Origin: Candidatus Gastranaerophilales bacterium
GTDB taxonomy: Bacteria; Cyanobacteriota; Vampirovibrionia; Gastranaerophilales; Gastranaerophilaceae
DNA length: 64,000 nt
Direction of reading: 5' to 3'
Assembly: GCA_944324225.1 (NCBI GenBank)
Contig: CALUVL010000010.1
Coordinates: 1 to 64,000 of the forward strand
Each line of letters begins with the position of its first letter. Position 1 is the first letter of the stretch. Below, piece after piece: positions 1 to 64,000 of the stretch. The notes under the pieces were generated by a model. That model made no database searches. It saw only the letters and a program-made list of their open reading frames with translations, and had not been told where the DNA came from. A program made the position numbers and the translations under genes.

Positions 1-1179
1 GTATTGAGCTACCGTCGGCTCTGATGGTTCTTTGGCTTTCCACGCTGCTAGATCATTATTATATTGCTCTTCATCAAATTTTTCTTCACTCAATGCCCAC
101 TTCAAATCATGTTCTACTAGGTGGATCATACGATGATACAAATCTGCATCATCAGGATTATTTAAATCTAATTTATCGCCACCATTATAAAATCGCTGAG
201 AAAAATCATAATACAAATCTTCAATTTTATCAGTAACAAGCATTGTTCCATCACAAGGTTCTGCTTCATTACAATCTATTTCATGTTTACTGCCACATCC
301 ACCCCAATCTGAGGGACAATTTACATAATGAGTTTCATCATCTGCATCATGTTCTTCTCCACAACAATATTTCCCTTCGATTGCATCTCTTAATTGTTCC
401 ATAATTACAGGGCTTCCACCTGCCTGATTAATGCTACTGCTTTGTGAGCCCTCTTCCCACCAATGTCCGCCTGGCTCACCAGCATACTGAGAATCAGATG
501 CGGCAATAGTAAACTCAATGCCGTCAGAAGTTTTATGCGTGCCTACATCCAACATATGCTCCAAAACATCACAAAAATGCAATACAGCCATATATCCCCT
601 AGAACATGGATTTATTACAGTTGTATAACAGCCACCTGCAGTACCTTCTGTAAACTGTTTATAGAGCTCTGACTCACTTGTTACAGTTTCATAATACTTT
701 TCATCATTCTCATCAGGTTTTTCTGTCTGCCATTTGGCATATTCTTCTTCATACTTATCCCAGGCTGTTTCATATTCAGGGTTTGTCACCTGAATTATGT
801 CTCCTTCCCCAAGGTCGCCTAATACGCCGTATTTTTCCAAAAATTCTTCTAACGTGTTGGAATTCTGGAAATTGGCTGCATCTGTTTCACTTACCAATAT
901 CTGACCGGCTGCGTTTATCAAACCATACTGGTTCTTTAGTTCTCCATATTCGGTAAGTGCGGCGCCGGTCAAATCCATTGTTATCTTTTCGCCTGCTGCG
1001 TTATAATAATTGTACTGGTATTCGGTCTTATTTAAGGCTGCAACATATTTGTCGCTTGCCTTCTGGGTGCTGTCTGACAGGCGGATTTTTGCATTTGACA
1101 AATATTGCGTTTCTAGTTCGACGTGATTTAATCGCGCCGTTATTGATAACAATCTCGCTTGTGATGCTGACATTCCCAT
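1..1179 (-). CDS. Large unknown protein, 5' part (runs off the window start)
   Basis: An uninterrupted reading frame of 393 codons runs from ATG at 1179 to base 1, so the C-terminus lies outside the window. An AGGA sits about 9 nt upstream of the ATG. The product starts MGMSASQARLLSITARLNHV, is helical and Asn/Gln rich for about 65 residues, then acidic. Residues about 190-330 contain many cysteines, including CC, CGSKHEIDC and CDGT segments. There is no signal peptide or membrane segment. I recall similar MGxSASQARLL starts on large uncharacterised proteins of Gastranaerophilales, but I assign no function. The short plus-strand frames over this region are shadows. It is divergent from nadD. 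Confidence 0.85.
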   Translation of the reverse strand, partial: MGMSASQARLLSITARLNHVELETQYLSNAKIRLSDSTQKASDKYVAALNKTEYQYNYYNAAGEKITMDLTGAALTEYGELKNQYGLINAAGQILVSETDAANFQNSNTLEEFLEKYGVLGDLGEGDIIQVTNPEYETAWDKYEEEYAKWQTEKPDENDEKYYETVTSESELYKQFTEGTAGGCYTTVINPCSRGYMAVLHFCDVLEHMLDVGTHKTSDGIEFTIAASDSQYAGEPGGHWWEEGSQSSSINQAGGSPVIMEQLRDAIEGKYCCGEEHDADDETHYVNCPSDWGGCGSKHEIDCNEAEPCDGTMLVTDKIEDLYYDFSQRFYNGGDKLDLNNPDDADLYHRMIHLVEHDLKWALSEEKFDEEQYNNDLAAWKAKEPSEPTVAQY

Positions 1180-1275
1180 TTTTTTTGCGTCCTTTCGCCT
1201 TGTTTCGACCTTTTTATTTTATTTGTCGGAATTTTCCGTAAAAAATTTAGTTTTATACTAAAATTGTTACATTGC

Positions 1276-1304
1276 TTTACAAAATTCATACCAGCTGATA
1301 TAAT
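1276..1304 (+). promoter_or_regulatory. nadD promoter, predicted leaderless
   Basis: -35 TTTACA at 1276-1281, a 17 bp spacer and a perfect TATAAT at 1299-1304. The nadD ATG begins at 1311, 6 nt after the -10 box, so the expected transcription start coincides with the start codon. No Shine-Dalgarno sequence is present. Confidence 0.75.
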
Positions 1305-1310
1305 CACACT

Positions 1311-1901
1311 ATGGAATTATGTATTTTTTCAGGAACATTCAATCCAATCCATAACGGACATCTGTATATGGCTGAATATGTAATTACACATTTCGGAATA
1401 TCAAAAATTTTATTTATACCTGCATTTGTTCCGCCAATGAAAGACACAGCCCCAGAATTAGCCAAACACCGCTATAAAATGGTCGAACTTACAATTAAAA
1501 CAAACCCACACTTTGAAATATCTGATATTGAATACAAGCATAGCGGAAAATCATACACATACCTAACAATTAAAGAACTTTACGAAAAATACCGGATTGA
1601 TGGTAAAATCAAATTCATAATAGGAACTGACGCTTTTGAAGGTCTTGACAAATGGTATAAAAGCGAAGAACTTAGAAAAATGTTAAAATTTATTGTATTT
1701 GTGCGAAAGAAGGAATTTGACAGCGCAAAATATGACAATATGAAACTAAAAGGGTATGATTTTGAATTTGCAAGTATGCAATTTAATGACATCTCATCAA
1801 CAGATATTCGGAATAGAATAAAAAATAATAAAGCACTAACCGGACTTTTGTCGGCTGAAGTTGAAAGGTACATCAAAAAAAATGAGTTATACAAAAATTA
1901 G
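1311..1901 (+). CDS. nadD: Nicotinate-nucleotide adenylyltransferase
   Basis: NadD transfers AMP from ATP to nicotinate mononucleotide in NAD biosynthesis, in the cytoplasm. The nucleotidyltransferase motif GTFNPIHNGH is at residues 8-17, and the C-terminal ISSTDIR motif is near residue 167. The 196 aa length is normal for the family. The ATG at 1311 has no ribosome binding site but follows TATAAT by 6 nt, pointing to a leaderless mRNA. Its 3' end overlaps the likely yqeK start by 20 nt, and nadD-yqeK is a widespread gene pair. Identification is secure. Confidence 0.95.
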   Translation: MELCIFSGTFNPIHNGHLYMAEYVITHFGISKILFIPAFVPPMKDTAPELAKHRYKMVELTIKTNPHFEISDIEYKHSGKSYTYLTIKELYEKYRIDGKIKFIIGTDAFEGLDKWYKSEELRKMLKFIVFVRKKEFDSAKYDNMKLKGYDFEFASMQFNDISSTDIRNRIKNNKALTGLLSAEVERYIKKNELYKN

Positions 1902-2481
1902 CGAACAAGAAATACTCAAGTGGCTTAAAGAAAATTTGAATGAAGAAAGATATATACACTCTCTAGGTACAGCAGAATGTGCAGAAAAGCTTGCTGCTAA
2001 ATATAATCTTGAGGGAAATAAAGCTTATACAGCAGGGCTTCTACACGATTGCGCCAAGTGTTTCTCTAAAGAAAAACTAAAAGAAATTATAGACAAACAT
2101 CTTAATGTTGAAGAATGTGAAATGCTAAACTATAAAACTCTTCACGCTCCGGTCAGCGCTTATATTGCACAGAAAGACTTTGGAGTGAATGATCCTGAAA
2201 TATTATCTGCTATACGCTGGCATACTTTAGGCAAAATTAATATGTCTGATTTTGAAAAAGTTATATTTCTTGCGGATAAAATTGAGCCTAATACAAGAGA
2301 TAAAAAATATTCAGAAGAAATCTTAAGCATTCTAGAACAGCAAAACGGTTTAAATCTTGCACTTTTAAAATGCTATAAAGAAACAATCAAAAGCCTTGTA
2401 AATCGTGAATTAAAAATCTGCATGACAACAATTGATATCTACAACAACCTGCTTGACACAAAAAATGTTTCAGATATTTAA
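1882..2481 (+). CDS. yqeK: HD-domain hydrolase of the YqeK family (Ap4A hydrolase type)
   Basis: YqeK enzymes hydrolyse diadenosine tetraphosphate to two ADP. From ATG 1882 (200 codons including stop) the metal-binding HD pattern is visible: H26, H55-D56 in GLLHDCAK, H89 in LHAP, H114 in IRWHT and D132 in LADK. The frame is open further upstream from TTG 1861, but MSYTK at 1882 fits the family start better. The gene overlaps nadD by 20 nt and is probably translationally coupled to it. Family assignment is strong. The exact start is less certain because the purine-rich AAAGG upstream is 14 nt away. Confidence 0.9.
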   Translation: MSYTKISEQEILKWLKENLNEERYIHSLGTAECAEKLAAKYNLEGNKAYTAGLLHDCAKCFSKEKLKEIIDKHLNVEECEMLNYKTLHAPVSAYIAQKDFGVNDPEILSAIRWHTLGKINMSDFEKVIFLADKIEPNTRDKKYSEEILSILEQQNGLNLALLKCYKETIKSLVNRELKICMTTIDIYNNLLDTKNVSDI

Positions 2482-2538
2482 TGAAATCTTAAACAAAAGG
2501 CATGTTTATGATAATATCGACTTAAAGAGGTAGTTTTA

Positions 2539-5187
2539 ATGAAAGTATTGGAAATTAAGAATAATTTAGTAAAAGTAGTAAATGAAACAGAAGAGAAACT
2601 TGTACTGGCAGGTTTTGTAGTAATAGAAGACGATAAAACACCATATGTAGGTCAAATTGTCAGCCTTAAAGCCGACAGCGGAATCAGTTATGCAATAGTC
2701 AAATTATTGTTTACCTTTGATACTGAAGGGATTGTTAAAAACTATGACGGCTCAATCCCTAAACTTGAGGCCGAAGTGAATATATTAGAGGCTAAAGATT
2801 TACTGGAAATTCTGCCGGTGCAGACGCCCGTGAAACTTGGCAAACTTGCACAACAGGAATTTTTACTGAGCGTAGACCGTTCAATACTTCAAAACAACCT
2901 CTTAATCTGCTCTGACAGCGCTAAAAACTCGGCGATTCTTGTTTCCAATTTTGCCAAGCAAATCGAAAACAATGCCGAAAGCTCAATTATTTTTGACATT
3001 GACGGTAAATATGAAAATGAGAAAAAATTTGTTTTTGGAAAAGATTTCAAACTTCCTCTGAATTTTGACTCAATCAATTTTATTTACGGCAATGACTTAA
3101 CAGATGTCGATGCAACAAGCAGAGCTGTAATTCAGGATATTTTTCTCGAAGTTCAGGACTATACCAGAACAATCCCTGAAAAATTCATCCCGTTTGATAC
3201 TTTTATTGATGTTGTATCTCAACAATATAGAGAATCAGGAATACCTGAACTTGCACTGTTAAAAAATAATCTTTTGAAATACAAAGAAGAAAATGTTTTT
3301 GCCCAATCAAAATACGAAGTAATAAGCCTTAAAGAATACATTCGTGACAATTATACAACGATTATAGATATTTCACATATTGATTCCAAACTGCAACGGG
3401 AAGTTATTGCATATGTTTATAGCGTTCTGGAAGATATGAATTCTCCTATCTATTCATTTGTTAAAGTTAACGATAAAAATAGCGACAAAAAACTGTTGAA
3501 ACAACTACTTAACCAGAATAAAATCTACACAAATCTTATCTGCAATCATAACTATAAATATGTATATGAACTTAAGGCACAAACTGATAATTTAATTTTG
3601 TTTGCGCCAGAAACGACAAGACATGATTTTGCCTCATACAATACGTTCCTGAACAAATTAAATCACGATGAGTTTGTTGTCTGGGGAAATTCAACCCAGC
3701 GGATACCTCTGATAATAGAGCTTTCTCCACTTGAACTTATCAAAGATGAACCAATTTATATGACGGAACCAGAAGCTCCTGAATACACATCACAACTTGA
3801 AGAAGTTGATGAAAAGGATACAGCAACAAGTTATATACAACCCGTTGCAGCCCATCAGGCCGCAGAAGGACTCAAACAAGAACCTGAACACGATTTCACA
3901 GAAGATGCTGATACATATACAGACCTTTCAGATGACATTGAAAGAAAACCTCAAGAAGAAGATTATTCAGCCATCAGCGTCGAAGAAGAGGTTGCGTATG
4001 AAGAAACTGATGATTTTGATGCCGAGCTAGACAAAAGCATAACAGAAGACCTTGAGGATCCAAATTCTGAATTAATGAACGCAGCAGCAGCAGAAGCAGC
4101 AGCAGAAGAAGAAGAAGAAGAAGAAGAAGAAAAAGAAGAAACACAGGAGGCACAGGCTAACGATTTTTTTACGGAAACTGATCCCGGCACAGATTTCGGG
4201 ATAATCAACGAAGAAGTCATAATGCCTGATGGTGAAATTATTGAAGAAAATTCCCCTGCTGAGCATGTTTTGGCAAATACTATTGAAGTCCCCGAAGAAA
4301 TCCCAGAAGAAACATATTCTCATGAAGAACATTTACAGAATGAACAAATATTTTCAGAAGAACTGATTATACAAGACGAACCAGAGCTTGAGCCTGCAGA
4401 ACCTGAACTATTATCTGAACAGGAAATGCTTGAACAAGAATCATATGAAGAAATTCAGGATGCTTCAACAGAAAATTTTCCTCTTGAAAATCAGATTGAA
4501 CAGCAAATTGATTTTGAAGCCCCTGAGGTTGTTCAACCTGATAGAGAAAGCTTTAGCCAGAATGCTGAAGAAAACATACCGCAGCAAATTGAACTTCCAA
4601 GCCCTGAAATGGACGAAAGAATAGAAGAAGACATCAATTCTGAATCTGAAAACAATTTGTATGAGTCTGACAGTCAGACACCTTTTGAAAATGAACTGGA
4701 ACCTGAAACTCCTGACCTTATGCAGGAAGATGAAGATTTAAATAACGTTCTTATTGAACAGGTTGCAAAAGATATTGATCAAACTTTTATTTATAACAAA
4801 ATTCAGGAAGATAATATTGAATCTACCTCCTCTCCGGATGTGCTGACTGAAGACGATTTGAATTTCATTGATAATATCAATCACGGAGAAAATGAAATTC
4901 TTGAACCTGTGGTAGAACCGCTTGATAACTTTGATGATGAGCAGGAGCAGGAAGAAGACAAAGAGGAAAAAGAAGAAACGCCTCCGGTAGTTCCCGTTTA
5001 TCCTGCGAACACCCCAACTACAAACCAAACATTTGAACAGGGAGATCATGTAACACATCCCAAATACGGTGAGGGAATTGTTGAAAAAATGATTAAATAC
5101 GGTGAAAAAACTCTCTGCTCCATAAACTTTGTCAATGTAGGAAGAAGACTGCTTGACCCTGCAATTTCAGAAATTACGAAGTTGTAA
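2539..5187 (+). CDS. Degenerate HerA-like ATPase with acidic linker and C-terminal Tudor domain
   Basis: 882 aa in three parts. Residues 1-410 follow the layout of a HerA-type P-loop translocase: a small beta-rich N-terminus, a core with IIFDIDGKYE (HerA vivDphGEY), and a C-terminal FVVWGNSTQRIPLIIELSP strand pair. The Walker A position reads CSDSAKNSA, so GKS/T is missing. Residues about 410-825 are very acidic and low in complexity, including an A/E tract at bases 4081-4140. Residues 831-882 (GDHVTHPKYGEGIVEK...) match the Tudor domain at the C-terminus of PcrA/UvrD helicases, which binds RNA polymerase. The start has AGAGG upstream. By inference it is a non-hydrolysing adaptor linked to transcription or DNA repair. 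It lies between yqeK and def. The domain reading is mine and needs a profile search. Confidence 0.65.
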   Translation: MKVLEIKNNLVKVVNETEEKLVLAGFVVIEDDKTPYVGQIVSLKADSGISYAIVKLLFTFDTEGIVKNYDGSIPKLEAEVNILEAKDLLEILPVQTPVKLGKLAQQEFLLSVDRSILQNNLLICSDSAKNSAILVSNFAKQIENNAESSIIFDIDGKYENEKKFVFGKDFKLPLNFDSINFIYGNDLTDVDATSRAVIQDIFLEVQDYTRTIPEKFIPFDTFIDVVSQQYRESGIPELALLKNNLLKYKEENVFAQSKYEVISLKEYIRDNYTTIIDISHIDSKLQREVIAYVYSVLEDMNSPIYSFVKVNDKNSDKKLLKQLLNQNKIYTNLICNHNYKYVYELKAQTDNLILFAPETTRHDFASYNTFLNKLNHDEFVVWGNSTQRIPLIIELSPLELIKDEPIYMTEPEAPEYTSQLEEVDEKDTATSYIQPVAAHQAAEGLKQEPEHDFTEDADTYTDLSDDIERKPQEEDYSAISVEEEVAYEETDDFDAELDKSITEDLEDPNSELMNAAAAEAAAEEEEEEEEEKEETQEAQANDFFTETDPGTDFGIINEEVIMPDGEIIEENSPAEHVLANTIEVPEEIPEETYSHEEHLQNEQIFSEELIIQDEPELEPAEPELLSEQEMLEQESYEEIQDASTENFPLENQIEQQIDFEAPEVVQPDRESFSQNAEENIPQQIELPSPEMDERIEEDINSESENNLYESDSQTPFENELEPETPDLMQEDEDLNNVLIEQVAKDIDQTFIYNKIQEDNIESTSSPDVLTEDDLNFIDNINHGENEILEPVVEPLDNFDDEQEQEEDKEEKEETPPVVPVYPANTPTTNQTFEQGDHVTHPKYGEGIVEKMIKYGEKTLCSINFVNVGRRLLDPAISEITKL
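4081..4140 (+). repeat. GCA/GAA trinucleotide tract inside the HerA-like gene
   Basis: A run of GCA and GAA codons encodes alternating Ala and Glu blocks followed by nine Glu. It is a trinucleotide microsatellite, so length changes would keep the frame and only vary the acidic linker. Confidence 0.85.
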
Positions 5188-5240
5188 ATCTTGCCAAAAC
5201 AACGTATTTAGTTTAAGCTTTTACTAAAGGGAGGATACCA

Positions 5241-5816
5241 ATGGCAGTCAGAAAAGTTTTAAAGTATGGAGAAAAGAGTTTAAGAGAGCCGTCAAAAGAG
5301 GTTCATAAAGTATCACGAAAAATTACTGATTTAGTTCAGGATCTGCTGGATACATTGTATGCACAAAACGGTGTAGGTCTTGCAGCACCTCAGATTGGTG
5401 AAAATTTAAGAGTTTTTGTTATTGATGTTTCAACAAATGAAGAACCGCTCAGGCCGCTTGTATTCATCAATCCGAAGATTATAAAGAAATCAGGCGCAAT
5501 AGTAACGGAAGAAGGCTGTCTGAGTTTTCCTGAAGCATATGCCAATGTAAAAAGATACAAAAATGTAATGGTAAAAGCCACGGATATTCACGGCCGCTCA
5601 TTTGTTATGGAAGCCAAAGACGGATGCCTCTTGGCACGTGCAATTCAGCATGAAAATGACCACCTTGACGGAATTCTGTTTATTGACCACAGCGCAAACA
5701 GATTTGAAACAGAAGCTGTTCTTGAAAAACATAACCTTCCGCCGATTGAACCGGAACGTCTGATTTCCGAGCCCGATATTGATGCGGAATTGGAGAAAGA
5801 AAAAAGTAATGATTAA
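5241..5816 (+). CDS. def: Peptide deformylase
   Basis: Removes the N-formyl group from nascent proteins. All three family motifs are present: GVGLAAPQIG at 44-53, EGCLSFP at 91-97 (metal-ligand C93) and QHENDHLDG at 136-144 (H137, catalytic E138, H141). It is 191 aa long, with GGGAGGAT about 8 nt before the ATG. It overlaps fmt by 8 nt, the classic def-fmt pair that removes and adds the formyl group. Confidence 0.97.
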   Translation: MAVRKVLKYGEKSLREPSKEVHKVSRKITDLVQDLLDTLYAQNGVGLAAPQIGENLRVFVIDVSTNEEPLRPLVFINPKIIKKSGAIVTEEGCLSFPEAYANVKRYKNVMVKATDIHGRSFVMEAKDGCLLARAIQHENDHLDGILFIDHSANRFETEAVLEKHNLPPIEPERLISEPDIDAELEKEKSND

Positions 5817-6726
5817 GATTGTATTCTTTGGCACCCCTAAAATAGCGGTTAAATCTCTGGAATATCTGAATGCATCTTCTGATATTGAAGTTTTAGCAGT
5901 TGTAACCCAGCCGGACAAACCTGCAGGCAGAGGCAAAAAAATCACAATGTCACCTGTGAAAGAGTTTGCAATCCAACATTCTATTCCTGTTTTTCAGCCA
6001 AAATCAATCAGAAAAGAACCTGATATTCAGGAAGAACTAAAACAGCTTAAGCCGGACTTCTTTGTAACTTTTGCTTTCGGTCAAATTTTATCTCAGGAAG
6101 TTCTTGACATTCCCAAATATTGTACAATCAACCTTCACGCATCACTTCTGCCCAGATACAGAGGGGCAAATCCGATTCAGCGGGCAATTATTAACGGAGA
6201 TAAGGAAACGGGAATATGCACAATGATAACGGAACTAGGGCTTGACTGCGGAGATGTCTGCCTTAAAGAAGCAATTCAAATTCCGGAAGATATGAACTGT
6301 GAACAGCTTTTTGAAAAAGTAAGCGATCTGTCGCCGGAATTGCTTGAAAAAACACTTAAAGGTCTTGTCTCAAACAGCATAACACCAACTCCACAGTGTG
6401 AGGACGGCGTTTGTATGGCCGGAAAACTAACAAAAGAAGAAACCGAAATTAATTGGAATAAAACCGCAGAAGAAATTCACAACCTTGTCAGAGGAATTTA
6501 CAAATTTCCGTGTGCCTACTTTATGCACAATGGAAAGATTATAAAAGTATTAGAAACAAAAGTGGATAACACCTGTACATTGCCAGCCGGTGTACTCGGT
6601 AAAGCCACAAAAGAAGGGGTTCCTGTCGGCTGCGGCAACGGCACCATATTGCTCACAAAAGTCAAACCAGAAGGCAAAGGCGAAATGTCTGCACGTGACT
6701 GGTATAACGGGATTAAAAACAGGTAA
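5809..6726 (+). CDS. fmt: Methionyl-tRNA formyltransferase
   Basis: Formylates initiator Met-tRNA using 10-formyltetrahydrofolate. The N-terminal MIKIVFFGTP and the catalytic signature NLHASLLPRYRGANPIQ are present (N108, H110), with D146 in LDCGDV. A C-terminal OB-like domain follows. I choose ATG 5809 because MIKIVFFGTP is the usual family start. The frame is open upstream to 5779, but those codons lie inside def and do not match. The product is 305 aa and overlaps def by 8 nt. Confidence 0.96.
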   Translation: MIKIVFFGTPKIAVKSLEYLNASSDIEVLAVVTQPDKPAGRGKKITMSPVKEFAIQHSIPVFQPKSIRKEPDIQEELKQLKPDFFVTFAFGQILSQEVLDIPKYCTINLHASLLPRYRGANPIQRAIINGDKETGICTMITELGLDCGDVCLKEAIQIPEDMNCEQLFEKVSDLSPELLEKTLKGLVSNSITPTPQCEDGVCMAGKLTKEETEINWNKTAEEIHNLVRGIYKFPCAYFMHNGKIIKVLETKVDNTCTLPAGVLGKATKEGVPVGCGNGTILLTKVKPEGKGEMSARDWYNGIKNR

Positions 6727-6731
6727 TCACT

Positions 6732-7079
6732 ATGACAAAAGGGATCCGTGGAGCAACTACAGCATCAAAAAATACAGAAGCCGCAATAAAAGAGGCTACA
6801 GTAGAACTTTTATCAGAAATGATAAAAGCCAACAAAATTGATATTTCAAAAATTTCACATGTTATATTCACGACAACAAAAGACTTAGATGCTGCATTTC
6901 CAGCAAAATTCGCAAGACTTGACATGGGTTTTAGCGAAACCGCAATGATGTGCTTCAACGAAATTGATGTTCCCGGAGCCTTAGAAATGTGCATTAGAAT
7001 TTTGATTGTTCTCAATTGTGATGACGATTTCAAACCGCAATTCGTCTATCTTAACGGCGCAAAGAACCTCAGAAAATAA
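6732..7079 (+). CDS. aroH: Chorismate mutase, AroH type
   Basis: Converts chorismate to prephenate for Phe/Tyr synthesis. The 115 aa product aligns along its length with the trimeric Bacillus AroH fold: KGIRGATT at the start (R6), TTKDLDAAFPA in the middle, MCIRI (the active-site Arg) and FVYLNGA near the end (the Tyr). It follows fmt by 5 nt, so it probably closes this operon. It converges with queE, and no clear terminator is visible in the 48 bp between them. Confidence 0.93.
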   Translation: MTKGIRGATTASKNTEAAIKEATVELLSEMIKANKIDISKISHVIFTTTKDLDAAFPAKFARLDMGFSETAMMCFNEIDVPGALEMCIRILIVLNCDDDFKPQFVYLNGAKNLRK

Positions 7080-7127
7080 CAGTTGCCGCAAGTCCCCAAA
7101 ATTTAGAAGAAAGCAGGCTGTTTCACG

Positions 7128-7832
7128 TTACCTTACAGACAGAAACTTGTGCACCTGCGGAATGAGTCTTACCTTATTGTATTTTTTCAGGAATTTGTCT
7201 AAAACAGTCACTGCAAATACAGAAGTTACACTCATTTGTTCTTCTACCATTTTAGGCTGTAAAATCAAGAGCAAATCATATTTATTTGCAAGTTCTATAC
7301 ATTTATTAATTTCTTCATCAGTAATATTATCGTCGAAAACAATTTTGGCAAAGCATTCATGACCTTTGCAAATGCTGAAAAATTCATCATGTCTGTCAAA
7401 AGAATTCATCATACCAGTTGCACTTTCAAGTTTTATGTCAGCCGCAACAACATCAATATAATCAATAACTCTTCTCAACTCATCCGGCAGAGTAGCATTT
7501 GTTTCCAGATAAATCTTCAAATTATTTTCTTTCAAAATCGGAAGAATATTGCAGAGAAAATCAACCGAAAGCAGAGGTTCTCCACCTGTTAGAGAAATTG
7601 AATAAATAGTCCTCAAATCAAACTGTTTTATAACTTCCATAAGTTTTTCGGGAGTATACTCCTCGCAATCGCCCTCAAAATCAGTATCACAATAGTGGCA
7701 TCTCAAATTACAGTTACAAAACCTTATAAATAACTGTTTTGCACCTATATAAGGACCTTCGCCCTGAATAGAGGCAAATACTTCTTTTATTTTTGCGGTA
7801 TTTCCTGATTCAAAATTTTCTTCTTCAATCAT
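7128..7832 (-). CDS. queE: 7-carboxy-7-deazaguanine synthase, radical SAM
   Basis: QueE makes 7-carboxy-7-deazaguanine, an intermediate of queuosine synthesis, using a 4Fe-4S cluster and SAM. The 234 aa protein has SIQGEG at 21-26, the cluster motif C41-x3-C45-x2-C48 (CNLRCHYC, the usual CX3CX2C) and GGEP at 83-86. The start codon overlaps the end of the DnaJ-like gene by 8 nt, so the two are co-transcribed. No other queuosine genes lie nearby. Confidence 0.92.
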   Translation of the reverse strand: MIEEENFESGNTAKIKEVFASIQGEGPYIGAKQLFIRFCNCNLRCHYCDTDFEGDCEEYTPEKLMEVIKQFDLRTIYSISLTGGEPLLSVDFLCNILPILKENNLKIYLETNATLPDELRRVIDYIDVVAADIKLESATGMMNSFDRHDEFFSICKGHECFAKIVFDDNITDEEINKCIELANKYDLLLILQPKMVEEQMSVTSVFAVTVLDKFLKKYNKVRLIPQVHKFLSVR

Positions 7833-8922
7833 TTTTAGACTTCTCTCTTAAGTTTTCACATGAAAGTTCTTTCAACTTGGTGTAAAGATCAATTTCTTCA
7901 TCACTAAGTTTATCCGGAATTTGTATCTTTACAGTAACAATTATATCACCAACAAAATTATTTTTCTTTACACCATGCGAGGATATTCTAAAAACCTGTC
8001 CCGATTTTGTCAGAGGCGGAAGACTAAGTTTTACAAAACCAGACAAAGACGGAACCATGATATCTCCGCCGAGTACAGCCTCATACGGAGATATCAACAC
8101 TTCACAAAGCAGATTATTTCCGTCAATTTTAAAAGCAGAATCCGGCATAACGATAATTTTAAGGTATAAATCACCATTTTTACCGCCGTTTTCACCTTTT
8201 TTCCCCTCGCCTGACAGCCTTAGCTTTGTACCGTTTTTTACATTCTTAGGAATAGTTACATTAATTTTTTGATGGTTGACAATTTCGCCTTTGCCGTCAC
8301 AATGCTTGCATTTTGAATCATTTATGAACTTTCTGCCCTTGCAATACGGGCAGACTTCAGTATTTATAACATTTACTGTCTTATGAGTACCATTAATAGC
8401 TTCTTTCAATGTAACAGAAACATCCGTATAAATATCAGCACCTTTTTTAGGAACATGAGTTTTGGCTTCCGAAACATTTTTTTTCTTCTTTGGTTTTTGA
8501 GAAAAGCCGTCTATAATATCATTTATCAAGTCACAAATGTTCTTATCCTCTGATTTTTTATGCTCTTTCCCGGTGTAATCCGGCTTAGATTTTATATGAG
8601 ATTTTTCAAAAGTATCATGTTTTATTGTATCTGATGAAGCAGAAGAATTTCTGTAACTTTTTCTGTATGGTTCGCTTTTATATTTTTCACTGCATCCCGA
8701 ACTTTTGAAAAAACCGTTAATTGTATCATACTGTCTTCTTTTAGCCTCGTCACACAATGTTTCATAGGCTTCCATAATATCTTTAAATTTCATTTCTCCG
8801 TCAGGATTGACATCCGGATGAAATTTTCTCACAAGCCGTCTGTATACGCTCTTTAATTCTCCTGATTCGACATCAGGAGTAACCCCTAAGATTTCATAAT
8901 AATTTTTATTGCTCTTTAACAT
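7825..8922 (-). CDS. DnaJ-like co-chaperone with a half zinc finger
   Basis: The J domain at residues 5-70 carries the HPD motif (35-37) needed to stimulate DnaK. A charged, Lys/Ser-rich linker follows to about 160. The zinc-binding region has only two CxxCxG repeats (C191/C194 and C205/C208) instead of four, and a normal two-lobed substrate-binding C-terminus follows. It is 365 aa, close to DnaJ length. The gene has no ribosome binding site. TATAAG ends 7 nt before the ATG, so it is probably leaderless. No dnaK or grpE lies nearby, so it may be a secondary J protein rather than the main DnaJ. Confidence 0.85.
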   Translation of the reverse strand: MLKSNKNYYEILGVTPDVESGELKSVYRRLVRKFHPDVNPDGEMKFKDIMEAYETLCDEAKRRQYDTINGFFKSSGCSEKYKSEPYRKSYRNSSASSDTIKHDTFEKSHIKSKPDYTGKEHKKSEDKNICDLINDIIDGFSQKPKKKKNVSEAKTHVPKKGADIYTDVSVTLKEAINGTHKTVNVINTEVCPYCKGRKFINDSKCKHCDGKGEIVNHQKINVTIPKNVKNGTKLRLSGEGKKGENGGKNGDLYLKIIVMPDSAFKIDGNNLLCEVLISPYEAVLGGDIMVPSLSGFVKLSLPPLTKSGQVFRISSHGVKKNNFVGDIIVTVKIQIPDKLSDEEIDLYTKLKELSCENLREKSKND

Positions 8923-8929
8923 ATAGAAT

Positions 8930-8957
8930 CTTATAATGATGCTTAAAAAAATATCAA
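8930..8957 (-). promoter_or_regulatory. dnaJ-like gene promoter, predicted leaderless
   Basis: On the minus strand, -35 TTGATA (8957-8952), a 16 bp spacer and -10 TATAAG (8935-8930), then 7 nt to the ATG at 8922. No Shine-Dalgarno is present. Confidence 0.6.
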
Positions 8958-10211
8958 CTAATCAACAGATTTGCAGATATCTTTACGGTATTTCTTACCG
9001 CTAAAATTAATAACATCAACATTTTCATAGAGCAATTCCCTGGCTCGGGATAAAGTTGAGGCCGTTTTGGTAAGAACAACGGCTCTGCCGCCGGATGTAA
9101 GATATTCCATATATTCATTTCGCTTTGAATTAAAATGATTAACATCCAAATCATCCGCAAGCTCCAGCCCTGAAATAATATTATCTTTAAGCTTTCCGCT
9201 TGACAAAACACAAGATACCGAAGAGTTTTCAGAAATATCAATCTTGTTATAATCATCCGCAAAAGAACCGACAGCACATGCTTCAAAAAGCGTATAAAGA
9301 TTTTCATTAACCAGATTTAAAACAGCCTGACAATCGTGATTAGCAAGGAATGGTTTTAGTTCCAAAATTGTAAACTCATCAGCTGATGTTAAAACACCTT
9401 CAACCCCCAGAATTCCAAGATAAGGTGTTTCTTTGGATGCAAGATTTTCTATAACTGGTCCAACGACTTCATCAAGAATTCTGTTCTGAATTTCAAATGA
9501 CAATTTGTAATCAGGACAATACCCGCCCATACCGGGAGTCAGGATTCCGCCGTTGCCGTCAGACATAAATTTGTAATTAGCAAAAGTTGTAAGCGGGAGA
9601 AAATGATACCCGTCAGTTATCACATACATTATAAATTCATGTCCATAGACAAAATCCTCAAGTAAAATTTTTTTAGCTCCTGATATAAAAAGATCTTCCA
9701 CAAAAACAGATGCTGATTGAATACTGTTACAGACCTGTCTGTCAGCACCTTCAGTGCTTTCGTCAGTTCTTATTACAACCGGAAATTCTGATTTTTTCAA
9801 ATACTCAATTGCCATCTGTTGCTTTTCAAAAATACCAAACTTCGGTGTTGGAATACGTAATCTATAAAAAAGCTTTTTTCCTGTAGATTTTGAAATAGCA
9901 GGAAGAGCACTTGATGCAGACGGGCCAAAAATTAGCTGGCCATTTGCCTGAAACAAAGACACAAGATCCGCTTTAATTGCACCTTCATCAGAACAAATTG
10001 TCATATCTATCGCATTTTCCAGAACAAAATTTAACAATTCAGAAGTATTTTCCGGTCTGATATCAACACGCTCACAAAATTCTCCCATTACATCATTTCC
10101 CGGAGCTACATAAATTTTCCCGATAAAATCATACTTCGCAAAAACTGAAGCAAGAGCATGTTCTTTTGCCGAACTGCCAACTATCAATATTTTTTTATTC
10201 TCAAGAGCCAT
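8958..10211 (-). CDS. Divergent PurD-like ATP-grasp protein
   Basis: The 417 aa protein has the overall layout of phosphoribosylamine-glycine ligase: GSSAKEHAL at 12-20 for the usual GxGGREHAL, an ATP-grasp core, GMGGYCP near 227-233 and a C-terminal PurD_C-like part. Two key places differ. The ATP-binding loop, normally KADGLAAGKG, reads RTDESTEG (148-155). The Mg/substrate motif, normally E-N-x-RFGDPE, reads ELKPFLANHDCQ (284-295), so the conserved Asn and Asp-Pro-Glu are lost. It may be a weak or repurposed paralogue rather than the de novo purine enzyme. TATAAT ends 6 nt before the ATG and no ribosome binding site is seen. Confidence 0.75.
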   Translation of the reverse strand: MALENKKILIVGSSAKEHALASVFAKYDFIGKIYVAPGNDVMGEFCERVDIRPENTSELLNFVLENAIDMTICSDEGAIKADLVSLFQANGQLIFGPSASSALPAISKSTGKKLFYRLRIPTPKFGIFEKQQMAIEYLKKSEFPVVIRTDESTEGADRQVCNSIQSASVFVEDLFISGAKKILLEDFVYGHEFIMYVITDGYHFLPLTTFANYKFMSDGNGGILTPGMGGYCPDYKLSFEIQNRILDEVVGPVIENLASKETPYLGILGVEGVLTSADEFTILELKPFLANHDCQAVLNLVNENLYTLFEACAVGSFADDYNKIDISENSSVSCVLSSGKLKDNIISGLELADDLDVNHFNSKRNEYMEYLTSGGRAVVLTKTASTLSRARELLYENVDVINFSGKKYRKDICKSVD

Positions 10212-10217
10212 AAATCA

Positions 10218-10246
10218 ATTATAAATATTTAAAATATTTATGCAAG
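10218..10246 (-). promoter_or_regulatory. purD-like gene promoter, predicted leaderless
   Basis: On the minus strand a perfect TATAAT (10223-10218) lies 6 nt from the ATG at 10211. TTGCAT stands 16 bp upstream as the -35. Confidence 0.7.
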
Positions 10247-10308
10247 ATGTAATTTACTACAACAAAATAATGATTTTATTAAGATTTATAAAAAAAATTA
10301 AAAATTTG

Positions 10309-10317
10309 TGTTATAAT
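10309..10317 (+). promoter_or_regulatory. Extended -10 promoter of the 82 aa gene
   Basis: TGT-TATAAT, an extended -10 match with TATAAT at 10312-10317. It lies about 60 nt upstream of the ATG at 10380, giving an AT-rich 5' leader of roughly 55 nt. Confidence 0.5.
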
Positions 10318-10379
10318 AATGACGGACAAAAAAATATAATTAATAATAATTTGTAGCAAGTGTAACAGGTAGAGATTAT

Positions 10380-10628
10380 ATGGCAGATTTAGTAAGTTTA
10401 TTATCAAATGTTTTTACAGCACAGCATGCGCCGGCAACAGTTTCAACCCCTGCGGTCAGCACAAGAACAAACAATCCCTTCAGCAACAATCCGTTTGTAA
10501 GTTATAACGGAAATCGCTATAACAGTGCTACCTATGGCAAAAATACACCTGTTAGAGGCGGTTATTTTGCAGGATATTACAATGGAAAACAAAATATCGT
10601 CGGACAAAGATTATTTGTTGAAGTATAG
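10380..10628 (+). CDS. Small unknown protein, Asn/Tyr rich
   Basis: 82 aa with its own promoter and a strong terminator directly after it, so it is a separately transcribed gene. The sequence is rich in Asn, Thr, Tyr and Gly (TRTNNPFSNNPFVSYNGNRY, then GGYFAGYYNGKQ). It has no signal peptide, membrane segment or cysteine. The N-terminal 20 residues could form a helix. AGGTAGAG precedes the ATG. I do not recognise a family. Confidence 0.7.
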   Translation: MADLVSLLSNVFTAQHAPATVSTPAVSTRTNNPFSNNPFVSYNGNRYNSATYGKNTPVRGGYFAGYYNGKQNIVGQRLFVEV

Positions 10629-10649
10629 TGTTAGTTAATATTAATAAGG

Positions 10650-10690
10650 AATACGGCTTAAATTTTGAATAAATTAAGCCGTATTTTTTA
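10650..10690. terminator. Bidirectional hairpin terminator
   Basis: A 12 bp perfect stem, AATACGGCTTAA (10650-10661) with TTAAGCCGTATT (10674-10685), followed by T-rich sequence on both strands. It serves the 82 aa gene and the convergent membrane-protein gene. Confidence 0.9.
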
Positions 10691-11527
10691 GTTTTCTGTT
10701 TTTATTTTATAAACATCCGACTTAAACGCATATCTGTATAAAGCATAAAATACGACAAAATCAACCAGAAATTCAAATATAACACCGGAATAGCTATCCA
10801 GAAGAATATGCTGTCCTGTTAAATTTAAAAATGTTTCGCTACACACAAAAGGTTCAGCCAGCGCCATCGCAATCATAGGTAAACTCAAAATTTTCCAAAG
10901 TATCTGCCGGCCAATCCGCAGGTCGTATGCATAACCAACAGCAACAAATATCTTAAGTAAAATAAAAATCAAATAGAAAACATCTCCCAAAGCTATGCCC
11001 TCATAATCTATAAGAACAAGCACACTGCTCAAAGAAATCAATCCAATAAGAGCAACGTAAGTTAAGAATATTTTCCAATAAGGCTTTGCCACCTCAGAAA
11101 AATTCTCGTAGTTTTTTTTATAAACGAAACATCCTGCAAACACCGGTGCATAAAGCACAGAATACATCAAAACAGATAAAACAAGCAGTCTTGAAATTGT
11201 CGACATATAAAAAACACTGTCAAGAGTGCCAAACTCCGATTTTACCTGAATAGCTACAGTATTTAGACCAGTCATAACTGATATTACAACACTAACTACA
11301 AAAAATAGGCATGTAAAAACAATCAGGAAATTCATAAATTTGCGACCGAAAAGTTTCTTTTTCCAGCCGAGCGCAAAGAATAATCCGAGCACTAAAACCG
11401 CAAAAACACTGAAGATATAGCTTAATGAAATAGAAAACTCACTTAATACAAAACCACCAGATATTCCCCCTATATTTAAAAAACAAAAAATAAGCGTCAA
11501 AATTATAAACAATATTTTCCAAATCAT
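10688..11527 (-). CDS. Multi-pass membrane protein of unknown function
   Basis: About 279 aa with roughly seven to eight hydrophobic segments: two before residue 60, one near 70-90, then a run through residues 120-270. It lacks conserved transporter motifs that I recognise. An upstream in-frame ATG exists at 11542, but an AGGAG (11539-11535) lies between the two ATGs with 7 nt spacing to ATG 11527. The downstream ATG is therefore the likely start. It stands alone, convergent with the 82 aa gene and divergent from the ABC exporter gene. Confidence 0.8.
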   Translation of the reverse strand: MIWKILFIILTLIFCFLNIGGISGGFVLSEFSISLSYIFSVFAVLVLGLFFALGWKKKLFGRKFMNFLIVFTCLFFVVSVVISVMTGLNTVAIQVKSEFGTLDSVFYMSTISRLLVLSVLMYSVLYAPVFAGCFVYKKNYENFSEVAKPYWKIFLTYVALIGLISLSSVLVLIDYEGIALGDVFYLIFILLKIFVAVGYAYDLRIGRQILWKILSLPMIAMALAEPFVCSETFLNLTGQHILLDSYSGVIFEFLVDFVVFYALYRYAFKSDVYKIKTEN

Positions 11528-11659
11528 TCTGCTACTCCTCATATTGAACTTAACATATATATCACATTTTGTAAATTATCGTTTATTAAACAGTTAAGGA
11601 ATATAAAAAAAAGATATATTTTAAGTATAATTATAAAGGACATGTGAGGAAAACATTAA

Positions 11660-13462
11660 ATGAATGCTAAACAGATATTAGAAAAAATAAAAACAACCCA
11701 GGCATATATGAACTATTCAAGAATGTGGCCATTTGTGAAGCCATACTGGTTTAGAGCACTTCTTGCCGTATTAATTTGTATTCCGATAGGCTCTCTGGAT
11801 GCTGTGATTGCACTTTCACTAAAGCCATACATGGATCTTGTAATGGTTGAAAAAACTGTTGAATCGCCATGGTATATACCTTTCGGAATCGTTGCTTTTA
11901 CGTCAATACAGGGAATGCTCAATTATCTTGCAACTTACCTCAACACATGGGTCGGCGGGAAAATTACAAACGACCTGAAATTTGAACTATATAAAAAACT
12001 TTTAACTTTTGAAACAGCCTATTTTGACCGAAAAAAATCAGGAGATATTGTATTCAGATTTAATAACGACGCCGACACAGCTTGCGCCGGACTTCTTGAC
12101 AACCTGAAAACCTTCGTATCCAGATTATTTTCATCTATTTCACTTGTCTGCGTTCTTATTTATAACTCATGGCAGCTTGCTCTTATTGCAATTTTTATAC
12201 TCGGATGTGCATTTTTACCGCTTGCAAAAATCAGACAGCGAATTAAAAGTGTCATGGATAAATCTGTAGTTGCAGGTTCTACAATCATTACGGCCTACAA
12301 CGAAAGCTTTGCAGGAAACAAAACTATCACTTCCTATAACCTTGCGGATTATCAGGAAAATAAATTCAAAAATATTCTTCATGAAATATTCAAATTTAAA
12401 ATCAAAATGATACAAAGAACATCCTGGCTTTCACCGATGATGCACGTCATTGTTTCTGTAGGTATAGGTATAGCAATAGGGTATGGAAGCCACCTTATCT
12501 TAACAAAACAAATTACAAGCGGAAATTTTGTTTCATTCATTACAGCTTTAATTATGCTATATACCCCGATTAAAAATCTCGGAAACAACTTTAATTCAGT
12601 ACAATTCTCATTTATGGCTATTGAACGTGTGTTCGGTGTCCTTGAAAGCAACCCGAGAATTAAGGATAAGCCAAATGCTGTGGAACTAAAAACAATTAAA
12701 GATGGTATTAGCTTCAAAGATGTTTGCTTTGAATACATCAAAGACAAACCAGTTCTAAAACACATAAATCTTGAAGTTAAAAAAGGTGAAACCATTGCAT
12801 TTGTCGGCAACTCCGGAGGCGGAAAATCCACAATCGTAAGCCTTATCCCAAGATTTTATGACATCAAATCCGGCTCAATCAAAATAGACGGAATCGATAT
12901 CAGAGATTATACTTTAAAAAGCCTCAGAGCTAATATTGCAGTTGTATTTCAGGATAATTTTCTGTTCTCCGGCACTATAAAAGAAAATATCCTTCTTGGC
13001 AAAGAAGATGCAACAGAAGAAGAAGTACAAAAAGCCATAAAAATGGCATATCTGGATGAATTTGTTGCAACGCTTAAAGACGGTCTAAATACACAGATCG
13101 GAGAAAGAGGAATGCTGCTTTCAGGCGGTCAAAAACAACGAGTCGCAATTGCAAGAGCCTTCCTTAAAAATGCACCGATTGTTATTCTTGATGAAGCAAC
13201 CTCCGCTCTGGATAATAAATCAGAAGCAATTGTACAAAAAGCAATTGATAACCTTATGATAGATAAAACTGTTTTTGTAATTGCACACCGACTTTCAACA
13301 ATACAAAATGCTGACAGAATTGCTCTAATCAATGAAGGAGTACTCGCTGAACTCGGTACACACGAAGAACTTATGCAAATTGAAAACGGTAAATACAAAA
13401 ATCTGTATAATATGCAATTCAGGGTGCAAAAAGAAACTCAAAAAACACCGGTTACAGTCTAA
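11660..13462 (+). CDS. MsbA-like ABC exporter (membrane domain fused to ATPase)
   Basis: A half-transporter of 600 aa. An N-terminal six-helix membrane domain (about 25-310) is followed by an ATPase with Walker A GNSGGGKST near 382-390, signature LSGGQKQR near 487, Walker B VILDEA near 508 and the H-loop VIAHRLS. Length and order match MsbA/lipid-A-type flippases, which move lipid-linked material across the inner membrane using ATP. TATAAT and GAGGAAA precede the ATG. An LPS core/O-antigen role is suggested by the nearby polysaccharide operon but is not proven. Multidrug export is the alternative. Confidence 0.88.
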   Translation: MNAKQILEKIKTTQAYMNYSRMWPFVKPYWFRALLAVLICIPIGSLDAVIALSLKPYMDLVMVEKTVESPWYIPFGIVAFTSIQGMLNYLATYLNTWVGGKITNDLKFELYKKLLTFETAYFDRKKSGDIVFRFNNDADTACAGLLDNLKTFVSRLFSSISLVCVLIYNSWQLALIAIFILGCAFLPLAKIRQRIKSVMDKSVVAGSTIITAYNESFAGNKTITSYNLADYQENKFKNILHEIFKFKIKMIQRTSWLSPMMHVIVSVGIGIAIGYGSHLILTKQITSGNFVSFITALIMLYTPIKNLGNNFNSVQFSFMAIERVFGVLESNPRIKDKPNAVELKTIKDGISFKDVCFEYIKDKPVLKHINLEVKKGETIAFVGNSGGGKSTIVSLIPRFYDIKSGSIKIDGIDIRDYTLKSLRANIAVVFQDNFLFSGTIKENILLGKEDATEEEVQKAIKMAYLDEFVATLKDGLNTQIGERGMLLSGGQKQRVAIARAFLKNAPIVILDEATSALDNKSEAIVQKAIDNLMIDKTVFVIAHRLSTIQNADRIALINEGVLAELGTHEELMQIENGKYKNLYNMQFRVQKETQKTPVTV

Positions 13463-13496
13463 TTCAAACATAATTTATAAAAAGGGATAAATATTA

Positions 13497-15071
13497 ATGA
13501 AAAATACACTGACAGCGAACCTCAAAGGGGACATCCTCGGCGGTATAACTGCCGGTATTATAGCACTTCCGCTTGCAATAGCTTTTGGAGTTTCAAGCGG
13601 ACTTGGCGCAACAGCAGGGCTTTACGGAGCCATAATTGTAGGGCTTCTGGCTTCAATATTTGGCGGAACGCCAACACAAATCTCTGGTCCGACAGGTCCT
13701 TTGACGGTACTTGTAGCATCAATTATTGCAGCAAACTCTGAAATACCTGAAATAATATTTGCTGCGCTGTTTTTATCAGGGATTTTTCAGATTATTTTCG
13801 GGCTGCTTAAACTAGGAAAACTGGTTAATTTTATCCCGTATCCGGTAATATCAGGCTTTATGAGCGGAATAGGCTCAATTATTATTCTTCTTCAGGCAAA
13901 TTCAATTCTCGGAATAGAATTTGCCGGCACCCCGATTGATGGCTTGATTAACGCCATAAAGTCGCTCGGAAGCACAAACATGCAGGCTTTATTGCTCGGG
14001 ATAATTACACTTTTAATAGTATTTTTTACCCCGAAAAAACTTGCAAAAATCGTTCCTCCGCCACTATTAGCGCTTATTATCGGAACCAGTATATCAGTAT
14101 TTTTCAACTTTAACGTACCGACTATCGGAGAAATTCCGTCAGATTTTCCGGCGCTAAAATTTCCGGAATTTCATATTAATCAGATAGAAACAATTATCCC
14201 AATTGCACTGACAATTGCAGTGCTGGGGTCAATTGACACACTCTTAACCTCGCTTGTCGCAGATTCAATGACGAAAACAAAACACAGGTCAAACAGAGAA
14301 CTTATCGGGCAGGGAATAGGAAACCTTACGGCCTCACTCTTTGGCGGTCTAGCCTCCTGCGGCGCGACAATGCGTACAGCCGTAAACATCAGAAGCGGCG
14401 GAAGAACAAAAATGTCAGGAGTTATTCATTCCATATTTCTGATCCTTATTGTTGCATTTCTTGCACAGATAGCTTCCAAAATTCCGCTTGCAATCCTTGC
14501 CGGGATTTTGATTAAGGTAGGTGTCAGCATAATTGACTATAAATTCTTAAAAGTGATAAAAATCGCTCCGAAAAACGACCTGCTTGTAATGCTTCTTGTT
14601 TATTTCATCACAATATTTGATGATTTAATTTTGGCAGTAGGAGTGGGCGTTGTAATGTCATCAATACTCTTTGCGGCAAACGCAGCAAAAGAAACAAACG
14701 TAAAACTCAGAGAAATTCCAAATGACACAACGACAAATTACATAAATGAAGATGCTGCAAATAATATAATGATAATGCATATAGACGGAACTCTGTTTTT
14801 CGGCTCGGCATCACAGATTGCCTCAAGAATAGATGAAGTTTGGGACAACGAGGCAGTTATAGTGGACTGTTCAAGCATAAAAACAATAGATATGTCAGGT
14901 GTATTTGCGCTGGAAGACTTAATTCTTACACTCAAAAGCCGGGATGTACGGGTAATAACAATTTTCAACAACAGAGACATCGCCGCCCTTGCACTAAAAC
15001 TCGGCTTAAGAAAAATTATTACATCAAAAGATATAGCCTTCTCAACAGAAGAAGCCGTGAAAAACCTTTAG
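13497..15071 (+). CDS. SulP-family anion transporter with STAS domain
   Basis: 524 aa. Residues 1-400 hold the hydrophobic SLC26/SulP core, including the GGxxxGIIALPLAIAFG start and the SGPTGP motif. A cytoplasmic STAS domain follows at about 420-520 with the characteristic IDMSG serine motif. SulP proteins carry sulfate, bicarbonate or organic anions, and the substrate cannot be told from sequence. The gene follows the ABC exporter by 34 nt, so it may share its transcript. It is convergent with the polysaccharide operon. Confidence 0.92.
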   Translation: MKNTLTANLKGDILGGITAGIIALPLAIAFGVSSGLGATAGLYGAIIVGLLASIFGGTPTQISGPTGPLTVLVASIIAANSEIPEIIFAALFLSGIFQIIFGLLKLGKLVNFIPYPVISGFMSGIGSIIILLQANSILGIEFAGTPIDGLINAIKSLGSTNMQALLLGIITLLIVFFTPKKLAKIVPPPLLALIIGTSISVFFNFNVPTIGEIPSDFPALKFPEFHINQIETIIPIALTIAVLGSIDTLLTSLVADSMTKTKHRSNRELIGQGIGNLTASLFGGLASCGATMRTAVNIRSGGRTKMSGVIHSIFLILIVAFLAQIASKIPLAILAGILIKVGVSIIDYKFLKVIKIAPKNDLLVMLLVYFITIFDDLILAVGVGVVMSSILFAANAAKETNVKLREIPNDTTTNYINEDAANNIMIMHIDGTLFFGSASQIASRIDEVWDNEAVIVDCSSIKTIDMSGVFALEDLILTLKSRDVRVITIFNNRDIAALALKLGLRKIITSKDIAFSTEEAVKNL

Positions 15072-15082
15072 ATTACAAAATT

Positions 15083-15745
15083 CTAAGTCTGCAAATTTTT
15101 CTTAAAAAAATTAATAATATCTTGAACAGATTCAGCGCACAAAACAGGCTTGTATTCTTTCATGTCCTCTTTTAACTTAAACCCGAACCCGTAAGTTACA
15201 CCTATAAAATCAATTCCTGTTTCTTTGGCTGCTTTGCCGTCATGAATACTATCGCCAATTAAAACAACTTCCTCTTTTTCTTTAGTTAAATTCTTAATAC
15301 AGCTTTGCAAAATATCCGTTTTAGTTAATCTGTTATCATTATCTGCTCCACATATCGTATCAAAATATTTGTCTAAGCCAAAATGCTTCATCAAGTCGAT
15401 TGCGTAATCTTCACGTTTATTAGTTGCAATGGCCTGCAATATTTGCCGGCATTTTAAATATTCCAGTATATCAACTACTCCATCGTAAACCTCGGCCTTA
15501 AATAAATCTTTCGTCTTATAATGATCTCGGAAAATGTCAGCAGCAGCTTGTGCAGATTTTTTATCCATATTAAAGTGAGTAATAAAATTTGTCTGCGGAG
15601 CCGGACCTATATATGACGCAAGTTCCTTGTCAGTCTTATTTTCCAAATTAAGCTTATTTATAGTGTACCGGTATGAAGATACCAATCCCTCCATTGAATT
15701 AATCAGAGTTCCGTCGATATCCCATATTACTGTAGAATAGTTCAT
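15083..15745 (-). CDS. HAD-superfamily phosphatase (Gph/PGP-like)
   Basis: 220 aa. Motif I DIDGTLIN at 9-16 (D9 nucleophile, D11), a helical cap, motif II ATNK near 108-111, and motif III/IV with GDSIHDGKAA. It starts inside the stop of the aldolase gene (ATGA overlap) and is the last gene of the polysaccharide operon. The context suggests dephosphorylation of a sugar-phosphate intermediate, perhaps the aldolase product before CMP activation. The fold is also used by phosphoglycolate phosphatases, so the substrate is an inference. Confidence 0.85.
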   Translation of the reverse strand: MNYSTVIWDIDGTLINSMEGLVSSYRYTINKLNLENKTDKELASYIGPAPQTNFITHFNMDKKSAQAAADIFRDHYKTKDLFKAEVYDGVVDILEYLKCRQILQAIATNKREDYAIDLMKHFGLDKYFDTICGADNDNRLTKTDILQSCIKNLTKEKEEVVLIGDSIHDGKAAKETGIDFIGVTYGFGFKLKEDMKEYKPVLCAESVQDIINFFKKNLQT

Positions 15746-17322
15746 TCATTTTCTCCATATAAAGATTTTGTGATGAAATTAATTTCAATATTTTTCTTAA
15801 ATTTAGAAAAAATATTTTTCATAATTTCATTGTAATTTTCATTTTCTGATACATTAGCCATACTTACCAGATTTTCAGCAAAATAATTTTCGACCGGAAT
15901 ATTGCTAAAACCGTCCATTCCTGCAAAATAAACTCTTTTTACTCCGAGTTTAATTAACAATTTCAATAACATTAGTGCAACATTATCAAACATTTTTGAG
16001 TCATTTAAATATGCTGAATAATTGATAATTTTTATATTATCGCCGCATGCGGAAATATTAGAAGAAATTATTACAGGTATTGAAGTTTTATCTAATGATA
16101 AAAATCTTTTTATATTTGTTATAAAAGCCATGTCAATTTTATAATTTTCTGGTATAAAATTTAAAGCGAAAATAAACGGGTTGTGTTCTTTTATGAATGT
16201 ATCAATTTCTGCTTTCTGTGATGTTATTGATTTCCCGGGCGCCAGTAATAAAATAGTTTTATCTTTAATAGCATCCTGTATATACTTTAAAGTATTAGAA
16301 TCATTTGTTTTTGAGTGAAATTTATCCAGATAAACCTGTCTTATAAACTTTTCATCGTAAGTTGTTCTTTTTTCATTAGGAAGGGTTTCTAATATATCAT
16401 TGATAATTTCAACCGGAACAGTTTGTTTATCAACAAGATATCTTGCATAATTCGGATGACAATGATTTGTTGCTGCAAGATAATAAGGAACCGAATATCC
16501 CCATGGTGTCTGGGTAAATATAGGATTTGTATATTCATCAACAATTTTTAAAATAGGTATAATATTGTAAGTGCCATTATAATTATCATTAATATATTTG
16601 GTCAACAATTCTGTGCATAAATTACCTGCACCTCGCCCCATGCCAAAAACTGTTGAATCTATAATGAGTTCTCTTTTATTGCAAACTTTCATAAGAATTT
16701 GTGCATTTGAAAATGATAACTGCAAGTTGTTATGAGAGTGAAATCCTAATTGAATATTTTGTTTCAGATTGTTATTAATTATATAGTATAACCTCAAAAT
16801 ATCATTTTCTTTTAAGATGCCTTTTGTGTCAACGATAGAAAAAGCATATGGATTTAAGTTATTTACCTTTTTTAGGAGTTCAATTAATTCTGAATCTGAA
16901 TAGCTGTCAATGTTAGTAGGATTTACAAATACTTTATAGCCAAAGTCCTTTATCTTTTTCAAAAATTTAAAAACCTTATCAATTTCATGTTTTTTAAAAG
17001 TCACTCTAATAGCATCAAGTGCTATATTAGCACTTTTTTTGACAAGTTTATTGGGCGAAAATTCCCCGAACATAATCATTGCAACAACCATTTCCGGTTT
17101 GTTACTTGTTGATGGGAAAAACTTATTTAATTCTTCAATTCTGTTAAACACCGTTTTGTCAATATTATATTCACAGTCCTTTAAAAACCCGCATTCAACA
17201 TAATCAACTTTAGAGATTTCGAGATTATGTAAAATTTGAGAAATACCCTTTTCTCCAAAATTCCAGCTATTTACATATCCACCGTCACGCAGTGTGCAAT
17301 CTAAAACTTTTATATTTTTCAT
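15742..17322 (-). CDS. HMGL-type aldolase fused to a sialyltransferase-like Rossmann domain
   Basis: 526 aa. Residues 1-330 form a DRE-TIM metallolyase: LDCTLRDGG at 7-15 supplies the Arg/Asp pair, and LGFHSHNNL near 196-204 the metal-binding His residues. This is the fold of HMG-CoA lyase and 4-hydroxy-2-oxovalerate aldolase. Residues about 350-526 are a second domain beginning LLLAPGKSI and containing VKRVYFAGMDGFS, resembling the GT42/DUF115 nucleotide-sugar fold. It lies between a CMP-sugar synthetase-like gene and a HAD phosphatase, with ATGA overlaps on both sides. By inference it makes a keto-acid sugar by carbon-carbon bond formation. Confidence 0.75.
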   Translation of the reverse strand: MKNIKVLDCTLRDGGYVNSWNFGEKGISQILHNLEISKVDYVECGFLKDCEYNIDKTVFNRIEELNKFFPSTSNKPEMVVAMIMFGEFSPNKLVKKSANIALDAIRVTFKKHEIDKVFKFLKKIKDFGYKVFVNPTNIDSYSDSELIELLKKVNNLNPYAFSIVDTKGILKENDILRLYYIINNNLKQNIQLGFHSHNNLQLSFSNAQILMKVCNKRELIIDSTVFGMGRGAGNLCTELLTKYINDNYNGTYNIIPILKIVDEYTNPIFTQTPWGYSVPYYLAATNHCHPNYARYLVDKQTVPVEIINDILETLPNEKRTTYDEKFIRQVYLDKFHSKTNDSNTLKYIQDAIKDKTILLLAPGKSITSQKAEIDTFIKEHNPFIFALNFIPENYKIDMAFITNIKRFLSLDKTSIPVIISSNISACGDNIKIINYSAYLNDSKMFDNVALMLLKLLIKLGVKRVYFAGMDGFSNIPVENYFAENLVSMANVSENENYNEIMKNIFSKFKKNIEINFITKSLYGENE

Positions 17323-18098
17323 TTTATCCTTTCATTTTTGATTGTATTAATAATATTTTTTGAGATTATTTCATGAACTTTTTCTAAATCCTTACACGTA
17401 TCAACCGATATTGATTTTGAATTAACCTCTACAAAATATAAATTTTTATTTGCTTCAATAAATCTCAGATGGTCTATGTCTTCCACCTTTTCTAATAATC
17501 CCATATCACAAGAAACAAAAAAATCTAAAGCAGCTTTTGTAAAACACTCTATTCCTACATATTTTTTATATTTAAAATTTAAAGAATTTTTAGGATAAGG
17601 AATAGGAGTTCGCGAAAGATAAACACAACGAAAATATTTATTTTGACTATTATCTGTAACAATTTTTATATTTGCTGAATCAATTGTTTCAGCAGGATCT
17701 GCCAAATATCTAAACGCACCTGTAAAAAAATCATTTTGATTTACAATTGCACTTTCTATTACTTTTGCAATTGACTCAACTTCAATGAGAGGTTCATCAC
17801 CATTCACACAAAGATAATAATCCGACTTAACTTTATTTGAAACCTCATGAACTCTATGAATATGAGTCGGATGATTGTTTGACGTCATTAAGACATTCAT
17901 ACCATATTTTTTACATGCTAATTCAATTCGTTCATCATCAGTTGCAACATAAATCTCTGCAAACTGTTTTACTTTTTTAACCTGATTATATACCCACCAT
18001 ATCATAGGTTTTCCACATATATCCATTAATGGTTTCCCCGGTAACCTTGATGAACTATATCTAGCTGGTATTATTCCTATTATTTTTCTATCTTGCAT
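17319..18098 (-). CDS. KdsB-like cytidylyltransferase with altered substrate motif
   Basis: The 259 aa product has the CMP-sugar synthetase core: IPARYSSSRLPGKPL at the N-terminus, ATDDERI, and NGDEPLI for the metal site. CMP-Kdo synthetase carries HxSGTDR for sugar binding, but here the site reads HPTHIHR, so the sugar is probably not ordinary Kdo. ATG 18098 is preferred over the upstream TTG 18110. It has GAGGTGG with 3-6 nt spacing and leaves 9 nt after the previous stop. It should activate the keto-acid sugar with CTP for transfer to LPS or capsule. Confidence 0.82.
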   Translation of the reverse strand: MQDRKIIGIIPARYSSSRLPGKPLMDICGKPMIWWVYNQVKKVKQFAEIYVATDDERIELACKKYGMNVLMTSNNHPTHIHRVHEVSNKVKSDYYLCVNGDEPLIEVESIAKVIESAIVNQNDFFTGAFRYLADPAETIDSANIKIVTDNSQNKYFRCVYLSRTPIPYPKNSLNFKYKKYVGIECFTKAALDFFVSCDMGLLEKVEDIDHLRFIEANKNLYFVEVNSKSISVDTCKDLEKVHEIISKNIINTIKNERIK

Positions 18099-18106
18099 TC
18101 TCCACC

Positions 18107-20269
18107 TCAAACTTTCAAAACTAAATCGTCCAAATTCCGCATATCCAGCACTTCATAGTCTCCATTTTTAAATAATTGAGGATTCGCATCTATATACTCT
18201 TGCGTATAAACATCTTTAAACAATCCCTTAAGCCCTACAGGATTGATTGATACAATCTCTGTATCCGGATAATATGTTTCAGCATAAACTTTTAATTTTT
18301 GCCAGTATTTTACAAGATAAGATAAATTATGATTTTTTATATTTTGGTTTACAGAACCATCAAAATAGCCGCCGGAAGAACAATCGCATCCAACTAAATA
18401 AACACGTTTTGGATTTGTATATAGCGCAAATTGTGTTGCAGGAAATGCTACCGATCCAAAATCCATAAGTCCGCAAAACTCTAAATATGGATAATTAATG
18501 TTTCTAGCATAATCTGAATAATAATGTTTTATTTTAGGATTATTTAAATATTTTTCAGGAATTGTGCATTTATTAATCCAAGATATCATATTGTTTTCCA
18601 AGTATGAACCTGCAAAAATTTCAGCAGGGTAGCTTATAATTTCATCATAATAATTTTTTACAGAAAGGTAATCTTGAATAAATATGTAATCCAGCTTAAG
18701 TTTATAATTTTGAAAAGCTTTATTTACACCGATATGAATAATTCCCGGAATTGGTTCATAATAAGCCATTGAAGGACCGCATGCCACAATTACAACATCT
18801 TTTCCTTCATTGCAACCTTTATACTTCGGGAAAATTTTTGAATGCTGTTCTCTAATAATATTAGATGCAAAGACTTCATTCGAAATATATTGTTTCAATA
18901 TATTGGATTGCTTATTTAATTCTGCAGAAATAAACTCTTTTATTTCACTGCTTAAATAAAGATTATTGCTAAAACTCTTTGATGATTTCTGTTTAACTTT
19001 AAATTTTATTGAAATTCCCAAAAATCGTATGACTTTAAATTTTACTGAACCTTTATATGAATTTCCGATAAAAAAGATTTTATTTAAACATTTTTTTACA
19101 TAAGAACTGACTTTTTTATCTTTTGAAATTTTTATTCTTAAACCTAAGATATTAAAAATTTTATGTTTTTTGATTTTATCGTTCTTAACTGAGAATATTT
19201 TTTGATAGTGAATCTGTATTTTTATTCCGAGTAAATTTAAAACAAAACAAGGGTTTTCATTTCTAAAAATCTTTAAACTTAAAAATTTATTTCTTAAATC
19301 TATATATGGATAATTAAGTTGTTTTATTTTCCAAAAACGATTTTGGCAAATCCAATTTACCTCTTTAATATTATACATCTTTTTTGAATTAGATTCAAAG
19401 AATATTTTTAGTCTTTCTAAGCACATTTTTTGATTCTCTACTGACATAAATTTAATAGGATATAAGATATCTCTTAAATAGATATTTAAGAGGTATCCAT
19501 CATACTGAGCATTATTTTTTTCTAAATCAATACAAACCTCATTTAATTGTTTTAACAATGTCTCAAAAATATACAAAGCATTATTTGAAACATTATATTT
19601 TGAACAAGCTGAATTTGGGCATAATAAATAATTATACAAATTAATATTGATAAAATAGATAATTTTAATATTTAATAAACATTTACGTAAAAATAAAGAA
19701 TCTTCTGCAAAGTCATAATTACTAAATCTTATATGATACCGTTTTATCAAATCTGATTTAAATAATATACGCCACAAAGTACCATTTATTTTTTTTAGGA
19801 TTTCTAATGTCAGAGATTGTTTTCCTGAAAATTGATATGTTCGCCAATTTACCTGCGTCTGATACTCTTTTTCGCTGCAATTTCTTTCGTTAATTACATT
19901 AACACCCCAGCTGACAAGGTCAATTTCCGGATCTTTTAGAAACTCTGCAACTGCAAGCTCATAGCACTGTGGTTCTAACCAGTCATCAGAATCTACAAAG
20001 GCTATATACTCACCTGTTGCAATATCAAGTCCACGGTTTCTAGCAGCAGAAACGCCTGCATTTTCCTGATGGATTACGATTATACGAGAATCTTTCTGTG
20101 CATATTCGTCTAGAATAGCACCACTGTTATCAGGAGAACCGTCATCAACACATATTATCTCTAAATTCGCATATGTTTGATTTATTACGCTATCCAAACA
20201 TTTTCTTAAATACTTTTCTACTTTATATACCGGTATAATTACTGTTATTTTTGGAGTCTTCTCTTCCAT
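18107..20269 (-). CDS. Two-domain glycosyltransferase: GT2 plus sialyltransferase-like domain
   Basis: 720 aa. Residues 7-230 are a GT2/GT-A domain (ITVIIPVYKVEKYLRKCLDS, FVDSDDW as the DxD region). A basic, Ile/Lys-rich middle follows. Residues about 480-720 start VVIVACGPSM and contain FGSVAFPATQFA and KRVYLVGCDCS, the pattern of GT42/DUF115 transferases that use CMP-sugars. One chain could therefore add two sugars in succession. Its ATG overlaps the preceding stop as TAATG, implying translational coupling. The GT2 part is secure and the C-terminal reading is by recalled similarity. Confidence 0.8.
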   Translation of the reverse strand: MEEKTPKITVIIPVYKVEKYLRKCLDSVINQTYANLEIICVDDGSPDNSGAILDEYAQKDSRIIVIHQENAGVSAARNRGLDIATGEYIAFVDSDDWLEPQCYELAVAEFLKDPEIDLVSWGVNVINERNCSEKEYQTQVNWRTYQFSGKQSLTLEILKKINGTLWRILFKSDLIKRYHIRFSNYDFAEDSLFLRKCLLNIKIIYFININLYNYLLCPNSACSKYNVSNNALYIFETLLKQLNEVCIDLEKNNAQYDGYLLNIYLRDILYPIKFMSVENQKMCLERLKIFFESNSKKMYNIKEVNWICQNRFWKIKQLNYPYIDLRNKFLSLKIFRNENPCFVLNLLGIKIQIHYQKIFSVKNDKIKKHKIFNILGLRIKISKDKKVSSYVKKCLNKIFFIGNSYKGSVKFKVIRFLGISIKFKVKQKSSKSFSNNLYLSSEIKEFISAELNKQSNILKQYISNEVFASNIIREQHSKIFPKYKGCNEGKDVVIVACGPSMAYYEPIPGIIHIGVNKAFQNYKLKLDYIFIQDYLSVKNYYDEIISYPAEIFAGSYLENNMISWINKCTIPEKYLNNPKIKHYYSDYARNINYPYLEFCGLMDFGSVAFPATQFALYTNPKRVYLVGCDCSSGGYFDGSVNQNIKNHNLSYLVKYWQKLKVYAETYYPDTEIVSINPVGLKGLFKDVYTQEYIDANPQLFKNGDYEVLDMRNLDDLVLKV

Positions 20270-21348
20270 TATCTAACCTTTCTAAACCTGAATGAAAATT
20301 TAATTCCTAAAATATGTAAAACATACTGATTCTTCTTGTGTTTATAAAAAACACCTAAAAATTTATTTCCAAAAATCCAAACAGGAGTATCAAAAACGTA
20401 TGCAAGCGCCTCTTTTGTTTTACTGTCATGCAAAAGTTCGACCAGTACAGATTCTGAAAAATAAGGATACAATATATCTGCAACCTTTATTGCTTGTGTT
20501 AAAACCTTAGATTTATTGCATTCTCCTGTATAGGTGTAGTCAAATCTCAAATATCGTTCTAATTTAAATAAAACAAATTTTTTCTTATTTAATAATATAT
20601 TCTTATTTTCATAATATAAACAAATAAATTCCAGATTTTTTAGATGCGCCGCAACCACATCCGATTGCTTTGCTTTGATTTTTTCAAAGCCGGAATTTTT
20701 TCGCTGAACATAGTTATAAAAATATTTGTTTATATAATAAGCATATCTGCAATTTACAACATATGTATAGAAAAAAGAATTATCTTCAAGTTCTATAGCT
20801 ACTGGAAACTTAACATTATTATTCTTAATTACGCTGGTTTTAAACATCTTATTCCATACGCAAACATTAGTTTTTAAAACAATATCAGTATTAAGCTCTT
20901 GTTTTCCTACTAGTTGTATTTTGTGATATCCTATTTGACCTTTTATATAATCCGAATTTTTATCAACATCCAAAGGTACAATATTAGCTCCCCAGCAAAC
21001 TAAATCTATTTCAGAATCTCTTTCAAATTCAGCAACAGCCAATTCATAACACTGAGGTTCCACCCAATCATCCGAATCAACAAAAGTTATATATGGAGCA
21101 GTTGCTACATACATACCGGCATTTCTTGCACTGGAGAGGCAGCCATGCTCTATATTTACAACTTTAATTCTTCTGTCATTTCGGGCAAATCGGTCAATTA
21201 TTTGCAGGCAGGAATCTGTTGAGCCATTGTTTACACAAATTATTTCAATATCTTTAAGCGTCTGGTTAACAAGACTCTCCAAACATTTTTTAAGATATTT
21301 TTCTGTATTCCAAATTGGTATAACTACTGAAACCTTTGGTGTTGTCAT
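20269..21348 (-). CDS. Family 2 glycosyltransferase
   Basis: 359 aa. A GT-A domain at the N-terminus has VSVVIPIWNTEKYLKKCLES and FVDSDDW, followed by a variable acceptor region and a basic C-terminus. The start is ATG 21348, which overlaps the rfbG stop as TAATG. The frame is open to 21363 but only within rfbG. Its first 150 residues are close to those of the following gene, including the AVAEFExDxEIDLVxWG segment, so the two GT2 domains arose by duplication. The likely role is side-chain sugar addition on a lipid-linked oligosaccharide at the inner membrane. Confidence 0.9.
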   Translation of the reverse strand: MTTPKVSVVIPIWNTEKYLKKCLESLVNQTLKDIEIICVNNGSTDSCLQIIDRFARNDRRIKVVNIEHGCLSSARNAGMYVATAPYITFVDSDDWVEPQCYELAVAEFERDSEIDLVCWGANIVPLDVDKNSDYIKGQIGYHKIQLVGKQELNTDIVLKTNVCVWNKMFKTSVIKNNNVKFPVAIELEDNSFFYTYVVNCRYAYYINKYFYNYVQRKNSGFEKIKAKQSDVVAAHLKNLEFICLYYENKNILLNKKKFVLFKLERYLRFDYTYTGECNKSKVLTQAIKVADILYPYFSESVLVELLHDSKTKEALAYVFDTPVWIFGNKFLGVFYKHKKNQYVLHILGIKFSFRFRKVR

Positions 21349-22445
21349 TACTTTTTTTCCCATAGATACCCTTTATTGGTGTGTGCCTTAATCTGTTTAA
21401 CACAATAATCGAACATGTCATTTGAGTGCAGGGCTTCTTTGTACCAATCCACTGTAAATTCGATTGCTTCTTTGAGGTTTAGCATCGCCTTCCACTGGAG
21501 CATTCTGTATGCTTTTGTTACATCCAGACTCAAGAGCGTATTTTCATGAACCATTTCTTCACCTGATACATCTACAACTTTTCCCCTGCCGTAGTATTTA
21601 ACAAGGTATTCAACAACTTCCCAAACTGTTTTGTTGCATTCTATCGGAGGCCCGAAGTTGAATCCTTCTGCGTATTTTACAGGATCTTCCATTAACTTCT
21701 GTCCGACTCTTAAGTATCCGCTCAGTGGTTCCATTACGTGTTCCCACGGACGTGTTGCCTTCGGACTTCTGATTTCTATGTCCTTGCCTTCTTCAATAAA
21801 TCTTATACAGTCAGGAATAAGTCTATTGTCTGACCAGTCGCCGCCTCCGATGACGTTGCCGGCACGAACAGATGCTATTGCTTTGCCGTGTTTTGCATAG
21901 TCTTTCGGGTTGAAGTAAGAGTTTCTGTAAGATGAAATCATAAGTTCTGCACACCCTTTTGAGGATGAATACGGATCGTAGCCGCCCATTCTGTCAGTTT
22001 CTTTGTAGCCCCAGATTTGTTCTACGTTTTCGTAGCATTTGTCTGATGTTATCATTACTACTGTCTTTATACAGTCAAATTTTCTGACCGCTTCAAGAAT
22101 ATTTAATGAACCTATAACGTTTGTTTCGTATGTATATTTCGGATCTGCATAAGCAGTTCTTACAAGCGCCTGTGCTGCAAGATGGAAAACAACTTCCGGC
22201 TGATACTTTGCTATAGTTTCTTCCAGCTTTTCGCTGTCACGCACATCTCCTTTAACATCTGCAAATAAATGTTTTTCAAGGTGTGAGGCTTTGTAATTCC
22301 CGCGTTCACTGTATGGCTCAAGTGCATAACCTACAACTTTTGCTCCCAGCATTGTAAGCCAGATTGAAAGCCAGCTCCCTTTAAAGCCTGTGTGACCTGT
22401 TACCAGAATTGTTTTTCCTGCATAAACATTGTTAAAGTTTGACAT
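21348..22445 (-). CDS. rfbG: CDP-glucose 4,6-dehydratase
   Basis: An SDR enzyme making CDP-4-keto-6-deoxyglucose. The NAD motif TGHTGFKGSWL and Y-x3-K in the YDPYSSSKGCAEL segment are present, and the 365 aa length is normal. ATG 22445 (MSNFNN) has AAGGA upstream and overlaps the previous gene by 14 nt. With rfbF it gives the first two steps of CDP-dideoxyhexose synthesis. The next enzyme of the classical route, the C3 dehydrase RfbH, is not in the window. Confidence 0.93.
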   Translation of the reverse strand: MSNFNNVYAGKTILVTGHTGFKGSWLSIWLTMLGAKVVGYALEPYSERGNYKASHLEKHLFADVKGDVRDSEKLEETIAKYQPEVVFHLAAQALVRTAYADPKYTYETNVIGSLNILEAVRKFDCIKTVVMITSDKCYENVEQIWGYKETDRMGGYDPYSSSKGCAELMISSYRNSYFNPKDYAKHGKAIASVRAGNVIGGGDWSDNRLIPDCIRFIEEGKDIEIRSPKATRPWEHVMEPLSGYLRVGQKLMEDPVKYAEGFNFGPPIECNKTVWEVVEYLVKYYGRGKVVDVSGEEMVHENTLLSLDVTKAYRMLQWKAMLNLKEAIEFTVDWYKEALHSNDMFDYCVKQIKAHTNKGYLWEKK

Positions 22446-23334
22446 AAGTTTTTTCCTTTCCAAGAGCAATTACTTCTTCCAATGCCTGTTTAATTGTGTA
22501 TTTAGGCACCCAGCCTATTTCATTCACGAGACGGGAATTGTTTCCGACAACAAATTTATATTGATCACTCATTTGTTCATTAAATACTACGAGATTTTCT
22601 TTTCCAATTAAGCGTGCAATTGTTAGCACATAGTCTTTAATACTGGTCGCTTTCCCTGTTGAAACATTAAAAATTCCGTTTTTATCAGAATCAAGAATTT
22701 CAACGAATGCACAGGCAACATCTTTTGAATAAATATAATCCCGAATAAGGCTTCCACTTCTAATTTCTACTATTTTATTGTTCAACAGAGAACTAATAAC
22801 GTCACCTGTTAATCGTCTTAAGTCTTTTTCAAATCCAAAAGCAGAGAAAATTCTTCCCCATGCGAAATCAATGTTGTTCTGCGCACAGTAAAGCTCTGCG
22901 ATTTCTCTTAAATAATTTTTGCATTTCCCGTAAACATGCTGAGGTTCAAGCAGGCTTGTATATTCATTTAACAACTCCTTACTTTCTGCATACTCAACGT
23001 AAGTCCCTGCTATAACAACTTTTTTACCACCGTGTTGTTTAAAAGATTTTAAGAGTTCAATTGAAGCGGTAAGAAAATCGAAGTTAATATTGTCATTAAA
23101 CATTCCTGTTGTCTGCCACGCAAGATGTAATAAATGCGTTGGTTTTATTTCAGCAATAAGGTTATCCATTGCTGCGTAATCAAATAGATTTCCCTGGACC
23201 CAGTTAATTTTATCACTTTGTACAATATCGCCTGTGGTAAGAGCATATACCTTATAGCCTTTATTAAAAAGCGGCTTTAAAGTTTCTTTTCCGATAAGTC
23301 CTTTTGCCCCGGTTACGAATACTTTTTTAGTCAT
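22432..23334 (-). CDS. NAD-dependent epimerase/reductase (SDR), second copy
   Basis: About 300 aa from ATG 23334 (MTKKVFVTGAKGLIGKE). The Rossmann motif GAKGLIG, catalytic T in GTYVEY and Y-x3-K as YGKCK are present. It is a paralogue of the neighbouring upstream SDR: both share HLAW, AQNNIDF/KQNNIDF and R-x-F segments. It probably reduces or epimerises the 4-keto group of the CDP-6-deoxy sugar, as RfbJ/RfbS/RfbE-type enzymes do. Which sugar results cannot be read from sequence. It overlaps the upstream gene by 8 nt. Confidence 0.85.
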   Translation of the reverse strand: MTKKVFVTGAKGLIGKETLKPLFNKGYKVYALTTGDIVQSDKINWVQGNLFDYAAMDNLIAEIKPTHLLHLAWQTTGMFNDNINFDFLTASIELLKSFKQHGGKKVVIAGTYVEYAESKELLNEYTSLLEPQHVYGKCKNYLREIAELYCAQNNIDFAWGRIFSAFGFEKDLRRLTGDVISSLLNNKIVEIRSGSLIRDYIYSKDVACAFVEILDSDKNGIFNVSTGKATSIKDYVLTIARLIGKENLVVFNEQMSDQYKFVVGNNSRLVNEIGWVPKYTIKQALEEVIALGKEKTYVKL

Positions 23335-24235
23335 TAATATGCTCCTTCCACCAGTCAATGCACTGCTTCAGACCTTCTTCAAGAGTGAATGCCGGCTTCC
23401 AATTTAGTTCTTGTGATAGTTTTGTTGCATCCCCAACAACAATTGGCTCTTCAAAGCCGCTCGGGATTGCACCGTACAAAATTTTTCCCTGATAATTCGT
23501 CAATTCTTTGATTTTTTCTACAATTGTTTTTAATCTTACAGGCTCACCCGAACAAATATTTAGCGCATCTGAAATACTGCTTTCAAAGAATTTAACAAGT
23601 GCATCCGAAACATCCTCCACATGTAAGTAGTCTTGAAACTTTAGACAGTCGCTGACTTTAACATCTTCACCTTTTAACATTGAGGTTATAACATAAGGCA
23701 TCAGCCGCTGAGGACGTTCATATTGACCGTAAAGGTTAAAAATTCTTGCCCATTTGAAATCAATATTATTTTGTTTGCAGTAAGCTTTTGCAATAGTGTA
23801 TAGAGCAGCTTTGGATTTGCCGTAAAGTGATTTGTTATTAAGCGGAGTAAGATTTTCCTTAAAGTAGCCGTATTCGAAATCATATTCTGAAATACTGCCT
23901 GCAATTAAAATTTTTTTTCCACTGTTTTCACAGAAATGTTTTATGAGCTCTATAGATGCTGCAACCCAGTCTATATTACTATTATGGGTATGGCATTTAG
24001 CATCCCCGTACCACGCCAGATGAATTAAATTTTCATACTTACTAGCAGAGATTAATTCTTTTATCGCCTGAGAATCCAGCAAATCAACTGTTATTATATC
24101 AAGATTTTTATGCGTAAAACCGATTTCGTGCTGGAAATTAACTCCGGTAACATTGTATCCTTTTGATATTAAATCTTTAACTAGCTGCTTTCCTATAAAA
24201 CCGGAAGCGCCTGTCACAAGCACTCTCTCATTCAT
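23327..24235 (-). CDS. NAD-dependent epimerase/reductase (SDR), first copy
   Basis: 302 aa with GASGFIG at the N-terminus, S in GSISEY and the catalytic pair in YGKSK. It starts 2 nt after the rfbF stop and so is translationally coupled to it. It is a tandem paralogue of the next gene. The two may carry out successive steps on the CDP-4-keto-6-deoxy sugar, or serve two different branch products. The substrate is unknown. Confidence 0.87.
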   Translation of the reverse strand: MNERVLVTGASGFIGKQLVKDLISKGYNVTGVNFQHEIGFTHKNLDIITVDLLDSQAIKELISASKYENLIHLAWYGDAKCHTHNSNIDWVAASIELIKHFCENSGKKILIAGSISEYDFEYGYFKENLTPLNNKSLYGKSKAALYTIAKAYCKQNNIDFKWARIFNLYGQYERPQRLMPYVITSMLKGEDVKVSDCLKFQDYLHVEDVSDALVKFFESSISDALNICSGEPVRLKTIVEKIKELTNYQGKILYGAIPSGFEEPIVVGDATKLSQELNWKPAFTLEEGLKQCIDWWKEHIND

Positions 24236-24237
24236 CC

Positions 24238-25053
24238 CTAAACAACTCCCGCAAGACTTACATACGCATTCTGCTTATCCCAGACTTTCCACGGTGCCTG
24301 TTTTGTAGCCCACATTTCATCAAGCTCTATCTTATCTCTCAAGGTATCCATAGGCCTCCAGAAGCCGTGATGCTTATACGCTACAAGCCCTCCATGGTTT
24401 GCAATTGTCTCAAGCGGTCTGCGCTCAAAAATTTCGTTTTCATTCCCTTCTTCTATATAGTTGAACACTTCCGGTTCACATACAAAAAATCCGCCGTTTA
24501 TCCAGGCACCGTCGCCTTTAGGTTTCTCTTTGAAGGACGTTATTGTGCCGTCTTCTGCGATGTTTAGAGCCCCAAACCTTCCCGATGGCTGAACTGATGT
24601 CATTGTCATTATTCTTTTGTGCGAATTGTGGAAATCTACAAGTTCTTTGATATTCACATCTGCAACACCATCGCCGTATGTTAGCAGAAACTGTTCATCG
24701 CCTACATAATCCTGTGCTTTTTTAATTCTGGCGCCGGTCATTGCATTCTGACCGGTGTAAAGCATTGTGACCTTCCACGGTTCCGTGCGCATTTTGTGAA
24801 GTTCGATTGTGTTGTCGCGCATATCTATGGTTAAGTCTGAATATCTCTGGTAATAATGCACAAAGTAATCTTTTATTATATGTGACTTATATCCGGTCAA
24901 AATTACAAAATCATTAAAGCCGTAGTGAGAATAAATCTTCATTATATGCCACAGAATCGGATACCCGCCGATTTCTACCATCGGCTTCGGTTTTGTGCCC
25001 GTTTCCTCGCCCAATCTCGTGCCTAGGCCACCTGCTAATATTAGTACCTTCAT
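24238..25053 (-). CDS. rfbF: Glucose-1-phosphate cytidylyltransferase
   Basis: Makes CDP-glucose from CTP and glucose-1-phosphate. The N-terminus KVLILAGGLGTRLGEETGTK and the PKPMVEIGG segment are diagnostic of RfbF rather than RmlA or GalU. From ATG 25053 the product is 271 aa. An alternative ATG at 25071 adds six residues and has GAGG nearby, but family starts favour 25053. It begins 24 nt after the recombinase gene, so that recombinase appears to be the first gene of the sugar operon. Confidence 0.93.
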   Translation of the reverse strand: MKVLILAGGLGTRLGEETGTKPKPMVEIGGYPILWHIMKIYSHYGFNDFVILTGYKSHIIKDYFVHYYQRYSDLTIDMRDNTIELHKMRTEPWKVTMLYTGQNAMTGARIKKAQDYVGDEQFLLTYGDGVADVNIKELVDFHNSHKRIMTMTSVQPSGRFGALNIAEDGTITSFKEKPKGDGAWINGGFFVCEPEVFNYIEEGNENEIFERRPLETIANHGGLVAYKHHGFWRPMDTLRDKIELDEMWATKQAPWKVWDKQNAYVSLAGVV

Positions 25054-25077
25054 TAACTCTTTATACCTCATATACCT

Positions 25078-25605
25078 CTACAAATTTATTCCTGACTTAA
25101 ATCTTGCACTGATTGATTCTTGAACATCAATATAACTCATTGTCTGCGCTGCCGACTGATGTCCGAAATACCATTGCAAAAATGTCAGATCTTTATATTT
25201 CTCGTAATAGTGATATCCGAAAGTTTTTCTCCATGATTCTGCTGACACATCAGAAAATCCAAGCTCCTCGCATACTGTTTTAAAATTCTGGTATGCCGAA
25301 TGACGGCCTAAACGTTTTCCGAAAACTGATGTAAACAAAGGTTCAGAAGCTTTTTTGTTTTCCGTAACTTTGTCTATGAGATTTTGAATTTTGTCCGGCA
25401 AAATATACTCGGCACCTGTTTTCAATTTCAAAGATTTTTTATTTTTAACGTCTTTTACGTCAAGATTTAAAAGATTTACAACTTTCATGCCTGTATTTAT
25501 TGCCAGTTCAAAAAGAAGTAAATCCCTGTCGTTACCTGAGCGCCGGTAGTATGTTTTTATCTGGTTTATTAAATTTTTATCTTTAATCGGTACAGTTTTT
25601 GTCAT
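25078..25605 (-). CDS. FimB/FimE-sized tyrosine recombinase, catalytic set incomplete
   Basis: 175 aa, catalytic domain only, as in FimB/FimE (about 200 aa). It aligns with the recombinase at 25848-26387 through RDLLLF, SVF..RL and RKTFGYH. R126, H149 and Y158 (SYID) of the catalytic set are kept. The first Arg (NTGLR in relatives) is K41 and the HxxR His is E123. It may be inactive, act as a helper, or use altered chemistry. It sits directly between the inverted-repeat element and rfbF, the first gene in the operon direction. Only a weak AAGG precedes the ATG. Confidence 0.85.
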   Translation of the reverse strand: MTKTVPIKDKNLINQIKTYYRRSGNDRDLLLFELAINTGMKVVNLLNLDVKDVKNKKSLKLKTGAEYILPDKIQNLIDKVTENKKASEPLFTSVFGKRLGRHSAYQNFKTVCEELGFSDVSAESWRKTFGYHYYEKYKDLTFLQWYFGHQSAAQTMSYIDVQESISARFKSGINL

Positions 25606-25641
25606 GCCTTAATAATTTTCAATATCTAAAGTATCGACACA

Positions 25642-25663
25642 CCACACAATATGCATTGTGTGG
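25642..25663. repeat. Left inverted repeat of the putative invertible segment
   Basis: Two 9 bp arms, CCACACAAT and ATTGTGTGG, surround a 4 bp spacer ATGC. The 20 bp at 25644-25663 is the exact reverse complement of 25787-25806. The element lies 37 bp upstream of the recombinase ATG at 25605. It looks like a crossover site with two recombinase-binding half sites. Confidence 0.85.
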
Positions 25664-25786
25664 CTTTTATTAAATTAACCTCTTATTTGGATATTATCAT
25701 AAACAAAAATAAAGAATATTACTTTGTTAAAATTTGTAATATTTAAAATCAGTTTTATCAGCAATATAAGGTCAATACAGCGTACA
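25664..25786. promoter_or_regulatory. Putative invertible AT-rich promoter segment
   Basis: 123 bp between inverted repeats, very AT-rich and without a reading frame. A weak minus-strand promoter is possible (TTGCTG at 25764-25759, 17 bp, TATTAC at 25741-25736), and TATGATAAT lies nearby. On the plus strand no good -35/-10 pair is apparent. Inversion would switch whichever promoter it carries towards or away from the recombinase-rfbF operon. Orientation control is inferred from layout only. Confidence 0.5.
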
Positions 25787-25808
25787 CCACACAATGCATA
25801 TTGTGTAT
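25787..25808. repeat. Right inverted repeat of the putative invertible segment
   Basis: CCACACAAT, spacer GCAT, then ATTGTGT (25787-25806); the outer GG of the second arm is replaced by AT. The central spacer is the reverse complement of the one in the left repeat, so the two sites point in opposite directions, as inversion requires. Confidence 0.85.
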
Positions 25809-25847
25809 AAAAAAATCACCAAATTTTATATTTATTTTTAATTTTGT

Positions 25848-26387
25848 CTACAAAATAAAATTTCTGTAACTTTCATCAATGTGGTCTTGTTCAATACCAA
25901 TATAACGCAATGTTATTTGCGGAGAAGAGTGATTAAATATTTTTTGCAAAATAGCCACGTCTTTAAACTGCTTATAATGATGATAGCCAAATGTTTTTCT
26001 TAATGTATGGGTACCTATTCTTTCGTCCAAACCTGCACACCTGCAGGCATTTTTTATTATGTGATACGCTCTAAACCTATCCAGTCTGTTTTGAAATACA
26101 CTTTGAAAAAGAGGTGCATCCGAATCTTTTCCGATTATATATTCTTCAAGCATTGGCTTTAACTTTGAATTAAGCGGAATTTTTTTAAACTTTCCTGTTT
26201 TCTTTTCTATTAATGTGATATAATTTTTATTCCGCACATCACTGATATTAAGAGAGATTATGTCGGATATTCTAAGTCCGCAATTTGTTCCTATCGTAAA
26301 TAGTAATAAATCTCTTTTATTTTTTGATAAAATATTTTCTACTTTTTTAATATCTTTTTTGTTGCGTATAGGTTCCACTACATTCAT
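25848..26387 (-). CDS. FimB/FimE-sized tyrosine recombinase with full catalytic set
   Basis: 179 aa, catalytic domain only, with no N-terminal core-binding domain. All expected residues are visible: R39 (NCGLRISD), the Lys of the beta hairpin (EKKTGK), H127-x-x-R130 (THTLRKTF), H153 (FNHSS) and nucleophile Y162 (LRYIG). AAGGAG lies 7 nt before the ATG. FimB/FimE-type enzymes invert short promoter segments such as fimS. Here the gene ends 40 bp from the right inverted repeat. It is the best candidate for the enzyme that flips the 123 bp segment. Confidence 0.92.
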   Translation of the reverse strand: MNVVEPIRNKKDIKKVENILSKNKRDLLLFTIGTNCGLRISDIISLNISDVRNKNYITLIEKKTGKFKKIPLNSKLKPMLEEYIIGKDSDAPLFQSVFQNRLDRFRAYHIIKNACRCAGLDERIGTHTLRKTFGYHHYKQFKDVAILQKIFNHSSPQITLRYIGIEQDHIDESYRNFIL

Positions 26388-26448
26388 ATTTTTCTCCTTA
26401 TGTCTAAAGTCATACTTACAATAACTTTAAACGTCAGAAAAAAAATTT

Positions 26449-26466
26449 TACCTAATATTTTAGGTA
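26449..26466. repeat. Palindrome between the recombinase and creD-like genes
   Basis: TACCTAA, spacer TATT, TTAGGTA, in the divergent promoter region just before the creD-like -35 box. It could be an operator for either gene. It is unlike the recombination-site repeats. Confidence 0.5.
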
Positions 26467-26482
26467 TTTTTACAAAACAAAT

Positions 26483-26510
26483 TTGACTTCTTGATTGGTA
26501 GTTATATAAT
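26483..26510 (+). promoter_or_regulatory. Promoter of the creD-like gene
   Basis: TTGACT at 26483-26488, a 16 bp spacer and TATAAT at 26505-26510. The transcript would start about 22 nt before ATG 26539 and include the AAGGAGG ribosome binding site. Confidence 0.75.
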
Positions 26511-26538
26511 TGACAAAACGGCATTCAAGGAGGTATAT

Positions 26539-27810
26539 ATGACAGAAAAGACTACAAACTGCGCTACTAAAACTAATACGAACTCAAAAATGAAAAAATT
26601 TGCACTTTTACTTTTAATGCTTATTCTTCTATTAATTCCTACTGGTTTCTGGTATGGAATAATCAAAGATAGAGAATCATACAAAAATGAAGCTGTCAGA
26701 AATGTTGCATCCGCATGGGGCGATGTTCAAATATTCGGAGCCCCGACATTGTCGTTTACGCAAACAAAAGACAAAACAACTGAAACCATTAATCTTCTCT
26801 TAAACAACTACTATACCGATATCAAAATATCAACAGAAACTCGGAATAAGGGGATTTACAAAGTTCCGGTATATGTTGCTGATGTCAAGATTAAAGGAGA
26901 CTTTACTAATAATTACGGAAATCTTACAGGTAAAGAACTTACTCTCGCATTCAGCGTTAAAGACTCAATAGGCTTTATTGAAGAACCTGTATTCCGAGTA
27001 AATAACGGTAAAAATGAAATTTCACAGGATACCAAATATTCATTCAAACTTGCAAAATATGAAAAAACTATTCCGTTCGAAATATCCTATAAGATAAGAG
27101 GCCTAAATGAATTGTTTGTAAATATGGGAGGTCAGTCAAATAAAGTTAAAATCAGTGGAAACTGGAACAACCCGAGTTTCACTGGCAATTTTTTGCCAAC
27201 ACAGAGAAATGTGACAAATGAAAACTTTGAAGCAGAATGGAATGTTCCTAAAGTTGCAACAACAAACGTTGCAATAGTCAACCCTGAAACAATCGGCAGA
27301 CACGGATACGATGAAATTGATAACGGAGCCAAAATCGGCGTGTCACTTCTTCTTCCTGTTGATAACTACAGAATGGCAACCAGATCGCTTAAATATGCCT
27401 TCTTGTTTATTACATTAACCTTTATCAGCTACTTTATCTTTGAAATAACAGCCTCTAACAAAAAACGTATTCACCCGCTTCAATATTTACTTCTTGGTGC
27501 TGCAATGCTTATTTTCTACCTTCTGCTTGTATCAATATCAGAGTTTATGCCGTTCGGATTTGCTTATACGGTAGCAGCAGTAATGACAATAGCAATGATT
27601 AGTTCTTACACCCATTTTGTCATAACCAGAAGACAAAATGTTAAGTTCTCAATAGTTATAACATTACTTTTATCAATACTTTATGCATTTTTATATACAC
27701 TTTTAAGACTACAGGATCTTGCACTTCTGCTTGGAAGCCTCGGATTATTTATAATAGTAGCTCTTATTATGTATGCAACCCGCAACGTAGACTGGTATAA
27801 CGAAAACTAA
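26539..27810 (+). CDS. CreD-like inner membrane protein
   Basis: 423 aa from ATG 26539, chosen because AAGGAGG lies 6 nt upstream. The frame is open to 26491, but that part overlaps the promoter. There is one transmembrane helix near residues 20-42, then a large periplasmic domain with the GxxxLxxxGxPxLS-like opening (DVQIFGAPTLSF) and several YxVPVY segments, then five to six helices from about 285 on. This is the CreD/Cet layout. CreD is linked to envelope stress and beta-lactam tolerance in other bacteria, with unknown biochemistry. No CreBC two-component pair lies nearby. Confidence 0.85.
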   Translation: MTEKTTNCATKTNTNSKMKKFALLLLMLILLLIPTGFWYGIIKDRESYKNEAVRNVASAWGDVQIFGAPTLSFTQTKDKTTETINLLLNNYYTDIKISTETRNKGIYKVPVYVADVKIKGDFTNNYGNLTGKELTLAFSVKDSIGFIEEPVFRVNNGKNEISQDTKYSFKLAKYEKTIPFEISYKIRGLNELFVNMGGQSNKVKISGNWNNPSFTGNFLPTQRNVTNENFEAEWNVPKVATTNVAIVNPETIGRHGYDEIDNGAKIGVSLLLPVDNYRMATRSLKYAFLFITLTFISYFIFEITASNKKRIHPLQYLLLGAAMLIFYLLLVSISEFMPFGFAYTVAAVMTIAMISSYTHFVITRRQNVKFSIVITLLLSILYAFLYTLLRLQDLALLLGSLGLFIIVALIMYATRNVDWYNEN

Positions 27811-27829
27811 AACAATTATAAATCACAGT

Positions 27830-27858
27830 AAAGCCGGCAAAACAGCCGGCCTTTTTAA
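27830..27858 (+). terminator. Terminator of the creD-like gene
   Basis: GCCGGC (27833-27838) pairs with GCCGGC (27845-27850), extended by AA/TT, followed by CTTTTTAATC. Confidence 0.8.
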
Positions 27859-27902
27859 TCTTTAAATTTTCGGCTTTACATTTTCGACATTAACAAAACG
27901 GA

Positions 27903-27943
27903 TAAAATCCTGTTTTATTTAAAAAGACAGGATTTTATTTTTT
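27903..27943. terminator. Hairpin terminator at the 3' end of the LOG gene
   Basis: An 11 bp stem, TAAAATCCTGT (27903-27913) with ACAGGATTTTA (27927-27937), then a T run on the plus strand. It overlaps the stop codon of the minus-strand LOG gene. Confidence 0.8.
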
Positions 27944-28576
27944 GAATATAGTCTTAAGAATTTCGTTTTTCTCTGATATAATACGGAAATATGCATCCGG
28001 ATCATTTTTAATAAGCTTTAAATCAGCCAAAGCCTTATACTGCTGTCTTAAACCTGCAAAAAAATCTTTTCCGACAAGCACAATCTTTTTTAACATGCTT
28101 TCACTTGAGTGCACGTTATGTCTTATAAGAGTTGCGGCTTCCTGAAGTGTAGTGACACCGCCAGGAAAAATGACAAAATTATCCGCAACTTTTGCAAATT
28201 TCATAATTCTTTCAGACTCAGATGAAGCCTTGCCAATAAGAACACACTCCTCAAGATTTTCATCGCCCCAGAGTGGATCCACAACGATTGCAAGATTTTG
28301 TACCGGCTTTCCACTCAAATCTACAGCAGAGGCAGACTTTGCTGCATAATAAGCAGACCCCATAATTCCTTTTGTTCCACATCCTGTAACAATATTAAAA
28401 CCGCTCTGAACAAAGGCCTTAGTAGTTTCTGAACACAAATCCATATATTTCATAAGAGGTTCGGTAGTTTTGGAACTGCCAAGCACTACGACTGCCTTTT
28501 TGCGCATTTCAGACGTCGTATATCGCTTATCCAAAGCTGGAACATTTTTTAACAGATCCACCGCAAGATTGTTCAT
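27935..28576 (-). CDS. LOG-family protein (lysine-decarboxylase-like Rossmann fold)
   Basis: 213 aa from ATG 28576. It contains VVVLGSSKTTEP at the start of the Rossmann fold and the family signature FPGGVTTLQEAATL (PGGxGTxxE type) near residue 150. LOG proteins are phosphoribohydrolases acting on nucleoside 5'-monophosphates. This longer-spaced variant may instead be a TIGR00730/DprA-like relative. The frame is open 59 codons further upstream, but that part reads as hydrophobic shadow over the divergent promoter. TTTAAT ends 6 nt before ATG 28576, so the mRNA is probably leaderless. Confidence 0.8.
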   Translation of the reverse strand: MNNLAVDLLKNVPALDKRYTTSEMRKKAVVVLGSSKTTEPLMKYMDLCSETTKAFVQSGFNIVTGCGTKGIMGSAYYAAKSASAVDLSGKPVQNLAIVVDPLWGDENLEECVLIGKASSESERIMKFAKVADNFVIFPGGVTTLQEAATLIRHNVHSSESMLKKIVLVGKDFFAGLRQQYKALADLKLIKNDPDAYFRIISEKNEILKTIFKK

Positions 28577-28582
28577 AAAATC

Positions 28583-28610
28583 ATTAAAGCATACAAAATA
28601 TACAAAACAA
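28583..28610 (-). promoter_or_regulatory. LOG gene promoter, predicted leaderless
   Basis: On the minus strand, TTGTTT (28610-28605), a 16 bp spacer ending in TGC, and TTTAAT (28588-28583) form an extended -10. The ATG starts 6 nt later at 28576. Confidence 0.6.
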
Positions 28611-28613
28611 GTC

Positions 28614-28641
28614 TTGACATATTTTAGAAAAGAGTTAAAAT
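28614..28641 (+). promoter_or_regulatory. Promoter of the small secreted protein gene
   Basis: A perfect TTGACA at 28614-28619, a 16 bp spacer and TAAAAT at 28636-28641, back to back with the LOG promoter. Confidence 0.7.
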
Positions 28642-28703
28642 CAACATATACTATAATTATATAAACAATCACACTAGCATATAAAACTTTATATTGGAGT
28701 GCT

Positions 28704-28979
28704 ATGAAAAAAACAATTATTACAGCATCAATTCTGCTTTTGGCTGTTAACAACGCATTTGCTGATACTTGGGTAAACGGATATACCAGAAGCGACGGAA
28801 CTTATGTAAATGGCTACTATAGAACACGCCCTAATTACACTAAACTTGACAATTACTCAACTAAGGGCAACTACAACCCATACACGGGAAAAGCCGGAAC
28901 TATCAAGTCATACAACGATTATGGCACAACTTTTAATAGCACGTATCTAAATAGAATGTACTCCAATAGAATAGATTAA
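28704..28979 (+). CDS. Small secreted protein
   Basis: 91 aa with a clear signal peptide (MKKTIITASILLLAVNNAFA, predicted cut before DTW). The mature part of about 71 residues is rich in Tyr, Asn, Gly and Thr: VNGYTRSDGTYVNGYYRTRP, then NYNPYTGKAGT. Small secreted proteins with the x-GYTRxDGTYV...NYNPYTGK pattern are scattered through many bacteria without known function. GGAG precedes the ATG and it has its own promoter. Confidence 0.88.
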   Translation: MKKTIITASILLLAVNNAFADTWVNGYTRSDGTYVNGYYRTRPNYTKLDNYSTKGNYNPYTGKAGTIKSYNDYGTTFNSTYLNRMYSNRID

Positions 28980-28990
28980 AGCAATTTTAT

Positions 28991-29680
28991 CTATATTCCG
29001 CCCAGAAATACAGCCAGCATATCCTCATGGGTTGTTGGGATACGAGGCACATAATCGGATTTAGATGGTCTTTTATAAATTTTTTCATTATAAACCCATT
29101 TTCTCAAGTCTTCTATTTTTTCATCTGATAATTCTTTAAAATAAGTTCCGTTATATTTGGAATACAAATCTTTCATACATGATTCAAAATTATAACTGAC
29201 AATCGGTTTAACTTCAGTTCTGTTCAATTTTCGTCCATTCTTTAACTCAAAGTGCTCTGCAATACATCTTGCCTGCTCAAGTTCTGCTAACATACGAAAA
29301 TCATCCATATTCTCTTTGCCTTTTTCAATTTTAGGCATTATGTCTGACGAAAGTTCAATTTCTTTTTGCCAGCCTTCATCATTGTAACCGCATTTGGTGG
29401 AGTTTACTTTTGCAAACGGAGGACAGGGGTTTAAATAGCGATATCTTCCCGCTCCTTCGTACACCTGAACCTGAGCAGTAAACCCGTCAAACAATACCTG
29501 AGTTTCAAGATTTTTGAGCGGGCCTGCTATATATTTATTAAATTTAATGCCGGTGTCACTGTTCTCAAGAAACATTTTTGAAAGTTTAGCCATACCTTTT
29601 GGGGTTATGTATAAGCCGGTAAAATTCTGCTTATTTTTTATATTGCTAACCTGATTGCGTTGTACTGGATGAATTCTCAT
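28991..29680 (-). CDS. Unknown protein with N-terminal NFTG motif
   Basis: 229 aa, no signal peptide or membrane segment. The first 25 residues (MRIHPVQRNQ, then NKQNFTGLYI) follow the pattern shared by several unknown proteins here: a polar Asn/Gln-rich leader ending in F-x-[GA]. The rest is mixed alpha/beta with a Tyr/Pro-rich segment near 75-95. AAGGAG lies 6 nt before the ATG. It follows the 135 aa gene by 29 nt and is probably co-transcribed with it. I recognise no domain. Confidence 0.8.
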   Translation of the reverse strand: MRIHPVQRNQVSNIKNKQNFTGLYITPKGMAKLSKMFLENSDTGIKFNKYIAGPLKNLETQVLFDGFTAQVQVYEGAGRYRYLNPCPPFAKVNSTKCGYNDEGWQKEIELSSDIMPKIEKGKENMDDFRMLAELEQARCIAEHFELKNGRKLNRTEVKPIVSYNFESCMKDLYSKYNGTYFKELSDEKIEDLRKWVYNEKIYKRPSKSDYVPRIPTTHEDMLAVFLGGI

Positions 29681-29709
29681 TTAGTTCTCCTTGTAATAAT
29701 TATATTATA

Positions 29710-30117
29710 TTACTTCACAAATAAATCTTTTGCTGTTTTATCAGTCCAAAAAGCTTTAGATTCATTTCCGACTAAAAATTCAAACATTTTACCAAAAGCA
29801 TTGGAAACAATCCCGCCACGATCTACAGCTGTGAACGACTTTATGTGCATTGTCTTCGGATTGAAGACATCCATCTCTTTATCAGAATAATTAGTATCCC
29901 TTAGTGTAACTTCAATCACATCATCTGGATATAAATTTTTAAATTTTTGTATATTTTCTCTCAAATGCCATGATTTATTTTCAACAATACGGGAAGATAC
30001 ACTATCAAAACTACCTGACAATTCTCTTGCAAACAAATTTCTAAGTGCCAGGGAATTAAATTTCAACTTTGCACCAAAAGCCTGCCTGTTTCCGTATTGA
30101 TTTATATTTATCTGCAT
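29710..30117 (-). CDS. Unknown protein with N-terminal FGAKL motif
   Basis: 135 aa from ATG 30117, selected because AAGGAG lies 6 nt upstream. The in-frame ATG at 30144 has none. The N-terminus MQININQYGNRQAFGAKLKF shows the shared leader with FGAKL. The body looks like a small alpha/beta domain with VIEVTLRDTN near 70 and KTMHIKSFTAVDRGG near 90. It is the first gene of a two-gene unit with the 229 aa gene. No known family is recognised. Confidence 0.8.
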   Translation of the reverse strand: MQININQYGNRQAFGAKLKFNSLALRNLFARELSGSFDSVSSRIVENKSWHLRENIQKFKNLYPDDVIEVTLRDTNYSDKEMDVFNPKTMHIKSFTAVDRGGIVSNAFGKMFEFLVGNESKAFWTDKTAKDLFVK

Positions 30118-30231
30118 TATATACTCCTTATACTTATTGAGCATAAAACACGTAAATATAAATTTTTGCTAGTTGTAAAAAAACACATAGTTTTATTTTT
30201 TGTTACAGATGGTTTGATTTGGACACTTTGT

Positions 30232-30261
30232 GTTGGGGCAGAACCCCCAACCTACAAACTC
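30232..30261 (+). repeat. Palindromic repeat, copy 1
   Basis: 30 bp beginning GTTGGGGCAGAACCCCCAAC and ending CTACAAACTC, able to form a GC-rich hairpin. 26 of 30 bases match the copy at 30990-31019. Confidence 0.7.
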
Positions 30262-30387
30262 TTAAATTTACCATAAATTATATGTAACATTCCGTAACAA
30301 ATTTTATTTTTATAGCAAATTTATTTTTTTATATTTTTTAAAAATTATAAATTATTTTATATTAATAGAAATTGATTAGAGGTGACA

Positions 30388-30894
30388 ATGCTTAATCCAA
30401 TTCAACAAAATTTTACGATAAAACCTAATCTGCAAAGAAGAAATAATATTTCTTTTGGTACCAAAATTGATCCTTACTTAAAAAATTTAGTTAATTGCTT
30501 AATAAATTCCGAAGAGATTAGCCCTAAGGCAGCCGATTTATTATCAGAAATCGAAAATGATGGTCAACCCGGAAAATTATTTATTGAAAAGGGTAAAATA
30601 GTATTAAAAATAAAAGACCTTCCAAGACCTATCGATGAAGTTCTCAAAGTTAAAGCCCCAGAGGTATTAAATGCTCTAAGGAAATTAGACAATTTTCAAT
30701 ACTTAGATTTTGTTAAAGGAATAAATATCTATAGAATGGTAGAAGAGTCTTCAATAATGAATCCGGGCGGGCGATATTGTTTAGAGAGGAATACACTTTA
30801 TAACGCCTTAGATCCAAAACGTATAAAGAATATACAAGAATCCGCAAAAAAAGCACTAAATGAATATTGGTTTGCCAGATTATATAATCTATAA
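30388..30894 (+). CDS. Unknown protein with N-terminal SFGTK motif
   Basis: 168 aa from ATG 30388, with GAGG 5 nt upstream. The upstream GTG at 30382 overlaps that site. The N-terminus (MLNPIQQNFT, then NNISFGTKID) carries the shared polar leader. The rest is mostly helical and charged with one short beta hairpin (GKLFIEKGKIVLKIKD). It has no signal peptide. It is flanked by copies of a palindromic repeat and by tRNA-Phe on the other strand. No family is recognised. Confidence 0.78.
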   Translation: MLNPIQQNFTIKPNLQRRNNISFGTKIDPYLKNLVNCLINSEEISPKAADLLSEIENDGQPGKLFIEKGKIVLKIKDLPRPIDEVLKVKAPEVLNALRKLDNFQYLDFVKGINIYRMVEESSIMNPGGRYCLERNTLYNALDPKRIKNIQESAKKALNEYWFARLYNL

Positions 30895-30910
30895 AAGATG
30901 CTGGAGTATT

Positions 30911-30933
30911 GTAGGTTGGGCTTTCAGCCCAAC
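30911..30933 (-). repeat. Palindromic repeat, inverted copy
   Basis: The reverse strand reads GTTGGGCTGAAAGCCCAACC then TAC, the same hairpin core and tail as the copy at 30232. It lies just after the 168 aa gene and could act as a terminator-like structure, but lacks a T run. Confidence 0.6.
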
Positions 30934-30989
30934 AAAAGATATGGACATTATTCGGACTTTTATGTTTATTTTGCATTCAATAAATTTTA

Positions 30990-31019
30990 GTTGGAGTAGA
31001 CCCCCCAACCAACAAACTC
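30990..31019 (+). repeat. Palindromic repeat, copy 2
   Basis: Begins GTTGGAGTAGACCCCCCAAC and ends CAACAAACTC, in direct orientation to the copy at 30232, on the other side of the 168 aa gene. Confidence 0.7.
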
Positions 31020-31138
31020 ACTCTGCTATGCAAAATGATTGAGTATCATTTGGCAAGAGGTAACCAAGGACATCAAAATCCGAAGAATTTTGATTCCTTT
31101 GCCATTTATTTTTAAAAGGACTCCTAATACAAAAAATA

Positions 31139-31211
31139 TGCCGCAACTCGGAATTGAACCAAGGACACAGGGATTTTCAGTCCCTTGCTCTACCAACTGA
31201 GCTATTGCGGC
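31139..31211 (-). tRNA. tRNA-Phe (GAA)
   Basis: 73 nt cloverleaf: acceptor GCCGCAA with TTGCGGC, D arm GCTCAGTTGGTAGAGC, anticodon loop CTGAAAA with GAA, T loop GGTTCAATTCC. The 3' CCA is not encoded. Confidence 0.95.
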
Positions 31212-31395
31212 ATATTTTTTTGATTTTCACGAGAGGTTTACTCTCTATACATATCAGATATTCAATAATATCCTGATTCTTCTACACTTTCACTCTTCTG
31301 AGAAATTAATGATGGCTCATTTGCCACGTTCTTTATTGTATCCGCTCAAAGTTTAAAGTCAAGAACTTTTTCTTTTACAAAATCTCAATAAGAGC

Positions 31396-31935
31396 TTAAC
31401 CAGCATGCGGCGCTAAATAGAATGTTACATTACGGCCTTCCATCATGGGTTTTTTCTCTATTGTAAGAGGCACATCTTTCAAATCTTCCATAAAGCGGTT
31501 TGCAAGATCAAACGCAAGGTTTGAATGTTGCATTTCACGGCCACGCATCATTATTACAACCTTAACCTTGTTGCCCTGCGCTATAAATTTTTGAATACTT
31601 TTAATTCTTACCTGATAGTCATGGGTATCTATTTTGTATCTTATTTTAACTTCTTTTACTTCTACTGTATGTTGTTTTTTCTTAGCTTCTTTTGCTTTTT
31701 TATCAAGCTCATACTTATATTTACCGTAATTTAAAATCTTTGCAACCGGAGGAACCTGATTAGGGCTGATTAAAACTAAATCCAAATCAGCCTCATAAGC
31801 CATTTTTAAAGCTTTTACAGTTTCAACAACTCCGAGATTTTCTCCGTTTTGATCAATTAATCGTACTTCTTTGGCCCTTATTCTTTCGTTCATTATGGCC
31901 TGATTTTTGTCCTTTTGTCTAGTGTCGTTTGCGAT
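31396..31935 (-). CDS. infC: Translation initiation factor IF-3, probable AUC start
   Basis: IF-3 keeps ribosomal subunits apart and checks the start codon. The sequence from NERIRAKEVRLIDQNGENLG to MMEGRNVTFYLAPHAG is typical in both domains. The first ATG (31893) has no ribosome binding site. Reading further back in frame, ATC at 31935-31933 stands 8 nt after AAGGAG and gives 14 extra residues (MANDTRQKDKNQAI) of the usual IF-3 N-terminal kind, for 179 aa. An AUU/AUC start is the known self-regulation device of infC. The usual partners rpmI and rplT do not follow; tRNA-Phe comes next. Confidence 0.93.
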   Translation of the reverse strand: MANDTRQKDKNQAIMNERIRAKEVRLIDQNGENLGVVETVKALKMAYEADLDLVLISPNQVPPVAKILNYGKYKYELDKKAKEAKKKQHTVEVKEVKIRYKIDTHDYQVRIKSIQKFIAQGNKVKVVIMMRGREMQHSNLAFDLANRFMEDLKDVPLTIEKKPMMEGRNVTFYLAPHAG

Positions 31936-32174
31936 TGTTTTATCTCCTTATACTTGTAATTACGTCTAAATCATAGCACAAGAAGAGTTTTTTTGCACAT
32001 GTTACTTTTTTTTAAAATATATTACGAATTGTAAACTTAAATTTTTCCCCCTAAAACGCTTATATATCAAGCTTTTTTATTTTTTACCTACCTAACACAT
32101 TATTAAAGATTTCCAAAAGTATAGCCGATAGATATACTGTTAAGATTTCCGGCTAAAATATAGGAGTATTGATT

Positions 32175-32351
32175 ATGAGAAAAAAATCGAAAGCAAGCAT
32201 GATGGCATTAAGAGAAAACATGTCACTTGCACCAGTCAAAGGGGTAAAAATTGACGAGTCACTAACTTTCTCGATGGAAATTCCGTTGCAAATCCTATTT
32301 GACCAATTTACAACATTTATCTCCAAATCTGACTTTAAAGATATTGCGTAG
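32175..32351 (+). CDS. Small unknown protein, 58 aa
   Basis: AGGAG lies 8 nt before ATG 32175 and a strong terminator follows the stop, so this is a real single-gene unit. It has a basic N-terminus (MRKKSKASMMALRENMSLAP) and a C-terminal half, SLTFSMEIPLQILFDQFTTF, that looks amphipathic. There is no signal peptide. Function is unknown. Confidence 0.75.
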   Translation: MRKKSKASMMALRENMSLAPVKGVKIDESLTFSMEIPLQILFDQFTTFISKSDFKDIA

Positions 32352-32363
32352 AAAAAAATTTTA

Positions 32364-32390
32364 GAAGCCTCTTCATTAAAGAGGCTTTTT
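32364..32390 (+). terminator. Terminator of the 58 aa gene
   Basis: AAGCCTCTT (32365-32373) pairs with AAGAGGCTT (32379-32387), followed by TTT. Confidence 0.85.
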
Positions 32391-32498
32391 AAATGTAAAC
32401 TAAAATATTAAATTGTATTGCCGGATAGTTATAAGCGGGTGTACATATCTTTATTCTTGTATTACAATCAACTCATAAAATTATGAGGGATGTAAGCA

Positions 32499-34619
32499 AT
32501 GAAAAGAACCTTAGTAACTTTATTGGGGATTTTGGCGCTTTCTCAGCCTGTTTGGGCTGATTTCAAAGAGCATTACGACCTTGCGCAGGAATACCTTGCT
32601 AATTACCAGTACTCAAGCGCTATTACTGAATTTAAAAATGCACTAAAAATAAACTATCTTGACAATTCAGCCAGAATCGGGCTTGTAAATTCATATCTTG
32701 CAAGAGGAACGTATTATGCAAATAATGAAAAGGCTTATGCAAAAGCCGCTGACGATTACAGAAGCGCAATGTTTTATCTTACAATATATCCGAACGAAGA
32801 ATCCAGTGTAAGGAATTCTGCCCATGCCATTGAACAGGTTAACAACAGCCTTAATATATGTTTTGATTTAATAAAATTTGACAAATCGCCTGCCTCCCGT
32901 TTTGAAAAAGCAAAACAGCTTAGAGCTGAAGGGAATTTTGCGGCCGCCGCTTATGAGTTCAGCCAGTCGCTTGCTGACAAAAGTTATGTAAAAGAGAGTC
33001 TTGAACAGATAGGTGACATTATGAAACTTTTAGGAAATGACCCCAAAAGTGCAGAATACTACAGAAAAGCTGTTGCGGTTTCCCCGAATGATGCTGAATT
33101 GCGCCTTTCATACGCACGTGTATTAGACAATCTCGGAAGCGAAAATCTTGCTGTTGATGAGTACAACTACATTCTTTCCCAAGGTTCAGCAGACAATAAA
33201 GAAGTGCTTTATGCGCTAGAACGTATATATAAGAAAAAACTCGACGCAAATCCTAATGATGCGGATACAATAGCAAACCTTGGCGCTATACTGCAAAAAC
33301 AGGGAAAATTTGATGAGGCTCTGGAACATTACCAGAAAGCTGAGTCTCTTGATCCTTCCAACATTAATACCAGAATCAATGTTGGCACACTGTATCAGCA
33401 AAAAGGGGATTACAGAACTGCTGTTGTTGCATATGACAGCGTTTTGATTCTTTATCCGGATAACATTCAGGCAAATTTATACAAAGCACAATCACTTGCT
33501 GCACAAGGCGAAAACAAGGCGGCTCAAACATATTTCAAAAAAGTCTTAAGTCTTGATCCTGACAACCTGATTGCACAGAACGAGATATTCAGCAGTGCCA
33601 GAAAAACAATGACACCTATGCAGTATGTTGAATATGTTAAAAAGAACGCGCCTAACGAACAGGTAAATGATATGCTTTACAACTTTGCGCTTGATTTACA
33701 TAAACAAAACAACCTTGAAGATGCAATTAAAGTATATTCGGTAATTACCAAACAAAGTGACAATCCGGAGGTATTCGTAAACCTTGCGGTTGCGCAGAGC
33801 CAGTTAAAGAATTATCCTGAAGCACTGGCTACCCTTGAGAATGCCAAAAACAAATTCCCGCAAAATTCACAAATCACGGATGCAATAAAAAATATAAGCG
33901 CACAGGATACAGCTTCCAAATTTGACAGAGCTGCCGAATTTTTCAATAATAAAGATTACCAGAATGCAATCAACGAATATGCAAAAATCAATCCGCCGAC
34001 ATCAGATTCAATGCTAGGTATCGCTTCATCCTACCAGAACATGGAGAACAGAGAGAAAGCTATTGAATACTATAAAAAAGCTCTAGAATTAAAACCGGCA
34101 GACTCTGATATAGCATACTATATCGGAGTTATGTATGCAGAAGGCGAAGAGCTTGAATCTGCGCAGGAATACCTGAAAAAAGCAATTGCATTGAACAAAA
34201 ACAACTTGAAGGCTTCAGAATATCTTGCGTCTATTGTATCCCAAATCAATACCAACAGTCTGAATGAAGCTATTTCTCTGTATGATTCAGGAAATTACGA
34301 TGAAAGCCTTAATTTGTTGAACAAACTCATAGTAAATGAACCAATGAATGCTTACGCATACTACTACAGAGGTATGATTTACGACTCAAAAGAAAATAAA
34401 ACAGAAGCCGTGAACAATTTTAAAACCGCCTTAAAATACAACAACAGTGATGAGTTAAATATTTTAAATTATTTAATTGCAGTAGATTTGGATTCAATGG
34501 AAAAATACAAGGAAGCCTCAGAGTATTATCAGAAATACTCAGCCTCAAACGCTCCTGACGATGAATACAAACAATATGCAGCAACCCGTCTGGAAGAATT
34601 AAAACCCTATGTCAAATAG
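32499..34619 (+). CDS. Secreted or periplasmic TPR-repeat protein
   Basis: 706 aa. A signal peptide (MKRTLVTLLGILALSQPVWA, cut before DFK) is followed by about 15 tetratricopeptide repeats, with clear units such as AIEYYKKALELKPADSDIAY near residue 520 and ALEHYQKAESLDPSNINTRI near 275. TPR arrays bind other proteins, often in outer-membrane assembly or secretion systems, and the partner is unknown. GAGGGA precedes the ATG. It overlaps dusB by 11 nt, so the two are probably co-transcribed. Confidence 0.93.
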   Translation: MKRTLVTLLGILALSQPVWADFKEHYDLAQEYLANYQYSSAITEFKNALKINYLDNSARIGLVNSYLARGTYYANNEKAYAKAADDYRSAMFYLTIYPNEESSVRNSAHAIEQVNNSLNICFDLIKFDKSPASRFEKAKQLRAEGNFAAAAYEFSQSLADKSYVKESLEQIGDIMKLLGNDPKSAEYYRKAVAVSPNDAELRLSYARVLDNLGSENLAVDEYNYILSQGSADNKEVLYALERIYKKKLDANPNDADTIANLGAILQKQGKFDEALEHYQKAESLDPSNINTRINVGTLYQQKGDYRTAVVAYDSVLILYPDNIQANLYKAQSLAAQGENKAAQTYFKKVLSLDPDNLIAQNEIFSSARKTMTPMQYVEYVKKNAPNEQVNDMLYNFALDLHKQNNLEDAIKVYSVITKQSDNPEVFVNLAVAQSQLKNYPEALATLENAKNKFPQNSQITDAIKNISAQDTASKFDRAAEFFNNKDYQNAINEYAKINPPTSDSMLGIASSYQNMENREKAIEYYKKALELKPADSDIAYYIGVMYAEGEELESAQEYLKKAIALNKNNLKASEYLASIVSQINTNSLNEAISLYDSGNYDESLNLLNKLIVNEPMNAYAYYYRGMIYDSKENKTEAVNNFKTALKYNNSDELNILNYLIAVDLDSMEKYKEASEYYQKYSASNAPDDEYKQYAATRLEELKPYVK

Positions 34620-35583
34620 AGTAAACAATTTAATAGCAAGCCGTGTATCCCTTGCCCCAATGGCAGGGATTACGGACTATGTACTCAGAAGCCTTGTCAG
34701 ACGTTATTCGCCGGAGGTGCTTTTGACAACTGAGATGATAAGTTCGGAGTATCTGGCGCAAACATTAAACGGACGCTCAGGAACAGAGATTTTCAAAAGG
34801 GACGAAAACCACAGCCCGATATCTTATCAGATAAGCGGACACAAACCCGATATGATGAGAAAAGCCGCCGAATTTTTAACTCAATATGCCGATATGATAG
34901 ATATAAATATGGGATGTCCGGTTAATAAAGTCGTAAAAGGTCAGGACGGATGCGCACTTATGCGGAATCCTGAACTTGCAGCAGAACTGGTTAAAGCGGT
35001 AAAAGAAGGCACTACAAAGCCTGTTAGTGTAAAATTCCGACTTGGATACACCTTTGATGAGATGAACTTTGTCGAATTCGGTATAAAAATGCAGGAAGCA
35101 GGGGCGGATTTTATAACAATTCACGGAAGAACACGCTCGCAAATGTATTCAGGCACAGCAGATTGGACAAAAATAAAAGACTTAAAAACTGCGGTTGATA
35201 TTCCTGTATTTGCAAACGGCGATATCACAAGCATTGACACAGCACTTAAGTGTCTTGAACTATCAGGCGCAGACGGAGCGGCTGTCGGAAGAGGCGCACT
35301 CGGCGACCCGACACTTTTAGGAAGAATTTCACATTACCTGAAAACGGGGGAAAGACTTGTTCCGCCCTCAATGGAAGAAAAATCAATAATGCTGAAAAAA
35401 CACCTTGATGATGAAATAAAACTCAGAGGCGAAAATGTAGGCATCAAATTTATGCGGAAATTTTATCCATATTACCTCGCCGGTTTCAAAAATGCAAAAA
35501 CACTGCGGACAAAACTTGTTCTAGAAGAGAATTATGAAAATATTGTAAAAATAATTAACGAGTTAAGATTTGTTAATATTTAA
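34609..35583 (+). CDS. dusB: tRNA-dihydrouridine synthase
   Basis: An FMN enzyme that reduces uridine in tRNA D loops. 324 aa with LAPMAGITDYVLRSL at 16-30, MGCPVNKVVKGQDGCALM carrying the catalytic Cys, ITIHGRTR and FANGDI for FMN/phosphate binding, and AAVGRGALGDP. The 11 nt overlap with the TPR gene supports coupled translation. Bacteria with one Dus usually have the DusB type, and the symbol rests on that. Confidence 0.92.
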   Translation: MSNRVNNLIASRVSLAPMAGITDYVLRSLVRRYSPEVLLTTEMISSEYLAQTLNGRSGTEIFKRDENHSPISYQISGHKPDMMRKAAEFLTQYADMIDINMGCPVNKVVKGQDGCALMRNPELAAELVKAVKEGTTKPVSVKFRLGYTFDEMNFVEFGIKMQEAGADFITIHGRTRSQMYSGTADWTKIKDLKTAVDIPVFANGDITSIDTALKCLELSGADGAAVGRGALGDPTLLGRISHYLKTGERLVPPSMEEKSIMLKKHLDDEIKLRGENVGIKFMRKFYPYYLAGFKNAKTLRTKLVLEENYENIVKIINELRFVNI

Positions 35584-35650
35584 CAGAAATAACGCAACTT
35601 TGGACTTTCACACGTATTAATAAAAGAGAATAGCAAAAGGAGACCCCAAA

Positions 35651-36052
35651 ATGACATTAGCAATCACAAAAAGTTTAAATATTGCCCAAAAAACAGCAGA
35701 AACACTTGCCCAGAAAAGTGTTACATTTGTATCACCAAGAGTTCCGGATCTAAAGCTGGTAAACACAAAATATTATAACAACAGCGGAAGCCTTTTCAAT
35801 CCGAACATTGAAACTTTTACAATCAAGAACGGCTCCGGCGCAATTACAGAATTTTCAAGCAAAAGATTTGATGATGGAAGTAAATTTGAAATTTACAAGC
35901 TACCTGACGAGATAATTAAAATTTTCAAAAACAGATTCGGAGAAATTAAAGCTTTTAAAAGCACGGTAGAACAGCACAACCGTCAGCCGGAAGAAATTTA
36001 TGAGAATGTAAAAAACACTATGCGCTCCAAAACTCACAATTTCTTTGCATAA
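35651..36052 (+). CDS. Unknown protein, 133 aa
   Basis: Good AAGGAG before the ATG and a strong terminator after the stop. It begins MTLAITKSLNIAQKTAETLA, then KSVTFVSPRV, loosely like the polar leader plus F motif of other unknown proteins here. A beta-rich middle (ETFTIKNGSGAITEFSSKRF) and a helical C-terminus follow. There is no signal peptide and no known family is recognised. Confidence 0.78.
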   Translation: MTLAITKSLNIAQKTAETLAQKSVTFVSPRVPDLKLVNTKYYNNSGSLFNPNIETFTIKNGSGAITEFSSKRFDDGSKFEIYKLPDEIIKIFKNRFGEIKAFKSTVEQHNRQPEEIYENVKNTMRSKTHNFFA

Positions 36053-36073
36053 ATAACACATAAAACGCATATT

Positions 36074-36110
36074 AAAAGAGTCTTCATTGAAATAATGAAG
36101 ACTCTTTTTT
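36074..36110. terminator. Strong hairpin terminator, bidirectional
   Basis: A 15 bp perfect stem, AAAAGAGTCTTCATT with AATGAAGACTCTTTT, around a 5 nt loop, with A/T runs on both sides. It separates the 133 aa gene from the convergent argS. Confidence 0.92.
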
Positions 36111-36133
36111 GATATTAAATTTAAACCTCTGCC

Positions 36134-37873
36134 TTACATTCTCTCTGGAGCCGAAACAGCAAGAAGATTAAGAGCATTGGCAAGAACCTGCTTAACAGAA
36201 AGCACAAGCGCCAAGCGGGATTTCATAAGCTCTTTGGCATCTGAAATAACTCTGTTTGCATTGTAGAAAGAATGAAATTCAGCAGCCAGTTCCTGAACAT
36301 ACCTGCAAATTGTATAAACCTGACGGGTTTCAGCGGATTGTTTTATCAAAGATTTGAATTCTTCTAGTTTAAGAATCAACTTGCGTGCAGTGTCAATTGT
36401 CGGAAGAAGAGTTTCTTTTGCATAAGAATTAACAAGAGAGGACAATTCTTCTTTTGTAATAGGTGCCGTAATTGTTTTTCCGGATTCTGTATCAATCTTA
36501 TCATCAACAGCATTACGCAAAATTGAGCAGGCTCTTGCATGAGCATACTGAACATAAAATACTGGATTTTCGTCGCTGTTTGTTTTTGCAAGCTCAATAT
36601 CAAAATCAAGCGTATTGTCAATAGATCTCATACACATCCAGAATCTTGTGGCATCAACACCGACCTCTTCAATCAAATCGTCAAGTGTCACCATATTTTT
36701 ACGTTTGCCCATTCTGACTTCATTTCCGTTAATGACAAGGTTTACAAGCTGTCCGAGCAGAATCTCGAGTTTTTCAGGATCATACCCGAGAGCTTCAATA
36801 GAGGCCTTAACACGGGCGACATAACCGTGATGGTCTGCACCCCAGATGTTAATCATTCTGTCAAACCCTCTTTCAAGTTTGTCTATATGATAAGCTATAT
36901 CAGCAGTAAGATAAGTGTTAGCACCGTCGGCTTTCTTTATAACTCTGTCCTGATCATCACCGTAATCTGAGGATTTGAACCAATCAGCACCATCTTTTGT
37001 ATAGATTTTACCGCTTGCTTTTAATTTGTTTACACACTCATCCACCTTGCCTGACTGATGCAGAGTAAGTTCGGAATAAAAATTATCAAAATGTACTCTA
37101 AAATGTTCAAGCAAAGCTTTTTGCAAATTTTCCATTTCAATTTTTGCGAAATCAGACAAATCTTTTACATCAATTTTAGAAATATCATTCTGAACTTTTT
37201 CAATAATTTCACGGTTTTCATCAATATATTTTTTCGCTACTGGAATCAGGTAATCACCAGGATAGTAATTTTTACGCTCAATTTCATCTGACGGAAAATC
37301 TACAGCTTCGCCCAACTGCTGACGAATACGGATAGCGAGAGAATTTCCGAGCTTTTGGATTTGAGAGCCGGCATCGTTTATATAAAATTCCTGATAAACC
37401 TCATGCCCGTAGAATTTAAGAAGGTTTGCAAGTGCAGAGCCCATAGCAGCCCATCTGCCGTGTCCTATGTGGAAAGGCCCTGTAGGGTTTGCTGAAACAT
37501 ATTCAAGAATAATCTTTTCTTTATTAATATTTTCAGGACGTCCGAAGTTTTCTTTTTTCTTAAAAATTTCATCAATTGCATTGAGCAAAAGATTTTTGCC
37601 GACCCTGAAGTTTATAAACCCGCCGATTACGGAATATTCATTGTCCTCATCCTCAAGCCCCTCAACAATTGCATTTGCAATCATCGGCGGTGCGATTTTG
37701 GCCGACCTTGCAAGTGAAGAAACATTTACCGCAAAATCCCCGAAATCAGGATTTTTAGGCTTCTCTACAACAAGAGAACCCTTTTGATATTCACTCATTT
37801 GCCCGAGTTTGCCAGCCTTTACAGCCTTTTCAACAGCATCCTCAATTTTATCCAGAAAATAATCTTTTATCAT
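36134..37873 (-). CDS. argS: Arginyl-tRNA synthetase
   Basis: Class I synthetase of 579 aa. The N-terminal Add-1 domain is followed by the HIGH-type motif in SANPTGPFHIGHGRWAAMGS, the ArgRS segment EFYINDAGSQ and the DALR anticodon-binding domain at the C-terminus (LSVKQVLANALNLLAVSAPERM). GMGKRKNM-like KMSK equivalent reads RMGKRKNMVTLDDL. GGAGAG precedes the ATG. Confidence 0.96.
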   Translation of the reverse strand: MIKDYFLDKIEDAVEKAVKAGKLGQMSEYQKGSLVVEKPKNPDFGDFAVNVSSLARSAKIAPPMIANAIVEGLEDEDNEYSVIGGFINFRVGKNLLLNAIDEIFKKKENFGRPENINKEKIILEYVSANPTGPFHIGHGRWAAMGSALANLLKFYGHEVYQEFYINDAGSQIQKLGNSLAIRIRQQLGEAVDFPSDEIERKNYYPGDYLIPVAKKYIDENREIIEKVQNDISKIDVKDLSDFAKIEMENLQKALLEHFRVHFDNFYSELTLHQSGKVDECVNKLKASGKIYTKDGADWFKSSDYGDDQDRVIKKADGANTYLTADIAYHIDKLERGFDRMINIWGADHHGYVARVKASIEALGYDPEKLEILLGQLVNLVINGNEVRMGKRKNMVTLDDLIEEVGVDATRFWMCMRSIDNTLDFDIELAKTNSDENPVFYVQYAHARACSILRNAVDDKIDTESGKTITAPITKEELSSLVNSYAKETLLPTIDTARKLILKLEEFKSLIKQSAETRQVYTICRYVQELAAEFHSFYNANRVISDAKELMKSRLALVLSVKQVLANALNLLAVSAPERM

Positions 37874-37943
37874 CTTTTTCTCTCCGTAAATTCTGTTATG
37901 AAAAAATTATACAATAAACAAACCGTTAACCAATATTAAAAAT

Positions 37944-37970
37944 TTTACATTTTTATATTCGTATTATAAT
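37944..37970 (+). promoter_or_regulatory. mgtE promoter, predicted leaderless
   Basis: A perfect TATAAT at 37965-37970 stands 6 nt before the ATG at 37977, with TTTACA at 37944-37949 (15 bp spacer). No Shine-Dalgarno is seen. Confidence 0.65.
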
Positions 37971-37976
37971 AAAATT

Positions 37977-39344
37977 ATGATGAATGTTTCAAACGTAATC
38001 GAACGCCTAAGAGAAATCATGGAAGATGAAAACCAGGACCAATTAAGAGAAGAATTGGACAGTTTTCACAGTGCTGATTTGGCAGATATTTTTCAGGAAC
38101 TTAAACCTGAAGAACGTTTGAAATGCTTTAAGCTTCTTGATATAGACAAAGCAGCCGAATTGATGGAATATATTTCCCCGCAGCTTCAGGTAGAACTGCT
38201 TGGCGATATCGACCAGGAAACGGCATCTAAAATTTTGACAAGACTGCCACATGATGCGGCGGCCGACGTTCTTGGCGATATGGAAGAAGATGAAACCGAA
38301 ACTTATCTTGACAAACTTCCGCACAAATTCTCCGAAGAAGTCCGTGAACTTTTGACATACAATGAGGACACCGCAGGCGGTATTATGAACCCTGTTGTTT
38401 TAACAGTCAATTCTGATATGAGCGTTCAGGATGTCTTAAACTACATAAGGATTAAAGCGGAACGTGACAACCTTGAACTTTACTACATCTATGTAGTTGA
38501 CAAACAGAACCACCTGCTCGGGGTTATTTCGCTCAGAAAACTGCTGACATCTCCCGTAAACAAAAGGGTGGAAGATATCATGATTTCAGATATTGTCAAA
38601 CTTCATGTTGACGATTACAGCGACTATATTATTGACGAATTTATGAAATACCAGTACAATGCGCTTCCTGTAGTTGATTTATATAACAGACTCAAAGGAA
38701 TGATTACCTGGGACGACGTTCATGATTTGTTTGAAGAAGAAACAACCGAAGAAATTTACCAGTCATCAGGTATTTCAACGGAAGTCGTCGACGAAGATGA
38801 AATTCTTTCTGGAAACATCTTTAATGCAATCAGAGCAAGAACCCCGTGGTTGTTTATAACGCTTCTCGGTGAATTTATTGCTGTAAATGTTGCGCATCAC
38901 TTTGACCATACAATTGCCGCCATTCCGATAGTTGCAATTTTTATGCCTCTTCTGGCAGGTCTTGGCGGAAATATCGGGACACAAAGTATTACTCTTATGG
39001 TCAGGGGACTTTCAACCGGACAGGTAACAATGAGTTCTGCAATGTACCATATCGCAAGAGAAATGTTTATAGGCTTGTTTATCGGTGCAATTTTCGGGCT
39101 TCTTGTAACTTTTGCAACCTTCGGGTGGCAGCACAGCATTGAACTCGGTATTGTCGTCGGGATTGCAATGACTATAAACATGACAATGGCTACAATGATA
39201 GGAACGTTTACACCGTTTGCGCTTAAAGCTCTTAACATTGACCCTGCGGTTGCATCAGGCCCCGTAATTGCAACAACTATTGATGTTGTCGGATTGGTTG
39301 TATATTTTTCACTTGTTTCAACCTTTCTTCTAAAAGTTTTTTAA
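37977..39344 (+). CDS. mgtE: MgtE-type magnesium channel
   Basis: 455 aa with the three MgtE parts: an N-terminal superhelical domain (1-130, repeated LDxAAELMEYIxPQ-like units), two CBS domains (130-260, NPVVLTVNSDMSVQDVL and YNALPVVD), a plug helix and five transmembrane helices from about 285. The end GPVIATTIDVVGLVVYFSL contains the Asp that selects Mg2+ in the pore. It is a homodimer whose cytosolic part senses Mg2+ and closes the channel. ATG 37977 fits the TATAAT spacing; ATG 37980 is also possible. Confidence 0.95.
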   Translation: MMNVSNVIERLREIMEDENQDQLREELDSFHSADLADIFQELKPEERLKCFKLLDIDKAAELMEYISPQLQVELLGDIDQETASKILTRLPHDAAADVLGDMEEDETETYLDKLPHKFSEEVRELLTYNEDTAGGIMNPVVLTVNSDMSVQDVLNYIRIKAERDNLELYYIYVVDKQNHLLGVISLRKLLTSPVNKRVEDIMISDIVKLHVDDYSDYIIDEFMKYQYNALPVVDLYNRLKGMITWDDVHDLFEEETTEEIYQSSGISTEVVDEDEILSGNIFNAIRARTPWLFITLLGEFIAVNVAHHFDHTIAAIPIVAIFMPLLAGLGGNIGTQSITLMVRGLSTGQVTMSSAMYHIAREMFIGLFIGAIFGLLVTFATFGWQHSIELGIVVGIAMTINMTMATMIGTFTPFALKALNIDPAVASGPVIATTIDVVGLVVYFSLVSTFLLKVF

Positions 39345-39421
39345 AATCATTAAATTACCGTATGTAGAATTAATGATTGTATAATATTATTATCTTAAGT
39401 TACCCAATACAAGGATATTTT

Positions 39422-40768
39422 ATGAGAACAGATACAAACAAAGGACCAAGAAGAAGCCAGACAAACAACGGAGAAAATACGATAAGACAAGCTAAATTAA
39501 TACGCAGAGACAGTTCCAAGTTTCTTCGTATAATAATGATTCTGACTATTATTATAATTGGTGCGGGCTTAAGCTTTTTTGTACTTGCAGATAATCAGGA
39601 ATTTTTGGAAAAACATCTCGGAAAAGATAATCCGATTACAAAACTTTTTGTTAATCTTTCAAAAGATAATGACACAAAACATAAAGCAGATTTTTCATTT
39701 CCATTTGGAACAAAAAGAAAAAATATTCTTCTGCTTGGCGTCGATTCAAACGGCGAAGGAACAGATCCTTTTGAAGGAACTAGAACAGATACTATTATTT
39801 TGATGAATATTGATCCGAGATCAAAATCATTAAATGCAATATCAATTCCACGTGACAGTAAAGTTTACCTCCCTGGCGATCACGGCATCCAGAAAATTAA
39901 CGCAGCCCATGCAATAGGCGGTATCGGAATGACTATTAAAACAATTGAAGACACTCTGGGGGTCAAAATTGACCGCTATATAATGGTACACGATCAAGCT
40001 GTTAAAGAAATTGTTGATGCCTTAGGCGGAGTTGATATTTATGTAGAAAAGAATATGCACTACAATGATTATTCAGGCAAGCTATTTATCAATCTTCAAA
40101 AAGGCATGAACCATCTCAGCGGCAAGGAAGTCATCGGGTATTTGAGATTCCGTCATGATGCAATGGGCGATATAGGCAGAACACAGCGTCAGCAATGGTT
40201 TTTAAGAGGATTGATGGAATCTCTCAAAAAACCAGAAACAATAACTAAACTGCCAGAAATTATTAATGTTGCAAACAAATACATAAAAACTAATATGTCA
40301 TTCTACGAACTTTCGCAGTATGCAAGTCTTGCAAAACATATAGATATGGACAAAATAGAAATTGCAATGCTTCCGGGCGCCCCGAACAAAAAAGGCTATA
40401 TCAGCTACTGGATTCTTGATCCTGAAAAAACTCAGGAAGTTGTAGACAGACTTATTTACAGAGAAAAAGTTAATCCAGCCGAACTCGGGCAGCAAATGAA
40501 AGCCGGTATTATGTACTCTGAAGGAAACGAAGAAGAAGCACAATTAATAAAAGAGCAGCTTACAACACTTGGAATTGAAGTTGCCTGCACAGGTCATGTA
40601 AATAAAACACATACACAATTTGTAGCCCACTCAAAACAGGTTACAAATGATTACTTCAACTGGCTTAAGAAAAAGACACCGTCAATAATCGGTTTTCAAT
40701 TTGTATATGAACCTAATGATGTTTATTGTAACGGAACGGACTTTACAGTTGTCATTGCCGGAAAATAA
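39422..40768 (+). CDS. LytR-CpsA-Psr family glycopolymer ligase
   Basis: 448 aa from ATG 39422 (AAGGAT upstream). A basic N-terminus and one transmembrane helix (about 35-58) precede an LCP domain at roughly 95-245 (KNILLLGVDSN, TRTDTIILMNIDP, SIPRDSKVYLPG) and a C-terminal LytR_C domain near 360-445. LCP enzymes move lipid-linked glycopolymers onto peptidoglycan outside the inner membrane. In cyanobacteria and relatives the acceptor is less clear. The upstream frame to 39377 lacks a ribosome binding site. Confidence 0.92.
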   Translation: MRTDTNKGPRRSQTNNGENTIRQAKLIRRDSSKFLRIIMILTIIIIGAGLSFFVLADNQEFLEKHLGKDNPITKLFVNLSKDNDTKHKADFSFPFGTKRKNILLLGVDSNGEGTDPFEGTRTDTIILMNIDPRSKSLNAISIPRDSKVYLPGDHGIQKINAAHAIGGIGMTIKTIEDTLGVKIDRYIMVHDQAVKEIVDALGGVDIYVEKNMHYNDYSGKLFINLQKGMNHLSGKEVIGYLRFRHDAMGDIGRTQRQQWFLRGLMESLKKPETITKLPEIINVANKYIKTNMSFYELSQYASLAKHIDMDKIEIAMLPGAPNKKGYISYWILDPEKTQEVVDRLIYREKVNPAELGQQMKAGIMYSEGNEEEAQLIKEQLTTLGIEVACTGHVNKTHTQFVAHSKQVTNDYFNWLKKKTPSIIGFQFVYEPNDVYCNGTDFTVVIAGK

Positions 40769-40804
40769 TTATATACTGGTTATATAAAAACAAACGGAGG
40801 CGGC

Positions 40805-41458
40805 ATGGTCTTAAATGCAATAACAACCAGAAAAAGTGTACGTACTTATTCGGAAAAACCTGTTAGCGATGATGATATAAAATCAATTCTGCAAGCCGGC
40901 ATAATGGCTCCAAGCTGGGTTAACGTACAGCCCTGGCAGTTTATAGTAGTAAAAAATCAAGAACATAAGAATATTTTATCTGAAGCCTCAGGCGGACAAA
41001 AGCAGGTAAGCAGTGCATCGGCTGTAATTTGCTGTGTTGCTGATATGACGGCATGGGACATACCTAAATTTTCAAAAGTTATGGAAAAACAGGGAAAAAA
41101 TTCAGCAACAAGAGAATACATTCTCGCAAGCCCTATGCTTAATCCAAGCAATCTTGGCGAATATGAAACACTAGTCAGAACAATAGAACAAATACCTTAT
41201 GCCATAGGTTATATGACACTGAGAGCAGAAGAATTAGGAATTGGCTGCTGCATAATCGGCGCTCTTTCAAATGAATTAACAACAAAAGATACAAATAATC
41301 TTATATCCGTAAAGGAAATGCTCGGTTTGAATGACAAGCAAATCTTACTTTCACTTTTAACACTCGGATATGAAAAAGATCACACCAAAACAATAAAAAG
41401 CAGAAAAGACTTTGATGAAGTAGTTTCGCTTGAAAAAATGGGAGTGAAGTTTACATAA
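40805..41458 (+). CDS. Nitroreductase-family flavoprotein
   Basis: 217 aa. The N-terminal AITTRKSVRTYSEKPV and APSWVNVQPWQFIVV segments carry the FMN-binding residues typical of the NfsB/FRP-type fold. A C-terminal LGYEKD ends the core. It is an NAD(P)H-dependent oxidoreductase with unknown natural substrate. GGAGG lies 5 nt before the ATG. It follows the LCP gene by 36 nt and precedes lemA by 18 nt, so the three may form a transcript. Confidence 0.9.
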   Translation: MVLNAITTRKSVRTYSEKPVSDDDIKSILQAGIMAPSWVNVQPWQFIVVKNQEHKNILSEASGGQKQVSSASAVICCVADMTAWDIPKFSKVMEKQGKNSATREYILASPMLNPSNLGEYETLVRTIEQIPYAIGYMTLRAEELGIGCCIIGALSNELTTKDTNNLISVKEMLGLNDKQILLSLLTLGYEKDHTKTIKSRKDFDEVVSLEKMGVKFT

Positions 41459-41533
41459 CAAAATGAGGAAAAAAATATGAACAATGTAGTAGGCGGAAAA
41501 CAATTTGCTGACAATTTAATAGGAGGAACAGGA

Positions 41534-42109
41534 ATGTCAACATCAACAATTTGGCTCATAGTACTGGGCATTCTACTGGTGATTATTATTTTAATGTACA
41601 ACTCGCTTGTACAAAAAAGAAACAAGGTTAAGGAAGCATTTTCAAGTATTGATGTTCAATTGAAAAAACGTTATGACTTAATCCCGAACATTTTGACCAT
41701 TGCAAACAAGTTTATGGAGCATGAAAGAGGATTGCTGGAAAATATTACAGCCCTCAGAGCGCAGGCTATAAAACTTGATTCCAGCATGGGCAATATCGAA
41801 AACAAACTTAAACTTGACGGAGAAATTCAGCGTCAAATGGGCCAATTGATGGTAAACATGGAAAATTATCCTCAATTAAAGTCTGACCAGACGATGATTC
41901 AATCAATGCAAACTTACAATGAAGTAGAAGAACACATTGCGGCAGCAAGAAGATTTTACAACGCAGCAGTTCTTGATTTGAACAATGCAGTAGAGCTTTT
42001 CCCTAGTTCAATTATCGCTTCAATATTTAATTTCAAACAGATGACTTTCTTTAAAGTTGAAGATGAAAAAGAACGCCAAAGAATAAATGCACAAGAATTT
42101 TTTAAATAA
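41534..42109 (+). CDS. lemA: LemA-family membrane protein
   Basis: 191 aa from ATG 41534, which has a perfect AGGAGG 7 nt upstream and gives the normal LemA start: a short N-terminus and one transmembrane helix (about 5-25), then YNSLVQKRNKVKEAFSSIDVQLKKRYDLIPN. An in-frame ATG at 41477 with GAGG upstream would add 19 residues; both could be used. LemA proteins have an extracytoplasmic or cytoplasmic coiled-coil bundle of unknown role. Confidence 0.92.
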   Translation: MSTSTIWLIVLGILLVIIILMYNSLVQKRNKVKEAFSSIDVQLKKRYDLIPNILTIANKFMEHERGLLENITALRAQAIKLDSSMGNIENKLKLDGEIQRQMGQLMVNMENYPQLKSDQTMIQSMQTYNEVEEHIAAARRFYNAAVLDLNNAVELFPSSIIASIFNFKQMTFFKVEDEKERQRINAQEFFK

Positions 42110-42115
42110 TTACAG

Positions 42116-42146
42116 AGCGCCGCTTGTAAAAAAGCGGCGCTTTTAT
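42116..42146 (+). terminator. Terminator of lemA
   Basis: AGCGCCGCTT pairs with AAGCGGCGCT across a short loop, followed by TTTATT. Confidence 0.9.
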
Positions 42147-42178
42147 TATGATATAAAAAGAATTTCAAAATAAAATAA

Positions 42179-42252
42179 GTGCCTGTAGCTCAGCCGGATA
42201 GAGCGTTTCCCTCCGAAGGAAAAGGTCGTGCGTTCGAATCGCATCAGGCACG
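42179..42252 (+). tRNA. tRNA-Arg (CCG)
   Basis: 74 nt cloverleaf: acceptor GTGCCTG with CAGGCAC, D arm GCTCAGCCGGATAGAGC, anticodon stem TTTCC/GGAAA with loop CTCCGAA (CCG), T arm GTGCGTTCGAATCGCAT. CCA is not encoded. Confidence 0.95.
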
Positions 42253-42256
42253 ATAA

Positions 42257-42288
42257 AAATCCGTCTGTATTTCAGGCGGATTCTTATT
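42257..42288 (+). terminator. Terminator after tRNA-Arg
   Basis: ATCCGTCTG pairs with CAGGCGGAT (one G-U), followed by TCTTATTTT. Confidence 0.75.
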
Positions 42289-42366
42289 TTGATACATCTT
42301 CATCAAATACTTTAAACAGTGTTTACATGTTTTTTTCAGTTCTGCAAAATAAAATAATATAGCCGG

Positions 42367-43311
42367 TTAAACAGTTTGTGGAGCTTCTTTTATACTTTCA
42401 AGATACTTTACTGCATAAACAGCCCCGACAGCACCATCTGCAGCTGCAGTTATAACCTGTCTTAAAGGCGTTTTCCTAACATCTCCAACAGCATAAACTC
42501 CATCAACAGAAGTTTTCATTGTGTCATTTGTTAAAATAAATCCGTTCGCATCCTGCTCAACCTGTCCTGAAATACTTTCTATATTCGGAGTCATACCAAT
42601 ATACGGAAATACACCGTTAACCTGAAGGTTTGAGATTTCATGAGTTTTTACGTTTTCAATCACTGCTGTATGAACCAGATCATCACCTTTAATTTCTTTT
42701 ACGACACTGTCCCAGATAAATTCTATCTTATCATTTTTGAAGGCTCTATCCTGAACAATTTTATCAGCCCTGAGTTCATTTCGTCTGTGAATAACGTAAA
42801 CTTTATCCGCAAATTTTGTCAAATACATAGCTTCTTCAACGGCAGCATTGCCTCCGCCGACAACAGCAACGACTTTGTTTTTATAAAATGCACCGTCACA
42901 AACGGCACAATAGCTTACACCTCTTCCGATAAATTCGGCTTCACCGGGAACTCCAAGCTTCATTGGCTGAGCACCGCATGCAATAATTACCGTTTTGGCT
43001 CTAAACTCGCCTTCATTGGTTTTTATAATCTTAGGATTGGCTTTCAAATCAATACTTTCGATTTCCTGCATAGGGAACTTTTGAACTCCGAACTTGTCGG
43101 CATGCTCTTCAAACTTTTCCATCAAATCAAATCCGCCGATAATCGGAAATCCAGGATAGTTTTCCAATTCAAGATAATTTGAAGGCTGCCCGCCAAGCAT
43201 AGATGTATCAATTATTGCAGTAGATACAGCACCTCTGCTTGCATAAATTCCTGCACTTAACCCTGCAGGGCCTCCACCTAAAATTACAGTATCAAATTCA
43301 TAAATCTGCAT
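42367..43311 (-). CDS. trxB: Thioredoxin reductase
   Basis: 314 aa FAD/NADPH enzyme that reduces thioredoxin. It has GGGPAG at 12-17 (FAD), the redox pair C135-A-V-C138 in SYCAVCDGAF, GGGNAAVEEA (NADPH) and the C-terminal GVYAVGDVR. AGGATAAG precedes the ATG. It starts 9 nt after the stop of the 175 aa secreted-protein gene, so the two are probably co-transcribed. Confidence 0.96.
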   Translation of the reverse strand: MQIYEFDTVILGGGPAGLSAGIYASRGAVSTAIIDTSMLGGQPSNYLELENYPGFPIIGGFDLMEKFEEHADKFGVQKFPMQEIESIDLKANPKIIKTNEGEFRAKTVIIACGAQPMKLGVPGEAEFIGRGVSYCAVCDGAFYKNKVVAVVGGGNAAVEEAMYLTKFADKVYVIHRRNELRADKIVQDRAFKNDKIEFIWDSVVKEIKGDDLVHTAVIENVKTHEISNLQVNGVFPYIGMTPNIESISGQVEQDANGFILTNDTMKTSVDGVYAVGDVRKTPLRQVITAAADGAVGAVYAVKYLESIKEAPQTV

Positions 43312-43320
43312 ATCTTATCC

Positions 43321-43848
43321 TCACTTTTCCAATACACTCATACCTGAAATTTTTTCGCCGACTAGTGCATATTCAGCTTGCTGAATTTTTACGACCTGTC
43401 CTGCTGATATTGTTTTTAAAGTAAGCCTGTTGAAACCCGTAAATTTGTTGCCGTTTAATTTGATTTCAACAGCATCTGTCAACGTCTTATCTTCTGAAAC
43501 TCCTTCCTTAACAAATTTTATAACATTGCCTTCCACAAATTCAACAGACACATTTGCAGAAGCTCCGGTAAACGGATTGTTTAAATTCATGACGTTTCCG
43601 CTGCGGGAGAGGTTCCACAAATCGGCACTTTTTTGTCTGAAAGTTGCAGGGCTGTCGGTTTTAGAAAGCACAGCCGCCACCCGCCATGTTCCGAACAACC
43701 CGTCCGGAACATTTTCGACTAAAGAAATACCTGTTTTTAATGTTGTATCTGCTAATGTCATATTAACATTTAATCCTGTTATTCCGCCAATAATCAGGAT
43801 AAATGTAATTATAAATAAGGACAATATTATCTTTTTTAAAATTTTCAT
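43321..43848 (-). CDS. Envelope-anchored or secreted unknown protein
   Basis: 175 aa from ATG 43848 (the preceding TTG at 43851 is less likely; AGGGGA is 10 nt upstream). Residues 3-25 are a hydrophobic signal or anchor, with a possible cut after LADTT. The rest is beta-rich: LFGTWRVAAVLSKTDS, then VSVEFVEGNVIKFV and IKLNGNKFTGFNRLTL, suggesting a small lipocalin-like or DUF barrel. It is upstream of trxB. No family is recognised. Confidence 0.8.
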   Translation of the reverse strand: MKILKKIILSLFIITFILIIGGITGLNVNMTLADTTLKTGISLVENVPDGLFGTWRVAAVLSKTDSPATFRQKSADLWNLSRSGNVMNLNNPFTGASANVSVEFVEGNVIKFVKEGVSEDKTLTDAVEIKLNGNKFTGFNRLTLKTISAGQVVKIQQAEYALVGEKISGMSVLEK

Positions 43849-43960
43849 CAATAAAAAATCCCCTGAGGTTTATTTTATCATATAATAAAATTTCACAAAA
43901 TCGCAAGTAGAAATTAAGATACTGTTTCAATTGCCGTTATTGACAATTGCCAATTAAGTA

Positions 43961-43992
43961 AATAAAGACTTGCTTTTTAACAAGTCTTTATT
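43961..43992. terminator. Terminator of pgi
   Basis: A 12 bp stem, AATAAAGACTTG with CAAGTCTTTATT, around an 8 nt loop, just downstream of the pgi stop on the minus strand. Confidence 0.8.
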
Positions 43993-44020
43993 ATCATAGC
44001 TATTCTTAATTACACTCTCC

Positions 44021-45412
44021 CTAGACGGCAGCCGTCATTTTTGATTGAAGAATCTGCGCCGATTCTTCGTAACCTTTTCTGCCCATAAGCGCATAGGTAT
44101 AATTTTTTGCCTGTTCAACTCCGGGCTGATCAAAGGTGTTTATGTTATAAAGTTCACCTGCGATTGCAGTCTGAACTTCCAGCATATAAAGCAGTTGTGC
44201 AACATTATAACCGTCAACTTTTTCTAATGTAATAGTCACTGTCGGACGGCTGTAATCCGCAAGAGCGACACGTGTTGCATCTGCTTCCGCATTAATAAGC
44301 TGGTTAATTGTTTTTCCGCCGAGATAACCGATTCCGGTATATTCAAAGATGTTCGGTATTTCAAGAGTTGTATCAAAATTCTCTACTCTTATGAAATTTA
44401 TAACCTTGTTATTCGGGCCTTCATTATAAAGTTGAATTTGAGAATGCTGATCTGTAACCCCAAGAGCCTTGACAGGAGTCGGACCAATATGAACATTGTT
44501 TCCGTCCTTGTCTTTGTTTTTGCCTAAAGATTCAGCCCAGAGCTGCGCATACCAGTCAGAAACATACTTCAAACGGCTCGAATACGGCATCATGACAGAA
44601 ATATTTTTACCTTTTTTCGTATCCATAAGATAATGAATTAAAGCATTTTGCGCCGCAATATTGTTATGAATATCCGTGTTTTTCAAAGCCAGATCCATAT
44701 CCTTGATACCGTTTGTAATCTCGTCCAAATCAAGCCCGACAAGCGCAAACGGAAGCAAACCGACAGCAGAAAATACAGAAAATCTTCCGCCGACATCATC
44801 AGGAACAACAAAAGTTTTATAACCTTCCTGTTCCGCAATCTGTCTTAAAACACCTGTTTTTTTGTCAGTTGTTGCAACTATATTGTATCTGTAATTGTCG
44901 CCGAGAGCCTTTTCAAGTCTGTCTTTTACAATCATGAACTGCGACATTGTTTCAGCCGTAGAACCGGATTTTGTGATAACATTTACTAAAGTTTTTTCAA
45001 GATCTATAACATCCAAAAGCCCGTTAATAGTATCAGGATCAATATTATCAAGAAAGAAAATTCTTGGCATGCCGTTTCTTTGCTCTTCAGAAAGCAAATT
45101 CCAAAAAGGCTTTAACAAAGCTTCCGTCACAGCCAGTCCGCCAAGCGCTGACCCTCCTATACCGAGAACAAGAATATTTTCAAAACGCCCCTTAACCATT
45201 GCTGCATATTCTTTTACATACCAGAGAGTTTCCTCGTTATATCCAAGGTTCATCCACTGAAGCCACTGTCCGTTCTTGTCTTTTCTTTTGTTCAAATCTG
45301 CAATAATATGCACAATTTTGTCTTTGTACTCATTAAATTCCGCTTCAAGATTTAAGCCGTTTTCTTCTCCTATAACCAGAGCGTCTGCGTTCTTGTAGTT
45401 TAGTTTAATCAT
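44021..45412 (-). CDS. pgi: Glucose-6-phosphate isomerase
   Basis: 463 aa, the compact Bacillus-like size. GIGGSALGG, the phosphate-binding SGSTAETM, GGRFSVFSAVGLLP with the catalytic Arg, TDQHSQIQLYNEGP with the His, and QPGVEQAKNY with the C-terminal Lys are all present. It interconverts glucose-6-phosphate and fructose-6-phosphate. GAGGGTT precedes the ATG. The gene is monocistronic. Confidence 0.96.
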   Translation of the reverse strand: MIKLNYKNADALVIGEENGLNLEAEFNEYKDKIVHIIADLNKRKDKNGQWLQWMNLGYNEETLWYVKEYAAMVKGRFENILVLGIGGSALGGLAVTEALLKPFWNLLSEEQRNGMPRIFFLDNIDPDTINGLLDVIDLEKTLVNVITKSGSTAETMSQFMIVKDRLEKALGDNYRYNIVATTDKKTGVLRQIAEQEGYKTFVVPDDVGGRFSVFSAVGLLPFALVGLDLDEITNGIKDMDLALKNTDIHNNIAAQNALIHYLMDTKKGKNISVMMPYSSRLKYVSDWYAQLWAESLGKNKDKDGNNVHIGPTPVKALGVTDQHSQIQLYNEGPNNKVINFIRVENFDTTLEIPNIFEYTGIGYLGGKTINQLINAEADATRVALADYSRPTVTITLEKVDGYNVAQLLYMLEVQTAIAGELYNINTFDQPGVEQAKNYTYALMGRKGYEESAQILQSKMTAAV

Positions 45413-45819
45413 TCTATTTTTAACCCTCTTAAAATATATAAAATTAGTACTTATTAAACGAATTGGCTGTGTATAAAAAATAAAACAAAAACACGTTCTT
45501 TCTACACTAATTATATGTACTCAAGCTAAAAATACAATGCTTTTAAGGATAATTTAATAATTATTAACTCAATAAATTAATCGGCTAATATCTGTATTTT
45601 ATCTCCCATCCGTCGTTGATAACCTGCATCATACAGGCAGTAAAATCACCTGTTTCATAGCTGCAATTTTCGGCTTTAAGAGGTTTGCAATAGTAAGCCC
45701 AACTATCACCCATGTCGCATTCGGAAGCCCCTTGCGACAAAATTCTTTTGAAATATCTTGAGGATACTCTCAGAAAAGATTTTCATATAACAGAAATTTA
45801 GTATATTACTTTTTTAATT
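45413..45819. other. 407 bp between pgi and the first permease
   Basis: The part next to pgi (45413-45560) is AT-rich and holds the pgi promoter region. The rest contains the Cys-rich remnant frame on the minus strand described separately. No RNA gene or repeat was seen. Confidence 0.5.
45585..45781 (-). pseudogene. Short Cys-rich frame, likely gene remnant
   Basis: A minus-strand frame of about 65 codons without ATG start ends at TAG 45585. It reads SSRYFKRILSQGASECD then GDSWAYYCKPLKAENCSYET and QVINDGWEIKYRY. The four Cys and high Trp/Tyr content resemble the C-terminus of a small secreted protein whose signal part is gone; a TGA lies directly upstream. It could also be chance. Confidence 0.3.
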
Positions 45820-47373
45820 TTACACTTCAATTTTTTGCTGTTTTACTGTGCGCTGGGCTTTTTGTTTTTCTTCCAATCGTTTCTGCTCATACCCGTAGCC
45901 TGCATAGATTATAAACCCTATCAAAAGCCAGAGCGGAAAATACAATGATGATGTGGTTAAAAATTTCATTGAATAAATCATCAGCCCGCCGCATGTGATA
46001 ATGCCCAAAATCGGAAACACCGGTGAAAACGGGACTTTAAAAGGTCTTGGTCTGTCCGGATCCGTTTTTCGTAAAATCAATACCGCTATACAAATTATGA
46101 TAAACGATGTAAACGTTCCAAAATTACACAATTCTGCCGAAATATTCAAATCCATAAACAAAGAACAAACCACAACCACAATACCCGAAATCCAGGTCAA
46201 AACATGCGGAGTTCTGAATTTTTTATGTATAAGTCTTAAAGACTTCGGCAAAAATCTGTCACGGCTCATTGCATACAAAATACGCGTTGTTCCGAGTTGA
46301 TAAATCAAAAGCACCGATGTCAGACCGCACAATGCGCCTACCGAAATCAAACCGGCAAACCAATCCTGCCCGATAAAACGCATAGCATGTGCAATCGGCG
46401 CCTGAGTGTCAATCTGACCGAACGGAACGGTTCCTGTTAAAACAAGTGCCACACCTATATACAAAACAGTACATATAAAAAGTGTACCCAAAATTCCGAT
46501 AGGTAAGTCTCTCTGCGGATTTTCAGTTTCTTCCGCAGTTGTAGAAATAGCATCAAATCCGATATATGCAAAAAATATCAAAAACGCACCCATAAAAATT
46601 CCGCTGAAACCGTTCGGCGCAAAGGGTGTCCAGTTTTCAGGCTTTACGTAAAATGCCCCGACAACGATGAAAGAAGTTATTATCAAAAGGTTTACACCAA
46701 CCATAATACTTGCAAATCTTGTTGATTCTTTTACACCTTTAATCAAAAGCATTGTCAATATCAAAACAATTACAATTGCAGGAAGATTTATCGCAACAGG
46801 AATATGTCCGAAAAGATATGGAATTTTGTCATGGATATCAAGTCCATACTTGTCGCAGCTTGCGGCAATCGCTCTATAATCCATTCTGAGCCAAATCGGG
46901 AAATTTACTATAAAATCAGGAAGAACATGTTTGAAACCTTTCAAAAGCTGTGTAAAATATCCAGTCCACGCACTTGCAACAGTAATATTTCCGATAGCAT
47001 ATTCCAGCATCAAAATCCAGCCGACCATCCATGCCATAAATTCGCCCATTGTCGCATACGTGTAAGTATAAGCGCTTCCTGCAACCGGAATCATTGCGGC
47101 AATTTCGCTGTAGCAAAGTGCTGAAAAAATACAAGCAATTACTGCAAGCAGCATTGAAATTATAATCGCAGGCCCGGCTCCGACACCTTCCGGACCGCCC
47201 TGAATTGCACTTCCGACTATAGTGAAGATACCGGTGCCGACTACAGCACCTATACCTATTACTATAAGGTCAAATACATTCAAAGTCTTTTTTAACTCTG
47301 ACTTTTTGCTTGTTGCAATAAGTTCATCCGGACTTTTCTTTTTTAAAGCGTTCTTTATTATATTTTTTATCAT
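45820..47373 (-). CDS. APC-family amino-acid permease (CAT type), copy 2
   Basis: About 517 aa from ATG 47373 (GGAAAG 4 nt upstream; the ATG at 47385 has no site). Twelve to thirteen hydrophobic segments. The start LKKTLNVFDLIVIGIGAVVGTGIF holds the GxG substrate-backbone motif, and FAYIGFDAISTTAEE is the CAT-family signature in the middle. It probably imports cationic or branched amino acids with protons. It is a tandem paralogue of the upstream permease (same motifs, same LILRKTDPxRxRPFKVPFSP tail). Confidence 0.92.
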   Translation of the reverse strand: MIKNIIKNALKKKSPDELIATSKKSELKKTLNVFDLIVIGIGAVVGTGIFTIVGSAIQGGPEGVGAGPAIIISMLLAVIACIFSALCYSEIAAMIPVAGSAYTYTYATMGEFMAWMVGWILMLEYAIGNITVASAWTGYFTQLLKGFKHVLPDFIVNFPIWLRMDYRAIAASCDKYGLDIHDKIPYLFGHIPVAINLPAIVIVLILTMLLIKGVKESTRFASIMVGVNLLIITSFIVVGAFYVKPENWTPFAPNGFSGIFMGAFLIFFAYIGFDAISTTAEETENPQRDLPIGILGTLFICTVLYIGVALVLTGTVPFGQIDTQAPIAHAMRFIGQDWFAGLISVGALCGLTSVLLIYQLGTTRILYAMSRDRFLPKSLRLIHKKFRTPHVLTWISGIVVVVCSLFMDLNISAELCNFGTFTSFIIICIAVLILRKTDPDRPRPFKVPFSPVFPILGIITCGGLMIYSMKFLTTSSLYFPLWLLIGFIIYAGYGYEQKRLEEKQKAQRTVKQQKIEV

Positions 47374-47406
47374 ATTTCTTTCCATACTATCGGCCGTCAG
47401 CCTACT

Positions 47407-48999
47407 CTACATTTTTAGTTCAAGTTTCTTTTGTTCAACTTTTTCGTTATGAATTTTATTTTCATTAATCCTATTTTTTACAAAGCCATATAACAAATAG
47501 ATCATTGCTCCAACACCCAGCCACACAGGGAACAACAATGCAGAACTTGACGGCTGCATGGATTTGTAAATCATCAAGCCTCCGCAGCAAATAATTCCAA
47601 GTGCAGGAACAACCGGTGAAAAAGGCACTTTAAACGGTCTTTCTCTATTCGGATCTGTCTTTCTCAAAATCAAAACCGCAACACAAACAACAATGAAAGA
47701 AGTGAACGTTCCATAGTTGCAAAGTTCAGCTGCCACATCAAGGTTAAGCGTCAAAATGCCGACCACAGCAAGAAGCCCGACTGTCCAGGTCAAAACATGA
47801 GGGGTTTTAAACTTCGGATGTAATTTTTGAAATCTTGCTGATATAAAATGGTCACGGCTCATTGCGTATAAAATTCTTGTAGCAGCCATTTCCATAACCA
47901 GCAATACAGAAGTTAAACCGGCAAGAGATCCTATAGAAATCAATCCCGCTGCCCAGTTCAAATGTATAAGTTTCATGCAGTAAGCCATCGGGGCTTTCAA
48001 AAATGAAGCAGGCACAGCAGCACTTGTATCCTGAAGCCCTGTCAACACAAGAGCAACAAGAACGTAGACAATTGTTGTTACGATAAGTGAACCTATAATT
48101 CCGACAGGCAAATCTTTCTGCGGATTTTTGCATTCTTCGGCCGCCGTTGCAATTGCATCAAAGCCGATATATGCAAAGAAGATTATAAATGCTCCCGCAA
48201 AAATTCCTGCAGCACCGTTCGGCGCAAAAGGAACCCAGTTGTCTGGTTTGATATAAAAAGCGCCGGCAACAACAAACAAAGCAATAACCGCAAGTTTTAC
48301 AAAAACCATGATTGCAGTCATTTTGGCAGAATCTTTTGTCCCTTTTACCAGAATTGCCGTGGACAATAAAACCATAACAATTGCCGGAAGGTTTATACAA
48401 ATAGGAATTCCCAGAAGTTTCGGAATAAATATATCCGGATTTTCCGCAACAATTTTAGCCGCAGAAAAAGGATCATTAACAAGCCATACAGGCGGATTAG
48501 CAAACCATGCCGGCAGATAATTTTCAAACCCGTTCAAAAACTGAACAAAATGGTTTGACCATGCGCAGGCAACCGCAATAAATCCGATAGCATATTCAAG
48601 CATCAAAACCCAGCCGACCATCCATGCCGCAAATTCGCCAAGTGTTGCAAACGTATAAATATAAGCACCGCCCGACACCGGAATCATTGTTGCAAATTCC
48701 GAGTAACACAATGCCGAAAATACACATGCAATTGCCGCAACAACCATTGAAATAATTAATGCCGGTCCTGCACCGAGTGCTGATCCGTCAGCACTTCCGG
48801 CTGCCGCAATACCGACAATCGCAAAAATTCCTGACCCTATAATTGCTCCCACGCCCAAAACAATTAAATCAACAACTCCAAGAGTTTTTTCCAAACCACC
48901 AGATTTTGCTTCAGAAAGCATTTCATCAGGTTTTTTAATTCTTGTAATAGTTTTCAAAAAATTACGGGTAAGGGTAGCACGACTGTATTTTTCTGCCAT
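47407..48999 (-). CDS. APC-family amino-acid permease (CAT type), copy 1
   Basis: 530 aa with LEKTLGVVDLIVLGVGAIIG near residue 30, FAYIGFDAIATAAEE in the middle and LILRKTDPNRERPFKVPF near the end. It follows glyQ by 14 nt on the same strand, so it may share its transcript. It precedes the second copy by about 30 nt. The substrate is unknown, and duplicates of this family often differ in specificity. Confidence 0.92.
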   Translation of the reverse strand: MAEKYSRATLTRNFLKTITRIKKPDEMLSEAKSGGLEKTLGVVDLIVLGVGAIIGSGIFAIVGIAAAGSADGSALGAGPALIISMVVAAIACVFSALCYSEFATMIPVSGGAYIYTFATLGEFAAWMVGWVLMLEYAIGFIAVACAWSNHFVQFLNGFENYLPAWFANPPVWLVNDPFSAAKIVAENPDIFIPKLLGIPICINLPAIVMVLLSTAILVKGTKDSAKMTAIMVFVKLAVIALFVVAGAFYIKPDNWVPFAPNGAAGIFAGAFIIFFAYIGFDAIATAAEECKNPQKDLPVGIIGSLIVTTIVYVLVALVLTGLQDTSAAVPASFLKAPMAYCMKLIHLNWAAGLISIGSLAGLTSVLLVMEMAATRILYAMSRDHFISARFQKLHPKFKTPHVLTWTVGLLAVVGILTLNLDVAAELCNYGTFTSFIVVCVAVLILRKTDPNRERPFKVPFSPVVPALGIICCGGLMIYKSMQPSSSALLFPVWLGVGAMIYLLYGFVKNRINENKIHNEKVEQKKLELKM

Positions 49000-49013
49000 T
49001 TATTTTCCTTATA

Positions 49014-49886
49014 TTATTTGCAAAGAGGAAATCCCATACGTTCTCTTTGCGCTACATACAACTTTGCAACAGCTGATGCCATTGTTCTCACTCTGTTTAT
49101 AAAGTTTATTCTTTCATCCTTGCTTATAACACCCCTTGCGTCAAGCAGGTTGAAAGTATGGGAGCATTTTAATACGTAATCATAAGCCGGAAGAACTAAT
49201 TCGGCTTTAACACAATTATCAACTTCTTTCTGATAGAGATCAAACATTGCAAAAAGACTTTTTGCATCAGACACTTCAAAGTTATACTTTGACTGTTCAA
49301 TTTCATTCTGGAGGTAAATATCACCGTATTTAAGCGTGTCATTCCACATAATATCGTAGACAGAGGCTTTATTTTGCAAATACATTGCAATGCGTTCCAA
49401 ACCATAGGTCAATTCAAGTGCAACCGGCTTAATCTCCAAGCCTCCTACCTGTTGAAAATATGTAAACTGCGTAATTTCCATGCCGTCAAGCCAGACTTCC
49501 CAGCCAACCCCTGCAGCACCTAATGTCGGAGATTCCCAGTTGTCTTCAACAAATCTTACGTCATGTTCTTTAAGGTTTATGCCCATAGCTTCCAAACTCT
49601 TCAAATAAAGTTCCTGAGCATTGTCCGGAGATGGTTTTAAGATAACCTGAAACTGAAAATAATGTCCAAGTCTGTTAGGGTTTTCACCATATCTTGCATC
49701 TGTCGGGCGTCTGCAAGGTTCTATCATTGCAGTATTCCAGGGTTCAGGTCCCAATGATCTTAAAAAAGTCGCCGGGTTCATGGTTGAAGCACCTTTTTCA
49801 ATATCATAAGGCTGCTGAATTATACAACCATAATCCGACCAAAATTTTGATAAATTAAAAACCAATTCTTGAAAGTTTAAAGCCAT
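49014..49886 (-). CDS. glyQ: Glycyl-tRNA synthetase, alpha subunit
   Basis: 290 aa with the invariant start [40 protein letters not shown] and [20 protein letters not shown]. This is the alpha chain of the bacterial alpha2beta2 enzyme. The beta-chain gene glyS, often adjacent, is not in the window; two permease genes follow instead. No clear ribosome binding site is seen, only a distant GGA. Confidence 0.96.
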
Positions 49887-50071
49887 GATTTAATATTTCC
49901 ACTATTGTAATAATTACACTTTTTGTTTGTTGCAATGTACCCTAACCTGCAACGCTTTATAAATAGTACGACCAACAAATTCAAATTGCAATAAAATTGT
50001 TTACAAATATTAAGTTGGTAGTAATTTCTAAAATACATTCATGCTATTTTAAATAAAAAGGAGAAACCAAA

Positions 50072-50587
50072 ATGACGGATAAAATTATAATTTTTTCAGG
50101 CAAACAGTACTCAGGAAAAGACACTGCAGCAAAAATCATGCTTGGTGAAATGCCTGATTACAAACGATGCGCAATGGGAGATATTATAAAAATCACATAT
50201 GGCAAAGAAAAAAATCTTACTTATGAAGAAATTGAAAAGAACAAACCTCTTTACAGACAGGATTTAATCGACCTCGGGAACCGTGGAAGAGCTCAGGATC
50301 CGGATTACTGGCTCAAAAAAATTCTTGAACAACCTGGAAACATTATCGTAACAGACGTAAGAGTCCAACACGAATATGATGTTTTTAAAAATGCAGGCGC
50401 TATTACGATAAGAGTTGAAGCTACCCGTGAAACAAGAACTCAACGTGGCACTCTTATCGGGGAAAAGGATATTACGGAAACAGGACTTGATCACATTAAA
50501 GACTGGGACTATGTAATTGACAACAACGCAGATTATGAATCTCTAAAAGAACAAGTATTAAAAATTGTAAAAAGTATTTCTGACTGA
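50072..50587 (+). CDS. P-loop kinase resembling animal phosphomevalonate kinase
   Basis: 171 aa. P-loop SGKQYSGKDT at 9-18. The order and spacing of later motifs follow metazoan-type phosphomevalonate kinase: YRQDLIDLGNRGRAQDPDYW, IVTDVRVQHEYDVF, IRVEATRETRTQRG and TGLDHIKDWDYVIDN, each with recognisable counterparts in the human enzyme. The same fold includes nucleoside-monophosphate kinases of phages, so a dNMP kinase role is an equal alternative. AAGGAG lies upstream. No other mevalonate-pathway gene is nearby. Confidence 0.7.
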   Translation: MTDKIIIFSGKQYSGKDTAAKIMLGEMPDYKRCAMGDIIKITYGKEKNLTYEEIEKNKPLYRQDLIDLGNRGRAQDPDYWLKKILEQPGNIIVTDVRVQHEYDVFKNAGAITIRVEATRETRTQRGTLIGEKDITETGLDHIKDWDYVIDNNADYESLKEQVLKIVKSISD

Positions 50588-50649
50588 TTACAAAATTCTT
50601 ATTTCAGTGGCTTTTATCTTAGCAAAATGAAACCAAAGGAGCCACTGTC

Positions 50650-51129
50650 ATGAATATAACAAACAACAATCAAACCTCTTTTAGAGCAAAACTAACAATC
50701 AGTGAACTCGGAGATAAATGCAAAAACCGCATAGGTTCCGCCAAAAACTTGTTTGAAGAACTGACTAAAGATAAATCCGGCAGACTCAGTCTGGTGGAAG
50801 ACATCAAGAATGGACAATATCTTTTCTGACTAGGGCAAGGACATGTTTATGAACTAATTCAAAGACCGCAGACAGCTTTTCCTTCAAAAGAGTGATTTAA
50901 GGATTTTCTGTCACAGAAAAATGAAACCGAAAAAGCGGACATTCTTGTAAAAATTTTCGACACCTTACAAATTATTCCGAAAAAAATTGATTCACACTGG
51001 ACAGAAAAAAACTTCACTCCAAATCTGTTAAATAAAATTCAGGCATCACTTGGGGATGACAAGTATAATATTTCGCATATGTTTGAATACATTGGTAAGT
51101 TAAGAATTAACAGAGAGGATTTATATTAA
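50650..51129 (+). pseudogene. Broken gene with two in-frame TGA codons, FRAKL leader
   Basis: A frame of 160 codons from ATG 50650 (AAGGAG 8 nt upstream) to TAA 51127-51129 is interrupted only by TGA at codons 60 (50827) and 82 (50893). Otherwise it keeps protein-like composition. The start MNITNNNQTSFRAKLTISEL has the same leader as other unknown proteins here. Both stops fit where Trp would sit well (YLF-stop-LGQGH, SKE-stop-FKDFL), consistent with TGG to TGA changes. Since TGA ends other genes here, decay is more likely than recoding. Confidence 0.75.
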
Positions 51130-51162
51130 ATCCTCTCTGTACTTAAAAATTTATTGTATCTA

Positions 51163-51867
51163 TTACACCATACCCTCTTTAACAGCTTTTACTGCAGCCT
51201 GTACTCTATCATTCACGCACATTTTCTGTAGAATTGAACAAACATGAGCCTTTGCGGTGTGAACACTTACAATCAATTCTTTAGCGATTTCAGTATTGCT
51301 TTTACCTGTAACAAGATGCTTCAAAACTTCAAACTCTCTTTCCGTCAAAGGCACACGGCCTTCGCCATGCGATTTATTCGGAAGAAATCCGATATTTTCA
51401 ACCTTCGGGAAAGCATTAAGAGCAAGCTGAGCAACAACAGGATCAATCCAGCACACTCCAATAGAAACATCCCTTACAACATCAGCAAGTTTTTGCGGAT
51501 CAATATCTTTCAAGCAGTAAGCACTTGCCCCGGAACTCAACGCTGCAACAACTTCTTCTTCCCTGTCATGCGAAGTTAAAGCAATAATTTTTATTTGCGG
51601 AGCAAATTCCTTAACCTTAATCATGGCTTCAATACCGTTCATGCCCGGAAGACCTAAGTCCATAAGCACAACATCCGGTTTATGTTTTTCAATTAATTTT
51701 AAGCCCTCAACCGCATCCTCCGACTCGGCAACAACATTTAAGTCAGGATTTTCATTTAATGCGCATCTTAGGCCAACTCTGGTAAGTTTAAAATCCTCAA
51801 CGATTACAATGTTGATTACCTGATTAACTGCATTGATTTCAAGTTCTGCTTGCTTGTTTAAAGACAT
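51163..51867 (-). CDS. NarL/FixJ-type response regulator
   Basis: 234 aa. Receiver domain about 18-135 with phospho-acceptor D70 (VVLMDLGLPG), T98 (ALTSHD) and K120 (YCLKD). LuxR-type helix-turn-helix at about 170-230 (LTEREFEVLKHLVTGKSNTEIAKEL). GAGAGGTGA precedes the ATG. No histidine kinase gene is adjacent, so it is an orphan in this window. Confidence 0.93.
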   Translation of the reverse strand: MSLNKQAELEINAVNQVINIVIVEDFKLTRVGLRCALNENPDLNVVAESEDAVEGLKLIEKHKPDVVLMDLGLPGMNGIEAMIKVKEFAPQIKIIALTSHDREEEVVAALSSGASAYCLKDIDPQKLADVVRDVSIGVCWIDPVVAQLALNAFPKVENIGFLPNKSHGEGRVPLTEREFEVLKHLVTGKSNTEIAKELIVSVHTAKAHVCSILQKMCVNDRVQAAVKAVKEGMV

Positions 51868-52047
51868 TTTTCACCTCTCTTTTTATAAATTTTTATGTTG
51901 TCGTAATATCGACATGACTATTAAATGATGAGATTAAGAATTAATCCATTACCCTATCAGCTAATATTGTAAAAAGTACAATTATTATTTTCGTTATGTA
52001 ATTAATTTTTATTGTGCTATACTCAGGATATATAGGAGAGAAACGGA

Positions 52048-54339
52048 ATGTTAGAATTTTTATTTGGAAACAAGGAAAAAAAGATTTCACCTGAAAGAAA
52101 AATTACCGAAATTTTTACAAAGCTTTCAAAACACTACGATGTCGATAAAATTCCCTCCGACAGAAAAAATTATCTTAGAAATATCATGATTAAGCATGGA
52201 TATCTCAATTATCCTTATATAAAAGCGCTTGACGAACTGACACATGCTGAGGTGCTTTATGCTTTGCAGTTCAAATGGATAGATAACCACATTTTTAATG
52301 ACGGACGGTTCAGATTTGACAGGGACAAAATCAGTCCGCTGGCAAGAAACGGTATAAAAAATGCTGATTGGATAAAAAAAGAAGGGCATGACATAAAACT
52401 CATAAATCTTGCTGGATTAAAAGACGGAAATAAAACAAAAGAAACAGGCAAATTTATGGACTGGATGCGCCAGCTTTTAATCCTGCCGACAGGAAATCTT
52501 ACAAATGATATTTTTAACACAACAATATACTTAATTCCATTTCACCCCAGAGAATTCGGTTGCGCATATCTGCCTAAAAGCAGTGAAGTAAGCGAAAGAT
52601 TGTTCGATAAAGAAATCTTTGAGTTAACAGGGCTTGACGCGAAAGAACAGGTTCAGACATTTATTACATTTGCTCAGCTTGCCGGACACCCAGTCATATA
52701 TGATATTCTCCCTCAGACGGGCCGATTTTCTAAAGCTGTTCTTGCGACCCCTTCAATTGCACGCTGGTATGACATTAATGAATTGATCAATCTGCTTTAC
52801 CAAAAAACTGATGCTGTTGCTTCTGAAATGGCAAAAGTTTACGACAGCGACGATATAGAAGTCATTAAAAATTTATACAAACAAAATATTAACGGCTCAT
52901 TTGGAGAACTCAGCGCACATTATCAAACTATTTATGACGACTTTGACAACAGAATGAACTCTTACAAGCAGGAAATATCAAATGCCATGCTTGAAAAAAA
53001 TTCTCAAAACAAAATTCATAAACAAGTAAAAGAAATTGTTTCAGAAATTCTTGACGTCAAAACAAATGCCAAACTTACAGAAAATGACATAACAAAACAA
53101 CTTGAAATTATACAGAAACTTATAGAAAAAGGATTGTGGCCGGCTCCAGGGGGAGCATGGTGTTCTGCAGGAGTACCTGTATTTGACAAAATGAGCGAAG
53201 GTAAAGATTATCCGGTTTTCAAGCATTTTAATTTTAAAAGCGAAGACGTTTCTTGTTTTGCAAATCTGGATTGCCAGACACCATATTATTTTGCATACCT
53301 TGAAAACGGTACTTTCAATGAACCGGTTATTGATTATTTCATTGACTACATGAAAGATCTACAACAAAGCTACAACTTTGACGGATTCAGAGTTGACCAT
53401 ATTGACCATATCGTCGATGAAGTATCGGAAAAAGATGGTAAACCGATAAGCTATAGAGCCCCTAGATATGTTTTGAACAAACTTAACTCTGCTATGAAAA
53501 CAAAAATTCCATATTTTGGGACATTAGCGGAATATATGCTCTGGGATGATTTTTTAAAGGAATATCATGAAGATATGAATTTTGATCTTCTATGGGGAAA
53601 CGACATTGTTTCACAATCAAGTAAAACACCGGAACAGATTCTTGAAGATAACAATCATCTTTCAAATTACAACGTAAATTTAAAAAGCAAAAACAAGCTT
53701 GCGATACTCAAAACTTATAACAATCAAGACGGAGAATTTAGAAGCATAGACCAGTATCCGGGACAACTTGGCGAAGCAGGTGCTCTATATAAATGGTTCA
53801 AATATAAATTTCTTCCCGGAGGCAAGTTCGCCCAAAGACCTGTTTTATACGTTGACGGAGATGAAAGTTTCACTAAAACTGGCATTGAACATGTGATAGG
53901 CGAAGAAGTTTCGATGGCAAGAGAAAATAATATTGAATTTTATAAAAATTTTGATGCAATTGACAGATTTGTAAAAAATCATAATGTCATAACAGATGGC
54001 GAAGCTCAAATTATTCTTCAGGAAGATGACGGTTTCACCGCATGGATGATATCAAAAGAACCGATGAAAAATGCGTTCCTTGTCGTTTCAAATTATAAAA
54101 ATCCTACAGAAAAAATCTCAAGAACAGATGACAGCGGAAATTCTTATGCTGAAATAGTTCACGGTGAAACAGTAACAGACAAAAAGCTCAAACTTCCAGG
54201 GGAATTTAAATTAAAATCTGAATTTGTAATTGATGGAGAGGATTTTGTAAAGAAAAAATTCAAAGCAGTAAACAACACTATAGAAATTGACTCATTGGCT
54301 CCTGGTGAATTTAGAATTTTCGGAATTGAAAAAGGTTAA
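52048..54339 (+). CDS. Divergent GH13-type alpha-amylase family enzyme
   Basis: 763 aa, cytoplasmic (no signal peptide). Catalytic positions can be placed: nucleophile D450 in FDGFRVDHIDH, acid/base E495 in GTLAEYM and D561 in NNQDGEF. The usual first conserved region (DxxxNH) is hard to find. About 350 residues precede the clear barrel part, an unusual insertion or N-terminal domain. It could be a glucanotransferase or sucrose/trehalose-active enzyme. AGGAG lies before the ATG and an extended -10 (TGC-TATACT, 52015-52023) is upstream. A terminator follows, so it is monocistronic. Confidence 0.8.
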   Translation: MLEFLFGNKEKKISPERKITEIFTKLSKHYDVDKIPSDRKNYLRNIMIKHGYLNYPYIKALDELTHAEVLYALQFKWIDNHIFNDGRFRFDRDKISPLARNGIKNADWIKKEGHDIKLINLAGLKDGNKTKETGKFMDWMRQLLILPTGNLTNDIFNTTIYLIPFHPREFGCAYLPKSSEVSERLFDKEIFELTGLDAKEQVQTFITFAQLAGHPVIYDILPQTGRFSKAVLATPSIARWYDINELINLLYQKTDAVASEMAKVYDSDDIEVIKNLYKQNINGSFGELSAHYQTIYDDFDNRMNSYKQEISNAMLEKNSQNKIHKQVKEIVSEILDVKTNAKLTENDITKQLEIIQKLIEKGLWPAPGGAWCSAGVPVFDKMSEGKDYPVFKHFNFKSEDVSCFANLDCQTPYYFAYLENGTFNEPVIDYFIDYMKDLQQSYNFDGFRVDHIDHIVDEVSEKDGKPISYRAPRYVLNKLNSAMKTKIPYFGTLAEYMLWDDFLKEYHEDMNFDLLWGNDIVSQSSKTPEQILEDNNHLSNYNVNLKSKNKLAILKTYNNQDGEFRSIDQYPGQLGEAGALYKWFKYKFLPGGKFAQRPVLYVDGDESFTKTGIEHVIGEEVSMARENNIEFYKNFDAIDRFVKNHNVITDGEAQIILQEDDGFTAWMISKEPMKNAFLVVSNYKNPTEKISRTDDSGNSYAEIVHGETVTDKKLKLPGEFKLKSEFVIDGEDFVKKKFKAVNNTIEIDSLAPGEFRIFGIEKG

Positions 54340-54347
54340 AACAAATT

Positions 54348-54376
54348 AAAAGCCGGAAACAAAAATCCGGCTTTTT
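54348..54376 (+). terminator. Terminator of the GH13 gene
   Basis: AAAAGCCGG pairs with CCGGCTTTT, followed by TTGATA. Confidence 0.88.
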
Positions 54377-54429
54377 GATAAGCCAATTTTACACAGTTTA
54401 TCAAATCATTGTAAAAATTATTTAAAATA

Positions 54430-54458
54430 TTGCGCCTAACACGACTTTGGGCTATCCT
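54430..54458 (+). promoter_or_regulatory. recN promoter, predicted leaderless
   Basis: TTGCGC at 54430-54435, a 17 bp spacer and TATCCT at 54453-54458, then 6 nt to the ATG at 54465. The hexamers are weaker than in nadD or purD-like. Confidence 0.5.
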
Positions 54459-54464
54459 GTTGTT

Positions 54465-56117
54465 ATGATAAAACAGCTTAAGATAAAGGATTACATTTTA
54501 ATAGATGAATTAACTGCGAATTTTCATGAAGGGTTAAATGTCATAACAGGTGAAACCGGTGCCGGTAAAAGCATCCTTATCAGTGCAATTGACCTTGCTT
54601 TTGCACCAAGAGTATCAAAAGAAGTTATAAAAAACGGATGCGAAAAAGCAACAATTGAACTTACAATTGAGAACAAAAAACATGATTTAACCAGACTTTT
54701 TGAAGAAAACGGGATTGACAATTTCGGAGAAGAAATTACGCTCACAAAAGAAATTACTCAAACTGCAGTGAGATCGCGTGTAAACGGCACACTTGTTAAT
54801 CAGGAATTTATTAAGAATTTACGTTCGCTGTTTTTGGATATCCATTCACAGCATCAAACATATTCGTTTTTACAGCCCAAATATCACATAAACCTTCTTG
54901 ACACTTATGCTAAGGAGGTCTACGGCGCAAAACTTGATGAATACAAAAAACTTTATTCGGAATACACAAACCTTAAATCTCAGCTTGAAAAAGCAAAAAA
55001 TTCAGCAGATGTTACGGAATCCCAACTTGAATTTTTACAATTTCAGGTAAATGAAATTGAAAGTGCAGAAATTCAATCTCCTACTGAAGATGAAGAGTTA
55101 AACGCAGAACTTGAAGTGCTTGAAAATGCAGAAAAGTTGAAAGATTTAACAGGCTCTTCATACTGGGCAATAAACGGAGACGACGGCTCCATTCTGGAAG
55201 GTCTTGGTAAAATCAAACAAAATGTTTCTAAAGCCGCCTCTTTTGACAACAAATTGAACGGTATTGAACAGAATTTGATAGAATGTATAGAAACACTTCA
55301 TGACCTGTCGGCAGAATTAAGAAACTACAGCCAGAATCTTGATAACGACACGGAAAGATTAAATGAAATTCAGGAAAGGCTTTTCCTTCTGGATAAACTT
55401 AAGCGCAAATACGGCGGAACTCTCGAAGCAGTTCAGGAAACACACCAAAAACTGGCTGAAGAACTATCTTCTATTGAATTTTCAACAAAAAATATTGAAG
55501 AACTCGAAAAACTTATCTCTGACGCCGAAAAAACACTTTACGACAAAGCTAAAGCAATAAGAGAACACCGAAAAAATTACGCAAGTGTTTTATCTGTTTA
55601 TATTCAGGAAAAACTTGCAAAACTGGAACTTCCGAAAGCAAGATTTGAAATTGCTGTAAATGAAAAAACGCTTTCACCGGATGGCATTGATGACGTGGAA
55701 TTTTTAATTTCCACAAATGTATCTGAAGACTTAAAACCTCTTGCAAAAGTAGCCTCAGGTGGAGAGATTTCAAGAGTAATGCTTGCGATAAAATCAATTT
55801 TTGCACAGACAGACGACATTGATACCGTCATTTTTGATGAAATTGATACAGGCATTTCCGGCAAAGCCTCCCAAAGCGTTGCGGATGAAATCGTTGAATT
55901 ATCAAAATTTCATCAGATAGTCCTGATTACCCATCAGGCAATTATCGCCTCAAAAGCAGACAAACATTTCTATGTCAGAAAATCTCAAGCCGATGAAACT
56001 AAAGTTGAAGTTTATGTTCTGACAGGCGACAACAGAATTAAAGCACTGGCAGAACTTGCCGGCGGTGATATCAATGAACAGTCTATTGAATTTGCAAAAT
56101 CGTTGATTGAAGCATAA
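54465..56117 (+). CDS. recN: DNA repair protein RecN
   Basis: SMC-like ATPase for double-strand break repair, 550 aa. Walker A GETGAGKS at 29-36, a long coiled-coil middle (about 150-370), then a signature VASGGEISRVMLAIK and Walker B DTVIFDEIDTGISGKAS. The frame is open to 54447 from a TTG, but ATG 54465 begins the normal MIKQLKIKDYILIDE. There is no Shine-Dalgarno; TATCCT lies 6 nt before the ATG. Confidence 0.95.
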   Translation: MIKQLKIKDYILIDELTANFHEGLNVITGETGAGKSILISAIDLAFAPRVSKEVIKNGCEKATIELTIENKKHDLTRLFEENGIDNFGEEITLTKEITQTAVRSRVNGTLVNQEFIKNLRSLFLDIHSQHQTYSFLQPKYHINLLDTYAKEVYGAKLDEYKKLYSEYTNLKSQLEKAKNSADVTESQLEFLQFQVNEIESAEIQSPTEDEELNAELEVLENAEKLKDLTGSSYWAINGDDGSILEGLGKIKQNVSKAASFDNKLNGIEQNLIECIETLHDLSAELRNYSQNLDNDTERLNEIQERLFLLDKLKRKYGGTLEAVQETHQKLAEELSSIEFSTKNIEELEKLISDAEKTLYDKAKAIREHRKNYASVLSVYIQEKLAKLELPKARFEIAVNEKTLSPDGIDDVEFLISTNVSEDLKPLAKVASGGEISRVMLAIKSIFAQTDDIDTVIFDEIDTGISGKASQSVADEIVELSKFHQIVLITHQAIIASKADKHFYVRKSQADETKVEVYVLTGDNRIKALAELAGGDINEQSIEFAKSLIEA

Positions 56118-56187
56118 TTTTGATAAAAATAGAGAGTATGTAAGGCTTCAGCCCTTTTAAAGTGCAGAAGCTACGCACCTAAAAATA

Positions 56188-56206
56188 AAACCGGCAAAAG
56201 CCGGTC
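56188..56206 (-). terminator. Terminator of the sigma factor gene
   Basis: On the minus strand ACCGGC pairs with GCCGGT around TTTT, followed by TTTATTTTT. Confidence 0.8.
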
Positions 56207-56216
56207 TGAACAATAA

Positions 56217-57197
56217 TCAGTCATCAATAAAGTCTTTAAAATGCTTTAATTCCTCTTTCTCTCTGATTTTAGCAAGAGCAATATCTTCCAGCTGCCTGAT
56301 ACGCTCTTTTGAATACCCCATTTCACGCCCCAGCTGTTCGAGAGTCATTGGTGTACACCCGTTAATCCCGAAGCGATAATTTATTATCTTTTTTTCTCTT
56401 TCATCAAGAGTGCTCAAAAGATGACAGACAGACCCTTTCAAAGTACTGGTTTTAGTTTGTTCTTCAGGAGAATTATGTTTTTTATCCTGAATATAATCGC
56501 CGATATTCAAATCATCCGTCACAGGAGTTTCCAGACTTATCGGCTCCCTGATTATGGACTTTTTAATTGTAGAAAGCTTTCTCACAGAAAGCCCCATCCT
56601 GTCTGCTATATCCTGATCACTCGGTTCATGCCCCAGTTCAAATGAAAGTGTTGTATAAACTTTTTTGTATTTTCTTATTTTATCAGCCATATGCACCGGA
56701 ATTCTGATAGTTCTGGAATTGTTGGAAATAGCTCTGATTATAGTCTGCTTAATCCACCATGTTGCATAGGTTGAGAACTTAAAATTCTTTGAATAATCGA
56801 ATTTTTCAGCAGCCTTGATAAGTCCGAGCGACCCTTCCTGTACTAAATCCATAAACAGAACGCCCTGACCGATATAACGCTTTGCAATACTTACCACTAG
56901 CCTCAAATTAGCCTGAATAAGTTTTCTTTTAGCAATATCAGCCTGCGGCAGGCGACCTTCTTTAATCTGCTTTCCAAGCAGTTTTTCTTCTTTTGAGGAG
57001 AGAAGCTTAACCTTGCCAATATCTTTCAGGTACATCTGAAGCAAATCGTCTTCGTTTGCGATTGAACTGAAAGTCTTAGGTTCCATCGGCATAACATCTT
57101 CATCATCAGGACAAACAATATCTTCCTGAAGATAACTGCCCTGAAAATCTTTAAATAGATTATCCGTTTCTTCCCGTAACTCAACATTCACACTCAT
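56217..57197 (-). CDS. RNA polymerase sigma-70 factor, RpoD/SigA or group 2 type
   Basis: 326 aa. Region 1.2 ([21 protein letters not shown]), region 2 ([37 protein letters not shown]), region 3 and region 4.2 helix-turn-helix ([20 protein letters not shown]) are all present. The N-terminus is short, lacking most of region 1.1, which suits a compact primary sigma or a group 2 (SigB/SigC-like) factor of cyanobacterial relatives. GAGAGGAAAG precedes the ATG. Which group cannot be decided without the rest of the genome. Confidence 0.92.
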
Positions 57198-57484
57198 TGA
57201 AATCTTTCCTCTCTTCCAAATCTTAATCTCTACAATTTGGATGACGAAAAATTAAAAAAAATGTTTCTTTATTAACAAACTTAATGAAAACAAAAATAAG
57301 AATAAAAACTTTGAATCTTTTTAGTCCACAAAATATAGCACTTTTTCATTAAAAATAGTAATTACAAGAACCCAATCGCCCCCATTAAGATTAAAGAATA
57401 AAAATTAGAAACTCGCTCCCGCTAAATTCTTTAAATATAAGCATTTAAATAGTAAAAAAAAAAAAAACGCAAAACTCTTTAAAA

Positions 57485-57557
57485 TGGAGCGTAGGGGATT
57501 CGAACCCCTGACCTTGACACTGCCAGTGTCACGCGCTACCAACTGCGCTAACGCCCC
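57485..57557 (-). tRNA. tRNA-Ala (GGC)
   Basis: 73 nt cloverleaf: acceptor GGGGCGT with ACGCTCC, including the G3-U70 wobble that marks tRNA-Ala, D arm GCGCAGTTGGTAGCGC, anticodon loop CTGGCAG (GGC), T arm with GGTTCGAATCC. CCA is not encoded. It lies in the same direction as tRNA-Val, with a hairpin between them. Confidence 0.95.
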
Positions 57558-57704
57558 ATGCGAAGATGTTATTAAGTTTTCAAGACCTTTGGGGTCGAGC
57601 GCAGCCCCCCTTCAAATTCGATACTTAATCGAATTTGCGGGTTCCCTGCCAACACCCCGTCCTATACGGCTTTTGAGGAAATTTTAGCTCCGGATTTTCC
57701 TATT

Positions 57705-57732
57705 AAAAAAGACCGCTTATGCGGTCTTTTTT
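57705..57732. terminator. Terminator after tRNA-Val
   Basis: AAAAAAGACCGC pairs with GCGGTCTTTTTT around TTAT, a strong bidirectional hairpin directly downstream of tRNA-Val on the minus strand. Confidence 0.9.
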
Positions 57733-57733
57733 A

Positions 57734-57809
57734 TGGTGGGCGTTAAAAGACTCGAACTTTTGACCCTCTCCTTGTAAGGGAGACGCTCTACCAACTGAGC
57801 TAAACGCCC
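57734..57809 (-). tRNA. tRNA-Val (UAC), CCA encoded
   Basis: 76 nt cloverleaf: acceptor GGGCGTT with AACGCCC, D arm GCTCAGTTGGTAGAGC, anticodon stem TCTCC/GGAGA with loop CTTACAA (TAC), T arm AAAAGTTCGAGTCTTTT. The 3' ACCA is present in the DNA, unlike the other three tRNAs here. Confidence 0.95.
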
Positions 57810-57900
57810 TCAAGTTTATTTAGTTATCACTAATCAGGCATTAACCTGACGACATTTATTATAGTATCAAAAAAACTTTTCCTGTCAAGAACCTTTTTTA

Positions 57901-58185
57901 TTAATCATCAATTAATTTAAAATCATTAGGAAGCCTTTTTTCAACTTCAATTACAAATTCAGAAAAAGTCATGCCCAGAGCATTTGCCAGTTTCCAAAGA
58001 GTTGTAATCTGGACATCTCTTTTGCCTTTTTCCAGAAGCGCTATGGAACTGTTTGAGATGTCATATTCATAGCTAAATAGTAAAATCCCTTTATTTTGAA
58101 GAACACGTTTTTCGTGAATAATTTCACCTATGATTTTCAACAAAAGGTCTTTTTGCGGGTCAGAATTTTTCTTCACATATTGCAT
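57901..58185 (-). CDS. XRE-family helix-turn-helix regulator
   Basis: About 94 aa from ATG 58185 (MQYVKKNSDPQK), preferred over the frame opening at 58254, which runs through the divergent promoter. A Cro/C1-type domain spans the middle: IIHEKRVLQNKGILLFSYEY, then SSIALLEKGKRDVQITTLWKLANALG. No clear Shine-Dalgarno. It is divergent from the prepilin gene and may regulate it, or itself. Confidence 0.85.
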   Translation of the reverse strand: MQYVKKNSDPQKDLLLKIIGEIIHEKRVLQNKGILLFSYEYDISNSSIALLEKGKRDVQITTLWKLANALGMTFSEFVIEVEKRLPNDFKLIDD

Positions 58186-58270
58186 GTTTACAATCTTAAT
58201 TAGATATGATAAATTAGTTATAGTTAATTTACTATATCTAATTAAGTATGTCATTTAAAGGAAAATTGTC

Positions 58271-58977
58271 ATGAAAAATAAAGGTTTTACAATGGCCGAA
58301 GTCCTTATAACTCTTGGAATTATCGGGGTAGTTGCAGCTATGACGCTGCCAACCTTGATAAATAACAATCGTAACAAAGCTCTTGAAACAGGCCTTAAGA
58401 GAAGTTATTCGGTTTTATCCCAGGCACTTGATATGTGTACTATGCTCAGAATGGCGAAAAATTAACTTCTGAAACAATGGGTAGGCGTGAGCTTAAACCA
58501 ATATTGATGAAATATTTGAATTCTGTACAAGATTGCGGTTATGGCGCAGGCGACATTAACGATGCCTGTGTTCCCAATACAGGTACTTCCGGTAATATAG
58601 AGCAAGATAATGAAGTGATCTATAAAACCTTTAACGGTAAAAATAATCTCTATCTCAACTCTGTTGATGACGGGCAATTTGTCTTAAATGATGGTAGCTT
58701 GATTCTGTTGGAAAATTCTGCTTCAGGCAGCACTAAGAAGTTATTTATTTCAGTTGACCTTAACGGTTTTCATAAACTTCCCAACAGTCTGGGGCGTGAT
58801 CTTTTTATGTTTCAGGTAAATGAGAAGGGTCAGCTTCTTCCTATGGGGATAAAAGGCACTCAGTATTACAGCAAAACTGATGAATATTGTTCGCCGACGT
58901 CTACAAATAATATGAATGGTGCAGGCTGTACTTATAAAGCTTTGACTGATAAAAATTATTTCACCAATCTGCACTGA
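58271..58977 (+). pseudogene. Type IV prepilin-like gene with frameshift
   Basis: The first frame (58271-58465) encodes MKNKGFTMAEVLITLGIIGV, a prepilin leader (cut G5|F6) and the hydrophobic helix, through SVLSQALDM. It then runs into a stop at codon 65. The second frame, from about 58435 to TGA 58977, continues in the expected way, YYAQNGEKLTSETM, followed by a Cys-containing pseudopilin domain (VQDCGYG, NDACVP, EYCSP, AGCTY). Removing two bases at ATGTGTAC (58433-58440) restores one frame of about 235 aa. It is a genuine break, a sequencing error or programmed variation. AAAGGA precedes the ATG. Confidence 0.85.
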
Positions 58978-58980
58978 TTA

Positions 58981-58989
58981 TGCTAAAAT
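58981..58989 (+). promoter_or_regulatory. rlmD extended -10, predicted leaderless
   Basis: TGC-TAAAAT with TAAAAT at 58984-58989, then 6 nt to the ATG at 58996. No convincing -35 is needed for an extended -10. It overlaps the stop of the prepilin gene region. Confidence 0.55.
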
Positions 58990-58995
58990 CATAAT

Positions 58996-60354
58996 ATGCA
59001 AAAAGACGATATCATAACTCTTGAGATAGAAAAGCTTTCAAATCTCGGATTCGGGATTGCAAAGGACTGCGGATTTGTTATTTTTGTCGAAAACTCTGTT
59101 CCGGGCGACAAAGTCAGGGCAAAAATTACAAAGGTAAACAAAAATTTTGCAAATGCAGAAATCATGGAAATTCTTGAGCCATCTCAGCATAGAGTGAAGC
59201 CTTTCTGCCCTATGCAGAAGGTTTGCGGAGCGTGCCAGATGCAGATGATTGATTATGATTTTCAACTGGAACTCAAAAGACAGATAGTTAAGGATGCAAT
59301 GAGGTCAATCGCAAATCTTGATATTGAAATTCCGTTGACAATCCCGAGTCCTGATATCAAAAATTACAGACACAAAATTCAATACCCTGTTGCGCAGACA
59401 AAAGTTTCCAAACGCATTCTTGCCGGATATTACAAATCTAAATCTCATGAGATTGTTAATATAAAATACTGCCCTATTCAGCCGGAAATTTGTGATGAGA
59501 TAACCGAATTTATAAGAAACAATGCACTGGATTTTAAAATTACGGGGTATGACGAAAAAACTCACAGCGGAGATTTGAGGCATATTGTAATCAGGGTTTC
59601 GAATTACAACGGGAATGTGCTTTTGACTCTTGTGATGAACAGCAAAAACGTAAAAGACAATTACAAACGTTTTGCGGAAAAAATTTTCAATCAGTTTGAC
59701 CCAATTTCAGGTATCTGTCTGAACTTCAACACTAAAAAAACAAATGTAATTTTAGGAGAAAAGACAGAATGCACAATCGGAACAGATTTTATAGAAGAAA
59801 AATTACAGGATAAAATTTTCAAAATCGGTGCGGGAACTTTTTTCCAGATTAACCCCGCAAGTGCCGATAATATTTTTTCATACGTCAAAAATTTTATAAA
59901 AAAACATTATGATTCTCCGTCGATTTTAGACGCTTATGCAGGGATTTCGACGTTTGGCATATGTCTTTCGGATGTCGCAGAGCATGTCGTAACAATAGAA
60001 GAAAATGAAGAATCATGCCGGAAAGCGGAAGAAAGTATTGCGATAAACGGAATATCCAATGTAGAAATTCACAGCGGAGATGCAGCGAAGTTTTTCAAAA
60101 CAGAAAAGCGTATTTTTGATGTTTCTGTTATTGACCCGCCCCGCAAGGGATGTACAACAGAGTCACTGGATGAAGTGTGCCGTCTGACAAAAGGTCACAT
60201 AGTTTACGTAAGCTGCAACCCGGCAACGCTTGCACGGGATTTAAAATATTTATGTGAAAAAGGCTGCCGCATTGAAAGCATACAGCCATTCGATATGTTC
60301 TGCCACACGTATCATGTGGAAAATGTGGCGATTATTCGGACAGTAAATCTTTAA
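58996..60354 (+). CDS. 23S rRNA uracil-C5 methyltransferase, TrmA/RlmD family
   Basis: 452 aa SAM enzyme. N-terminal TRAM domain (1-60), 4Fe-4S ligands C71, C77 and C80 (FCPMQKVCGACQMQ) plus a fourth in KYCPIQ, SAM motif ILDAYAGISTFGI, VIDPPRKGC and the catalytic Cys in VSCNPATLARD. It forms m5U in 23S rRNA or tRNA. The four-Cys cluster favours RlmD/RumA-type over TrmA, but I leave the symbol open. It converges with the 424 aa gene, overlapping its end by about 20 nt. Confidence 0.93.
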   Translation: MQKDDIITLEIEKLSNLGFGIAKDCGFVIFVENSVPGDKVRAKITKVNKNFANAEIMEILEPSQHRVKPFCPMQKVCGACQMQMIDYDFQLELKRQIVKDAMRSIANLDIEIPLTIPSPDIKNYRHKIQYPVAQTKVSKRILAGYYKSKSHEIVNIKYCPIQPEICDEITEFIRNNALDFKITGYDEKTHSGDLRHIVIRVSNYNGNVLLTLVMNSKNVKDNYKRFAEKIFNQFDPISGICLNFNTKKTNVILGEKTECTIGTDFIEEKLQDKIFKIGAGTFFQINPASADNIFSYVKNFIKKHYDSPSILDAYAGISTFGICLSDVAEHVVTIEENEESCRKAEESIAINGISNVEIHSGDAAKFFKTEKRIFDVSVIDPPRKGCTTESLDEVCRLTKGHIVYVSCNPATLARDLKYLCEKGCRIESIQPFDMFCHTYHVENVAIIRTVNL

Positions 60355-61606
60355 CTGCCTTTGTGTCCTCTGCCGCAGTTTTTTCGGCATATTTACCAAG
60401 AGTTGCTTTTAACATTTCCTGAGCTTTCGCTACAGTTGAAATATCTTCTGCCTCCATTATGTCAAGTCTGTCCTTGTAAAAGAGTTTACGCTCTTTTATT
60501 TCTTCAGGTGTTATAATTTTATTTTCACGTTCCTGATATTCTGATGACCGTTTTATTAAATCAGTAATGAATTCATCAGACTTAAATTTTTGTCTTGCTT
60601 CTTTGTAATAAAGAGGTATTTTTTGCCTGATACCGGACATATATCCGTCAAGCATTTCAGCATGTACTTTACTTATTACTACCGGCAGTTTTTCTTCACC
60701 GCGGAGTTTAGCATCCGCAATATAAGCATTCACAAATAAAGGTTTTGAAACATCCTCACGAAGCCTTGTTTTTATTACATCAATATTATTTGCAATTCTT
60801 CTGCCCGGAGATTTTTCTGCATAAATTTTTTTCAGATCAATATGAAGCTTGTCTAGCTGTCTTGCGATATTATAAACATATTTCGATTCAGCTTCTTTTG
60901 CCTTTGAATAGTGCGGACCGTATAGCATAATTAATTCAAGCGGCTGTTTATTTTCATTTTTCCCTTTTGCTTTAATTGGAACAAATCTCATTTGATAATC
61001 AGAATATGTGCTGCTTCTGGGCTTTGATATTTCTGCCTTGCTCAAAAATGTGCCGAGAGGTTCAAGATCTTCTTGTTTTATTCCGTTTTGTCTAATTTCC
61101 AAATCAGGCAGCTTTACAAATCTTCCTGTTTCAGGATTATAGTTTTTTATTACAGCAATTTCATAACCTTCTTCTTTCATAGTATCAAGAAATTTTTTAA
61201 ATGCCGGAATATTTTGTTGTTCAAGCCAGTAAACAGTACCTCTTACCGTATCCTGAACATACCCCTGTCTTTCAAATTTATCAATATAAGAATTTTTTGA
61301 CTTAATTGGATGTTTACTATTATATGCTTCATCATAAACAAACCCATCATCAGCCAGTTTAGCACAGGCATTTTTTAAGGCTCTGTGAAAATTTTCTGCA
61401 CTGTCTATAAATTTACCCATTTGCGAAAGATAAGAATTTTCAACGGCTTTGCCAAAAACACTTTCGGCCTTAGAATGTACAGAGCCGAAAGATACTGTAT
61501 CTGCCTTCAAAACGGATAGTTTTGAAGGCATAACAATATTGTTATGCGAATTTTTGGGTTGCTGGTTGCTAAAAATTTGAAAATTCGGGGTAATTGTTAA
61601 ATTCAT
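60332..61606 (-). CDS. Unknown protein with N-terminal polar leader
   Basis: 424 aa from ATG 61606 (AGGAG 6 nt upstream; the open frame to 61696 lacks a site). It starts MNLTITPNFQIFSNQQPKNS and after about 45 residues reads KADTVSFGSVHSK, again a polar leader ending in SFG. The middle contains LEQQNIPAFKKFLDTM and YDEAYNSKHPIKSKNSYIDK; the latter resembles RelA/SpoT-like or nucleotidyltransferase folds only weakly. The C-terminus is helical and charged. No signal peptide. Function unknown. Confidence 0.8.
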   Translation of the reverse strand: MNLTITPNFQIFSNQQPKNSHNNIVMPSKLSVLKADTVSFGSVHSKAESVFGKAVENSYLSQMGKFIDSAENFHRALKNACAKLADDGFVYDEAYNSKHPIKSKNSYIDKFERQGYVQDTVRGTVYWLEQQNIPAFKKFLDTMKEEGYEIAVIKNYNPETGRFVKLPDLEIRQNGIKQEDLEPLGTFLSKAEISKPRSSTYSDYQMRFVPIKAKGKNENKQPLELIMLYGPHYSKAKEAESKYVYNIARQLDKLHIDLKKIYAEKSPGRRIANNIDVIKTRLREDVSKPLFVNAYIADAKLRGEEKLPVVISKVHAEMLDGYMSGIRQKIPLYYKEARQKFKSDEFITDLIKRSSEYQERENKIITPEEIKERKLFYKDRLDIMEAEDISTVAKAQEMLKATLGKYAEKTAAEDTKAVKDLLSE

Positions 61607-61807
61607 TTTAATCTCCTGAAGTTGTTTCTCAATATATAATACTCCTGAATTTAAAATTTTACGTTTTAATGGAAATAATCGCAAAAATCTTAACAATAAT
61701 TTACATACAAGATTTTTTGTTCAAATGTCATGTTTGTATTATCATTTAAATAAGAGCGTATAATTAGTAATTAAGTAATAGTAAATCAATAAGGAGGTTA
61801 TTTAATT

Positions 61808-64000
61808 ATGCCAGGAAAAACAATAACGGTTGACGGTAACTACGCCGCAGCGCATGTTGCGTATGCATTGAGCGAAGTATCCGCAATCTACCCGATTACG
61901 CCTTCTTCTACTATGGGAGAATGGATTGATGAATGGGCTTCTCAGGGAAAGAAAAACATCTGGGGCAAAACAGTTAAAGTTGCAGAAATGCAATCAGAAG
62001 CAGGTGCTGCAGGTGCAGTTCACGGTTCACTTGCCGCCGGTGCTTTAACTTCAACTTACACGGCATCACAAGGTTTATTGTTGATGATACCTGTAATGCA
62101 CAAAGCCGCAGGTGAAATGCTTCCGCACGTAATCCACGTATCAGCACGTGCTCTTGCTGCTCAGTCATTGGCAATCTTCGGCGACCATACTGACGTTATG
62201 GGATGCCGCAACACAGGTTATGCAATGCTTGCCGCTAACTCTGTTCAGGAAGAAATGGATATGGCTTTGGTTGCACACTTAGCAACTTACAAATCAAAAG
62301 TTCCGTTCTTGCAGTTCTTCGACGGTTTCAGAACTTCTCATGAAGTACACAAAATTGAAGAAATTTCATACGAAGATATTGCAAGCCTCGTTGAACCAAA
62401 ATATATTGAAGAATTCAGAAACAGAGCAATGAGACCGGAAGCTCCTGTTTGTAAAGTCGGCGCACAAAACACCGATGTTTACTTCCAGGGACGTGAAACT
62501 GTTAACAAATACTATGATGCAGTTCCGGATATTGTTCAGGAATATATGGATAAAGTCGCAAAAATTACCGGCAGACAATACCATCCGTTTGATTATGTCG
62601 GCGCTCCCGATGCTACTGATGTTATTGTTGCAATTGGTTCATCTTGCGAAACTATTGAAGAAACTATTGAATACCTCAATGCAAACAGAGGTACTAAATA
62701 CGGTTTGGTAAAAGTAAGACTTTACAGACCGTTTGATGTAAAACGTTTCAACGAAGCATTGCCGAAAACAGTAAAACGTATTACTGTTCTTGACAGAACA
62801 AAAGAACCCGGTTCTATCGGCGAACCTTTATACATGGATGTTGTTACAGCTGTTGAAAACAAAGACATCAGAATTATCGGCGGACGTTACGGTTTGGCTT
62901 CAAAAGAATTCACTCCGTCAATGGTTTACGCTGTTTACAAACACGCTGAAAACAATGGTTTCCACGGATTCACAGTTGGTATCGAAGATGACGTAACTCA
63001 TAAATCATTAAAAATTGATGAACATATCGTAACCGAACCTGCCGGAACTACTAATTGTATGTTCTGGGGTCTTGGTTCTGACGGTACAGTCGGTGCTAAC
63101 AAAAACTCAATCAAAATTATCGGTCAATATACAAACAAAGATGCACAAGCATACTTTGCATACGACTCTAAAAAATCATTCGGTGTTACTGTTTCTCACT
63201 TGAGATTCGGCGACAAACCGATTAAATCAACTTACCTTATCACAGCACCTGACTTTGTATCATGCTCAGCTCATGCTTACATCGGCAGATATGACCTGTT
63301 AAAAGGTATTAAAGAAGGCGGAACATTCCTTCTCAACAGCCCGTGGTCAAAAGAAGAAGCATTCTCTCACTTAACAAGAGATATGCAGGAAACTATCATC
63401 AATAAGAAAATCAAATTCTACAACGTAGATGCCGAAAAACTTATTGAACAGCAGCCGGGCTTGAGAGGTAAAGGTGCAAACACAGTTATGATGGTTGCAT
63501 ACTTCAAAGTTTCAGGAATTATTCCGTTTGATCAGGCTCTTGAAGGTATGAGAGAAATGACGAAGAAAACCTTCAAGAAAAAAGGCGATGATGTTGTAAA
63601 CATGAACCTTGCACTTATTGATGCAGCGGTTGATGCTTGTCAGGAAGTTGTTGTACCAGCTTCGTTGGATGGTGTTGCACACGCTGATGATATCAAGCTT
63701 ATTCCGGATAATGCATCAGACTTTGCGAAACAAATCATTGAACCTTCTATGAGACAAAAAGGCGACGATATTCCTGTATCAGCAATGTCAAATGACGGTG
63801 TAATTCCTACAGGAACAGCCTGTCTTGAAAAACGTGGTATTGCACCGAGAGTTCCTAAGTGGAATCCTGAAAATTGTATCCAGTGCGGAATCTGCGCTTC
63901 AGCATGTCCTCATGCTGCAATCAGAACTAAATTGATTGAAGAAAAAGATCTTGCAAGTGCTCCGGCTTCATTCAAAACAATCCCGGCAAAACCGGCTTTG
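61808..64000 (+). CDS. nifJ: Pyruvate:ferredoxin oxidoreductase, N-terminal 731 residues (runs off the window)
   Basis: From ATG 61808, with AAGGAGG upstream, the frame is open to the window end. The opening ITVDGNYAAAHVAYALSEVS and YPITPSSTMGEWIDEW match the single-chain enzyme. A CoA-binding transketolase C-like part, the PFOR II domain (YVS-type FVSCSAHAYIGRYDLL) and a ferredoxin motif CIQCGICASACPH near the end follow. It oxidises pyruvate to acetyl-CoA with ferredoxin and supports an anaerobic lifestyle. The thiamine-binding domain is beyond the window. Confidence 0.96.
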   Translation, partial: MPGKTITVDGNYAAAHVAYALSEVSAIYPITPSSTMGEWIDEWASQGKKNIWGKTVKVAEMQSEAGAAGAVHGSLAAGALTSTYTASQGLLLMIPVMHKAAGEMLPHVIHVSARALAAQSLAIFGDHTDVMGCRNTGYAMLAANSVQEEMDMALVAHLATYKSKVPFLQFFDGFRTSHEVHKIEEISYEDIASLVEPKYIEEFRNRAMRPEAPVCKVGAQNTDVYFQGRETVNKYYDAVPDIVQEYMDKVAKITGRQYHPFDYVGAPDATDVIVAIGSSCETIEETIEYLNANRGTKYGLVKVRLYRPFDVKRFNEALPKTVKRITVLDRTKEPGSIGEPLYMDVVTAVENKDIRIIGGRYGLASKEFTPSMVYAVYKHAENNGFHGFTVGIEDDVTHKSLKIDEHIVTEPAGTTNCMFWGLGSDGTVGANKNSIKIIGQYTNKDAQAYFAYDSKKSFGVTVSHLRFGDKPIKSTYLITAPDFVSCSAHAYIGRYDLLKGIKEGGTFLLNSPWSKEEAFSHLTRDMQETIINKKIKFYNVDAEKLIEQQPGLRGKGANTVMMVAYFKVSGIIPFDQALEGMREMTKKTFKKKGDDVVNMNLALIDAAVDACQEVVVPASLDGVAHADDIKLIPDNASDFAKQIIEPSMRQKGDDIPVSAMSNDGVIPTGTACLEKRGIAPRVPKWNPENCIQCGICASACPHAAIRTKLIEEKDLASAPASFKTIPAKPAL

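Follow-up and report, generated by a model that had tools for sequence, protein, structure and literature searches.

Does the short segment that lies between two small recombinase genes in this Ca. Gastranaerophilales genome act as a promoter that can be inverted, and what would each of the two recombinases contribute? The Ca. Gastranaerophilales are gut relatives of the cyanobacteria and are known mainly from metagenome assemblies. We analysed a stretch of 64,000 nucleotides (referred to here as the window), for which an earlier sequence-only reading had proposed two recombinases of FimB/FimE size and an invertible promoter in front of a surface-polysaccharide operon. We give a probability of roughly 0.87 to the conclusion that the locus switches a surface-sugar operon by means of an invertible promoter, as a member of a family of similar switches among Ca. 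Gastranaerophilales.

The two open reading frames, here called rec1 and rec2, were found at the lengths given by the sequence-only reading, and both match the Pfam Phage_integrase family (Table 1). Between these minus-strand genes sits a 163-bp element composed of a core and two terminal repeats. As had been claimed, the 20-bp ends are exact inverted copies of each other, 123 bp apart, and their central spacers, ATGC and GCAT, are inverted between the two copies. The 9-bp arms ascribed to the repeats are present in the left copy (CCACACAAT-ATGC-ATTGTGTGG, 25642-25663), whereas the right copy has matching arms of 7 bp because its outer end reads AT; the unit common to both is therefore 20 bp. 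When arms up to 400 bp apart are considered, this pair is the longest exact inverted repeat in the 64 kb, and the longest obtained by chance measured 16 bp in dinucleotide shuffles of the window (n = 20) and 13 bp in shuffles of the intergenic region (n = 500). The 20-bp repeats are genuine and far exceed what chance produces. No other copy of the motif ACACAATNNNNATTGTGT occurs anywhere in the 1.93-Mb genome. Elsewhere in the window, a 16-bp exact inverted repeat (AAAAAATATGCCGCAA, 31131-31220) lies downstream of an infC-like gene (31396-31893).

The sugar genes described by the sequence-only reading are present behind the segment and rec1, all in one direction. The surface-sugar operon (15083-25071) consists of nine minus-strand genes that overlap or are separated by a few bases.

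Table 1. Positions in the window of the switch components and of the genes behind them.
Feature	Position	Strand	Remarks
rec2	25848..26387	-	179 aa; single-domain tyrosine recombinase; Pfam PF00589, 3e-26
Inverted repeat adjoining rec2	25787..25806	.	20 bp; CCACACAATGCATATTGTGT; inversion breakpoint in G004
Invertible core	25664..25786	.	123 bp; first 57 bp (25664-25720) identical in the inverted G004 copy
Extended -10 promoter-like motif	25691..25699	-	TGATAATAT; 47 bp from segment end; directed toward rec1 and the operon
Inverted repeat adjoining rec1	25644..25663	.	20 bp; ACACAATATGCATTGTGTGG; with 25642-25643, a 9-4-9 near-palindrome
rec1	25078..25605	-	175 aa; tyrosine-recombinase fold; first operon gene; ArgI to Lys, HxxR His to Glu
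rfbF	24238-25071	-	
Epimerase	23327-24235	-	
Epimerase	22432-23358	-	
rfbG	21348-22469	-	
GT2 glycosyltransferase	20269-21363	-	
GT2 glycosyltransferase	18107-20269	-	
KdsB-like cytidylyltransferase	17319-18110	-	
HMGL-like protein	15742-17322	-	
HAD phosphatase	15083-15745	-	

Evidence that the element inverts came from comparison with other assemblies, which had been proposed as a check on the promoter claim and which showed that the segment is flipped in G004 and not fixed across genomes. In this genome of the same genus, positions 25644-25720 of the window are found in the opposite orientation at the orthologous place, with 100% identity over 77 bp. The inverted stretch starts at the first base of the repeat, after a rec2 gene of 89% DNA identity, and its 57 unique core bases are unchanged although the synonymous divergence of rec2 between the two genomes reaches dS = 0.70. 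The G004 contig stops inside the segment, exactly 77 bp past the repeat start, with one breakpoint visible, at the repeat. This location at a contig end, and the terminator-like score on the plus strand of the hairpin formed by the left repeat with its T-run, would also fit a transcription terminator or simple hairpin, the flipped G004 copy then being an artefact of assembly at a palindrome. However, like inversions lie inside contigs, with both flanks present: 187 bp are inverted between a module on contig C3 of this genome and its counterpart in G003 (flanks 99.6-100% identical), 319 bp between a module on contig C19 and G064 (flanks 100% identical) and 189 bp between loci L061 and L063 (flanks 99.8-100% identical). 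Moreover, the same architecture is found elsewhere around repeats that are quite unlike these, and we consider the artefact the most remote of the explanations weighed here.

Most of these orientation comparisons are between species, and the two orientations could thus represent fixed species differences produced by rare inversions on an evolutionary time scale, without phase variation. The near identity of the flanks around the inverted copies speaks against this explanation, as do the places where contigs end. The contigs of L155, L046 and L056 stop, like that of G004, exactly 77 bp past the repeat start (placed by eye for L056), while the L081 contig stops on the last repeat base, and the 77-mer that ends at this base also opens the contig of L175. 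Such contig ends are what a fork in a k = 77 assembly graph would produce if both orientations were among the reads, which suggests that the two coexist within single samples, that of G004 included. In a crude count, contig ends near the recombinase numbered 10 versus 1 within 150 bp and 14 versus 7 within 700 bp (p = 0.19); this asymmetry is only mild, and the information lies in the exact 77-bp offsets. Fixed species differences therefore appear very improbable.

A generic sigma-70 scan of the segments gave no enrichment over shuffles, and a de novo search among sense-strand hexamers upstream of genes yielded a signal too weak to define a promoter. The hits of the generic scan nevertheless prompted a positional test for an extended -10 element. 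At 40-59 bp from the segment end, the motif TGnTAnnnT was observed 38 times in 53 non-redundant segments, against about 5 expected, and alignment of the sites gives T(A/G)TGnTAnnAT, which is the extended -10 element in its classical form. Of 55 segments, 41 carry the motif at one end only, 1 carries it at both ends and 13 at neither. In the pairs L061/L063 and L011/L156, its directions are opposite within each pair, as expected. Judged from its motif, we infer that TGATAATAT is a working promoter, and the window would accordingly be in the ON orientation, with the motif toward the operon, and G004 in the OFF orientation. The inversion in G004, the recurring architecture and a promoter-like motif at a fixed place support the proposal of an invertible promoter controlling the sugar operon. 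A TTAAYAAA-like element also recurs in the segments; it lies some 26-31 bp upstream of that motif, too far away to serve as a -35 box, and is possibly a binding site for a regulator or for the recombinase.

The locus is not isolated. Six more relatives of rec1, rec2 included, are encoded in this genome at E < 1e-14, and in four other places (two on contig C19, one on C3 and one on C2) a recombinase gene is followed by a repeat-bounded segment, behind which lie sugar-transfer genes, genes for autotransporter-like proteins or small genes. We surveyed inverted repeats at 80 loci retrieved with rec2 alone as query. The best inverted repeat within 600 bp downstream of the recombinase far exceeded those found upstream and in shuffles (66 versus 74 loci, p ~1e-14). 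The same architecture was found in about 50 other loci, and it is inverted in several. The first gene behind the segment is on the same strand in 43 of 44 loci, and glycosyltransferases, Stealth proteins, UDP-galactopyranose mutase and sugar dehydratases predominate among these first genes. Since the repeat sequences vary from module to module, the switches probably have separate specificities.

Some of the modules of this genome have particular neighbours. On C2 (L012:6596-11398), the recombinase is followed by a 1600-aa autotransporter-like protein, a candidate phase-variable surface protein, and the inverted repeats there measure only about 11 bp (CAAAATAAGTA). The switch region on C3 (L014, G000:C3:47000-59000) adjoins a Mu-like phage transposase and ATPase, and that on C19 (L011, G000:C19:28000-39142) adjoins Mu-like phage head and tail genes, as if these two modules were carried or moved by phages.

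Which enzyme would invert the segment? In the alignment, rec2 keeps the full catalytic set R...HxxR...H...Y; its dN/dS is 0.04 against G004, and it is probably the inverting enzyme. In G007, a genome of the same genus, the unit of rec1, switch and operon is kept without an adjacent rec2. The two repeats there share a new sequence, having changed jointly; the rec2 orthologue is located elsewhere, adjoining creD and switchless (L154, L159). This arrangement indicates that the inverting enzyme can work at a distance or be exchanged for another, and thus that rec2 need not be dedicated to the neighbouring switch.

The description of the pair as FimB/FimE-like holds in that both are tyrosine recombinases of that size, but a full active site is found only in rec2. 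Moreover, membership in the FimB/FimE group was rejected: identities are 23-29%, the scores of 36 and 34 bits fall far below the NCBIfam cut-offs for tyrosine-type DNA invertases (221-222), and FimB/FimE stand apart in the tree, with a branch length of 5.8. The small phage integrases of PHROG 216 match both proteins (6e-36 and 1.5e-60), and viral contigs, many of them from isolate genomes, commonly encode single-domain recombinases with 42-53% identity to rec2 (IMG/VR loci L188-L260), which suggests a phage origin. Relatives of rec1 at E <= 1e-20 were limited to the Ca. Gastranaerophilales family among the 194 genomes of the class that were searched. The recombinases of the window belong to a phage-integrase-like family that, within the class genomes searched, is seen only in this Ca. 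Gastranaerophilales family.

The other recombinase, rec1, which the sequence-only reading had likewise compared with FimB and FimE, lacks the catalytic His and ArgI and is probably a regulator. Together with its relatives, rec1 forms one clade (support 100/100) that is unchanged after removal of the catalytic columns. None of the 18 distinct members has the HxxR His and 16 lack ArgI, the second His is replaced by Gln in 14 and the Tyr by Phe in 9, while ArgII is present throughout; the catalytic Lys may be kept, in a hairpin that is shorter. The other 113 distinct recombinases retain ArgI, the HxxR box and the Tyr. When the set is extended to 28 loci, among which one is probably a duplicate, the His is lost in all and ArgI in 26. 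Purifying selection on the protein is nonetheless strong (dN/dS = 0.038 in comparison with G007), and its structural model, which is confident (mean pLDDT 87), resembles those of XerA, XerH and Cre. In 19 of the 28 loci, rec1 is closely preceded by an inverted-repeat segment, and the genes downstream, examined at 18 loci by eye from the protein starts, are mostly for nucleotide-sugar synthesis and glycosyltransferases. Thus, rec1 is apparently enzymatically dead yet conserved, and it is probably a regulator rather than a second invertase.

Could rec1 still recombine DNA by an altered chemistry, the two enzymes setting the orientation as FimB and FimE do? The fim-like layout of the two genes would suit this explanation, and the alignment shows that rec1 of the window itself retains ArgII, the second His and the Tyr. 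However, the loss of the His throughout its clade and of ArgI nearly throughout, with Phe for the nucleophilic Tyr in about half of the members, makes it improbable. In addition, ArgI mutants of Cre and Flp retain site binding and synapsis while recombination is lost (PMC4381057). As these mutants still bind their sites, a dead relative can in principle occupy recombination sites or form mixed complexes.

We propose the following working model. Rec2, or a sister recombinase in the same genome, would recombine the two 20-bp sites and thereby flip the 163-bp element. In the ON state, as in the window, the extended -10 promoter would face rec1 and the nine sugar genes; in the OFF state, as in G004, it would face back toward rec2. 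Because rec1 is the first gene behind the switch, its synthesis is expected to be confined to the ON state, and it is from this expectation that we infer a feedback role: rec1 would bind the same kind of site and bias or hold the orientation. We give this feedback role a little less than an even chance. More tentatively still, the proteins of the rec1 clade might serve as a memory of the switch, binding the sites of recombination, by themselves or in complexes shared with the active enzyme, and either locking the operon ON or keeping the other switches of the genome from turning on, such that one sugar coat would be made at a time. The ratio of ON to OFF orientations was 10:6 in loci with rec1 versus 10:21 in those without (p = 0.065); this association is not significant, and the holding role of rec1 is therefore without statistical support so far.

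Alternatively, rec1 could be a plain transcription factor for which the palindromic repeats are operators, with autoregulation and no effect on inversion. Each repeat is nearly palindromic and adjoins the promoter, the rec1 gene lies directly behind, and the catalytic residues are dispensable in the rec1 clade, all of which would agree with this role. On the other hand, the clade retains the recombinase fold and ArgII, for which a pure repressor has no obvious need. We regard this alternative as unlikely, if far from negligible, and retain feedback on the switch as the tentative role of rec1. A dead recombinase behind a switch is a candidate for feedback control of DNA inversion.

The locus resembles E. 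coli fimS (FimB/FimE), hyxS and ipuS in its small single-domain tyrosine recombinases, its short element and its short inverted repeats, and in these systems a promoter within the element controls surface structures, as is proposed for the window; the target is an autotransporter in the case of ipuS (PMC6083910). It differs from fimS in having a 163-bp element with 20-bp near-palindromic repeats and a second recombinase that is degenerate and located behind the switch, inside the controlled operon. The sequence-only reading knew of no comparable switch in this lineage; in agreement with it, we found no invertible promoters of Ca. Gastranaerophilales in the open-access literature, outside which most subscription journals lie, and within the same literature no paper dealt with pseudoenzymes together with tyrosine recombinases. 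We regard as the new element an apparently dead recombinase relative under the probable control of the switch, a combination that we did not find described in the open-access literature.

In Bacteroides, invertible promoters of polysaccharides and outer-membrane proteins are turned by the serine invertase Mpi and by Tsr tyrosine recombinases; there are many switches per genome, polysaccharide operons are among their targets, and a regulatory gene, upxY, comes first in the operon. A serine invertase of the Mpi type is excluded here, as both proteins of the window are tyrosine recombinases. The Ca. Gastranaerophilales switches differ from those of Bacteroides in their recombinases and in their promoter motif, and the first gene of the operon encodes a recombinase look-alike here and a NusG-like antiterminator there. 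With a family of promoter switches acting on autotransporter-like proteins as well as surface sugars, these bacteria would vary their surface much as Bacteroides does, but with different enzymes.

The members of PHROG 216 are phage genes, whereas their relatives described here are found at chromosomal switches. Finally, the locus is similar to the gut invertons detected by PhaseFinder and its successors (e.g. PMC11892184), where promoter invertons occur near surface genes and invertases; the text of that survey contains no cyanobacterial or melainabacterial entry. The invertase genes of the survey are mostly placed beyond the control of the inverton, with one group as a possible exception (PMC11892184), whereas in Ca. 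Gastranaerophilales an apparently dead relative of the invertase is probably under the control of the switch.
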